Source of the DNA: Glandiceps talaboti
Lineage: Eukaryota; Hemichordata; Enteropneusta; Spengelidae
Reading direction: 5' to 3'
NCBI RefSeq assembly: GCF_964340395.1
Contig: NC_135549.1
Span: 17,480,842 to 17,544,841 of the forward strand
DNA: 64,000 bases
The notes beneath the pieces were generated by a model that did not search any database, was not told where the DNA came from, and saw only the letters and a list, made by a program, of their open reading frames with translations. How positions within the stretch are numbered: position 1 is the stretch's first letter; every line of letters starts with the position of its first letter. A program made the position numbers and the translations under genes. Positions 1 through 64,000 of the stretch are shown here, piece after piece.

Positions 1-1512
1 TGTATGTATGTATGTTCTGGGAAAGGTGGCCAAGACACGCTATACCCTTTCTTGTCTGCTGGTAACAATATGACATTTGTCAGTGTTTTTGGTGATGTTT
101 TGGAACCCTGTTAACAGAAAGGGGGAAAGAGGTAAAACTGGCAGTGTTTCCCCTAGAATCTATCGTAATTTTGGTGCAGAACTCCCAGGCAGAACCCCGG
201 TAAAATGCTACTATGGGAACCCTGGGAGATTTTACCTACTTATTGCCCGTAAAAAAACACTGTTTGTAATTCCCCAGGATAGGCATACTATGATACAGTG
301 TAATGCATGGCAGCTGCTTTTACAGTTGTTATATTTACAGTACCTGTGGGATAAACATGCACTATTGATATCTTTTCAACACTTTGTAGGTGTTGGTAGA
401 AATTTGTTATTTATTGTTCGCTTGGGATCAACACGCAATATGAAATTGTCTTGCCAATTCTCTGCAGTCGTCTGTTGGTAGAAATGTGAAATTCACAATC
501 TCTCAGATCGGGATAAGCACACAATATCATTGTCTTGGCAATGCTTTACACTACAGTTGTCTTTCGGTGGAAATATAAAAATTCACAATCCATCAGGATG
601 GGATAAGCACATGATATCAACGTGTTGGCCCGGGCGACAGTTGGAATAATAGTCTTCTCCAAATTCAACATGATTTTAATAGAAACCCTTCTGAAATGTT
701 CTGTGGACTTTGAAGTTGGTCACATATATTTTACCACTAGCTACTGAATACTTGCATTCTCAAATGTAGCATCAATAAACCAATCGTGATCAATATATCA
801 AATTGCTTTCTCTCTCCAGTAGATTTTCAGTGTCGGTACTCAGAGGTATGTGTGTCTATTATCGTCATCATCCCAAGTTACAGCTATTGACTAAAAGCAA
901 CTCAAGTGTTCTATCACCCTTAGACACAGAGCAATCTCATCACATAATTACTGAAGTCATAGCTCTGATTATGTATGCTTGGGTAGAGAATGTCTGTAGG
1001 GAGTTGGAGTAATAGATAGACAGTGGCTAGTACCTACAATATAAAGGATAGGAACCTGGTAGGCCAGTAATTGGATTACTAAATTACAGATATATATGTG
1101 CCAATTATTTTTCCCTACGTAGATGATAAAAAACCAGTTTGTTTGAGTAATTTCACAAAACTCACGGAGGTGAAAAGGTAATAGTTTTAGACTAGTAATA
1201 CAGAGCATATTTCTATGGTAACAGATTCAGATTCTGATTTTTTTGTGCAATAAATGAGTACAGACTTGAGTCTTTAACTAGTTTGTACCTCAGTGGGATT
1301 TTTCAAGGAGTTTGGTTTAAATTTAAGAATCGGTTTTTTGAAATCAACTGGTTTTATAAAAAAGAAAGATATTTATATATTTATTTATTAAATTGCTTTA
1401 GATGGTATTTCTACTTTTAGGTCTTTCATTTGGTGTATATGTACTTTAAGTACACTTTGTTGTTGTTTGGACAGGTGATGGCATAAATGCAAAAAAAATG
1501 CAATCATTTAAG

Positions 1513-1673
1513 GGACAGACAGACAGACAGACAGACAGACAGATAGACATGCATACATATATACATACATACATACATACATACATACATACATACATAC
1601 ATACATTCATACATACATTCATACATTCATACATACATACATACATACATACATACATACATACATACATACA

Positions 1674-1726
<53 letters not shown>

Positions 1727-1814
1727 GCCGGCAGACAGACAGGCAGACAGACAGGCAGACAGGCAGACAGAGACATACAGACAGACATACATGCATACAT
1801 ACATACATTCATGC

Positions 1815-1863
<49 letters not shown>

Positions 1864-1950
1864 GGCAGGCAGAGAGAGACATACATTTGTACAGAGACAG
1901 AGACAGACAGACATAGGGACAGAGACAGACAGGTAGGCAGACAGATGGTA
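1513..1950. repeat. Compound (ACAG)n/(CATA)n microsatellite
   Basis: ACAG runs at both ends and a long CATA run at about 1555-1700, followed by a TA tract. Open frames on either strand here are low-complexity artefacts (Thr-His or Cys-Val repeats). Confidence 0.95.
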
Positions 1951-3581
1951 TCTATTACCAAACAGTAACTGTATATCCTTAAGGCAGATAAAGAGTCTGG
2001 GTGCATTATTAGATATTTGCCTGCAAGTTAAGGACATACTTTCTCCTGTCAATCACTGTCACTGATGACACACTGTATTAACACCTAGAGATGTGTGTAA
2101 ATTTGTGACAAAATGATAAATTAAACCTTGCAGGTGTGTCAAAACTTATAACAAATAAAAAGACAATTTGTTCCATAGCAACATAAAAAAAGTGAGAGAA
2201 TGACACCACAGTGTTACTGGCAAAGTAAATGTACCAAGGAATGATTTATTTGGTACAGTAAGCAGTGTTTGTTTCTGGGGAACAACATTGAACAAGTCAA
2301 ATTAAATTCATGAGTTATTTGACTGAAGGAAAAGAATTTACCTACATAAACCATAATTTAACTATACCTAGTAGAATCTAAGTTAGTCTTAATGTCAATG
2401 TATTATTTAATTATTCAGCATTACTGTTTATCCCTGAACTGACAGAATAATATGTCCGTAAATTGATGGTAGTTAGTATCCTTGGTCCCTGTTCATGATG
2501 AGTCTCCTCTGTCTGCTGTAGAAAGCTTGATCAAGGTCCATAGTAGATGGATTGAAATGTAGCATTCGTTTCCAATTTACCATTCCAAAGTAACTATACT
2601 GTACTGTCCTACAGAAATGTTTACAGATGTGTCTCTTTGATAAATTAACCCCATGTAGGATCCTAAAAGCCACTACATCTCTGTGTACCTCATTTGCTAC
2701 AAAAAATGAAAACTGTATGTTGATAAAAAATATACTCAGAAATAAAAGTCAAACTAGTGTCACACGTTTGATAGCGGTAGTTGAAATAATTTCTTTTCTT
2801 TTCTCTGGCAGCTTGTTTTCACCTTGTGCACTCCAAAAGGTATATAATGCACACATGACTAACTCTTGGTAATGCCTCGTGTTCAGCTCAACAAAACATA
2901 CCTTGTACACATGTACACATAAAAGGTTTTTAATTCATGCTTCAGTAACTCCTAGCTGTATATGCATGTATTACAGTTAATTGCTTCCAGGAATATTCAG
3001 TTTCTCAGAAAGGTTCTGTAATATATCTGTGTGAATATTTTGGTACCCATGGTTTCATGTTCCCTTTCCGTGAATTGTTTTGTTTATTACTTGGTATTAT
3101 ACATTTATGTATGGAACCTTTTGTCCTTGAATTACAATTTTATTGAGTGTAATTTCCTTTTCAAATTTTTATGATTTTTGGAGGGGAGATATCTTTTAAT
3201 CTCAAGTTGTGGATATTTTTTGAAAGATTTCCCAATAAATGTGCAAACTATTGTTCGAATATTTGTAATTTGTACAAGGATGTTCTCCAAAGCTTGTAAA
3301 ATAGTCAGGTCAGCTGGTGTTAGTTTGACAGCAATGATGGTTTGTTGCTTGAGTAGCTGTCACTGTAACTTAGTCTAGAGGCTATCCATGATTTTGATTC
3401 TCTCTGAGCTCTCCCTCTCCGGAGATCAAAAGCAGAGATAACCTCTAGTAGACTATATGTACATGTAACTCGGTGGAGCCTGAACTTATCCATACAACTT
3501 GTACCTGTCCTCATTTACAGAAGTCATCGTGAAAATGCTACAAAGATAGTGACCAGTACATCGATAAAGAATACCATTGAT

Positions 3582-3950
3582 AAGGCCTACCAAAAATAAT
3601 TGTTTGGTTCCAGAAACCCGACCCCTATGTAGTTTTTCACTGCTGATCCTAAACTTTTTTTTAACGTATTCAAGTAAAAAAAAAAATTGCAAAAATTATG
3701 AAGTCTCATGTGGATGCAGAAACTGACATCAACTTAAAAAGACAATATAAAACTCTTCTTCCAATCTGTAATGGCTGTACATCTGATAGGAAGAAATAAA
3801 TAACACAGAAACCATTTGGAAAACAATGGAAAACCTGAATTAGACACTCACACTGTGACACATGAAAAAAAAAATGAAATAAAATAAAAAATCCACCTAT
3901 TCTAAAATTGAGCGTAATCAGAACCACACACTTTTTTTTTATTAGGCCTA
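3582..3950. mobile_element. GGCCTA-family MITE, copy 1
   Basis: A 369-bp element bounded by inverted ends: aaggcctaccaaaaa, then tttggttc on the left; gaaccacacac, then ttattaggccta on the right. The same element recurs at 14561-14950 with closely matching interior (gaagtctcatg, ccaatctgtaatggctgtac). There is no coding capacity. Confidence 0.65.
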
Positions 3951-4705
3951 GATAACTTCTATCAAAACTGATTATATTTTTTACAATGTATACAAAATGT
4001 AATCGACTTAGAGTCAGTAATTGGTTGGTTTGATCATTGTCAGCATCAAAGTTGTTACTCAGGATGAAACTATAATTTATATGCAGCTAGCAGTGTTGTA
4101 AAGATGTTAGAGGGTTTCAGTGTGTGTGTCACAGTGTGTGTGGGGTGGGGGGTGGGGGTGGGGGTGGGGGTGGGACTTAAACCAAGGTGTTTTCTTTATA
4201 GAGAATAGTATTTAGTAACAGATGACCTAGAGGAAGGTATCTGTAATTGTTTGATACATGTGGGTCAAATTGGAGCAATGGAGGTCGGACTCCTAGATTT
4301 ACCTAGAGAACAATTCACTAACGTATTATAGACATTGTGGCTATAGCAGAAACGTGAGTATCATTTTAACTATTTCACGAAGGAAAAGGTTCAAGATGTC
4401 CTAGATGAACAAAATCTTTAGCTGTCTGGTATGATAGAGAAATACTAGTAATCAATAGTGGTACATACATGTACATGTACAGTGTCACAGAAAGTAAGTA
4501 CATGTAGAAAACAATGATGATTTAAAGTTTAAAGACACTTGTTTGTATAAGCTATGAATTGTAGTGATTAGGCGTCACTAATTACCCTAGTACCTAACTA
4601 ATCCTGACACAAGTGTTCCTTTAATTTACAACTGTGTGTGATGGCCATGATAGTTTCTTTGTTATCATTGTATAGTCTAGTTCCTAAGCGTTGCGTTACT
4701 ACGAT

Positions 4706-5040
4706 CATCTTAGTCTAGTTCCTGACAGTGATGTTGACTTCACAATGTGTTAATTGTGGTTGACCTCATAGTGAGCGAAGTGCGAATGATGCATGTCAGT
4801 AGTAAACCTGATTGACAGGCTGTTGTCATCGTTCACATATTTCTAGGATCTAGGACTGATATGATATGAAAATGTCCACCTCCAATTTGTTTAAACTAAA
4901 ATCATATGAGGACGCGACGATATCATCATGTTTATATGAACGCTGTTGGGGGGAGCTCAGAATTCTGTGCGAGAGTCACAGGCTTGACTAGATGGTGAAA
5001 GTATGAAGTCAACATCACCATCGGGAACTAGACTAGAATG
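4706..5040. mobile_element. Foldback/MITE-like element (about 335 bp)
   Basis: Inverted ends of about 38 bases: left 4706-4743 (tagtctagttcctgacagtg, then atgttgacttca) and right 5003-5040, with roughly four mismatches. The interior (attgacaggctgttgt...) is echoed by a diverged direct copy at about 5157-5290, just past a C homopolymer. Confidence 0.45.
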
Positions 5041-5091
5041 ACCTCCACTCATGTATAGGGAAAGTCATTATTCTAGCACAAAAATCTGTGC

Positions 5092-5122
<31 letters not shown>

Positions 5123-5444
5123 AGTAAACAACAAATGTCAGTAGTGGTTCATCATAAATTGACAGGCAGTTGTAATTGGTTAGTTCCTGTAGACAATTGC
5201 TCATTAACCAAACTCCTCTCCAGTATGAAACTAAAACAATGTGAGGACTCCATAACAATCATCACCTTTATGTGAACACAGCTGGTGGTAGCAAAGATGT
5301 TTGTCCTAGAATAAACACTTTCACTATACTGGTATGTGAATGGAAACGATTGTAGTAATCTTAACACATTATATAGGAATCATACATTTGTACAACTATA
5401 AAGTTAACTGTTAGATCTTATAAAAACTTTATAGGATATTTTAC

Positions 5445-5945
5445 TTTACAGCAAAAAGTCACAGGAAAACAGCTTTATTGCACAGGTTGATGTGAATTAG
5501 AAAGCAGAATAACTCCCATTAGGAATGGAGATATTATATCTCACTGCAAATGTCATGGAGTAAATTTGAAAGAGTGGCTTCTATTGGGACCAAGCTTAGG
5601 ATATGATAACTCATAGCAAATGTCAAGGAAAAACATTTTATTGCACCCCTTTAGTGTGAATTGGTAATCAGAGTAGCTTCCATCAGGACTGAAGATGTTT
5701 TACACTACGGCAAATGTCACGGAGAAACAGTTTGGTTTTAATGGTTGATGTAAATTAAGAAGCAGAACCGCTTCCATCAGAACTGAGAATGTGTGAATTC
5801 ACTTCACAGTGAAGTAGTTTTATTGCAATGGTTATGTGAATTAGAAAGGTGAATAGCTTCCATCAGGATGGGGATATTTTACTTCGCAGCAAATGTCATG
5901 GAGAAACAGTTTCATTTTAATGGTTGATGTGATAGCAGAATATAA
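5445..5945. repeat. Diverged tandem repeat, about 95-100-bp unit
   Basis: About five degenerate copies carry the phrases gcaaatgtcatggagaaaca, attttattgcaatggttgatgtgaatta (spread over the unit) and agcttccatcaggac. Divergence between copies is high. Confidence 0.65.
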
Positions 5946-6687
5946 TGACTTGTGTACCGTGCATGTAGATACTATTTCCTGCGACTGAAATAGTACTCTT
6001 AAAAAATAAATAAATAAATATGGACACAAAGAAAGTAAATTTATAGTTTAGGGCGATAGTGTCACTGTCGTAACTGAGTGATACAGTACTATTAGCTCTG
6101 ATCACATGTTTTACTCTAAAGGTGACATATGTAGTAAAACTGATGGACTGGATTTTGGGTTCTGTTCACATTATATATTGTACTTGACTCAGTGTTGACA
6201 TAAATCACATACCAAAATCATTCAATATTTAGCATAGCTTTCTTTTCTGCCAATCATTCAGTCTGAATATTTGTGATAGCATTCATCATGATCACTTTAC
6301 AAAAAACATATCGCATCTATTAGGCATTTTTTAAATACTGGGCACATAGATATACTACGTACATGTACATGTATATATAAAAAATACAAACAGCGTTAGT
6401 GGAATCCCCCCCCCCCCCCCCCCCATATGTTGAAGTCATGTTACTTTTAATTAGTCTCAAATCAGATTGGATATTGAACATTCAGGTTTAATTTTATTGA
6501 AGTACATTGATTTCATAAGAGTTGTAAATTACTAAAAACCTAGGCCTATAAATAAACTATACATTTGACATTGTGTAATCAATAATGGAGGCCACATACT
6601 GTGTAAAGCATTGAAGTAAACATCCTCTAAATGCAAATTTTATCATTTTATCATAGCTCGGATGTTCAATTACGAAATGTAAATGTA

Positions 6688-7004
6688 TTAGGCCAAATAA
6701 AATAAAGTGAGTTTCCGATAAATCTGACCAATCCTAAGGTTAAGCTCCTGACCCTAAACATCTTTTTAAACATTTAAAACAAAAAGATAAGAAATTTGTT
6801 GTCTTCTTGATGTTCATGCACATCAGTTTTCATTTTTTTTTCCAGCGATGTCTATATATTTCATCACACTATCACAGATGGGGTATTCTGACTGACATTT
6901 TGTCTGTTTTTGGGACGAAGCAATGCTTTTCAAGAATAAAACGATTAAAAAAGATAAAATAAAAAAAAATCCTGACCTACCTACCTACCCTATTTTCTGA
7001 GGCC
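6688..7004. mobile_element. Possible diverged GGCCTA-family MITE
   Basis: It starts ttaggccaaataaaataaa and ends accctattttctgaggcc, with an A-rich, doubly repeated cctacctaccta stretch matching the right part of the copies at 3.6 and 14.6 kb. The terminal inverted repeats are weak, so the call is tentative. Confidence 0.35.
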
Positions 7005-7984
7005 ATATTATCGAAAATACACAATTATTTTCTTTTTCAACCTTTGAGTACAAGAATAGTGACGTTTTGCATCCGAGTGGGCTTTCTCAAGAAGTATGAA
7101 TCAAATTTAATGGAGCTATAAAAATGGACATTATTATGCGTGGTCTTGGTTACAGGAAATGTGCAATTGTTTTTCAAACATCCCCTTCTTGATGTACTCA
7201 AAAAGAAAATGAGAAATATGAACTATTAATAGTAACTTACTGTTTGAATTGAGATTCATTGTAAATGCAAAAGTATTCCTGTGTTGTTTCCACATGTAGC
7301 TGAAGTGGTTGTAGAGATAAAAAAAAGAACAAGCTTGCATTGTACATGTTCATTTACCATATCTCTAATTCTGACAGAAGTAGAAGTAACGTCTAAATTG
7401 TGATTTATATGTATTTTTTCTATACAGAAGGACCTTCCAAGAATAATTTTTTAAATTATCCATGTTAAAGAGTTGTATAATTCTGTCAGTGTGATCGTGA
7501 GGAAGGAGACTAAAAATTAGCATATAACGTTTTCATTAGTGTCACTTGTTTTCGTGTTCAGAATGTTGACAATCCTTGGATTGGTCTTTAGTTCATAATT
7601 GCACTGAAAGCGATTTATTTCTGTTCTCTGATAAATAGCCATGGTGTCATCTCTTGCCATCAGTAATCCAATTTTACTAAGTTGTTCTGGAGGTCAAAGG
7701 TGAATGAATGATAGATAGTCTTGTTGTGTTCAGTTCTTGGATTGTAGTCAACTACATGTCCTTGCCCGGTTCTGAGTTCATTGTTGGTTTGACCTCAAAG
7801 TGGGCTCTACTCCAGTGACAGCAGGGATGTGATACATGTAATAAGCTATACTGGGTGGTGGTAAATTGCAATGACAGCAGTTTGAGTGATGAATACACAG
7901 TAGGGTTGTATGAGTGACAGGACCATACTGAACTAAAATAACTCGTGTTGTTTTAGTGATGGTATCAGACTTATATACACTCAG

Positions 7985-8240
7985 TCTAAGTACATTACAA
8001 TGTTGTGTTAGTGATGGTATTTGGAGTGATATCTGTGTAAGTGCACAGAAGTGTTATTTCAGTCATGATATTGGAGTGATATAAACAGAAACACAGAAGT
8101 GTTATTTCAGTCATGATATTGGAGTGATATAAACAGATGCACCAAAGTGTTATTTTAGTGACAGGTATTGGAGTGATATAAACAGATACACAGAAGTGTT
8201 TTTTAGTGACAGGTATTGGAGTGATATAGATAAATTTATG
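7985..8240. repeat. Tandem repeat, about 60-bp unit
   Basis: Four to five copies of a unit built from gtgttatttcagtcatgata, then ttggagtgatataaacaga. The two copies around 8050-8130 are almost identical. Confidence 0.7.
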
Positions 8241-9751
8241 TGCTGTGTTATTTTACTGGAGACCCCATTATTATAATCAAATTAATAGAATGGCTCAATG
8301 TATTGTAGAAAATATAAAATGTCTGAACTTTTTGTCATGATCATTAAATAGAGTGTTTCAAATATAATGTAGTAATTTCAATCTGTGCACTTGGAGGAAG
8401 TTGATAAAATATTTCGAAGGATTTTAATAAAAAGCAGAACCCATGTTTGACTGCATATAGAAAGACAATTTGTATTTGTACAATCATGTTCTTCAGCCAT
8501 GTAGTCATGTAATAACGTGTACTTTAATTGATTTTATGGTCCAGCCAACTCCTCTTGAGTGACTACTTTGTAAAACAGTCATGTCCCTGACAAGCATTGC
8601 AAGAACACAAAACAGCAATTTAGATACAAGTAATTACAGAAGGATTCGTGCAGTTTTTACCTGTACATGTCGTGTTTTAATTCTCCTAGCAAGGTAAAAC
8701 GAGTCGCTCAAGACTGTTATCTGATTTCATTGAGGAAATTAGATGTTACATCTTAGAAATTACAAGTGTCTTCTGTTACTGTGCTCAGTGTATCAGATCA
8801 CGATGCGTATCCCATAATTTTCTCTGTTCTAAATGAACTGACCAATCACGATGTAAATACCAAATGAATGTAATTGTATTCAGTCTTCATCCGGTTAACA
8901 CCTGAGAGAAGTTGGTAACCTTGATAACATGATTATCTTGCAGCTCCAGTTTGGGTTAGGTGTGATAAATACAGATGTATTCAACTATTGTGAGCTATAG
9001 AAAAAGTTGACCTTGAGCAAAAGAAGGATCTGATCTACACAATGTTTCTGTTTGCGTAAACATCTTGCATACATGTATTTTACATTACCACATCTGTATA
9101 TAAATTAATGTCTGCATACGTGTGTACGCATTCTCATTAGTCAACAAGTTCAAACCTGGACAGAGACCTTTTGACTAAACTGTGAGCCAGTGCATGTACA
9201 AAACTTACTTACAAAACTGAAAATGTTTCTTACAATAAATACAAAATGTTTCAATGTACCCAGTATGTGTTATGAATCGCTACACTTAATAGTAGAATAA
9301 CGATTTTAATTCCACTGACAATTTAAATATGACAAGTTTAAATACATCATCAAACAGCTTTAGCCATTCAAAGTTTCAAAAAGTATGGATATAAAGTCAT
9401 TGAAAAATCTACTTTGAATACAAGAGATTGTGTGGAAATACATGTACATGTAGGCTTACATGTATATAAGTACAGTGTGAGGCCATACCGGAAGTACCGT
9501 ACTTTAGGCAACGTCATAGTTTTGACTTACGATTGTGAAGTTAGTTTGTAGCAAAGTCACCTAATTCTGTAAAAAAACAAAAAACTGACCAATGTGTCCC
9601 CCATGATGAAATATTTCGTCATCCATCAAACAAGTTTGGTATTTTCAAATTTGTGTCGCGATCAACCGATTGCCAACATCCTTCTGTGTTTATTGTGTAT
9701 CTGCTATTGTTAGTCTAGAGTTGAAATGTCTTATCTTTGTGTCAATAACGT

Positions 9752-10103
9752 AATGTCCCATGAGTGAAACACCAAGCCGGCATCATTTTAGCTGTAATGG
9801 CCCATGAGTGAAACACCAAGCCAACATCATTTTAGCTGTAATGTCCCATGAGTGAAACACCATGCCAACATCATTTTAGCTGTAATGTCCCATGAGTGAA
9901 ACACCAAGCCAACATCATTTTAGCTGTAATGTCCCATGAGTGAAACACCAAGCCAACATCATTTTAGCTGTAATGTCCCATGAGTGAAACACCAAGCCAA
10001 CATCAATTTAGCTGTATTGTCCCATGAGTGAAACACCAAGCCAACATCATTTTAGCTGTAATGTCCCATGTGTGAAACACCAAGCCAACATCATTTTCGC
10101 TGT
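9752..10103. repeat. 44-bp minisatellite, eight copies
   Basis: Eight consecutive units of exactly 44 bases (aatgtcccatgagtgaaaca, then ccaagccaacatcattttag, then ctgt) start at 9752, 9796, 9840, 9884, 9928, 9972, 10016 and 10060, each with at most a few substitutions. Low divergence implies recent expansion. Confidence 0.9.
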
Positions 10104-10806
10104 AATTATTTACTACCCACATGTTACTGTAAAGGGAAAATCAGACTTCAAGCCACTTCATTTTACACAATATCAACAAGCATAAGAACCCAAATAGTTC
10201 CTTCTTTGTCTCCAGGTAACAAGAGAAGTACAAATGTAAGAAATTAGTATGTCTGCGCTCTATGTCTCCTGAAATAATTGTAGAAAGAATATTGTTAGTC
10301 ATACATGTATGAAACATGGTAATCTAAGAGTGATCATTTCAATTTAAGGTCATATTTATCAAGATAGAATTTCCCATAATTTGGGCCTTCGTGATTATTG
10401 ACTGATACAAAAATTAGAAATGGGAATTCAAACCGAAGCAGGTGGTCAAAATGCTGTCATTTGGGAGGTAAAAGTATACATACTGCTAAAATATTCCACA
10501 TGACTTACTACTACTAATCCTGTGCACTTGAGATTTGAAATGAGATTGTTTGATGCATGTTAGTGATCTGATCGGATGTCTGATAATGATATATTGAGAA
10601 GGTCTAAGACTGAGAGAAGCTGTTGAAGTGAGCTACATTTGTAAGATGAAGGATGTCAACTTTAGGAATGATCAATTTATCATGGATATATATTATACAT
10701 TGGAGGTCATGTCAATGTTGTTGAAATATGATGAATATTACAATACTGCTTTTCAAATTAATTTAGTTCAGCAAAGTTGACAAATGGAAATATTTATCGG
10801 AATAGT

Positions 10807-10809
10807 GTA

Positions 10810-10861
<52 letters not shown>

Positions 10862-10917
10862 TGTGTGTCTGTGTGTCTGTGTGTGTCTGTGTCTGTGCCT
10901 GTGTTTGTGCATGTGTT
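10807..10917. repeat. (TG)n microsatellite
   Basis: An uninterrupted TG run of about 45 bases followed by degenerate TGTC/TGTG. Long Cys-Val frames across it are artefacts. Confidence 0.95.
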
Positions 10918-11484
10918 TATGGTTGAAGTATTTCCCTGCGACAATATGGCCAGAACTGTTGTTCTGTTTGATAAAAGTAGTAGTACCAGAAGATTGGCCA
11001 AGTGTACAACATATTGCAATCTCAATTTTATGCATTTAGTCGAATTAGCAAATTTTAAGTCAATTTTAAGCAAATTTGATCAAATATTCAGATTTCATTT
11101 GTCAATTGTAAACACTGTTATCAATACAGACTTGTGGTATTTGCAATTTAATTACTAGTATAATTGTACCATCCATCCATCATCAGAATTTCTGGAGGGG
11201 TTTCTTTCGTTGACATAAGATTTTGTATGTAGATGTAGTTGCTACAGTAAATTGCTCAATTTTGTATGGAGTAAAGTTTAACTTTTACTCCTCAAATTTG
11301 TTACATGTAGATGATATTTTGCTTTGATACTGAAGAACATGTGGACTGTGAGACTATGTCATAATGAAATCTGGTTAACAGATTGCATAATGTCAATAAT
11401 TATCAGGATATTAACATCACCTGACTTCAGAGTTTATAATTTCCTGATCGTTTATTAAGTAATAAACATCTGCAGCACCTGTAG

Positions 11485-11640
11485 CATCCAAACAGAACTG
11501 ATAACATTCACAACCTACACACATATCTGTGACATCACCAGACAGAACTGATAACAGTGTACACAAGTGTTTCCAGTTCATATCTGTGACATCACCAAAC
11601 AGAAGTGATGACAATGTACATGTACACATCAAAGTGTTTT
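11485..11640. repeat. Short tandem duplication, about 58-bp unit
   Basis: Two to three copies of cagaactgataacagtgtac, followed by acaagtgtttccagttcata and tctgtgacatcacca. A further partial copy lies near 12090-12125. Confidence 0.55.
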
Positions 11641-13512
11641 TAGACAATCAAATATTATTCAACACAAGTTGTAGGTATTCAAAACAGATTTGTACATATT
11701 TTCATATGATAGTTGAAATGTGTAAGCCGCTGTCAACATGTTCATCACCACTGTGCTGTGCATGTTTACCAGGAGCTGTCAAAATCAAGATGTGTAAATT
11801 ATGGAAATATGCAAATGAATACTACAGAAATAACGCATGAGAACTGATAAATACAATTACCTGTTGAAAGTATGTTTTGCAGAGGCAGTAAAATGTTTTA
11901 CAATTTGAATTGCAAGTTTAGTTTCTTGATGTCACAGTACATGAATTAGCTACATGTACAAAGGACAAGTCATTCATTTTCTTAGTTCTCATTAAGATAT
12001 TTCGTTTTGAGGGGGGGGGGGTAAAACTAAAACAAAGGAATTACATTTCTTGTACATTAGTTTTAAAATGATACAGCCCCTCATGACGATCTACACATAC
12101 AAAAGTGTTTCCAGTTCATGTCTCTGCTGAGACATCTCTTGCTTGGTTACACAAGTAGTGTATAATGATGCTATTTTTGTCAAATGTTAATGAACCGTGA
12201 ACAGTATTTATTTGGCACCATTGTGTCACAAATTAGTTAATGTTGTCGTTATCACTGATGTCAGTAGCATGCTGTGATTGATAGCAATTAACGCTATCTT
12301 TGGCAGAAGTGTGGTAGTTCCTCCACTTGTAATGATAAGAATATGATAATTACCAGCCAACTTTTCATGCTGCTGTGTACTTCTTTGTCGTATACTGTAT
12401 GGGTAAATGTAATATGTGTGTACAAATGTCACCCATTTCAGATGTGGCCATCTTTCTTTGCAGTTTTGTTGTTGTTTGTTGACATACATTTGTACACTGT
12501 ATACAATGACAGAACCCCATGATGCGCAAGTGCAAGTGTGGTGTACTTGGGGTAGTTGCACGAGTGTCGCAGTACTTTTACGAGTTTATAGTGAATATGC
12601 AGCAGAAAGCAGGATGGCAAGTACGAATGCAAAATACCCTGAGTATCTGTTCATTACCCGGGACATATGTTTATCCGAAACAGAGAATTTCCATAAAAAT
12701 GATACTGTGCGATCGCACACTTTCGTGTACAACAAACAACTGCGTCCTCATTTACATATCATTTGTATACATGTATGTATGCAATAATGTTTTCGGTGTT
12801 GCACAGCAGTGTAAATACCACAAGTACATGTATGCATGCACAACGGTGCAAATAATCTCTGGTACATATGTAATAAATTAATACTGTCACAGTACGATTC
12901 AAATGTGTTCATCTTGTCATACAGTAATGTTGTTCCGTTCCTTATCATATTTGTTAAAGTAATCTCTCAGATGTGTCCATCCATGCGGTGTATGTATGCA
13001 TGTCGTCTTTTTCAACTGTCTGTATCATGCTATACCTTAGTTATTAATTATGCAAGTAAAGCTTGTGTCTTGTTATCATTGCTGTTTTTCTAGATCGGGA
13101 AATATGTTTTACCCAGGTGTAAGAAATCGGTATTACAGTGTAAATAGAATTGTAAATTTCTAGTTAGTCCTGACGGCATCTGCTTGATTAATTCATCGTG
13201 ATGACAGAATCATTGATGTATTAGAATCTTGTCAAATTTGGATATTCTTAGAGATATTGATTTTCATCCATGACTCTGGGGATATCACCTCGGAACAGTA
13301 TTTTCACTTTTCATTTAATAGTTGTATTGTGAATTTGAACCAAGTCGTGGCAACAAATTGTCAAGAGATAAATAATATGAAATTGAAATTTTAATGTTGG
13401 GAGTTTCAGTACGGCGATGTGTCAACCTCTTTCAGGACCCCATCCCCTACCTTCCAGAATATTTAGAGAAAAAATTATTGCCTTGACAATATTTTGCTAT
13501 ATATGTACAATG

Positions 13513-13824
<312 letters not shown>

Positions 13825-14560
13825 TAATTTATTTAGCTAGAATTGCATTACAGATGTACATTTTATATCAAATATTTAAAATTGAATCTCGTTCATTAAA
13901 AATAAATGAAAAAGTAAGATTCCGACAAAGCTTTTTTTCACAGAAGTCTGTTTGTTTAGCAATTAAAGACCATTTTAACAAAATTGACTGGTTTCCGTTT
14001 TGTCACCTGGTTTGTACAAGGGCACATCACATATAGATTCATTCAATCCATTATCACATCTCATAAATTGAGATAAGTCATAACCAGATAAGTTATGTGT
14101 CTTGGATGTCAGCTTTCTAATGTACTAGCTTAGTTGCCATAGCAACAGTACATAGCGTTTCTAAAGAATTGCTTTCCGAGTACGGTGTGCCTCAGGTTTA
14201 ATAGAAGTCTGTAGATGAAGGGAGCTGATAGTTGACAATTAGTATACCTTAAAAATGTCATTTCTTTTTCTGATTTTTCTGATTTTGGGGTGATTGAGTC
14301 ACATTTTCACAGGCCTTTAAGTACAAGTATTTTATTTTGTAGTTTACGTTGACCTTAATTTCAAAAACACTTCAACCAAGAATATTTGTTAAAATCGATG
14401 CATCTGTAGGCTTGTATGTCTACGATACAGATACACAATATGCTAGCACAGAAGGATTATACTTCAACTGAAAAGTGAAATGTGAAGATGTTTTTAGTCA
14501 TTTTTTTCAATCTAATCAAGATTATATGACTGAAAGTGAAATGTAAGAATTGGCCATACT

Positions 14561-14950
14561 AAGGCCTAATAAAAAAAAAGTTGTTTGGTTCCGGTTTCCC
14601 GACCCCCACCTAGTTTTTCATGCTGACCCTGAACTTTTTTTTATGTATTCAAGAAAAAAGAATTGCAAAAATTATGAAGTCTCATGAGAAATAGTGGATG
14701 TGGAAACAACTTAAAAAGAAACAACTGAAAAAGACAATATAAAACTGTCTTCCAATCTGTAATGGCTGTACATCTGATGAGAAGAAACCAATAACACAGA
14801 GATCATATGGAAAACAACGGAAAAATAACTACCTGAACTAGACACTCACATATAAAAAAGATAGATTTTTAAAAATAAAATAAAAAATCTACCTACCCCA
14901 CCTATTTTAAAATTGATTGTAATCAGAACCACACAATTTTTTTTTACGCC
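14561..14950. mobile_element. GGCCTA-family MITE, copy 2
   Basis: It has the same interior and ends as the element at 3582-3950. It is flanked on both sides by nearly identical 35-base sequences (tgactgaaagtgaaatgtaa, continuing gaattggcca; 14527-14561 and 14951-14985). These are too long for a typical target-site duplication and belong to an older repeat array in which the element sits. Confidence 0.65.
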
Positions 14951-16523
14951 TGACTGAAAGTGAAATGTAAGAATTGGCCACACTAACTTAACTGAAAAGA
15001 GTATGGAATAGATTAAATACTAGTAGTTTTTTTCACCCATGTTTCATCGAAAATGAAATAAAATGGGTAATGCTAACTTTATAAAAATTATAAAAATTAG
15101 ACACTCTAACTTGACTAAAAAGAAAGTATAGCAATTGGTCACCTGATAAACTGCTTTGGTCATCACTTGAAATAATTGGTCATGAATCACTTGGCCATCC
15201 TAACTTTGTAAAAAACATGAATGGTAGATTTACAATGATAAAGTTTGGTCATATGTACTGTAAGTTATGTGCTGATCTGGTTATGTTGAGATCAACACTA
15301 ATCAGCATATCTAAAAGTTGTATTAACTATGTAAGATAAATGATTTGTCAAGTGGTTTGATAGAGTATACAAACATAATCTTGTTGGTTGCTGGGTGTGT
15401 TGGCATCATGTTGTCATGTTGTCAGTATGCAAGGTAAGTTTGAGACTAACAAGTGTTTTTGTTAAGGCCTGCAGTTATTGAAATTGATGCAAGTTTTACC
15501 AGATTTCCCTCTTCTGTTACCATGGTTTCCCACCAAAATTATGATACAAGGTATTGAAATCTATTCAAATTTTACCAGATTTTCCCCTCTGTTACCATAG
15601 TTACTCACCCAAATTTTGGTAAAATATGTATGGAAATATTTCAAATTTCCCAGATTTCCTGTTTCTATTATCAGGATTCCCAAATGTTTGTATCAACACT
15701 GTGTGATCAATTCTTATATTCAATATTGTTCAGCTGCTTAAAGTCTTTCACATTATCATAATATACATATTAATGACTGATTTGCATAATGAGTGACTTC
15801 TGACAGTTTATTAGAAGTAACAACCCTAAAGAGTCAAGACCCTTTCAATGGTACATGTAACTGTTCTATCACTTTGTACTACTCAGCCAGGGAGTGAAAT
15901 CGACTAATAGACATGCTATTTGTTGCAGGAGGTGTAGTAGCAAATCGAAGCTGCTATGTCAGTATGAAAATGGTTGATCCTTGCATATATAGAATGTCAT
16001 ATGAACTATGTATGCTACATTCCCTGTGCATTGATTGATCAAACAGATGTTTGTGTATGGGAGTAAGTTCAGAGTATATAATCTATTGGTGTGTGTTCCG
16101 AAAGAATAATTCAAACATTTTTTATTCATTCTTAATGTAGGGTTTGGATTTAACAGGCGTCTTGTGTCTGATTGACCACTGAATCACCAAATTAGCTTTC
16201 AGGTTGACCACTTATTGTTTTCAAAGCCTAAAAGTAATTAGAAAAAGGAATAAAATTACCACAGATTATTAGATAAAATAAATATAACATTAATCAGAAC
16301 TCATATATTGACCACCAACATCTTGCTACATGGACAACCAAAATGTGAGACCAGTGGCGACACTTGCTAAAAAAAATGTATAATTCAAACCCTGAATTGT
16401 ATTAGTGCTTAGTTCCCTGTGATACTAGTACTGGTTGGGTTTATGAAAACTTGGGTTGGGTCAGCCCTCAAATTAGATGGAAGCACCCGCTGACAACACT
16501 CATCTACATATCCGTAACAGGTA

Positions 16524-17010
16524 ATGCACCTTAGTAGTTACCTCACTGAAATGTTCAATCTTTCCAACCAAATTTTTCTTCATAACACAAGACAGGCCAG
16601 TAAAGGTAACATATACATCCCTACAGTTCAAACTGAATGTGGGAAACTGGCATTTCACTATAGTGGTACTGTTCTATGGAACAATCTACCCCTATCCGTG
16701 AGATCAGCTCCAAACCCATTGTACAGTTAAAACTGAATATGGGAAACGTGCATTTCACTACAGTGGTGTTGTTGTATGGAACAATCTACCCCTATCCATG
16801 AGATCAGTTCCAAACCCATCGATATTTAAAAGACATCTTAAGAATGTAGTCTGGTAATGTAATTGGATATCTTTTAAAGTACACTGTGCATCTGTAACTT
16901 TTTGTCCTAGTTTGTCCCTTCTTTGTCTATTTTTCCGTGTACATAATCTTGCAACAGGTTCCATTGGGAGAACTTGGTGTCTGTATATGAAAGATTAATA
17001 AAAAAATAAA
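16524..17010 (+). mobile_element. LINE 3'-end relic (reverse transcriptase C-terminus) with internal duplication
   Basis: The frame 16524-16730 encodes FLHNTRQASKGNIYIPTVQT, ECGKLAFHYSG and VLWNNLPLSVR, the ending typical of CR1/L2/Jockey-type ORF2 proteins. A 100-base segment (16623-16722) is repeated directly at 16723-16822 and continues to a plausible end (FKRHLKN-like reading, then aataaaaaaataaaa at about 16995). It is only a C-terminal fragment and is non-functional. Confidence 0.65.
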
Positions 17011-18719
17011 ACAGTTCTTTTAGTCTAGTAACTATACTTGTGGGCTCATTTTCTATGATCTCTTTCTCCACCATATAGTCAAATGGCTTTCTTTAGCGTG
17101 ACGTCCATTTTTACCACTGACAGTGATAGTTTATGGTCTTGGAGCATTTATACTTATGTGTGATGACATTATTGAGTTCTCACATGACTTTAAGACTTGG
17201 GGGTTGAGTTTGTAGTACATGTAAACTAAACTTGGTAACAATTGAGCCTAATTTATAGTTGTGTGTGCACTGTAAATTTACTCAGTAATCTTACATTTAG
17301 CCTTACCTATGAATCAACAATTAGTTTTTTTCAACTTTTTTTCAAGTTTTTCAACCACTTGAATATTACTGTTACTTTACTACAAAGAACTTTACAGGCC
17401 AACTATAGCCTTGTCGCTACATGGATCAATTCATATCCAAAGCAGGTATATTGATTGGAAGTCAGTTAGGTGAGAAAACTGAGCGATAGATTTGAATCAT
17501 TTCACTTGTACTTTTCTGTCATTTCCAAACAGAATTACTTTGAATTGGTTCAAAACCACCATCACCATCACCGCCACCCCTGTGAGGGTTTCGAACCATT
17601 TCAGTTCAAAAGAGCTTTAGTGCATGTAGAACAGGAGAAAAGATTTTATTCAATTACAAACCGATTCAACATTCCATGTGTGGACAAGGGCTATCATTTA
17701 ATTTCATACACAACAGACTTATAATATAGTAGTATTTTTTATTTATCTTATGTTTTTGTTGCAGATAGAGACATTATACACTCTGTGGCACGTACATGAT
17801 GTAAACAAACAATGAGAATTGTGGATTTACATACCAACAAAAACACCAAAAGTCTATAAATCGTTTGTATAGTAGGCAGGCACTCTATTCTAAAAAATGA
17901 CCGTGGGAGAACCTTAGTACATCCACATATGTTTATATCATTTTATGTATCAACATAGAATATTTAGCATTATACTATATCATTAAATTGAATTATCAAG
18001 ATAATTGATGATAAGACATTTGATGTATTTATTTAGGTAACATGTTGTAGATTATTACAGTTGATGATATTGTACGCTGAGGTTTTACAGCCGGAAGTTT
18101 AGGACCTTGAAAGGTGTGTGAGCCACACATAATTAAGGTCAACAAACCCATATACAAATGTAGCTGTAAAGGTTTTATACACTTTGTGAGGAAGCTTGGC
18201 ACAGACATTTTAGTCGTGAGTTTTGATCATTACATTTCACTGTAGACGCACTATGGGCTTGTAAACACTACATCATCAGGGAATATTGAAATGTATGCCC
18301 TCCAGTATGTCACATTTCATGAAATTGAAAACACATGATTTTCATTTTTAAATTATTAGCCGTTTTCTATTTCAGACCTCTGGATGACAGCATGGTCATG
18401 CTGCAATTGTTATGAAATATATGTTACCCTATACAATGTGTTATGCAAAGTTTCTTTATTTAGTATTAATATTTTGAAATTATTGAAATGTTTTCTGTTT
18501 TTTTTTCATATCTGATTGATGTGTTTTGACTTCATTGGTGTCAGTTTCAGTTGTTTTTAATTAAAAGTTATAGGTTTCAAATGTACACCACATAATGTTC
18601 TCTGCAGGAAACAAAGTAAACAGCTACATGTATCTAATATCATGAAATGGGATGGTTTTGATCACCATGTTGACATGTACATTTGTAAGACAAATTTTGC
18701 CTATTTTGCATTTACATGT

Positions 18720-19345
18720 ACAGTGTCATTGATTTACAGATACTTGACTGAAAAAAAAAAATGTATTAATGAAGTACTTTGCATAATGAATTTCCTTTAC
18801 AGTGTACAAATATAATTGACTAACAGATACCTGAAATATGTGATAGAAAACATGAATACTAATGAGGTACTCTACATAATGAATTTCCTTTACAGTTTAC
18901 AAATGTAATTGACTCAGAGTTACCTGAAATGTGATAGAAAACATGAATACTAATGAGGTACTTTGCATAATGAATTTCCTTTACAGTGTACAAATGTAAT
19001 TGACTCACAGATCCCTGAAATACATGACAGAAAACATGAATACTAATGAGGTACTTTGCATAATTAAGATTCTTTACGGTGTATAAATGCAGTTGACTTG
19101 CAGATACAAGAAATACATAAATAATGATATACTTTGCATAATGGATTCTTTACAGTGTACATTGAAATTGACTTACAGCGATAACTGAAATACATGTCAG
19201 AAAAAAATATGAACACAGTGTACTTGCATAATACATTGTCTTTACCTTTACAGTGTAAATTGTAATTGGCTCATCGTCATGGATACCTGAAATACACGGC
19301 AAGTGAATATGAATACTAATGAGGTACTAATTGTTACAATACATA
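18720..19345. repeat. Tandem repeat, about 90-bp unit
   Basis: About seven diverged copies containing ttacagtgtacaaatgtaat, tgactcacagatacctgaaat, gaatactaatgaggtac and tttgcataatgaatttcc. The last copies are the most degenerate. Confidence 0.7.
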
Positions 19346-21429
19346 ATACATACCTTTCATAACTAATGACTGTTTTTTTTTCCAGTTCATCCAAACCCTT
19401 CTTATTATTTTGCTAGTATTTATGTAGGCAATATGTATGATTCAGTTAATTCTCAGAATACTATATCATGCCGTGGGGCTACATGACTGTACTGGTCCCT
19501 TGCCCCTCCATGCCTTATGGCTGCATGACTGATCCCTTGCCCTGTGATGACTTGCGGCTACACATGAATAATCCCTTGCTCCTTCATCTTGCTATGTGCC
19601 TTACAGCTATGTTTATATCAGTATCACTCCCAATGAATGCCCCCTCGATGTTAAAGTATCCGGTTACATACTGTAAACCTATATGTTTTCACTACGACAA
19701 AATTTAAAAAAACTGATTTTTCCTAATTACCAGTTTGATACACTGTGTTCATGTACAAGAATGCAGTTTCAGTCACTACTCAAGAGTGAGTGGACTCACC
19801 AAAAGCCAAAATGGTGGCCATGAATTCTCAGTTCATTGGCAAACTTGAATTTTTATGTGGGATTACTATTAGTGCACATAAGTTTTGATTCATCTCTGCT
19901 AAAAAGTTCATGGAATTGAGCAATTACAATTGGCCATGGTATTTAGAAACATAAATACCCATCGGCATAATGTTATGATCGATAATTTGATGTTCAATGA
20001 GCAGTGCAAGACAACTTGAGGTCAGGTCACAGGTCAAAGATCACTTCCTCTCTAACCCTGGGGGGGGGGGGGTAGATGGAAAGTTTGCTTTGAAAAAATT
20101 AGAGTGTTCAAAGCAGACTCTGATGCCTGGATAGTTAAGGGTTGAATAATGGAAGAGGACCTTGGTACTGTTGTGTTGGTTTTCAAAACACAAACTAAGA
20201 TTAAGAAACATATTTTGGTAAAAAAATATTGAGTTTTTTTGTGGTGTACATGGTGATATTTTGCATTTACAACTAGAGGTAATGTAAAATTATTGAGAAA
20301 CACGTCATTCTTGTCCTTGAAAAGAGAGAAATTAAATGCAAATATATGACCTGGATTAAAAGGAATGATAAATAGAAAAAAAAGGAAAAGTCCGCTTAGG
20401 TACGAAACTAGTCAACGATGCAAGCCGTTACTTGTGCACATGTACTGCTGATAGGGAAAGAAAAAATGGCAGCATCATGATATCTATGTTGAGTGTTCTT
20501 TTTAGTGAGTAGTGATAAACACTTGTATATGACCAGCTATGAACTAATTTTTAACACAAATCTATAGTTGCTGCAGACAGATAAGCGTATTGATTGCCAT
20601 CTTTTGTCTAGTTTGAATTAAAGTAGGTTTGATATCAGTTATTAGTTGTGACAGGATGGACTTCTGTATTCATGAAGTAGTGTCTTGTATTGATTGCTAT
20701 GTTCCAGTTATATGTTATGTCAATAGTTTTCAAGCACTTACTCTAGTCGAGTCCAACACAGGAAATCGCAAAAATCCTTAAAAGATGTAATCAGGACTAT
20801 CCATGCATTGTAAGACGTATGGTTACATCAAATGTGGGATTCTAAAATGACTGACACATATATTGTACAAAGTATATTTTGTCAGTATCGGGTAACGAAA
20901 TTACAAGAGAAGCGGAGATTAAGGAGCCCTGATAGTATTCAGCGATTGTTTTCTGTGGAGTTCTGTTTTGAAGCTGTACTAGCTATAACTGGAATGTTTT
21001 TTAAAAAACAATAACCTGTTTTGTTAGATGTAATTGGCTGTTAATACTCGTAATATTATACACCCTAAGTAATAGTATTAAAATCACATGTGAGTTAATG
21101 ATTGAGTGTAGGTATACACATAGCATAGTACAGTATTAAAATCCAATCAAATTGATCTTTGGGTCCAAAGCCTAAAATCAGCGCCACGACATGATCACGG
21201 TTTCACCTTGTTACTGTATTACGTGTCTGGATAAAATCAACCTCTAATCATTGACCTATACCACTGTGTAATTATTGGTATTTTGACGAATATATTGCTG
21301 GTTGTCTGATTGAAAAAAATAATATTCCAGTTACAAATTTGAATAGTAGCATTGGTAGTAGAGGATCCGAGGAAATCTTGTAAAATTTGCAAAGATTTCC
21401 ATACTTTCTTTGTAATGTATTACCATAAT

Positions 21430-21691
21430 TTTGATAGAGGGGGGGGGGGGGAGGGGGGAGAAAGCTCATATCAGTTTTACCCACTTATAGTTCATTGTTC
21501 CATATAACATGAACAGTGATTATCAAGGGGGGGGGGGAGAGAAAGCTCATATCAGATTTACCCACTTATAGTTCATTGTTCCTTATAACATGAACAGTGA
21601 TTATCAAGGGGGGGGGGGGGAGAGAAAGCTCATATCAGATTTACCCACTTATAGTTCATTGTTCCATATAACATGAACAGTGATTATCAAG
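21430..21691. repeat. Three-copy tandem repeat, about 85-bp unit
   Basis: Each unit begins with a G homopolymer of 9-12 bases followed by agagaaagctcatatcag, then tagttcattgttccatataa and catgaacagtgattatcaa. Copies are almost identical. Confidence 0.85.
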
Positions 21692-22303
21692 AGTGTTATA
21701 TATTTTATTTGTATTTCTGGTTCAGTTTTATCAGATTTGATGTGATAAAATGTATTAATTGATTTATTATGAAATTATCTGAAATGAAATTGGTTTGTTT
21801 TACAGCTTTCAAGTTTTGTCAATATGCTGCCAATCAAGTAATGTTGACAATTGTTGAAATAATCTTGATGTAATAAACTTGTATAAAAGAATTGTAATAT
21901 CCATCTAGAGTCAACTAGTATTAACATGGCATCCAGGTCAGAAATAGTTAAATTTTTGCCTGTTATGTTGTTCAAGAAAACAAAAAAAATCAGGGGTAAC
22001 CTGTGCAAATTTTTTGAAGTTTTGGTCAAAATGATCTTAAAATGAACTAATGGCTGTCAAATACTTTGTTAAACTTAAGATGGTTTCCTTGAAAACAAGA
22101 TGGTGTACCCCTAAAGTTCTTTTATTATTTGAAAAGCATCAGGACAAACTTTCATATGACAAGATATGGATGGCTTTGAATAAAACTTTTGCTTTCAGAT
22201 AAATTGGATACATTTTGATTTGATGCACTGCTTTGAAGTACATGAACATGATTTGAAAGGCTGAGATTGATATGTAGGTTGGCTATCTTTTTACTGCTTT
22301 CAG

Positions 22304-22487
22304 ATCTATCATAGGGGTCTACACAGCAGATATATGAAATGATTGTGAGTGTGCAAACATTAAGATGATGGAAGAACTTCAAGATATCAGGCATAACCCT
22401 GAAAACGTCGTCTGGAGTGAACCACATTTAGTGATACTGAAGAAAAATGATGAAGATAACCTTGGTGTCAAAGTGAAAACATGTCAG
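22304..22487 (+). CDS. PDZ-Death gene, first coding exon (5' part untranslated)
   Basis: A pyrimidine-rich acceptor (ttttactgctttcag) ends at 22303 and the donor CAG|gtagat starts at 22488. Translation starts at ATG 22365, 27 bases after an in-frame TGA. It encodes 41 residues ending TCQ and supplies the first two strands of PDZ1, with W17, EPHLVIL at 19-25 and the loop NLGV at 32-35. The acceptor implies at least one untranslated exon further upstream, which I could not locate. Confidence 0.75.
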
Positions 22488-25400
22488 GTAGATAAAGTTT
22501 TGGGTACTTTGTTATTTTATATTTTGATATGTTTAAGTTTATTTATTTGTGGAAAGAGTGATAAAAACACAAATTAAAAGTGTATTCCAAATAAAAAGGA
22601 AAAGGAAAAAAAAAAAAAAAATTGAAACATACCCAAACACAGACATATCTGTAAATATGGGAATGTAATAAAATGAAAATATATACAGATGTGTGGCAAG
22701 AGAGAACAAGTTTACATGCAAGGTTCAAAAATTAAACAAACTGATGCAAAACAAATTGTCTTTATATTTAGAGAAATCTTCAAATGATTTTAAAACATCA
22801 TAAGAATCCACATGAACTACCAAACCAGAGTGACTATAGAGTTTCCATTTGGTGACATTATCTTTTTGCATCTCACATAGTGTATTGTATTATGACTTTA
22901 AACACAAACAAAATACAATCACTGATAGCATGCAGACTTGATATGTTACATTTTATCTCACTGAACACAAATAAACAGTTCTCTGTTTGAATCTTTCTTG
23001 TTTCATCCAACAGTGATGTTGATTTGTGTTCACAATGAGACGAAATGTATCATTTTGTATGCTTGTGTGCTATCAAGTCAATGTCTGTATTTTGTAACAA
23101 TAAAACCTTGTATGAGATGTAAAAAACATTATGCTGCTCTTTTGGTAGTTATAAAACACCATGCTGCCTAATTGAAACTCTATAGTCACTCTGGTTTGGT
23201 AGTAAAAAAAGCACCATGCTGCCTACTAACTGAAACTCTACAGTCACTCTGGTTTGGTAGTATTAAAACATTGTGCTGCCTCATTGAAACTCTGCAGTCA
23301 CTCTGGTTTGGTAGTAAAAAACACCATGCTGCCTAACAAACTCTATAGTCACTCTGGTTTTGTATAAATAAAATAAAATAGTTTGATGAAAATTATCCAA
23401 CCATGAAATATAGAGCTTGGAGAGAATATGTATATCAATTTTGTGCCCACCCCACCCCCACCCTCCCCCCAAAAAATCACAAAATTAATAAATAGTTATC
23501 CAAACATAGTAAATAATACCAAAACAGATAAAGATACAAACCATCACATATCACAAACTCAAATGTCAGTAATTTTAACAAACTCAGTATTTGTGTGTAT
23601 TCTCAAACATTGACATTTATAAATTATATATATACCCAAATTCTTGCAACATACTATTAAAGTTTATGCCCAGGAGTAAGACCCGATCATAATATTTATT
23701 ATTTATTAATTCATACGTGACATTTTAGAAGATTGATGTAGCTTCATAACTTATTGATAATGTACTAACACTAAATAATATATATATGGTATAGTGGTAA
23801 AGATCACAGTCACTGTGGTGTAAAAATTTGTGGGCTGTAAACCTTATTATACCTGAAGTAAAACTTTACCACCCATGCATTTCATTAAACTAACAATCAC
23901 TTCATATCTTGGCCAACAGCATGACATCCTGTACGCACTACGCTTGTATTAATTATTACAGAGGGGCCATGGAAATAAATCAATTGCCATATTGTATTTC
24001 GACCCTGTAGCGTGGGGTAAAATGCTATTACAAGAATTGAGGATTTTTTTCTATGAATACAAATAAGTGGAATAACGAATGTTTTCCATGGAGAGTGGGC
24101 AGGACAAGACTTCTTATTCACTAGGGATAATGAATGGCAGTCAATTTGAATTATTTAGAAATGTATTAGAAAGTGGTAATAATTTCTTTTGCTGTTTCGC
24201 AGCTGGTTTTTACTTGGATTAAAAACATTGATTATTTCTTGATGTTAAAAAAAAACCCCGTGTATTTCCTATCAGTGGAAGGAAAAGAAGAAATAAAAGC
24301 AACTAAAAAACTAACACAATGGCTGTTCAACATATTGAAGGTGATATCCACAGAATGCTGGTTTCATTGGTTAATTGATTAATTTGATTGATTTGGCTGA
24401 TTTGATTGATCAATTGATTGGGTAATGTAATTGATTGATTGATTGATTGGTTGATTTGATCGATCAGTTCATTGATCAACTTGAATGGTCATTTAAATTG
24501 ATTGATTTATTGATTGATTGATTTAATTGTTATGAAGAAAGTGTTCAATCCTATTTTACAGTCTTCGTCATTGAAGACTGTTTTTTTTGAAATGATGATG
24601 CCAGAACTGGCAGAATTTCAACAAATGGTGACAGATGATATCATTTGTGCATAATTTTTATGTAAAATATGTTTAACAGCAGACAAAATTACATCACGAC
24701 TGCAGATAGAGTGGGTACTAGTGTAGACTCTATTTTTGCAATTTCTAAAAACCCTTGAAACCTGCCACCTTCGTGTCAGAAAGTTAATTGGTAATTTTAA
24801 AGTAGCAAGATTTTGCTAGTTACTAATTGTTGTTTTGCAGACATGCAACGAACACTGTTGTCGGGCAGAACGTCTACGAAAAATATTCCTGCCTAATTTG
24901 TAGTCAATTTAGGGGGGGGGGGGAGGGAGGAGGGTCACCATAACACTATTTGCTTCCCTAAGGCTCAGGAAACTAATTGTGTTGAGGTGACCACTCTCCC
25001 TGGAGGGAACAATTTGATGATGTTGCTCTCGTGACCATGCAGTCATCATGTACACAATGCATTATGTAGCTACATGTATGAGTTGAATGTTGAATGTTTC
25101 ATACGGTACATGTAACACATGTGAATTGCGTGAATACTGACTATTTTGTAAGTACTATTCCTTCTGCCTGTCTTCCTTAACTGCATTGAATTGAATGTTG
25201 CCTCATCTCTCTCTCTCTCGCTGCCATTATCCTAGTAAGTGCACCGTGGTCATATAAATGCAGCACTTCTTGTATGTCATATAGAGATCTAAGGGCGCTT
25301 AAAAGCCTTAGAAAAGTCAATGTGATCCCATGTATTAAATTGTAAACAGAGTCCTTCTAAGGATGATTTTTCCTACTGCCTTTATGTCAGATTATAGGTG

Positions 25401-27972
25401 TAAAGTCACAAAGTGAAGCACATTATCTAGCAATATTGTATGAAGCTTTGTAAACCTTATCCTCAGCTTTTCAAGCGAGAATGATGACTGTCGATCCATT
25501 CAAAACGATACAAATCCATTGATAAAGAGGCACTGAAATGAAGGCTTTTTTTATTAAAAATCGTGAAATCACAGGGTATCCTTTCCCTTCAAGAAAGATT
25601 TTTATTTCTTGTTCAGTGATTTATAATGGCCATCAGATCTCAACCAAGAATTTAACACAAGGAAAGGAGCTAACGCAGATTCCTATGATAAATTATGTAT
25701 AGGAGCATGTCATCTCATGAGACGAGATATTTCAAATAGGTTTAACACAGTCTCAGAGTCAGTTTATTCATTTAGTTTTTTCATGGATATATGACAGTAT
25801 CTTTCTATTAATAGCACTGACATTGTTGTCATAGTAATGGGAAATCCTAAAACCATCCATTAAAGCCAGGAAAAGCCTGGGGTGAGTAATAATGTGTATA
25901 TTTCATCAGCTGATATGGTTCTACATACAGTATTCTGTCACCTCCTGGGTATCTCATTGCATGTCTCATTGCAGGGTCGGATCAACTCAGAGGACAGCTA
26001 TACATTAGTCACTCAAGTCAGGCAGAAGTGTTCGGAACAACGGCGGGACAAACTCAATGCAGGTTATCGAATCATCGCAGGAAATGGTATCAACATCACT
26101 CGTATGTCTCAAGACCAAGTACTGAAGACTCTTACGAACTACAACAATGGGGAAATGCGGCTTCTCGTCAGTTACCCACTCCGACTCCGAGATAATGTTC
26201 ACATGTCAGCCCCAATTGATAACATTCTTGAGAAGGGGAACCCAAGGGATTCTTTAGACAATCAAGTCTCTGGTCTTGTGAGGGCTAATTTACAGAGGTG
26301 TCGGTCTTCCGAGAGTGAACATTCAGTGTCTCTTAAAAGTATGTCAGACGGGCCAGAACAAATCAAACATGAACAGCACACATCAAACATGTCAAGTCCA
26401 CATCATACAAGCAGGGAACGAGCAGACAGGGATTATAAAGGTGCCGGTTGCAAACTAGATAGTAAACAACTCAATTCTAAAAGTGGGTATCAGAAACACA
26501 TGACCATGTTGGAGGCAGGGGAAGCAGACATTGACATGCACTTTCCGAGGCACAATCCACTAATACAACAAATTGCTAGCGGTTATGGCAGCCCCAGTAA
26601 ATCTTCCCACAGTTTACCAATATCTCGTACATCGATGGGTTCACCTATAAGAAGTACATCCTTGCTACGTTCTCCAATGCAGAAATCACACTCTCTGTCC
26701 ACGACTGATGAATTATATGACATCACGTTAGAAGAACCTCATTTAATAGTGTGGAGTACTCCGTCTAAGGGGATTGAAATACGGCGAGATAGTGATGGTA
26801 AATTAGGCTTCCGTTACAAAGAGGTTCAGGTAAGTTACACTAAATATCAGCTATAATTAAGTCAAAAATGAAATTAGAAAGTAAAAGTTATTATTGAAAT
26901 GATTGAAAAAAAAGGCTAATATCAGTAATGCTGAATTAGAGATGTGATTCTGAGGGCAATTTTCACATTTTTCGTATCAGGATCTCGTGCCAAAAATTTA
27001 CTCTATATATTGGGTACGTATGTAGCAAATTGTGGACATATATGTGAAGTGTCTATAGTACTGTACTCTTTTGTTGAAATATAAGTTATCTCACGTATGT
27101 GGCTGCTTCCCTGTACAAATGCCATGGATTTCTGTCACACAGTCATACTTAAAAAGGAACTTACACATTGCAAATCTAGTTGTAAATTATGGCAAGCAAT
27201 TGTGTATCATAAAGTGAAAAAGGAAATGTCTTGAAATGTATGTTTTAGATTATTTTAAGTGTCTTCAACAACCCATCATATTTAATGACACTGACCATGA
27301 AAATTGTTAGATATCAAAATGATACCATGCGATCCATATTGACCTTTGACCCAGGTCTGGAATAGCAATCATTCTCGTATTCAGAGAGAGCTTCGTGTCC
27401 TAATTAAGGACACAGTGTGTTACATACATGCACTCAGTAAATGAGTTATTCCAACAGTTGGTGCATGCCATGCATGTTATGACCTGCCCTCAATAAGTGC
27501 TTTTGCATACACCAGTCCATCACATTTTATCATGGAAATAAATCAACGGGAGTGAAAAACCCCCTGCATCCATTTTTCATTTACTGCAATTTAAGTGGGG
27601 ATGTCTGAAAGCAAGACTTTCTCATATTTAATTTCATATACATTTATCTTGATCCATCAATGTTGTGTGTTTCATAATGAGAGTGTTATTAGTTCCTGTA
27701 TTCTAATCATGATTTATTACTGAGATATATACGTTGTAAAAAAGTGACTCTGTAGGTTCAACTTCCTGGCAAAGTATATGTATCTGGTTTATGTGTTTTC
27801 ATTTATCATGTAAAGGGGCCAAATGGATTATAGATGCACATCACTTTTCATACACTGTTTAACTGAAAAAAATGACACGTAGCCTTAGCCTTTATTTTTA
27901 CCGTAAGTTGAAGATCTACGTTTTAGTATTTACAGATAACACACACTCTCTGTCTCTGTCTCTGTCTCTTTC

Positions 27973-28057
<85 letters not shown>

Positions 28058-28166
28058 GTCTGTCTATGTCTGTCTGTCTGTCTGTCTGTCTCTGTCTGTC
28101 TGTCTCTGTTTCTGTCTGTCTGTCTGTCTGTCTCTGTTTGTCTGTGTCTGTTTCTGTCTGTCTGTT

Positions 28167-28209
<43 letters not shown>

Positions 28210-30074
28210 CTCATTCTCCTCTCTCTGTCTCCTCTGTGCTCTCTTTCTCTTTCTTTCTCTCCTCTCTGTCTTCGATCTCTTTCTTTCTCCCTCATTCCCT
28301 CCATCCATGCCTATCTGATCTCTCATTCTCTATGGCTGCCTATTTGGTCTGTCTGTCATATACAGATTGGATGTGATGTAGTCATTACTTGTTTACAGAT
28401 CACTTGGTCTTTGTTGTTTTTTCACATAGAAAAACTTTGTAAAGTTGTGTTTAAAATTCAAAGTAACGTATTTCTCATCTATATAGCCACTTTACAGTAA
28501 TCTGCACAAAGTTTTGCTTCAAATGCCATATTCAATCAGTAAATCAATGTTTTCTCTTTGTCATCAATGGACTTGTTTGTACATCACATAAATCACGGAT
28601 TGATATCACAGTATATATTTTGTCTTGTGTGTTTATTGCATGAAAGGCCAAAGGCCTTCAGAACATACAAAACACTTCAAAGGGGCACAAGCTGAGTTTA
28701 TACTTGTTTAGGCATAGTTTATGTTACATAATTTGAAAGGTACTTGCAGTATTGTACTTATACTAGAGCACACTTAACCACCACTTCCAATTGACTGCAC
28801 TCAAACCTGGTACTAAGATATAGCCCATAAACGATCCGATGACATAATTTATCATACGTATCAAAAAATGTTCAGGAAATCTGTACTATGCATTACACTG
28901 TTGTAACCCTGCCAGAAGACAATCATAATGTTATAGAAGACATGTATCGACATTAACATTATACTGGAAAGTGTATTTATTTCAGTATTTTCACTTGTTT
29001 GCAAACTCAACTTGTGCCACTGTAAACAAAATAAAAATCCCTAATGCTGAAGATACTGTCAAATACATATTTGAACTAAATCTCTCTGTTAGATCTATAT
29101 TTAGTAGTCTAAAACGTAAAATATAACAACATCATTACATTATCCACAGAGTTGTATTAAAAAATGACAATTACCATTATGTAACTGTATAGTCAGTAAC
29201 ACTAACCTCAGACCACTAGTTGTCTGCGCACTAACTATTTTTTTTTGTATGTATATATTGATGGCCCATGTTATAAACCTGGCATGGCATCTACATCTGT
29301 ATAAATTGATTTTAATATTGAGATGAGCAAACTACAGCAAGAATTCATTGATATCGATTGGTAAAATGACACTGTAGAGTGTTGTGAGTATACATGAAAT
29401 ATAGGTGCATGTCTACATTCAGTAGATGTGTGTACTGATGAGAGAGAGAGGTACATATAATAGTTGTATTGTGGTTGCTATGGTTTCCAAACTGAAGTGA
29501 CATCTATGGCCATCTTTGGGTATTATTAAATGGACTCATAATTTGTAATACTTTAAAGGTGATAAAGAAATGTGTCTTTCCGTCGTTGCCTGTGTTGTGC
29601 TAATGTGGCGACCATCTTGTGTTTTTTTTAGAATACTTGTTTGCGAAAGGAATTAAAGGGCCAGTAGTGGCATGGAAAGATGTTGTATCCATGTCACTAC
29701 AGACATGTGGGTGAAATATGGCAATGGGGTCCAGTATGCTAACAAGAGTGATTTCACAGTTTACATGATTTGATATCAAAAAATGTATTTATGTATTTAT
29801 TTATTTATTTATTTATTTATTTAGTTTCCCATCAACTGTCAGCCACTTAAGAATGGAAAATTCAAATTCCATATTTTAGAGATGTTTTTCAAAATAGAGT
29901 AATTAATGTTCACGGATAGTTTTTGAAATTGATAACTTACGGAGAAGTTTCCAAATATAAAATGTGAAATTTCCCCTTATGATGTGTATATTTATCTTTG
30001 TAATAAGCCCAATAAAAACATGATTAAATACAAAAAAAAATTAGTTGCTATTATGTGATGATGATAACAGCAGC

Positions 30075-30114
<40 letters not shown>

Positions 30115-33058
30115 CAATGATAATGATATGTCATATTATTCCAAATATGGTCGTCACTTGTATAATACCCACATGCCCTAGTATTAAAGAAGCAGGAGGA
30201 AACCAGAGTACTTTTTGAAATCCTGCGTTGTTCAACAGGATCAAACTGAGCATCACTTTCCTTATAAATCTGGTTAATTTTAATTAAAACTCAGCTGATG
30301 TTGGCTGGGTTCAAACCAGACTATGGTGGTAAGAGGCATATGAACTACTCAGCTTCTGACAATCCAATTGCAAAAAGCTAAAAAATGTGTAAAATGTTTG
30401 TTATTCATATAATAACAAGGATTTTGGATATTTTATTAATCTTGTGTACTTTATTGAGTTACAAACAAGGACTTGGTATATGTTGTTTCACATTGATTTT
30501 TCAAGTAGGAAGCCATTATAAAATTGTTGTATGAATTAAAGATCCAAAATAAATATCGAATTCTTATCTATATGGCCACTTAAAGTGTAGGATTTATCTA
30601 CTTGTGTGTCCTAAACATATCATTAATTCCCTCTAGATGTCTCGTAAATAGTTTATTTCCAGGACATGTGTTTGCTTCATCCAGTGACGTAGAAGTCAGA
30701 GTTTCATGTATTTAATGTCATATTGTGTTTTTCCTCTTCAGAATAAAGAAGACCCCAGAGAGGTATTCACTCTTGTAAAAGAAGTATTTGCAAACAGTCC
30801 TGCGTTGGGACATTTACGGAAGGGTGACAGGATTCTGTCTGTGAATGGACAACATTTACAGGACACTAGAAGGGTAAGAATTGAGAGATGACCAACAGCT
30901 TAGCTAGGAAAGGGGTATAGCTGTAGAAAAGAAACCATTGTAATTATATTTAGTATATTCCAAGTTGAAAATTTATGACACGATCAGCGAAGCAAAATGC
31001 TGTTTTTACCAGACTTGTATCAGATCAACCAGTTACATTTCATGATACTGAGTTGACTGAGTTTATGAGATGAAATAATATTATTCTTGTTATTTCAGGG
31101 TATCAATACAGCATCTATAGTCAGCAAAAGTCAAGAAGATAAAGTCCGAGTCGTGATCCAACGACCGATGAGTCTACGCGAGCGTAAACCAGTCACCACT
31201 ACTGATATTGTTATAGACGTAGCAAACAGTACGGAATCAGCATCAATGAGAGCCTCTCCAAGGAATATAACACGGAGTGCTTCCAAGTCACACCAGCTAA
31301 CCAGTTACACGGCGGAAGGAAAGAAACGGCCTCACAGTGGCAGCAGTTCTTCGCAGGGTAACAGTACTTCTAATTCCTATACCTCCAGACCCATACACGT
31401 ACAGGAAGTGACATATCAGACAGGGCAACAACATGTTGATGACATACCTCACACTCTACAGCACACCACCATTACTCCGACTATTAGACCAAACTTTTTA
31501 CCGTGTGAAAACCAATATAATCCTCAAATTGCACCCCAAAATGGTCTCCATACTACCTATCACATGAATGATTATGTTGACCACTCACGTATGGATTCTC
31601 TGGATAATCCAGTATTGGTATCCATGGCAACAGAGGCGATCGATATAACAATTCGATCAGGACACCCAATGACAAACGGCATGAAGAAAGCATGCAGCGT
31701 ACAGCTCAATATTGCCCCATCTCCTCATGTCTCCCCAGCTCATACACCCACAAAAGCAGAGGTGATTCCCATGGAAACCATACCTCCTCTCTCTACTCCT
31801 ACACCAACTGCAAATGGATGTACATGCCTGGCACGTTGGAATATTCCTCTCAAGGACTCTTTTAAGAAAATAAGTGGTAAGACGAAATGTGAGAGTGCAC
31901 GAAGACCTGCAACAGAGTCACAGGAAGTCAATCGTAATGTGGAGAAGACGAGTTATGGAAATGAAAAACTTCAAAACAAGGTAAAGTTGAATAGAATCTG
32001 TAAGCTGCTGGTTGAAGCCTAGGCTCAGTCAGGACTGTCACAGTAACACGTCAAGGAATAGTTAGTCCTATGTAGTCTATGAGGGCAGCCACAGTACAAG
32101 GATATTAGCTAGAGTACAAGTATGCAGTAGATATCAGTACATACAAAATGGCCGTTTTCTGCTAGCGATGCTCCCCCAGGCTGTGAGAGAGTCTAGTTCA
32201 AGCTGTGTCATTGCAGTTTTGTTTCTGAATGGCTAACGTCCTTGGGCAAGATTTGGACCACAACTGCATGTGCCATAGGGCAACTCGGCTGTAGGTTGCA
32301 ATGTACTCTATTGCTCCCCATGGAGTTGAGGACATTTCATAGGGCTGTTGTATCTTTGAAAATGTGTTACATTCTTTGAGTATGTCTGTCTAGTTTAGAT
32401 TTCATTATTTTATATTTGTATGGAGATGCATTGTCAGTGGTATCCCTAGGATAGTTATTATTATCAATGCGTGTCATGGTATCCTTAAGATACCTTTCAT
32501 TAATGTTCAAAGTGCTTCCCAACAATGTTTATTAATGTTGTTGTGTACAAGACAAAGATATTGCAAGTCTAAATTGTTACGCTACAACAAGCTCAATTTT
32601 TTTGAAGTTATTCTTAATGTATTTCTTATTTTTGATTGTTGCAGGAAAATAAACAGAATTACAAGTGTGACTCTGAGAACAATGCTGATAGAGGAGTTGG
32701 GACACAGTCTACTAAAGTCTGTATGGAAACTCATATAAGGAAATTACCCTGTGGTTTGCTGTCTATTATATGCCAATATATGAATGTCAAAACACACACA
32801 GGAATGAGAGATTGGAGAGGTTTGGCAGGTGAGATTAAATACAGGAAATATTATACAGTGTTGCACTTTATTGGGATAAAATGAGATAAAATAGTGGTCT
32901 ATCATGTCATAATATAAAATCACCATATTTGGTGGTTTGGTTGGGAATGGGATGGGATGGGATGGGAATGGGATGGGATGGGATGGGATGGGGAACGGTT
33001 CATCCCTTATTACTGGCTGAATACCTAGAATAAGAAAATGTAAATGTAAAGGTTATCT

Positions 33059-33121
<63 letters not shown>

Positions 33122-33177
33122 TGTCTGTGTCTGTGTCTGTGTCTGTCTGTATGTGTGTGTCTGTGTCTGTCTGTCCT

Positions 33178-33238
<61 letters not shown>

Positions 33239-33715
33239 GTATTTCTGTCAGTCTATCTATCTGTCTGTATGCCAGTCTATTTGTCTTTGTATGTTGTGTC
33301 TGTCTGTCAGTTTATCATTCTTTCCATGTGAGAAAAAGGTAATAAATTCAGACCATTTCTTTCAAAGTGAAAATACTGTCAAGGTCAATTCTGTTAACCT
33401 CCATGAGGACTTTGATAGAATGTAATTACTTATAAAGACCCTTAGCAAAGCACTTGGGACCTAATTACAGAGCACTTTGAAGGTATCAGGTCAAAAAAAT
33501 ACATCTTTTGTGATTGATTTTCAGATGAAATGGGAAAAACGATAGAAGATATCTATGTACTGGAACAGACAGATGATCCGTGTAAAGCGTTACTCAAAGA
33601 CTGGGGAACTCAATCTAATGCTACCCTAGGTAGACTATTACAAATGCTACAAAACTCTAAATTAATGAGAGAAGATGTGGTCTCAGAAATCAACAAATAT
33701 CTGTCCTTATCATGA
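22365..33715 (+). CDS. PDZ-PDZ-Death domain scaffold protein (six coding exons, 788 aa)
   Basis: Coding exons: 22365-22487, 25975-26829, 30742-30873, 31099-31980, 32645-32828 and 33525-33715. Every junction is GT...AG and the phases agree (0,0,0,0,1), giving 788 residues. PDZ1 spans about residues 21-110, with carboxylate-binding loop NLGV at 32-35 and a typical second half ([20 protein letters not shown]). PDZ2 spans about 297-393, with loop KLGF at 317-320 and [15 protein letters not shown]. The linkers (111-296 and 394-694) are rich in Ser, Thr, Pro and His and look disordered. Residues 695-785 form a Death domain: DWRGLADEM around W721 and the motif [19 protein letters not shown] at 743-761, closest in my reading to MyD88 and IRAK/Pelle. 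There is no signal peptide or membrane segment, so it is probably cytosolic. Known for the families: PDZ binds C-terminal peptides and MyD88-type Death domains oligomerise in Toll/IL-1 signalling. Inferred: an adaptor joining the two. The start follows an in-frame TGA at 22335; a further 5' exon is possible. Confidence 0.85.
22817..23365. repeat. Inverted copy plus four-copy tandem repeat in intron 1 of the PDZ-Death gene
   Basis: A 29-base segment at 22817-22845 (ctaccaaaccagagtgacta, then tagagtttc) is perfectly inverted at 23174-23202. It recurs in the inverted sense at about 23230, 23286 and 23337, about 56 bases apart and each preceded by accatgctgcct-like sequence. Confidence 0.75.
24383..24530. 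repeat. Degenerate (TTGA)n repeat
   Basis: Repeated ttgattgattga units with ATC/AAT interruptions inside intron 1 of the PDZ-Death gene. Confidence 0.8.
25975..26829 (+). CDS. PDZ-Death gene, exon 2: rest of PDZ1, linker, start of PDZ2
   Basis: The acceptor cattgcag precedes GGTCGG and the donor CAG|gtaagt follows at 26830. Both ends are phase 0 and it encodes 285 residues (42-326). Residues 42-110 complete PDZ1 (helix B region [12 protein letters not shown]). Residues 111-296 form a Ser/His-rich linker with repeated SxSP-type sites that could be phosphorylated. Residues 294-326 begin PDZ2 with EEPHLIVW and the loop KLGF. Reading past the donor reaches a stop at 26856. Confidence 0.88.
27945..28300. 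repeat. (TGTC)n microsatellite in intron 2 of the PDZ-Death gene
   Basis: A long pure TGTC/CTGT run (about 27975-28060) followed by variants and a CT-rich tail. Long Cys-Leu-Ser or Asp-Arg-Gln frames on the two strands are artefacts. Confidence 0.95.
29780..30114. repeat. (ATTT)n and (AAC)n microsatellites
   Basis: An ATTT run at about 29786-29822 and an AAC run at about 30070-30114, both in intron 2 of the PDZ-Death gene and separated by unique sequence. Confidence 0.85.
30187..30360 (-). mobile_element. tRNA-derived SINE-like element, copy 1
   Basis: Read on the minus strand it starts with an A-box-like aagctgagtagttcatatgc and a B-box-like ggtttgaaccc about 30 bases later, as in RNA polymerase III promoters. 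A body ending ggtttcctcctgcttct follows. The same arrangement occurs at 44598-44780. Confidence 0.5.
30742..30873 (+). CDS. PDZ-Death gene, exon 3: core of PDZ2
   Basis: The acceptor ttcctcttcag precedes AATAAA and the donor AGG|gtaaga starts at 30874. It is 132 bases, phase 0 at both ends, encoding residues 327-370. It carries the PDZ2 strand B-C region ([19 protein letters not shown]), the turn [10 protein letters not shown] and the start of helix B. Confidence 0.88.
31099..31980 (+). CDS. PDZ-Death gene, exon 4: end of PDZ2 and long linker
   Basis: The acceptor gttatttcag ends at 31098 and the donor AAG|gtaaag starts at 31981. It is 882 bases, phase 0, residues 371-664. The first 23 residues finish PDZ2 ([10 protein letters not shown]). 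The rest is a hydrophilic linker rich in Ser, Thr and Pro, with a Ser/Asn-rich tract ([15 protein letters not shown]) and a TPTPTAN stretch before a short basic segment ([11 protein letters not shown]). Read-through of the donor adds 13 residues and stops at 32022, which would give a form without the Death domain. Confidence 0.85.
31981..32644 (+). other. Intron 4 of the PDZ-Death gene
   Basis: Bounded by gtaaag and gattgttgcag; no repeat or exon seen. A stop at 32020-32022 would end a protein read from exon 4 through this intron. Confidence 0.7.
32645..32828 (+). CDS. PDZ-Death gene, exon 5: first half of Death domain
   Basis: The acceptor gattgttgcag ends at 32644 and the donor GCAG|gtgaga starts at 32829. 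It ends in phase 1, so a GAT codon is split across the intron. It encodes residues 665-725 plus one base: an acidic/polar lead, then helices 1-2 of the Death domain ([17 protein letters not shown]), then the conserved DWRGLA with W721. The frame joins exon 6 cleanly as GLADEMGK. Confidence 0.82.
32940..33310. repeat. (GGGAT)n, (GT)n and (CTGT)n in the intron within the Death-domain region
   Basis: A GGGAT/GGGAAT run at about 32943-32992, an exact GT run at 33061-33120, then CTGT to about 33310. All lie between the two exons that encode the Death domain. Confidence 0.95.
33525..33715 (+). CDS. PDZ-Death gene, exon 6: second half of Death domain and stop
   Basis: The acceptor tgattttcag ends at 33524 and the stop TGA is at 33713-33715. 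It encodes residues 726-788. The segment [20 protein letters not shown], then [16 protein letters not shown], matches the helix 3-5 region of MyD88/IRAK Death domains, where a DP pair, a D-W-G or A-W motif and a T/S-V/L-G motif recur. The last residues (YLSLS) do not form an obvious PDZ ligand. Confidence 0.85.
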
Positions 33716-34482
33716 ATTCTGATCTTCCTTTAGTTGCTCCACGGTTATGAAGTATTATGGAGGCACCCAGAGATGGAATTATGTGAGTTGGTGCAATGAT
33801 TACTGATAGCAAAAAGATGAACAGAGACGAACAAAGATATTGAAACCAATAAGTTTCATTTTTTTCTCAATGTCCAGAAACTTTGTGTGATCAATAAGAG
33901 AGCAGAAGCTATGAAAATTGTATAGAAATGTAAAATATTTTTCAGTAGTGTTAGAATATGGGGAGAGTTGACGGTTTGTCTCCCTACTAGGAATTGTACA
34001 AATTTGTCTGAGTTTGGAGATTGGTTGGTTGGTATGTATGGGGGGATGGTTGATGTACAGTTGATGTGTTGTAATCACGTTCTAATGCTGAGTTCTTTTC
34101 TGCTCATGTCAACTTTATGTAAGAATTTATGGCTGGATTTTACTACTCAAGAATTGATATGGGATGAATTGTTAAGAAGTAAATCCAGTCAGTACTGGTC
34201 AGAAAAATACTGTCAGTGAAAGCAAGTAGTCAAGGTAACAATTGTCCTTTATGATTTGACTTTAAAAAGTAGTCACATTCTCACCACGTCATATTAACTT
34301 TGTTGATGAAATTTCAATGTTTTGATAAGTTTATTTGCCAACATAAATTATGCAAAGACAACTTAGTCTCAATTTCAACAGAAAAATAACCAAATTTAAC
34401 AGTAATTAGTAGGTACATGTAAAAGGAAAGATAATTATGAGATGTTTGGGCACAACCACAGTTGATAACATTTATACTGCAC

Positions 34483-34745
34483 CCTAGTCAAGTGACTGTC
34501 ATGTCTTTCTAGTCATGTGACTTATTGTTCTAGTCATGTGACTGTCATGTATTTCTAGTATTAATGTGACTTGTTCCAATGATATGACTGTCATGTGTTT
34601 GTAGTCATGTGACTTATTGTTCTAGTCATGTGACTCATGTTTCTAGTCATGGGACTGTCACATGACTCACTGTTTTAGTCATGTGACGTGATTCTAGTCG
34701 CATAACTCATTGTTCAAGCTATGGGACTATAATGTGTTTCTAGTT
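34483..34745. repeat. Short-unit minisatellite built on TCATGTGAC
   Basis: About 260 bases of degenerate units tctagtcatgtgact with gtcatgtatt or tattgt spacers, in the 3' flank of the PDZ-Death gene. At least five exact TCATGTGAC copies plus variants. Confidence 0.75.
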
Positions 34746-35574
34746 AATCTATCAACCATAATAAAATCTACTTGCAATAAAATCATTTTTTATGTGCACA
34801 CTAACCAAGAATTTCATTTCTATGTAAATTTTGTGATATCTTTTTTTTTTTACAGAAGAAACCTTTGATACTTGATATTAAATTGTGTTCATATCATGTT
34901 TTGTTGGTTGCATTTATCAAATGGAAACAGACGTGGTAATTTTCATTCTCACAATTTTTTTTGTATAATATTAGTTAATTTCTGCTTCACATGGAATTAA
35001 ATAAACAGATATCATTACTATTTGTAAAATACAATAATAATTCAACATAAACTTTATTTGTATAAAATCTGTTTCTGGGATGTGAATATTTTGAGAGAGA
35101 AAAATCCTCTACACGGAATTTGGACATAAACAAACGTCATGACTGTATTTTATGTTTTATTGAGACATTGCAAGGTAAGACTAGACTTGATGAGATAGCC
35201 TGGATTATTGATTGCAATACAAATAAGTATTTAAAAGCTAATTACAGTTTGAAGCATTGATACTTAAAGTTCAAAATGTGATAAAGTGCACTGCTTTTAA
35301 AACTAACAGCAATATTGATTCCTTGCATGGTAATTGTTTGCAGGTTTCTATTGATTTGACATTACGAATAGCTCTACTTTTTGGGGGGATAATTACTGAT
35401 TTATATTTTGATAACCGGGTTTTACAGGCATCAAATTTATCGTTTGTCAGCTTTTAACATTCCAAAAACAATACCGAAGATTAGTATTTTTGACAATTCC
35501 TTCCTACTGTCGCTATGCAAAACATACCTGATGACTTTTATGCTGTGAGAGAATTAATGTGTCGCATTTCTAGT

Positions 35575-35775
35575 GTGTCAGTTGTCAAGACAACCAGGTC
35601 AGTGACCTCTGACCCAGGGTTGTCAAGACAAGCAAGTCAGTGAACATTGACCCAGGGTCGGCTAGACAGCCAACCTATTGAACTGTGACCAGAGTTGTCT
35701 AGGCAACAAGACCTTTCAACTTTGACCCGGGGTCATCAAGACAAACTGGTTCAGTGAACTTTGACCCATGAGTCA
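35575..35775. repeat. About 46-bp minisatellite, four copies
   Basis: Units of the form ttgtcaagacaaccaggtca, then gtgaactttgacccaggg, diverged by roughly 10-20 percent. Confidence 0.7.
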
Positions 35776-37119
35776 ATGGCTACATGTGTGAAAGCACTTA
35801 ATCTGTGTGCACTGTTGTGTGTGATTTGGGAAATTGAAATTTACAAATGCAAGTCTATCAGTAGAGAGCTAAATTTGTGTATCAAACTCAACCACATTAC
35901 AGAAGAACTTTCACTTGGTTATATATATATAAGATTTGTTGAAAAGCCAGAATATTACGTTTGTCTTCCAGAAGCTGTTCACACGGAATGTTAATATTTG
36001 TGGAAAGTCAACCATTTTACAAAAATATGTTGCCAAATTTGTACTACTGATAATATTAGTACAAAAAAAAGTTTTTGTTTTTAAAAAAAAAAATCAAACT
36101 TTCTTTTTTCAAGTTGTTGTATTTTTACATGGTGGATATTCTTTCAGTATTGCATTGTATAACAGTTGATCTGTGGCTGGCCATCGGTTGAACAGACTTT
36201 ACACTCAACAAAAAAAGGCATGTCATTATTTACTAGCCATGCACTATGCTGTCATGTAACAGTATTATTTGAATACTTTCACATTTTGGCTATTTCTAAT
36301 TTTGATAAAAATACAAATAGTTTAAAAGTCACCACCAAGTGTGAACTTAGTTTTGAAAAAAAATAAACAAAAGCATTAGGCAGCTTGACATAGAGGGTGG
36401 GCTGGGCTGTTCTGTACAGAAATTGACAGAAGTTTAATACATCTTTTTCTTTGTGTGTCTTTACTCACATTTATGAAACAAAGATATAGATAGTGATAAA
36501 TAGTGATAAATGAATCAATTAATTGTGTTAATTGGAAAAAATTGTATAAAATGTACACAATTTCAAAAGTAATGTATAGGTGTGTATTATAGAACAACTT
36601 ATACAAATACAATTGAATTAATACAAATGAAATGTACAGAATCGTCATAATGTACAGTCTATTTTACAAAAAAGAAAATCCACACAACAAATTTACACAA
36701 ATCTGCTTGTAGTCAGAATCTGTGAAGAATCTGTGAAAATTATTGTTCCGTCTAAAATAAGTAAATGCATTTACATGTCATCTCTTTATACATCATAGAT
36801 TTTTTCTAGTCCATAAAACGTGGAAAAGTTCCAAGATAGATGTTACATAAAACAAGGAAAACGTTTCATTGTTGTCATTTCAAGTGATAAATATCCTGTG
36901 AAATTGTCTCTAAAATAGTATATTGTTGTTAAACATCTAAAATTAACATTCATAGTTAAATATCTAAAATTGTCTTTAAGTAGTTTACTGTAGGGAAATG
37001 ATATGGATGGTATAAAGTCCTAAATTTCTATGTATACTCTTGTCTGTGCTGTAAATAGGTTCCCAAATAGGTGTCTGTTGAATTTTAACCAGTTTGCATG
37101 ACACTGATCAGGAAATTGC

Positions 37120-37840
37120 CATAGCATTACAGTATGTCAATGTGCGTGACAGTATCACACCACGAGAAGCAATACAATTTACAGTTGGCATGCATGACAC
37201 TGGTCTGGAAATCAAGTTGTTTTAGAAGTGCAGTATATTGATTTGCATGACATACTGCAATAGCATGACAGCAAGCAGAATAGTGTAATAGCAGTGCAGT
37301 GTATCTATTTTACAAGACACCAATAGCACACCATGATAGCATGACAGGCAGGCATCGTATCGTATTGCAATAGCAGTGCAGTGTATCAATTTGCATGACA
37401 TGAATGACACATCACGATAGCATGACAGCAAGTAGGGTATTGCAATAGCAACACAATGTATCAAGTTGGATGAGGGTGAGCAGCATACCATGAAAGGCAA
37501 TACAGCTGAGCTATTTACATGATAGTGTAGCAACATATTAGAATATCAATCAGTACAGGGTATCATTATACCAGAGGAGGATGAAAGTTATATAGCACTA
37601 TGAAATATCAGTGTGCATGACACAACAATTGCATGACACAGTAAGATGATGAGCTGACAGCAGTATTAGAATGCATGACACCATGATGGTAGGTTGCATG
37701 ACATCGCATAGTGAAAGCAAACATTGATAGCAGTTCAAAGCATGGCAGTGAGCAACACTTAGTGATAACAGAATGCCAGTACACCTAATATAAATTTTAG
37801 TTCTCATGATAATAACATGGTATCCATGACAGGGCAAACT
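37120..37840. repeat. Diverged minisatellite rich in GCATGACA
   Basis: Repeated phrases gcatgacatgaatgacac, catgatagcatgacagcaag and tgcaatagcagtgcagtgta at about 80-bp spacing. Minus-strand frames here (Cys/His/Tyr-rich) follow the repeat and are not genes. Confidence 0.65.
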
Positions 37841-37884
37841 GTGGACATCACTGTTACAACAAATCAGACATTTTTTGTCTTATT

Positions 37885-37998
37885 CAGCTAGCTAGCTAAG
37901 GGCATACTTGGCAGGGGAATTAGTAATTAACACTGTGTAAAAAGCTAGCTAGCTAAGGGCATACTTGGCAGGGGAATTGATTAACACTGTGTAAAACC
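37885..37998. repeat. Two-copy tandem duplication, about 55-bp unit
   Basis: agctagctagctaagggcat, then acttggcaggggaatt, is repeated almost exactly twice, each copy followed by ttaacactgtgtaaaa. Confidence 0.8.
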
Positions 37999-40597
37999 AC
38001 AGACCACGATAGACAATATACTGTAAACCTGGAAACTTTCGCTACAGACATATTTCGCTTATTTTTCTGGAAAACAAAATCTGAAAATAAGTAGTGGCTA
38101 AACTGTCTTCTTGTATATAAAAACAGTGTACAAGGCTTAGAAATGTGTAAAATGTTAGTCTCTGGAAAAGAGTTGGAGACTGTAGAATTGTGAAATTTTC
38201 TAGTGGTGAAAATATCTAGGTTTACAATGTAGTGTTCTGGAGTGAACTACAAAACATTGTGTACGTTTACTAGATATAAAAATCAAACCTATATGTAAAT
38301 GACATAGTTAGGTGTTATATTTACAATCAGACTGTCATGAAATAGGAACTATAGTGAGTTATTTACAGATCCAATGTGAATACAATCTGATAAAAACAGA
38401 ATTGCTCTATACTGTGTATTCTACATCTACAGTGTTTGTTCTTTTGGTGGTTACTAGTAGTAGGGGTATGGCTGTAAGGTGTGTCATGATGGGGAGCCCT
38501 CAGTCACACATCAACCAACCCCCGGTACTTGCTGACAGACATGACATGACGTTGTCTCTTGGAGATAGGACGAGGCGATACCCACGATTACATCTGAACA
38601 CACAGGGTAAAAGCGCACTGCTATGAACTTGAATATTTGAAATAGAGCCGTTCTGTACGTCGGATTTTAATCATATTGTTACATATCATAGTGTAGTAAG
38701 TGTGGTGAAATGATAGTACTATGTAGAAGCACTTGTTGTGGTTCTCAGGTAAAAGCCCTGGTCTAATAATAAAGTAGGGTACAGAGACAAAAAAACCATT
38801 GTACATCTCAAACTTAGACTTACCTTTAGCTGGAATTTCATCTAAAATAGATGTTGAAATCACTCAAATTTATTCAAGATTTAACACAGATGCAAAGTTA
38901 TAATTGTATTTTGAACAGAGTTCTTCAGATATTTAGACAAGAATTTCATCATGATAGTGTTAATGTTTGAAATGCTGATGTGTAATATTGATCAAAATGT
39001 AGTTTGCACAATAAAGATATTGTAAAAAGTGCTCATTGACAACCTCTGTCAGGTGTCATGTTATGTGTGTATGAATACGTCATTCCAGACTGCAAACAGG
39101 AAATTGAGATAACAGCGCCCTCGCTCAAATTGGGGGTATCATCACCTCATAGTACTGTTTCTTAAGTGCTTTGTCCCTGTAGAAGTGTAAATCAGGGATG
39201 TTTTTCGTATTGTTGAGACATCGAGGAAAGCAGCAGTGCTCTGATTATTAATCATATGGATTAATCAAGTAACCTATACCATGTATACCCCCACGGTACA
39301 CACAGACAGGAAGTAGAGTGCCACCATGACAACAATTGGAACAAAATAAGGAAAAACTGGAGTGAACTGATAACTCCGATGTCTATCTCCTGTTGAGATG
39401 AGTGTCAATGGCATCTCTGGGAACTCCTGTCTGAACAGCATCCCAAATCAGAAACACCCCCTTCATTTATTTGTTTGTTTGTTACAGAGCAATGATTTTG
39501 TCATTCTACCTCCATGGTTTTATTGAGGGAAATCTGCTTTACATCCATACACACACAACACAGTTATCACCATGGAAATCAAACTATAGCTAAACTAAGA
39601 TGAACACAAATTAAAACTATTGTTGCAACATGTTGATATAAGCAAGCAACCTACATTAATATGTTTTAAGTTTTCTTCAGTGTTGACGCTATCTTGATTA
39701 CAGGTTGATTACGACTCTGATAATCCAGCCCTTGGTTTACTAAGATAGATACAAACTACATCTATTGTCCATCACTGTGGTAGATTACACAAGTGGGTGA
39801 TAGCGGTTCCTCTGTTGTGTGATTGTAATCATCCTGTGATCAACATAGTGTAAACATTCAAACTCTCAGAACAGCATTGCAAGTCGATGTAACTCTAAAT
39901 AAACTAGTTTTCAGAGACGCCTCCCACCGGTATAATTAAACTAATGTCCATTCAGATACAAAAATACCTTATCACAGTTTTACCAACATATTGCGACAAT
40001 AGTTTTAGTTTGTGTCTATCTCCAAAACCTGAGGGCTCAACTACCAGGGTAATAAATATATCCACATAATCAAGGCATCACTTTTACTTGTGGAATCTAC
40101 CACCACCACCACATGTAGCAGTTTTAGTTTGTGTCTCTATCTTAAGTTTGCCTACAGTTGATTTTCATATTCATAAACACAAACAAGTGAATTCAGTTTC
40201 CGTTTCTTTTATCAATCATTTCCATCATTGCTTTATTTGTGAACAAACCAACAACATGCAAACACACTCTCCTCTGAAATATATTAAAAAATCACATAAT
40301 TTAGATAAAATCATCTTTCATTTTGTCTCTAATATACTTTGTATAAAATTACAAAGAAGTAAAAATGAAGTAGAATTAAATATTTGATTTTTTATAATTA
40401 TTTCTATATTTTTACAAATCATTTTTTATCAAAATCTGAGTGATGGTGAATTATTTCGAACAAAAACAAAGAAAAAAAACTTTAAAAGTGACACAAGCCG
40501 AGTTTATACACTTTTTTGCTCAAGTGAAAATACATAAAACCTTGATTTAACTATTCTAGTATAATGTTAATGTCGATGTATGCCGTCTATGATATTA

Positions 40598-40850
40598 CAA
40601 TAGGGAACTTGCAGACCCGCCATGTTGAATGTTGCATCATGGGAAATGTGACAATAAATACTAATAAATTGGTATTGTAAACAATACTGTTACATTGTTT
40701 GCAACCACAAATGGTCAATTCATAGTTTACCCTGACTATTGTGGGAGGTTTTTTATCGGTAGCTCCAGATTAGGTATTACGATAACCACAGATAATCCCA
40801 TAGTCCTTTGCATCTGAGCATGCTCAGTCTGGATTGCAAGTTCCCTATTG
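40598..40850. mobile_element. MITE-like element, 16-bp perfect terminal inverted repeats
   Basis: caatagggaacttgca at 40598-40613 is exactly inverted at 40835-40850. The 253-bp unit has no coding frame and lies in the gap between the convergent genes. Confidence 0.55.
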
Positions 40851-41199
40851 TCTTCCAGCATTGTTAGAAAAGTTGATTGCATAGTAAGGATTTCCTCAAC
40901 ATTTTCCATGCACATAAAAAAACGATGTCGTCATATCATTTATGAGTTTTATCTCTACACTAGGTTTGAGTTCAGTCAACTAAAAGTGATGGTTAAGTAT
41001 GCTTCAGTATATAGAATACTTTGAAAATACAGCAAAAAATTACTCCTGAAAAACATGTAAACACAGCTTGTGTTCCTTCCTTGAAAAAAATAACATGAAA
41101 ACAACTTTACAATATCATTATTGTACAAGATTAAAATGATAGATTAGTCAAAATACTGGTATCATTCATTATTCATTGTATTGGTTTACCTTAATTATC

Positions 41200-41345
41200 A
41201 TGCAAGACAAGTTATAAAATCTAGAAACCATACTAACGACAGTATGCAAGACAAGTTATAAAATTTAGAAACCATAGTAACGACAGTATGCTGAATTCTG
41301 AGTTTATCATCTAGCAACTATAGAAACCACAGTATGCTAACTTCT
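41200..41345. repeat. Three-copy tandem repeat, about 50-bp unit
   Basis: The unit tgcaagacaagttataaaat, then ctagaaaccatactaacgac, is followed by agtatg; the third copy is degenerate. Confidence 0.7.
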
Positions 41346-43403
41346 GACAAGGATGACGAGTTTATCACGTATTGAACCCTTCTACCGTAATCAGAAAGAC
41401 AAAAGATTGCTTAGTTTGGCCACTAGGAGTGCTGTTCAAAAAGATGAAATTGGACCAAAGCAAGGGCCATGATAGTTGAGTACTATAGCCTCATTTGAAA
41501 GACTCTTGATTTCCCAGTGTTTCATGGCCAAAGTTGGTATCATTCTCTGGAAAGTAGAAATTCATTTGATGACTCAGAGAATGATGTTACAAATCTTGGA
41601 AGACCTTAGTAATGGTTTAAAAAACTCTTCTTATCTGAAGACTTTTTGTCATATCTTTAAAATGACATAATTTTGAAGTAAAATTAACAACACAAACTGA
41701 CTGAGAGTATCGATATTTTATATCTAACATGAACCCAGAGTTAAAACACATTCATTCTCACAACACAAACATTTAGTTGCATCATGGGTAAAATCTAAAA
41801 CCAGCTTGATGCTGAGAGTCGATCCTCTTATGGGAAAGAAATGTGTTGAAAATTTTGGAGGTGATTATATATACATAACATGTGTCATTGCTCTCATGAT
41901 GCAGCTAGTGGGGTTTGCTATTTGTGTTACGTACCACAGATCTTGGAGTAGACCTCGAACTTCACTCCAGGGTCTATGATATTACTGGTTGTGAGGTACA
42001 CACTATCAAAGTCTCTCTATCTCTGGTAGAACTGCAGTAACACTCTTGGTGTCAATTACATTTTGGAGTAGTAGGCAGCCAAATCAGACACCATCTATGA
42101 CAAGGCTGTATTAATACTACCTGACCTACATAAATTACTAAGCTACATGGTCTGTATATAGCTGTCTTGTTCTTATAGATCTACAGTCAAATTTTCTAAT
42201 TTTTATGATTTCTGATGCCAATTGTTCTTCAACTTTATTTGTCATTTTTTATCTCAGCAGTAATCTAAGGTCTTGCTCATGACTAAAGTCAATTTTACTC
42301 CAGGATTGAAAAGTTCTCAATTTTAACACTTTTTTTAAAGTCAATATCTTAATTGGTACATTCAGTAGTTTTAACATATAAAAGCTTTATTAAAAGCAAA
42401 CAAATAGAAAACATGATTCTTGGTTATCTTTTTATATGAGCTATCATAACAAATACTGAATATTGTATAATACTTCTGGTAATTAATGTCTGCGATAATT
42501 CAACTTTTTATTTCCTACAAATGGAATGTCATGAAGTGAAATATTTGGGCAAATTTGGTCTAAATACAACGATAATGGCAAATGAGCTATTGCCAAGCTA
42601 ACACTGCAGACACAACCAAAAACTAGTATTGCAACATGTAGGCTATCAATGGATGTTAGTATAAGTACACCGTGGCTCATGTACAGTAAGGTGGCATATC
42701 TCAGACTCTGATAGCAAGTTTCCTCAAGTGGGTACACACACTGGACATCAGTCAATACATAAATCTTGATCACAAAACCCATCTACATACTTTATCACTA
42801 CCGATGACTGTAACTATAGAATCATTCTACATCTTTATACGGAACACTGTCATTGCACCAGTGAGTACCATACTTTCACTCGTGTGCCTTCGTCCGGCTA
42901 CCCTTGTGTGCATTTTTTAAAGCTTTTAATTGTAACAGCTGGGTTTATGTGAATAACTTTTTTCTTAAAAGATAAAAATGATTATATTCACATGACCAAG
43001 GTACTGTCATCATCCATTTGTGTAATCTACCACTTGCAATAACTATAGTTTTAGTTTGTGTCTAGCTTTTAGTTTACCAATAGTTTGTTTTCTATACTTA
43101 CAAATGTCAATCGCTATCAATCACTTCTCAAAGAGAATAGAACTGTTTTACAGTCATGAATGACGATAGAGTAGTTATCCCTAGTTATGACTAGTTAGTT
43201 ATTCTGTACAAAAGTGGCTTGCATCTTTGTCTCGTTTTACACCATGAACAGACTTTTTTCAAAAAGTTTGAATTAATCCAAAGAGTATTCTTTAACTTTC
43301 ATAATACTGTTGAGAGGAATGCATTAATGACATTTGCTGGCCAGACTTTGTCTTGGTTATAATTCCAATGATGACCTTTTCCAGCCATGTCATATTGTTG
43401 TCA

Positions 43404-44389
43404 CTACCACAGTCTCCAATCGCTGTTATCATTACATGTACTCGGGTGTCGACGGATGGTGGAAGAATTATTCAAATCAGTTTTATTTCTCAGTGCTTCT
43501 GAGAGTACATTGATGGTATCATCTTGATCACCCATTGTTGCATCCACATCGACATCTTGTAGATTTTGTAGCTGCTCCATGGTTTCAGCATGTGTTTGCT
43601 GTTTAGCTGGTATATTCATCACTTTGTCTTGTACGTTACTATACTCATCTAGGGGTGTGTTATACTGTGGGGTGACTCTAGAGGGCGTGCTTCTATTTAT
43701 CAAACCATAATTTGGTGTACTAAGAGCATTCAGTCTGGGACTAGCTGCTGAATGTTGCTGGCCTCTGTCCTTTGGTGAAAACATGATAAAATTGATGTCT
43801 TCCAGTGAATCGTCCTGTGGATGGATTTTATCTTGTGAAGAATTGAACAAATTCTTGACATGAACACGACTGGATTGACTAGTTGTTGGATTATTATCAC
43901 TAAATTTGGCAGAAATCATGCCATCTTTCATCTGTTTGTCCATGTTACGACCAACTGTTCCCTGCTCAAGTCTCAATAATTTTTCATCATGCGCTTTTGA
44001 AGTACGTTTTGTCCTACTGGTTGCCGTACCAACAGGTGAGTCATTTTCAATAGAGCTACCCGACACATTTTGATTGGTTGTCGGGGCTATGACCTGCCTA
44101 TCACTATGCTGAATAACAGTATGGCTGTGATACATATTTCCCATGGTATCTCTGTTTGCTAACAAAGCTGGGTGGTCCTGTGGGGGTAGTGGAGTGGAAC
44201 TCGATACTGGGGGAGTCGATTGTAGTTCTTTCTCAAATACAGTCAAAGATTGTTGAGAACTTAGTCCAGCTCTCAAAGGTGTCGTTGGTCTAGCTGGGTC
44301 AGCTCTATTTGATGGTGACCTGACTCTTGAACTTCGTCCTTTTTGTTGTGAGTCGAGAGACTTTGGTGGTGAACTGTGACGTCGTACAA
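43404..44389 (-). CDS. Whirlin-like gene, exon 6: disordered C-terminal tail and stop
   Basis: The acceptor tttaacccag ends at 44390. The exon opens in the frame left by exon 5 (VVRRHSSPPKSLDSQQKG) and runs 328 codons to a TAG at 43404-43406. Its composition is Ser, Thr, Pro, Gln and Asn rich, with SPSNR and PPQDHP motifs and no recognisable domain. The last residues, SDWRLW, are not a class I PDZ ligand. Confidence 0.75.
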
Positions 44390-46816
44390 CTGGGTTAAAG
44401 AAAATAGAAATTGTTTAGTTCAAAATCTGTAAGAATTAAGTAATATTTCAAATATTTCAAATATGGTATTGATAAGATTTTGAAAAGTAGACTAGCCTTT
44501 TATAAAGAAATTAATAATAATAATAATAATCTTCATTTGTCCAAATAAATTCGGAAATTTGTTGAATAGTTGCCACAAAAGCAGTGCCACAGTGTTATAA
44601 AGAAGCAGGAGGAAACCAGAGTAACTAGGGAAAACCTGTGCATTGTTCGGCAGATTCAAAACTGAGCATCACCCCTCTTACACACAGACCTGGTTAAATT
44701 TTAATGAAACCCAGCCAATGCTTGGTGGGTTTGAACCAGGTAAGACCAAGCCTACTATACAAGCTAACTGCTCAGAGACCAAAAAACCTACACACAGCTT
44801 GTTTTGCCTCGTACTTTGTTGAATACACATAACTACAACTACTTGGGTATAGAAACAGAACAAACTGCATATGAATTATCACTAGTCAGTTGAGTTCATA
44901 CTCAACCAACAATTTATAATACCAAACTTTAATATGGCAAACAAAACATTATCTTGTTTCCACTAGCAGACTCATGGTTTTTGAAAAATTATACTCAATA
45001 TTTATTGGTTTATTTTAATCTTTGTGAAATGCTCATCTCACTTCAATTTACACATTTAATATAAGAGAGAGATTCATTGTAAACAGTCACGATGATCTAT
45101 ATGCATTATGTAAAATCCCCCCCCCCCCCCCGAAGTAGTGTTATGTAAAGACTCTGTTACATATAGTGTGCCCTCATCATCCCATGAGAGTAATTAACGT
45201 ACCTCTCCTTGCAGTATTTCCAGTCTGTACTTCATTGTTTGTGACTCTACTTGCTACATCAGTATTTTCTTGTTCTCTGGGACTACTGATTGAAATGGCT
45301 CTCTTGGATTTACCGACTGAAAATGTATAGAAAAGAAATTGATGTGAGATGTCATTCTGTATTTAATACTGTAATTAAGATTAGTAAATTCAGAGTCAAG
45401 ATAATTTAGATTTTATCAGAATCACTTGGACATCATCAAACAATCTTCTCATTGCAACGATTGCATATATTAATTAAGTGGCCATATGGATGAGGATTGA
45501 GTATTTGTTTGGAAATTGTTTTATAAATTAAAAAATTCAAAATAAATACCCAATCCTCATCCATATGGCCACTTTAATGATATATGTACACAATCATGTA
45601 TTTACTGTTCAGAAATGACATGGAGCAGAGAATAACTTAGCCAGATAGAATGGAACATTTGGCATTCCCAAACATAATGCTGTTAAAAAGAAAATTTGAT
45701 TTACCAGTGAATAGTATTAAAGGACAATACATGATTTGTACAAGGAAGGAAAGAAAATTGATCATATAAGTCCAATCATGTGTATTACAAATATGCCACC
45801 TGAGATAACTTGGGTTGGATACTGGAGAAGATATATAGTGTTGGAACTGATGAGTTGAGGTAGGACAGAATTGAATGGAATAGATAAAGAAGTGCTGTTA
45901 AGACAGGACCTGGATACTCAACTAGTACCTGTATGTGATATTCATCATTATGGATGAAGAGAATTGATCTTTTCAGCCCCCCCCCCCCCCCCCCCCCTCC
46001 CGCAACGAAAATCAGAATAAATAGAACCTTTGTTCTGAAAATGAATTGAGTTTAAAGCAGCATTGGTTAGCAGATACAGTAGAAGGTTAAGACAGACTTA
46101 AATGTGCACACTAAAAATTGTACTGCTTGGATGATGTCTTATGTGAAAGTAGAGAGTAATGATGTCGGTCTTACCTGGAAGCTGTACTAGAAACTTGACA
46201 ACATTGGATGCGGTTACCAAGTGAACAATTTGTAGATGAGTTAAACCTTGTATATCTACATCATTTACCTGAAAATAATCAATACATCATCATAACTCAG
46301 AATCTAAATTTGTAAAACATACTACTACTGTAAAGAATGCTAAGCACTAAATGTTTACAACCCCATTTACATCATTTTCTACGATGTTATTTAACCTGTT
46401 TTAATACATGATTTGTGTGAATCCAGTACAGCAACACAGAGCTATAGTGTTGAATGTCAGCAGTTTAATTCAATCTGATGATGTTTTTCTAAAAGGCAAA
46501 CTTTTGAAATAATTAACTTGTAAACTTTGAGGAGTGGCACTTTTCATTTCTATTATATACTTCAACGATGGATCGTTGACAAAAAAAATCATTTTGTGTA
46601 CCGTAATAAAACCAAATCTCGAACAAAACGTTGTAAATAGAAACTTTGTAATGAATTTTTTGTATTACCATAAACATTCTTATGACAATTTTCTAGAAAG
46701 ATTTTTTAAAACTCGTGGGATACATCATACTGCATATAATTTGTTAAGTATAGTTTGGAGCTGTGTCATTCAAAGAATAGTTAAAACATGAATAGCCCCC
46801 TCCCTGTGAGGTTTCA

Positions 46817-46851
<35 letters not shown>

Positions 46852-46866
46852 CCCTGTGAGCTTTCA

Positions 46867-46937
<71 letters not shown>

Positions 46938-49900
46938 ATCGTTTGCTTGATATATGTAATAAATACACTGGATTGTAGATATTTTGATATGAGTAAACAC
47001 TCTAATTAATTTGCATACCAACTACCATCTGTGGTAGGGTGGAGGACAGGACAGAACAAGTTAACAATAGCCGTTTTAGATACAACATAATTTAGATGAC
47101 ATAACCATAACATGCCATTGTCCACTGGCTTTTAATTGATGAGATCAACAACAACTGTCATGTCAGCTGTTATTCTATCTGGGTCATTTCTATCTCTGGC
47201 TCTTTCAAAGAATCTACTTATTTCTAGTACAAAATTCTACCAGGGGCACTTTTAAAGAACCCATTTATTTCTAGTACAAAATTCTAGCTGGGTCATTTCA
47301 GATTCTGGTACTTAAATTCTATCTCAGTCACTTTCAAAGAATCTACTTATTTCTAGTACAAAATTCTATCTGGGGCACTTTTAAAGAACCCATTTATTTC
47401 TAGTACAAAATTCCATCTGGGTCAATTCAGATTCTGGTATTTAAATTCTATCTCAGTCACTTTCAAAGAACCTATTTATTTCTAGTACAAAATTCAATCT
47501 GGGGGCACTTTTAAAGAACCTATTTATTTCTAGTACAAAATTCTATCTGGGTCACTTTCAAAGAATCCAGCTTATTTCTAGAATTGTCTTTAAGTAAATA
47601 AGATCAACCTGTTTTGGATAATACTAACACTACTACTGAGTTTTTATTGTTTTATTGCTGTAACTTACCTTGACTATTTTCTGACCCCGTTTGAGTCCAG
47701 CTCGTTGTGCAGGGGACAGTGGATCAATACTGGCGACAGTCACTTCCATATTATAATCAGAACCCCTTATTTGTAAAGCAAAACAGAATTTTGATCTATG
47801 TTAGTATATCTACAAATGAAGAGGTAAAATTTAGTTAATGTAAGGACAAAAATTTTAATTTTGGTTTGAGTATATATTAGAGGGAAAATCACTCCAGGAA
47901 ATAAAGGTGTTTGCTTTAATATAAACTATGGGTTCTGGAGAGTCATTTCATGATGCTACAACATCTGCAATTACTTGCGATTTCAGAGAAGCATCAAGTT
48001 GATCTTGTGCCACCTGTTGTACAACTTACCCCCTAATACTGCAACCTAACCAACCATCTTCATCAGCCACTAAAATGATATTTCTTTCCCTGTTGCTAGG
48101 AGACCTAACTTGACCATCTTCCAATCGTGTAGGTGTAGTAACCCCAGGCATTTGTCCAAGTTGTGCAACAAACAGTGTTAGTTTTTGGGAAGACTTTAAC
48201 GCTACTACAGCCTCGGCATGAGTAACATTCTTGAATGCTGTGTCATTGACTTTGAGAATTCTCTCCCCGACCTTTAACCCCTGGAGAGTAAAGAAACAGA
48301 AAGAGAATGAAAAGATATGCATAACATTATATGAAAAATCAATCCTGTTTTTTTTGCATATGTCATCAATTTTCATCAAGTTAAAATATTACTTTGTCAA
48401 AATTAGGCATTTTTAAAAGCCAACCTAAATCGGTCTGGTTTTGCTTATCATACCAATCCATATAATTTGACCACATTTTAATAATTGCTAATCATTTGTG
48501 TACGAATTAATGGATTTACAAAAATTAAATCTCAATTTTGACAGTCAAATTGTGCGAAACATGTTGACAGAACGACATTGGTTTAATACCATTTTGATTT
48601 ACAGTACACAGTACACGTTGTATGCCAATAAACTTGGAAAATCCTTTTCAAATTTGTTTACATTGAAAATGATCAAGAAAGAAAAATCTATCTATTTTTT
48701 GGTATATGAAGAACTACCATAGTTGAATTATAATAATTTATATGAAAAAGTTGAAACCAGGAAAGCTAATAGGACTAATAGTGTTGCAACATATTCATAC
48801 TGAATTAAGTTACATTTAGACTTTCATTTTATAAAATGTAGATATATTGTAAAACAAATAACGTAAAATATGTACACTAATTATTCAAAATCTATTTTGG
48901 CATCATCATAGATTTAGTAGAGGGAGGTAGACACACATATATTCAATGTGCGATAATCATAAACTGTTCATAATTTCTGTACTCCAGTAATTTGAAACCA
49001 GTATATTTTTACAGGTCTGAAAATAACTTGGTGAGATGACTGCCCGAAATAGATTTGTTTTGATCAGAACTGAAAAGGATACGTGATATCAATGATAAAC
49101 ATTCTATGAGAGCAGTCCATTATGTTTGCTCATCACCTCACTGACCCTGAATGTCTGAGATTCAGCAGAATGTTAAAAAAAACACCCTGAAGCTGCAAAA
49201 TAACAGATTTCATGTCTCATAGCAGATCTCGCGAGATATGCAAATATGCCTAGCAACAACGGTTGCCAAACATGTGATCATGATCAAGTTTTCGCCATGG
49301 CCATGTGCGATGATGTTGAGAACAATAGTGTTGCTATCAAGCGTATGACAATTTCAGCTTGACCACCCCCACGTGGTTGCTATGGATGCAATGGCTCAAG
49401 CTGGATCTTAATTGTGAGATCTGCTGCGAGACAAAAAAAATGGCTTAATGTGACATCAGTGATGACAAAATGATGACACACCACATAAGTGCATATCTGA
49501 GAGAAACTTATTATGTCTTGCTAAAGGTTGGAATCTAAGACAAACGGTTAAGAGTGTCCTGATGACTTTAATTGTCATTTCTAAGGCATTAAAGATGTAT
49601 GATTATGAATTGTAACACATGACATGTACAAACATATACTTACTTTTTGACTTTCTTGACTTTTTATTTTAAACCAACTGTTCCAATGAGAATACCCAAT
49701 TACGAATAAATAGAGTACCCTCATGAAACCGAAGTTATCCTTAAATTGGGTATTTAAACCACAGAATATCAGTATTTGACAAAAAAACATCACATCACAT
49801 TTAGAAACAGATAATTCTTTTCTGTTATTTGAGCATTCACAATGAATTAATACATCAAACATATTTTTTTTTACTGTTCATCATCATCATTACTTCAATA

Positions 49901-50579
49901 CCATGATGCTCACCTTCTTTTCTGCTTGACTGCCGGGATCAATTTGTGATATAAATATACCAGTTCTGAGATCCACTCCACCACGGATACAGAATCCCAA
50001 ACTGATTCCATTCTTGTGCTCTAGCTTGACTTTCCGGACACTGATTCCGGTAGGAGTAAGTATAATATCACTGTTGTGAGCATCTTTATTTTGATGATGA
50101 TAACTTTGACTCCTTTGTCTCTCCTTTTTATCTCTTTTTTTACTATCCTCTTTCTTTGGTGTCTTCTTCACTTTCTTTTCAGATTTGGAAGGACTTTTGA
50201 TGAGAGGAGATGCAGACGATGTGCCTGGTTGGCTCTTTTTTGGTGTGGTTTCAGTTATTGACTTGTTCATATTCCCTGAATTATCTTCCATACATTGTTG
50301 TAAAATCGCTGCAGCATCTTGGCCAAAATTCAAAGTGCATAGTTGTTGAAAATCAGATTTTAAATGGTCTGGAATTAGATGATAAAGTTCTTCCAAGATA
50401 ACAAGTTTCTCTGGACTGTTCAGGATGGAATGTAGTAAGGAACAAAAACATAACACAGACTGGTCATCGCGGAAATTTTTCATAGCCAACTTGAATGTTT
50501 CACATTCCTCCTCAGTCAACAGGAGATGTGCAAGTTCTCGTAGTTTATTCTTCCCTTGCGACATTTTTTTTCCACTCAT
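43404..50579 (-). CDS. Whirlin/harmonin-like scaffold: HN-like domain, two PDZ domains, long tail (about 735 aa)
   Basis: Coding exons, in transcript order: 50579-49914, 48280-48030, 47765-47669, 46268-46175, 45316-45203 and 44389-43404. All junctions are GT...AG and the phases fit (0,2,0,1,1), giving 735 residues. Residues 12-82 form a helical domain resembling the harmonin-N domain of whirlin and harmonin (LRELAHLLLTEEE; ILEELYHLIPDHL). A Lys-rich linker lies near 125-175. PDZ1 is about 181-262 with loop SLGF at 193-196; its GSQAEKKGLKVGERILKVND and VTHAEAVVALKSS read like whirlin PDZ1. PDZ2 is about 290-368 with loop WLGC at 299-302. Residues 370-735 are Ser/Thr/Gln-rich and look disordered. 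Known for the family: cytoplasmic scaffolds of hair-cell and photoreceptor Usher complexes, and of other actin-based protrusions. No third PDZ domain was found downstream, unlike vertebrate whirlin and harmonin. PDZD7-like is an alternative name. Confidence 0.82.
44598..44780 (-). mobile_element. tRNA-derived SINE-like element, copy 2
   Basis: It shares the body (gaagcaggaggaaaccagag and actgagcatcac on the plus strand) and the B-box-like ggttcaaaccca (minus strand) with the copy at 30.2 kb. It lies in intron 5 of the whirlin-like gene, in the same orientation as that gene. Confidence 0.5.
45203..45316 (-). CDS. Whirlin-like gene, exon 5: linker
   Basis: The acceptor catttTCAG ends at 45317 and the donor AGAG|gtacgt starts at 45202. 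It is 114 bases, phase 1 at both ends, so it could be skipped without changing frame. It encodes a polar linker (KSKRAISISSPREQENTD) with no domain. Confidence 0.68.
45474..45577. mobile_element. Short palindromic MITE (104 bp)
   Basis: The left arm ttaagtggccatatggatga, then ggattgagtattt, is mirrored by the right arm, with a short AT-rich loop. It lies in intron 4 of the whirlin-like gene. Partial relatives of one arm occur at about 30545-30587 and about 28466-28497. Confidence 0.6.
46175..46268 (-). CDS. Whirlin-like gene, exon 4: end of PDZ2
   Basis: The acceptor gattattttcag precedes GTAAATGAT and the donor CCAG|gtaaga starts at 46174. It is 94 bases, ending in phase 1. It encodes VNDVDIQGLTHLQIVHLV and the last strand VVKFLVQLP, completing PDZ2. 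Confidence 0.8.
46815..46937. repeat. (ATC)n microsatellite
   Basis: Two ATC runs separated by a duplicated cctccctgtgagctttcatcc-type spacer, in intron 3 of the whirlin-like gene. Confidence 0.95.
47160..47590. repeat. Higher-order tandem repeat in intron 3 of the whirlin-like gene
   Basis: Basic units of about 55 bases (ttatttctagtacaaaattc, then tatctgggtcactttcaaag) alternate between two versions with a repeated attctggtacttaaattct insert, so the larger period is about 180 bases. Confidence 0.7.
47669..47765 (-). CDS. Whirlin-like gene, exon 3: core of PDZ2
   Basis: The acceptor (tttacaaataag) precedes a base that completes a split Gly codon. The donor AAG|gtaagt starts at 47668. The 97 bases encode GSDYNMEVTVASIDPLSPAQ, then RAGLKRGQKIVK, the strand B to D part of a PDZ domain. 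The acceptor has a weak pyrimidine tract, but frame and domain continuity support it. Confidence 0.78.
48030..48280 (-). CDS. Whirlin-like gene, exon 2: rest of PDZ1, start of PDZ2
   Basis: The acceptor ttactctccag precedes GGGTTA and the donor AGGGG|gtaagt starts at 48029, giving 251 bases ending in phase 2. It encodes GLKVGERILKVND and helix B (THAEAVVALKSS) of PDZ1, a short linker, and the PDZ2 start IILVADEDGWLGCSIRG. Confidence 0.85.
49213..49433. mobile_element. MITE-like element in intron 1 of the whirlin-like gene
   Basis: The left end tgtctcatagcagatctc and the right end gagatctgctgcgagaca are inverted copies with two mismatches. It is 221 bp, non-coding and more GC-rich than the surrounding intron. 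Confidence 0.5.
49914..50579 (-). CDS. Whirlin-like gene, exon 1: HN-like domain and start of PDZ1
   Basis: The start ATG at 50579 has A at -3 and an in-frame TGA about 60 bases upstream. The donor AAG|gtgagc begins at 49913. It encodes 222 residues: the helical HN-like domain (about 12-82), a Ser/Lys-rich linker, and the PDZ1 start (VRKVKLEHKNGISLGFCIRG) up to GSQAEKK. A second in-frame ATG lies five codons later, so the exact start is uncertain by five residues. Confidence 0.85.
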
Positions 50580-53500
50580 TTTGGTAGAGATAATATTTTG
50601 GTTCGAATCTTTGCTTGCTTTTAGTTTGAATATCTGTGATCATATATGTTTTGTATTCATTCATACAGCTCCAATGTATCAACTGTAATCCTGGCAAGTC
50701 CTTCTATTTTGCTACAATGTGTGACAAGCTAAGTGTACTTTGTACCAAAAAACTAAAAATGTTGCCATTATTTCAGAAAAAAAACACATCTGTCACAAAC
50801 TGCATTGAGTTGTAGGAATTTTATACTGGATTGTTGACGACTTGTACTCAGGTTTTTCTTCTTTACATTTTCACTGTATACCACGATGACACATTATTAG
50901 ATGACAGATTGATGGCCACAATGTTGTAGCACATACACAATATCTGAAAAAAAAAAAAAAAAAAAAATTCCATAAATCATGAATTATTCTACAGAACAAT
51001 CATATTTGAAATTGAATTGAATTACTAAATAACAAAAGTGGTTCTTTTTAAAAAAATATATTTTGTGAATTTTCATGCCTGTGAGTACATCCATATGTTA
51101 TGTTCACACACCAATTGTTCTGAATGGGGACTTCAAAGTTTTAGAACTATAAAATTCTAAATGTTGGCAAACTGTCTAAGTGCTCTACTTTTGAGTGGGA
51201 TCACCTATACATTTATTGAATAAAATGAATTGAAAAGACTAGATTTTCTAAGAAAGCCTCTCAGTCGCTTTAAGTTTGTAAGAGGCCTTTTAGCTCTTTT
51301 GGCCTTCTGAAATTTTCTATATACATGTAGCATGATTGTATTAAACACTTTCACTTTGTTCAATTTTGTTTTCTTATTAGGGCATCCATACTTATTTGTA
51401 TGTTCGTCATTGTAACGTCGGTTAAATTTTTAAAAAAGTATTAAAAAGTATTAAAAAGTATATAAGTACATACATATTGGTGATACTTTTATTTCATAAT
51501 CTATCACTCTGAATGACATAGAAATGACAATTAAAAGTCAGAAGGAAACTTTGAACAAGTTGCTTTTTTAAAGTTCCAATATTTCAGCTACAAACAACAA
51601 TTTTCGGTCAGATATCATGGGGTCGCCATCATACAATCACCGACACTGTGATTTTTTCTAAAACCTGTGTCATTTTTAAAAATTATTAAATTATTTTGAC
51701 AGATTTAATAAATAGAGGGTTGGTCAGTCGTCAGTGGGAAACACAGAATTAAGTACAACTGGCCCTTAGTGAATGAAGATGCAATTCAATTACTCAACAA
51801 TAACGTGAACTTTCTTGAAGAAATTAAATTAAGTGTGTTGTAGGACATTTTGGTTGATGTTGTAGCACATCACATACACACTATCTGCAAAAAAAAAAAA
51901 AAAAAAAAAAAAAAAGTTGCGTGTACAGTTCCGTGTACTTTTATAGTTTCTGTAGCTTTTTTTAATGAGATCGTGGCTATATAAAAGGCTGTGATTGGTA
52001 GTGTGGCAAATCTTTGGAAGCAAAAGAACATTTTTTTGAATGTACCATATGGCGTACATATAATTCTAAAGAATGTTTTTATTACAATTTCATTGATGCC
52101 TTTCAAACAAAAATGAGACTACATAAAGGTTCCTTGGTGAGTTGTAACAGAACTCTGATTACATTGCATGAAGTCCAATCTGTACAACAAAATACAACTC
52201 AGTATTGGTTTGAATGGTTTCCTCTATAAAATAAGCCTGTTCACTGTACTGTGTTGTGTTACATATTGTTATTTCCTAGCCCTCAATTCTTTAGCTTTCC
52301 TATCAGGGGCTACAAGAGGTACGACAGCTAATGATAACAACAACACAGTGAACAAACTACCTCTAAAATCAGTAACACTAACAATTCTCGTGTTGTCTAA
52401 AACACATCTATGTTTACTACAAATGTACTTTTTTTGGAGCATTAAAATTTAAGCAGAAAGACAATGTTTTGTATTTTGACTTCACTTTATTTTGGTAGCA
52501 AAATTTTTTTTTCTCACAACATTGTACTTAGAACTGCACCACTTTTGTGAGTAAATGTATTGATTTGCAATAAATCTACCTTTAGTAGATGTAGTTTCAG
52601 TTATAGATTATTAAAGTGATTCTATTTTTATGTTGGTTTATTATGGCACAAACATTGTTTCAGCTAATCAAGTTAAAATATCTTTATAGAGTCAAGAGAC
52701 ATACTTACATGTAAGTTGTAACAGTATATAAATAGTGGATACTGAGAATGGATGGTTTCAGCAAAGTAAAAGTTATATTAGTAATCAAAACGACACACTG
52801 CCACTAACATTTCTGTAAAAAAATTTAAATATTAACAATACCATCTAACAAAATCTGTGTATTTCATTACAAAAAGAATACTCCCAAACATGTTTTCATA
52901 TAAAATGTCAAATTGTGCAAACTCTACAGTATTCCTTCCCCATTTGTAATGCAAGTCATAGGGTAGTCTTTATACGCTACATTGTTTTAATGGTCTGTTA
53001 CTACACTTGATGCTAAAAAAATAAAAAATAAACAAAGACCTCAACCGAACTAAATCTCACATGAAATTGTATCTCGCCAACTCTGTTTTTAACTTTCTTT
53101 CTGTGACATTGTCTGCTGTATTTCATGCAGAAACATTCATGAATACGGTTCACAATTCAGAAAAGTAAAAAATGTCAATACCAACTTGTTGATCTCATGG
53201 GAAATTGATATCCCCGGCGATGCTATGTAAGAGCAGTTTACGAAAAAGTATTTCACCAGTGACACATAGTTTTTTCCAGAAAATAATTAAGATTGTGAAA
53301 TATGTCAAATTTTGGAGCGATGTAATTCGTGCAACTGACACTAGCATATAACTTCAATAGCTGCCACAAGGCATGGACTGCTAAATACAAATTGAAAGCT
53401 TTTAGAATTGCAAGCAAGGGTGGTTCACAGTAATGGGTGGTTCACAGTCCATTTTAATGACATTAATTGCTGTGAACTAATAAGGTTAGCTGGCAAATTG

Positions 53501-55080
53501 TGGATTGAATATAACTATAGTGAAAGCCATAGAATAATGTGAGCAATACTAATTAAAATAGCATACACACATGGGGGAGTAATAGCTGGTAGTATTGAGT
53601 GCCCCTAGGGTAGTGCTGCATATCAGTTTAACCATTTCTGGCCCCTATATTTCTCATTATAGCCTGATGTGTTCTTTCATGCAATTTCCGATATTTTCTT
53701 CATGACTTCCTGTGAATTTGAATGTGTTTTGTATTAAAACGTATAATATGCTATGGTGTTATCGACCGTTAGTTGTAAAAGCAACGATTTGTGCTTTTAT
53801 TTCACGTATTAAAATGAAATGTATGTGCACCTGCTAAATAGGAGAATTATTTCGGTATAAAAAACAGAATTTTAGAATCAATAAATATAACTGTATATCT
53901 TGCGTGTAATAAATTATATAAAGCCCGTACATCTGTTCAATATGTTTATTTTATAAACCTATGTCAATGCACGTCGCTCTGTGACTGAGAAACAACTTAC
54001 TATGCATTAAAATTCACATATGATCTGCAACGAATATGAACTTTACAGAACTTCGATATTCCCACGGAAAGTTTGGTTTCTTGTTTAGGGTGTGGAACGT
54101 CTAGCTGCAGTTGAGTCACTGCTAAAAATCTATTGATTATATGCAAACACTGTCAAATTTAAAATCGGGGTATTTTTATGGGAAATTATGCATGAACCAC
54201 ACCATCTCCGGAACAAACCTGGGTGAATTTTCCGTTGTCAACACACATCAACTTACCTTACGTTGCCAGGTTTTAAGTGGTAGATTTTACTACGGATTTT
54301 CCCAGTGTCGGCTTAAAATATATACCTTTGGCGTGTACGCTGGCAAATAATTCCCAAACAATAGGAAATTTAAAAGGACAACACAATAGATCTAACAATA
54401 GGCTAATTTGCATTAACGGTTGCAATGTTAACACCGAGTGTCAGACTTGTATAGTATAGTACACACACCACCACTGCTAGCGTACACGATTGATACAGGT
54501 GGTCAACATCCACTTTCTAAAATGCAATATCGCACACCTGAGCCGCGCAAGAAATAAACTGATAATTTGTGCGGTGCAGCCTTTAGAAAAGAAGACACAT
54601 CGTTTTGATTTCAACCAAAATTAAGCAACTGTACCTGACTGTCGCTCTAGACTGTAGTAGTAGGGACATCACACGGTAGAGTGCACCGCTTGGCCAACGT
54701 ACAAACATCCGGGTATTGTTGTAGTATTTGGGTGTCACGTCGGCGAAAGTGATTGGTTGATATAATAATACGACGTCATAACACATTGGTCTATTTACCT
54801 ACGTCGTGTTCGAATATTGCAATGGCCTCCTGCAGCTGTGTTTATTGTGCTATAGTACACTAGTACTGTAGTAGTACACTTCTCCATGTGCATCGTGCTG
54901 CTTTTGTCATCTTTTCACGAACAAACTCAGAAAATAGTTACTTTCAAACACTTTATTTGGAGCTTTTTTCGGAGCTTTTTCGTTCCGGTAATGTAATTTG
55001 TAAACTGTAAGTTTGAATGAAATGACAGATGAATAAACATTACTGATTTTGCTATCAACGGGATATGGAACTCAATAGGC
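50580..55080. other. 5' flank of the whirlin-like gene
   Basis: AT-rich, with A homopolymers at about 50946-50968 and 51887-51915. No coding exon is supported. An untranslated first exon of the whirlin-like gene probably lies here, perhaps near the promoter-like patch at 54.7 kb. Confidence 0.45.
54690..54850. promoter_or_regulatory. Promoter-like patch (CCAAT boxes and CRE-like site)
   Basis: A local rise in CpG with two inverted CCAAT motifs (gattggttg, cattggtc) around a CRE-like gacgtcat near 54771, in otherwise AT-rich DNA. It lies about 4 kb upstream of the whirlin-like gene's first coding exon and could serve an untranslated first exon of that gene. No transcription start can be seen. 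Confidence 0.25.
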
Positions 55081-55413
55081 CTAGTATACCAACATGTAAA
55101 TGCATCGAATATGAATATGAATATACCGAATATATAAACTTGAATTGTTTCTCAAAATATTTTCTAGCTCCTCCGAGTCCCACGCATCGTCGTCCACCAC
55201 ATGTTCACACCCTTTTACGGCACCATCCGAAGAGGTTAAATTTCGCAGTGTCGCAGAAGAAATAACGTTAACAGTTCTGGTTTGCGAGAATGCAGTCATG
55301 TCAAATTTTGTTTTCACATTGTTTATTTTTCTACATGCTTTTTGTACTTTCTTTCTGTTCTTGTGGGAAGTAAATTTTATTAAATTCAAAGGTCTATTGT
55401 TCGAATCACACAT
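55081..55413 (-). CDS. Candidate exon of unknown gene
   Basis: An open frame of 110 codons on the minus strand reads like protein for its first 90 residues: basic at the start (HKNRKKVQKACRK), then polar, then acidic (VVDDDAWDSEELENIL). The final 20 residues (YIRYIHIHIRC) look like AT-rich non-coding sequence, so an exon end near 55150 is more likely than the stop. An acceptor-like ctccag lies about 40 bases 5' of the ATG. I do not recognise a family. The opposite strand is also open here, with a good acceptor at about 55168, so the coding strand is not certain. Confidence 0.3.
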   Translation of the reverse strand: MCDSNNRPLNLIKFTSHKNRKKVQKACRKINNVKTKFDMTAFSQTRTVNVISSATLRNLTSSDGAVKGCEHVVDDDAWDSEELENILRNNSSLYIRYIHIHIRCIYMLVY

Positions 55414-56493
55414 TCTGGCTTCATATACATGATATAACTATAAACTAATCCCTGGAGGCGTAAAAAAACTGTTTTCTTATCACAGTTGCTTGTGGGGTGT
55501 GATTATACATTATCGAATAGTCTTGTTACAGAAATATCGTAATTATTTTGATTGTACGTACACTTTGGCAGACTTTTATACTTCAGATAAAGTTGGCGGG
55601 CATTTTTTCATTCTTTAGTTGGATGAAATAATCCTTTGAAAAAAGGAAAAACACAATTGTGTTCTCGTATATGTGATATGATAGCCTGAGGCGATTGCAA
55701 AACATTCGAGTGAACGCGAAAGCCCAGCCCTAGTGGTATTACCGTACATAAGTGGGTAAAGTAAAACAGGACAGTATTTTCCTCGCATTAACTAAAATTG
55801 AATTACACAAGCTCAAAACATTTGAAAATTAATGAGACTATAAATCTTCCAAAGGACTGGTACCAGTCTTGTGCACTCATAAAATATCGCGACTCGATGG
55901 ATTAGGATATTTGTGTTGATATCCCAAGGCTAATATAAGCACAACCCATAACATATTAAGCGACTGTGCATATACTAACCTAAGGAAGCCTTCAGTAATT
56001 ACAGGGGGGGGTGATCAACTTAGTGAAAAAACGGCGATCACTCCCGGAACAATAAAATCGTCAACAAACAAACGAAGAGAATAATGCAAAGTTAGAAAAT
56101 AAATTGAGTCAAAGTAAAATATAACCCTACCTCCCATAATTCTATTTTCTAAAATATGGCCGTCCCCTGAGAATCGATTTGTAAAAGGTAACCCCCGCCC
56201 CTAGTAATTTCCGAAGACTCCCTAACATATATATTTATCTGAAATATTCAGTTTTATTATATTCTTATATCAGAATTTGAATATGATTACTATTGATAAT
56301 TATGTATGAACACGTGACTTTTATACATCCTAACTATTGTCTAAATTGAAAACAGCCAATCAGAATTATCAGCTAATGCCCAGACCACTTCTTTTAGTGG
56401 TTTGAGGCTAATGTAAGTTGTTTATTAGTCAACGAAAGCGGTGTTTTTCGCCAATCAGAATCGACAACCACAATAAGTCGTTAAATATTCATT

Positions 56494-56944
56494 AGGGTCA
56501 CCCTATTTTTAAAAGTGTTTCTCATTACTTTTCATGGCAATTATGGGGCAGTCGGTCGATTTAAAAAAAAGTAAAAAAATAAATAATGATGTTCATGTTT
56601 CTTTACCTCTCCTTTTCCTCCCCTCTATCTTCTTTTTATTGGATTCCTGGTAACAAACACTTTCCCAGCTTCTCTACACTATTGGCATGTTCTAATTCCC
56701 CCCTCCCCCACTTAAATAACTTCCGCCATGAAAGAAATGCTCTGTTCGTGAACAAGTGTCATCGCCACTCTAACTCAGTGTTGATGATATCGACAGTCCA
56801 GACACTTGCTTATTCTTGCCAGAGTGGGCGCAGTTCCGAAAATATTAAGGACGGGCGCAAATAAAGATATTTTTTTAATGTCGGAGCTGAAAATTTGGGT
56901 CGGTCGGGTAATGAGAAACAAAAACAAAAATAGGGTCACCCTTG
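56494..56944. mobile_element. DNA-transposon-like element with about 33-bp terminal inverted repeats
   Basis: The left end (gggtcaccctattttt, then tttctcattac) and the right end (gtaatgagaaac, then aaaaatagggtcaccc) are near-perfect inverted copies. The interior of about 385 bases has no transposase and only a T-rich 92-codon frame. The outermost bases form their own small palindrome, gggtcaccc/gggtgaccc. This is a MITE-like, non-autonomous element. Confidence 0.6.
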
Positions 56945-57015
56945 GTGTGTCCGTGTATCGTATGGGAGGTTTTGGGAATGATCAACTGTTGTAAGGCTGT
57001 GTGTGCGGACAGAAT

Positions 57016-57500
57016 TTACCGTGACGACTGGGTGGTAGTTTTGGAGAAATGATGGATTATGAAAAAATGCAGATGGGACGGTACTAAATTCTTGATGTCA
57101 GAAGGGACTACGAAATTTTTGTACATGGAAATGAAGTGGTTCTTAACGTTAGATTTTTTGGGTATGTAACGTAAATTTTTACTAAAATATTGAACACTCC
57201 CTTCATACATAAGTGATGCCTGTTGTCGGAGTAAGTTTAAAACTGACGTCAAGAAATATACCTTGTATGCAAATCATAGATGCCATCTTTTTCTTACTGC
57301 TTATCATATCACACATTGTAATTTTTGTATCAAGGCACAGACTGTCTGTGATCATGGCCATTATTTTCATCAGATTTTCTGCACTGTAAATTTGTACATA
57401 TTGCCTAATTTTCTTCACTGGGATATCAGACTCGAGTAGTTGTTTTGTTAACTTTGTTGTCCTCATTTCAAACGTCTGCTCAACTGTAAATTTTGTTGTA
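57016..57500 (-). pseudogene. Unidentified broken open frames
   Basis: Two overlapping minus-strand frames, 57466-57203 and 57252-57016, would join with one frameshift near 57240. They are Lys/Met/Ile-rich (KKIRQYVQIYSAENLMKIM; YFSKNLRYIPKKSNVKNHF). The plus strand is also open from about 57193 to 57438 and gives a Cys/His-rich reading (CNFCIKAQTVCDHGHYFH). I recognise neither. The position just 5' of the LINE suggests decayed mobile or viral-like DNA. Confidence 0.25.
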
Positions 57501-57599
57501 TACTCATTTTTTATAGTTTCAGTTGTATAATTTTTAATCTAGTAGAATAAAATATTAAAGTATTATTATTATGGCGTGCCACCAACGCAGTATTCAGGA

Positions 57600-60236
57600 A
57601 TAAATCATGATTCTTCTTGGTGACTTTAATATTAACTTGTTAGTTAATAACGCAAAATGGACATCTACTATTGAATATTTTTGTCTCAAGCAACTCATTG
57701 ATACACCTACCAGAACAACTGATACTACTTCTACCTTAATTGACCATATATATACCACCAACCCTATAAATTATTCTAACACAAGAACAATATCTCACGG
57801 ACTCTCCGATCATTCCCCCATCATGACAGTTAGAAAAATCCATTCAACCAGAAAATCGGACCATAACATTATCACTTACAGATGCTTACGTAACTTCAAT
57901 GTAAACAACTTTGTTAGTGACCTGAAGTCAGCAGACTGGTCAACTCTGCAAACTACAAACGACCCTGAACTTGCCCTAAATAGTTGGATTTCAACTTTCT
58001 CCAGTATCTTCAACAAGCATGCTCCACTCAAATCCAAGCGAGTTCGTTATGCAAATCTACCTTCCTGGCATACCCTTGAACTTCATAATGCACGCAACGT
58101 TAGAGACAAGTTGAAAGCTTCAAATAATACCGTTGAATACAAGAAACAAAGGAACTACGTAAACATGCTTACATCATCCCTCAGGAAAAATTATTACTCT
58201 AAGCTTATTGCCGACAAATCCCATAACATCAATATTTGGAAAGCCATTCATGATCTTCATCCCAAGTCTTCTCCGTCTAAACCCTCAAAGCTATATGTTG
58301 ATGGCACTGAACTGACATCTTCTATGGATATTGCCGAAGCTTTCAACAGACATTTCACTGACATTGCAGACGCTCTCAACAAAGATATTATGCATGAGAC
58401 TTTTGATCCAACTAAGTTAAATAATTTTGTTGACTCTAAAGACATTCATTACAGCTTCCGAATTCCACTAATTTCGCAAACGAAGGTTTTGTAATTCCTT
58501 CTAGATTTGGATACTTCTAAGTCAACCGGGTATGATTTTATAAGCGCTAAGATTTTGAAATCTACAGCTCCTTATATTGCTACACACATTTTTAGAATTG
58601 TTAACCTCTGCATAATCAATAATCACTTTCCATCTGCTTGGAAAATTGCTAAGGTGCTTCCTTTTCATAAAAGTAATTCTACTGATAAATGCTCCAATTT
58701 TCGACCCATTTCTATTCTACCATGTTTATCCAAACTTTTAGAATCCCACGTTCACCAAAGTCTGTATCTTTATCTCAACAAGTTTAATCTTCTTTATTCG
58801 TTTCAATCGGGCTTTCGTCCGGGTCATTCTTGTCAGACTGCTCTCACTTATTTCGTTAATCAGTGCTATACTGCAATAAATAACAATAACTGGAGTGGTA
58901 TCATTTTTCTTGATCTCTCTAAGGCCTTTGATCTTATTAACCATTCATTGCTTATTGAGAAACTTAAACTCTACAACTTTGATTCTTCGGCTATAAATTG
59001 GTTCACTTCATATCTTAAGGACAGAAAACAGTTTGTTTCCTTTAAAAATAGCAATTCTTCCATGTTATCTATTAAGTCTGGCGTCCCTCAAGGTTCTATC
59101 CTTGGTCCTCTTCTTTTCCTCCTTTATATCAATGACCTCCATTTAGAAGTTGAACACTGCCATACTAATACCTATGCTGACGACTCTACTCTTCTATTTT
59201 CCTCCCCTGATATTTCCATAGTAAATCAAACTATTAACGATGATCTGTCTAAAGTTCACACCTGGTGTAATCAAAACCATATGATCATTAATACAAATAA
59301 ATCTAAAGCTATGGTAATTCCCCCTAAAAAGAACCTTTCTTTGCCCACTTCCTTTTCTGTTTTCTATAACAACGCGTCTCTTTCTTTCAGCGAAGTTGAA
59401 AAATCACTCGGACTTATCATTGACTCTACACTCTCATGGACTTCACATTGTCAACATTTGCATGCAAAAGTATCTTCTAATCTTGCAGCTCTTCGTCACA
59501 TTGCTAAATACTTAGATGTATCTACTAAAAAACTTTTCTACTTTAGTTATATTCAGCCCTTTTTTGATACTTGTTGCAACATATGGTCTCATGCAAGTAA
59601 AGGTGATATTGACAAATTATATAAACTTCAGAAGCGTGCAATCCGGCTAATTTTAAATATTTCTACCATTGAAATGCAACCCAAAGGGATTTCCAGTATT
59701 GACCTTTTTAAACGACTTCATATTTTACCACTTGAAAAGAGATTTCTATTTAATAAGTACATTCTGATTTTTAAATGTCTACATAACCTGGCTCCTATGT
59801 ACCTCTCTGACCTCCTTCATAAAAGGAGTTCAAGTAACCAAATGGGCACCCGTTCCTGCACCAACAATCTTTTGTATTTACCATTTCCAAATTGTCGTAT
59901 TTTTACTCAGTCATTTAGTTTTGAAAGCTCCAAACTTTGGAACATTTTACCTACTCACCTTATCAGTATTACGAATTTAACTTGTTTCAAAAAATCTTTA
60001 AATTCATACCTATTTGAATCTCTTTAATCCTTTTACATTGTCTGTGGTCATACAATTTTATCTCTTTTACGTTTCATACTTTTTAATGTTTTTCAATTTT
60101 TATGTGTGTTACCTTGTTTTGTTTTTGTTGTTGTATTGTGTACATTTGCTTTAGGGCCCCTGGGAAGATTAGGCTGGACCTAACAGGGTCACCCTTTTTC
60201 TTTTTGAAATAAAAGTCGTTATTATTATATTATTAT
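57600..60236 (+). mobile_element. 5'-truncated CR1/L2-like non-LTR retrotransposon
   Basis: The coding frame starts abruptly at about 57600, immediately after a stop codon, in the middle of the endonuclease, which is the usual result of incomplete reverse transcription. After the stop at 60027 there is a T-rich 3' untranslated region, an aataaa-containing end (tgaaataaaagtcg) near 60210 and a short (TTA/ATT) tail to about 60236, as in CR1/L2-type elements that end in microsatellites rather than poly(A). Apart from one stop the reverse transcriptase is intact, so the insertion seems young. Confidence 0.85.
57607..60027 (+). pseudogene. LINE ORF2 (endonuclease C-terminus plus reverse transcriptase), one in-frame stop
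   Basis: A single reading frame runs from 57607 to 60027 and is broken only by TAA at 58492-58494. The first part (295 codons) is the C-terminal portion of an apurinic-type endonuclease: LLGDFNINLL near the start and the conserved GLSDHSPI. The second part (506 codons from 58507) is a non-LTR reverse transcriptase: FRPISILPCLSKLLE, GFRPGHSCQTAL, motif A LDLSKAFD, motif B GVPQGSILGPLLFLLYINDL and catalytic motif C TYADD at 59170-59184. The end has the usual SKLWNILP and NSYLF motifs. The frame resumes exactly at LDTSKSTG, so the stop looks like one point mutation. The N-terminal endonuclease half and any ORF1 are missing because the copy is 5'-truncated. Best fit is the CR1/L2 side of the non-LTR tree. 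Confidence 0.9.
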
Positions 60237-60385
60237 GGTTCGTGCATTGTTCTTTTCGCAACATTGTCGTAAACCACTCCCACCTTGATAAAACAGCCTC
60301 ACTTCGGAACATCGGTGACTTTCGTACTTTTTGAGGGACTGTACCTGCATTGTTAATAATTCGTGCATCTGTATTGAGGAATAAG

Positions 60386-60389
<4 letters not shown>

Positions 60390-60432
<43 letters not shown>
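60390..60432. repeat. (AC)n microsatellite
   Basis: A pure AC run of about 40 bases between the LINE and the sulfotransferase exon. Confidence 0.95.
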
Positions 60433-60433
<1 letters not shown>

Positions 60434-62064
60434 AACACACAAAAGACTGACATGCATTCATTACGGAACTCATGAAGTCACTAAAATTTTGTTTTAATTT
60501 CTTTAAATTTAAAGAAAAATACCATGATATCCAAACAGGAAAATTTTAAGGTTTGTCATTTAAAAAATATTTTGTCTGTCTATCTGTCTGTCTATGTAAA
60601 TTACTTCTTTCTTTCTATCTGTATGTGGACACTGTATCTCAAAAACCACTATTACTGTATCAATTCGAATAAAAGTGTAATGTGGGTATACTAGTCGTGT
60701 TTTCTTTTGAGGAATGGCAAAAATAAAAATGTAAACGTCTTTATATGAATGGGTTCTTTGCACAAATAACGATTTTTGCATTAGGCAAGATTTAAAGCTA
60801 AGAATTTCTCCTTTACGAAAAATATTCCGTTAACATCTGGTAGCAAACAATGGGTAGTTGTAACACTTGGTGGTACCACAGCCACTGTATCTAGTACTGT
60901 CGAGGCAGAACTGCCGGAATGTAAATCGCTGCACATTATCACGCCCTCACGCGGCGAGATAAAATTTATGGTTGTAAATTCACATCAACAATGTCCTCTC
61001 TGTAAACCCACCGATGAAATAATAATGTCATCTTTGGAGTATTTGGCTTCTGTGGTTATCTGCAAAAAATGAAGAAATCTCATCACAAAGAGCAAACTTG
61101 TGCGTCTAGATGACAATTTTACTTTCGTGTCATCATGACCTTGACACGTCGTCGTAAAATGACACTCGTGACTCAAAGTAATAAACGTACGAAAATGATC
61201 CCATCCTCATCCCATTTTTTTTGCGGCGTTTTGGTTATATCTGTTTTACTTTTCGGTATTTCAGACAAAATAAGAACGCATTTTCTTATTTTTTGCGATA
61301 CCTGCGGTAGCTTTTTTCTATTTCAGCAGTTTGGAACATTGAAGGTCCCCATAGTTAATACTTGAATAAGAAACTGTCCGCAGGGACGGCGTAATTTAGC
61401 ACATAAATCCACTCAAATCGTGAGTCTCAGACTCATTACCTAGTCTATCTGGCTTTGCTGTAGAGTTGGAATTCTAGAGTTTCAATAGTTTTGAGTACGA
61501 GTGCAAAACCCCGGACAACAATAAAAAGCGGGGGAAAAACCGGTACAAATATCGCACCAAATCCGTGGTGATCTCTAGTACGAACTTTGTATGAAACCAA
61601 ACTTTCATAAATCACACTGTAAGCAAACGGTACACCTGGCTAGAGAAAAACAATTATGTACAAAGATTTATTTACTCAAAGAACGTGTGTGAAGACAAAC
61701 ATCATACATTCCTCGACGTACCTGTATATCATGCTGAGTTGTATTGATTTCCAGTTTTGCGACTAGTTCATCATTTTGCTTTACAATATTTGGCTGCAAG
61801 ACATCAGTATTATTGCCAACCTTTAGATATACGTCCAAGGCAAATACAGAACGACCAAACCATGACGACCACGTGTCTGAGTATTTATAGTAATGAACAT
61901 GTACACACTGTACGCCATTGGATTCTAAATCATTACTCTCCTCTTTACTGCCACCATATGCTGTGGATAAATTATTTTTAAAAACAGTTGTTTAATGATT
62001 TCCTGTATCAGAGTAATACTTTCCCCCTTTCTGTAAATAAAAACTATTTAGTACAGATAAGTCT

Positions 62065-62257
<193 letters not shown>

Positions 62258-62334
62258 TAAATGAGATGAGTAAGAGCCAGCTTACACATAAAGTACAACA
62301 ATGTGTATCGGATGACGAGTGAACTTTAAAGTCG

Positions 62335-63454
62335 TTATCGTAACGGTTGCATATGTGACAGAAATTTACCTTTCCCGTCATTAGTTGGAGAGACTTTGTA
62401 GTCCGCAAGTCTTCTGTTTTCGACTAAAATTGTAGTCTCGGTTGAAAACCATGACGTCAGGTGTTGACAGTACTGTCGTCCATCTTGAATGAAGGTACCA
62501 ATATTTCTTAGAAATATCAACGTGTCTTCTCTCAAGTAGTTCAAAGTATCACAGTCTTCTGTCACTGCTTTCTTTAATTGTTGAAAAATTCCAAGTTCTC
62601 TTTCGAATTCCTCTCCATATTCACGTACTTTCCGCCACAGTGTTCTGTTGAATCTTTGGTATAATTTGAGATCGGCGTAATTCCACCTGTTGATTTTATC
62701 ACGAGTGGATGGATTCGGACTTGAATCCCTATGACTTACTCTTCTCGCGACGTACAAAATGTCTTCCATGTCCCAACAAAGCAATTTCTTGAGTAAAATC
62801 AGCGATTCATCGTAATATTCTGTCACTAACACGAAGCCAAGTTCTCTTTCTAGATAATCCAGGTACTTTGTGACGATTTCTTCGTTGTCGTGGTATTCAT
62901 GATCAAGGCCAAAATGAAACAGCTGCCCATTTTGGGTGACTGACCAAAGCATAGACCTGTAGGCCAGTTGACGTCTGAAGAAATCAGGCTTTGAAAGAAA
63001 CTCATCGATCGATATATGTTTGCCCTGATTCAGCGCTTTTGAAATTTCAAAAAAGTTATAAGCGGACGGGAAGTTATTCACGGGATCTCTGACAATTGAC
63101 AAGAAAACAGTATCGATAACTGTCGGGCTGAAACCTAAACTTTTATCTTTGCATTTTACTATATTTGTTCGAGACGGTAGTAAAACTCGAGGTCTTGAGA
63201 CTTTATCTTCTCTTGAATCGTAATTTAGTCCATTTACGTGGTAAAACGTCATAAAACCACAATTCTCTTTGGATGAATGGATGGTTGCCTCCATTTTCAT
63301 TTGCAGTCCATATTTTCGACTGACTTTGTGAATAAGGGTCACTAGCGTGGTGCTTCCCGTTTTACGGTTGAACATATAAGCAACATCATGTTTACGTGAA
63401 CAGGTAGTGTTGTTCCAGCCTCCGACTGTTCGAGTTGTTTCATCGGGAAAGGAT
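62335..63454 (-). CDS. Galactose-3-O-sulfotransferase-family protein, large 3' exon (partial)
   Basis: The exon begins after acceptor tttgtttacag (ending at 63455) with one base completing a split codon, then runs 372 residues to TAA at 62335. The family transfers sulfate from PAPS to the 3-OH of galactose on glycans or glycolipids, in the Golgi lumen. Visible motifs, numbered from the exon start: two overlapping N-glycosylation sequons at 14-17, the 5'-phosphosulfate loop RKTGSTT at 30-36, the 3'-phosphate motif IVRDPVNNFPSAYNFF around R122 and S130, EYYDESLILLKKLLCW, and NRWNYADLKLYQRFNRTLWR. Gal3ST1-4 carry the same series. The cytoplasmic tail and membrane anchor must be on an upstream exon, probably beyond 64000. 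An alternative donor (AAAG|gtaaat at 62370) could add a further exon instead of the last 12 residues. Confidence 0.82.
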
Positions 63455-63558
63455 CTGTAAACAAATAAAATAATTCAAAAGAAATTTAAAGACTTCACTG
63501 GAAAATTAACAATACGTTAAAGCCTATGAACTGAATGACCGTACCCATAATATAACAT

Positions 63559-63669
63559 GTATGTATGTATGTATGTATGTATGTATGTATGTATGTATGT
63601 ATGTATGTATGTATGTATGTATGTATGTATGTACGTACGTACGTACGTACGTGCATGTGTGTGTGTGTG
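63559..63669. repeat. (ATGT)n-(ACGT)n-(GT)n microsatellite
   Basis: ATGT units pass into ACGT and then GT; alternating purine/pyrimidine. It lies just 5' of the sulfotransferase exon, in its intron. Confidence 0.95.
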
Positions 63670-64000
63670 ATTTAATATTTGATCTCTTGCTTTTATATTT
63701 TCACTCATATTATTTTTTAAATGTTTAATTCAACTGCAGGTTTTTATTTATTTATTTATTTACCTCCCATTATACTTAATTAATACCAGCAAATCGGTCC
63801 GCACTATGACATGTCGATTCTCAAACAGACCCGCTAAATAACCCTACTGTATACAACTAATAAATAATAACTGTAAGCCACCGGTATTGAATTCAGCTGC
63901 TGCAAATATGATATTGTTTTAATGTTAATTTTGATGTTGTCATATTGTCCCTTATACATGTATTAAGGCTGGCAAACTATTGGTCTTTATATTAAAATCG

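Follow-up and report, generated by a model that had tools for sequence, protein, structure and literature searches.

Adaptors of the CARMA or CARD-MAGUK group (CARD10, CARD11 and CARD14) carry a Death-fold module and a PDZ domain in one chain, together with a coiled coil and an SH3-GUK region; their Death-fold module is an N-terminal CARD. Other PDZ proteins are coupled to a Death receptor in trans, with the two domains on separate proteins, as when FAP-1 binds Fas by a PDZ domain. One report carries its authors' speculation that GRASP65 tethers Fas through a PDZ domain, and cites by title a study of FAP-1 with Fas (PMC7493689). According to a second report, CARMA proteins likely originated from a fusion in early jawed vertebrates (PMC5978004). 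Many new combinations of Death domains have been described in amphioxus, and the term 'pdz' has 0 occurrences in that paper (PMC2575513). A search of the open literature found no report of a PDZ-Death protein.

Such a protein is encoded in a 64,000-nucleotide window of the genome of the acorn worm Glandiceps talaboti (Table 1). Its domain architecture is real and is conserved in three hemichordate families, while the function discussed below is predicted from sequence. The locus had already been annotated, and the protein database carries precomputed Pfam domains for it. The present analysis adds the recognition that PDZ and Death domains are combined here, that the combination is conserved and that the PDZ domain was probably duplicated.

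Conceptual splicing and translation of six exons between positions 22365 and 33715 of the forward strand give a protein of 788 amino acids, which with its stop codon accounts for 2367 bases. All five introns are bounded by GT..AG; the first four are in phase 0 and the last is in phase 1. The translated chain is identical over its full length to isoform X1 (P0001) of G. talaboti LOC144438711, which NCBI lists as an 'uncharacterized protein'. The original prediction, made from the DNA letters, had proposed this same six-exon, 788-residue gene, and it is borne out by the splice junctions, the consistent phases and the identical NCBI isoform. NCBI isoform X2 (P0002; 661 amino acids) lacks residues 457-583, which correspond exactly to the optional intron within exon 4. 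It retains all three domains by Pfam, and the predicted tether that connects its PDZ2 with its Death domain is shorter by 127 residues.

Table 1. Features of the PDZ-PDZ-Death gene, with positions numbered from the first letter of the window
Feature	Positions	Strand	Residues	Remarks
Exon 1	22365-22487	+	1-41	start and first PDZ1 strands; donor gtagat, phase 0
Exon 2	25975-26829	+	42-326	most of PDZ1, linker 1, start of PDZ2
Exon 3	30742-30873	+	327-370	
Exon 4	31099-31980	+	371-664	end of PDZ2, linker 2
Exon 5	32645-32828	+	665-726	end of linker 2, first Death helices
Exon 6	33525-33715	+	rest of 726 to 788	stop
Optional GT..AG intron inside exon 4	31358-31738	+		spliced out in NCBI isoform X2
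PDZ1	22407-22487, 25975-26187	+	about 15-112	second Pfam PDZ stretch
PDZ2	26740-26829, 30742-30873, 31099-31167	+	about 297-393	
Death domain	32735-32828, 33525-33706	+	about 695-786	Pfam Death 1.2e-10
Linker-1 motif (15 residues)	26305-26349	+	152-166	identical in Ptychodera
Linker-2 motif NGCTCLA	31813-31833	+	609-615	identical in all three hemichordate proteins

Searches with Pfam profiles recover two PDZ domains and a C-terminal Death domain at approximately the limits that had been proposed from the sequence. The PDZ profile matches the whole protein (1.5e-15; 57.7 bits against a cut-off of 23.2) in two stretches, the better of which spans residues 309-391. The Death profile matches residues 719-784 (41.8 bits against a cut-off of 22.6) over its positions 16-85 of 86, and because the match begins at position 16 the first Death helix lies outside it. 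Five open-frame pieces were also scanned individually, and three of them matched. The exon-3 piece alone identifies PDZ (6.8e-7) and the exon-6 piece alone identifies Death (2.2e-8). The exon-2 frame, which as scanned includes 37 residues read from the intron, barely passes the PDZ cut-off (23.5 bits versus 23.2; 7.2e-5). The pieces from exons 1 and 4 have no Pfam match.

PDZ2 is a firm member of its family by sequence and by fold. Among the best 60 of 102 matches of its profile to PDB sequences, PDZ domains from the scaffolds DLG, InaD-like and MPDZ stand on top. PDZ1 is divergent: its profile matches PDB sequences weakly at best (GRIP1, 0.0029), and it adopts no confident fold in the structure model. 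Both domains have a loop, KLGF in PDZ2 and NLGV in PDZ1, at the position where PDZ domains bind the carboxylate of their ligands, and both are putative peptide-binding modules. However, PDZ1 reads NAGYRII where PDZ2 reads RKGDRIL, and because of this replacement it may be incapable of binding peptides.

By sequence, the closest solved counterparts of the Death domain are found in MyD88 and p75NTR. A single-sequence search of solved structures places MyD88 first (2.6e-8), with p75NTR at 4.4e-6, and a profile of three sequences matches p75NTR (6.2e-9) and MyD88 (6.4e-9) equally well. Ankyrin and UNC5 Death domains are absent from both lists. Structure modeling gives low confidence overall, with a mean pLDDT of 35.9 for the Glandiceps protein and 40.1 for its Saccoglossus relative, and the long linkers are unstructured in the model (pLDDT under 50). 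The six-helix Death fold on which the original prediction depended is reproduced only weakly: the model places helices at residues 700-709, 721-727, 732-739, 744-754, 759-767 and 775-786, with a short one at 694-697, at block-mean pLDDT values of 39-64 across residues 691-788. In this region, the Saccoglossus model shows five helices with at least four residues each and a three-residue stub at the place of the third. Its closest structural matches include the Death domains of MyD88, IRAK4 and p75NTR, at low Z scores of 4.0-4.7. PDZ1 and the first part of PDZ2 are missing from this model, whose remaining PDZ portion matches no PDZ chain among the matches listed.

A protein database search with the entire chain returned five rows: the two Glandiceps isoforms, P0003 from Ptychodera flava (805 amino acids; 48% identity over 100% of the query), P0004 from Saccoglossus kowalevskii (488 amino acids; 47% identity over 58% of the query) and P0005, described below. 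Glandiceps, Ptychodera and Saccoglossus represent three families, the Spengelidae, Ptychoderidae and Harrimaniidae. PDZ and Death domains occur in one predicted protein in all three species, and the Death profile also scores above its cut-off in P0003 (34.0 bits) and P0004 (41.5 bits). Two of the three species have both PDZ domains. The short Saccoglossus model begins about halfway through PDZ2 and so carries only part of it, while the Ptychodera protein starts at a place that matches Glandiceps exon 1.

Linkers are less conserved than domains, with the Death domain just moderately above them. Identities between the Ptychodera and Glandiceps proteins are 80/97 in PDZ2, 69/98 in PDZ1 and 54/96 in the Death domain, compared with 78/164 and 120/274 in the two linkers. 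The corresponding values for Saccoglossus are 51/69 aligned residues in PDZ2, 59/95 in the Death domain and 109/257 in linker 2. The architecture recurs in P. flava, with 48% of residues identical across the full protein, which argues that it did not arise by chance, and we infer that the combination has been maintained by selection. Its retention by distant acorn worm relatives suggests a working adaptor. The linkers contain a few short motifs that are conserved (Table 1). No PDZ-ligand C-terminus and no TRAF-type motif common to the three hemichordate proteins was found. The sole shared TRAF-type pattern is TLEE, which lies in the PDZ2 lead-in of P0001 and P0003, a region missing from the P0004 model.

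PDZ1 and PDZ2 belong to a single distinctive sub-kind of PDZ and look like products of a tandem duplication. Each opens with a tryptophan-containing lead-in (VVWSEP and IVWSTP), and a phase-0 intron interrupts both at aligned places, after ..KTCQ and ..KEVQ. Their profiles, built from just three and two sequences, match each other over 99 columns with 93.5% probability (E 2.4e-7). As the profiles of any pair of PDZ domains may resemble each other, it is the common intron position and lead-in that carry the duplication reading. PDZ2 has one close relative, in P0005, a 463-residue piece with this type of PDZ and no Death domain by Pfam, from a record whose longest contig is 1632 bases (55/121 identical; E 2e-30), compared with 30/121 identities and E 0.002 when PDZ1 is aligned in the same register. 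For this reason, the PDZ2-type module may extend beyond the known range of PDZ-Death proteins. The proposal that the adaptor is lineage-specific fits the full architecture, which among the protein-search matches is seen in hemichordates only, but may be too narrow for the module. No PDZ-PDZ-Death protein from outside the hemichordates was present among the protein-search matches, which include those of a Death-region search that missed even the known Ptychodera relative (33 candidates; three matches, all already known). A search with the alignment, which scored just the 7992 candidates that shared most words, returned seven rows. Three were new (P0006-P0008) and lack a Death domain by Pfam, and P0005 was not returned. 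A second gene with two PDZ domains is located about 10 kb away on the opposite strand, and harmonin and PDZD7 domains are among its PDB matches.

The reading we favor, with a probability of roughly 0.55, is that enteropneust hemichordates use the protein inside the cell, most likely in the cytoplasm, as a multidomain adaptor that docks through its PDZ domains and recruits through its Death domain. PDZ2, and less surely PDZ1, would grip the C-terminal tails or internal motifs of partners, with docking probably taking place at membranes. Clustering of docked chains would then bring their Death domains together, allowing assembly with other Death domains. Candidates for these partners are MyD88-, IRAK- or p75NTR-like proteins, and one paper reports p75NTR in Saccoglossus, which makes it a possible receptor partner (PMC2772990). 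Such a gene could have arisen when a PDZ unit was duplicated along with its intron and Death-domain exons were joined on, both before the three families split.

Other readings of the same architecture have been considered. The protein might be an epithelial, neuronal or ciliary structural scaffold, in which the Death domain serves only for dimerization or docking and is unconnected with immunity or cell death. Death domains do occur in structural and guidance proteins such as ankyrins and UNC5, and this account would also fit the DLG, InaD-like and MPDZ domains that lead the best 60 of the 102 PDZ2 matches, as well as the harmonin- and PDZD7-like gene nearby. Yet the nearest solved Death sequences are those of MyD88 and p75NTR rather than of ankyrin or UNC5, and we regard a purely structural role as unlikely. 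About equally unlikely is a brake, whose Death domain would occupy a MyD88/IRAK- or p75NTR-type partner without passing on the signal while the PDZ domains anchor this partner at a selected place on the membrane. Consistent with a brake, the Pfam scan of the chain shows neither a catalytic domain nor a second effector domain, and the orthologs share no common TRAF-type motif. However, adaptors such as MyD88 also function without a catalytic domain, and no measurement favors a brake over a recruiter.

A different kind of explanation is that two adjoining genes, one encoding PDZ domains and the other a Death domain, were fused by the gene model. NCBI models are predictions, but the phases agree across all five introns, and the predictions in two other species likewise join PDZ2, linker 2 and the Death domain, with the linker-2 identity to Saccoglossus given above. 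A fusion artefact is thus highly improbable, and it was rejected on the evidence of the Ptychodera and Saccoglossus orthologs.

The preferred reading, a docking and recruiting adaptor, can be compared with the proteins that its domains most resemble. MyD88, the nearest solved Death sequence in the single-sequence search, continues into a TIR domain, whereas the acorn worm chain ends at its Death domain, has PDZ domains instead and shows no TIR in the Pfam scan. p75NTR (TNFRSF16), which is equally near by profile, is a receptor with a cysteine-rich ectodomain and a membrane span; unlike it, the acorn worm protein has no TNFR repeat in the Pfam scan. Comparison with CARMA proteins reveals a likeness that would lie in how they work, by partner docking and assembly. 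The parts differ, since the Death domain of the acorn worm protein (PF00531) stands at the C-terminus, and a Pfam scan of the 788 residues to E 1 lists neither a CARD nor an SH3 or guanylate kinase domain. Of the two CARMA-specific features considered, the CARD and the SH3-guanylate kinase unit, the scan thus shows neither (0/2). As CARMA proteins likely derive from a fusion in jawed vertebrates, any likeness would be convergent.

Acorn worms serve as models of early deuterostomes, and LOC144438711 and its orthologs provide a named, testable protein in these animals. If its Death domain assembles, the protein would be a second, independently built link between membrane-tail recognition and Death-fold signaling beside CARMA, and would reveal docking and assembly as the essentials of such scaffolds, whichever domains supply them. 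More tentatively, it may be the hemichordates' own CARMA-like machine, a PDZ-tethered seed that nucleates Death assemblies of the MyD88 or p75NTR type at chosen membrane proteins, with a tether whose length is controlled by splicing, and that is independent of vertebrate CARD-MAGUK fusions. The best explanation of the architecture described here is the adaptor favored above, with a layout like that of CARMA but built from other parts.

Comparison of the PDZ-PDZ-Death protein with its hemichordate orthologs shows that the linkers joining its domains are variable, yet a short motif in each is conserved (see table). Two introns of the gene hold long simple repeats, which read as runs of TG and TCTG. 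The intron 2 repeat is visible through its translations.

Features in the window
Feature	Position	Strand	Detail
Linker-1 motif, aa 152-166	26305-26349	+	Common to Glandiceps and Ptychodera
Linker-2 motif NGCTCLA, aa 609-615	31813-31833	+	Common to all three hemichordate proteins
Long simple repeat, intron 2	27930-28310
Long simple repeat, intron 5	33050-33250
Neighbour gene, two PDZ-like regions	50579-43404	-	735-aa protein; six exons: 50579-49914, 48280-48030, 47765-47669, 46268-46175, 45316-45203, 44389-43404
Retroelement-like remains	57604-60024	+	Endonuclease and reverse transcriptase pieces
Galactose-3-O-sulfotransferase match, open frame	62338-63474	-	Pfam, 5.7e-37

The retroelement-like pieces occupy two successive open frames; the reverse transcriptase scores 5.4e-35 and the endonuclease 2.2e-4, which is under the curated cut-off.

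In the neighbour gene, Pfam searches of open-frame pieces return one PDZ domain at 2.2e-7 and a further match at 7.1e-4, under the cut-off. Its putative helical N-terminus, we would guess, resembles a harmonin-homology domain. The best PDB sequence match to the protein is DLG4, and KIAA1526, PDZD7 and harmonin are also among the matches.
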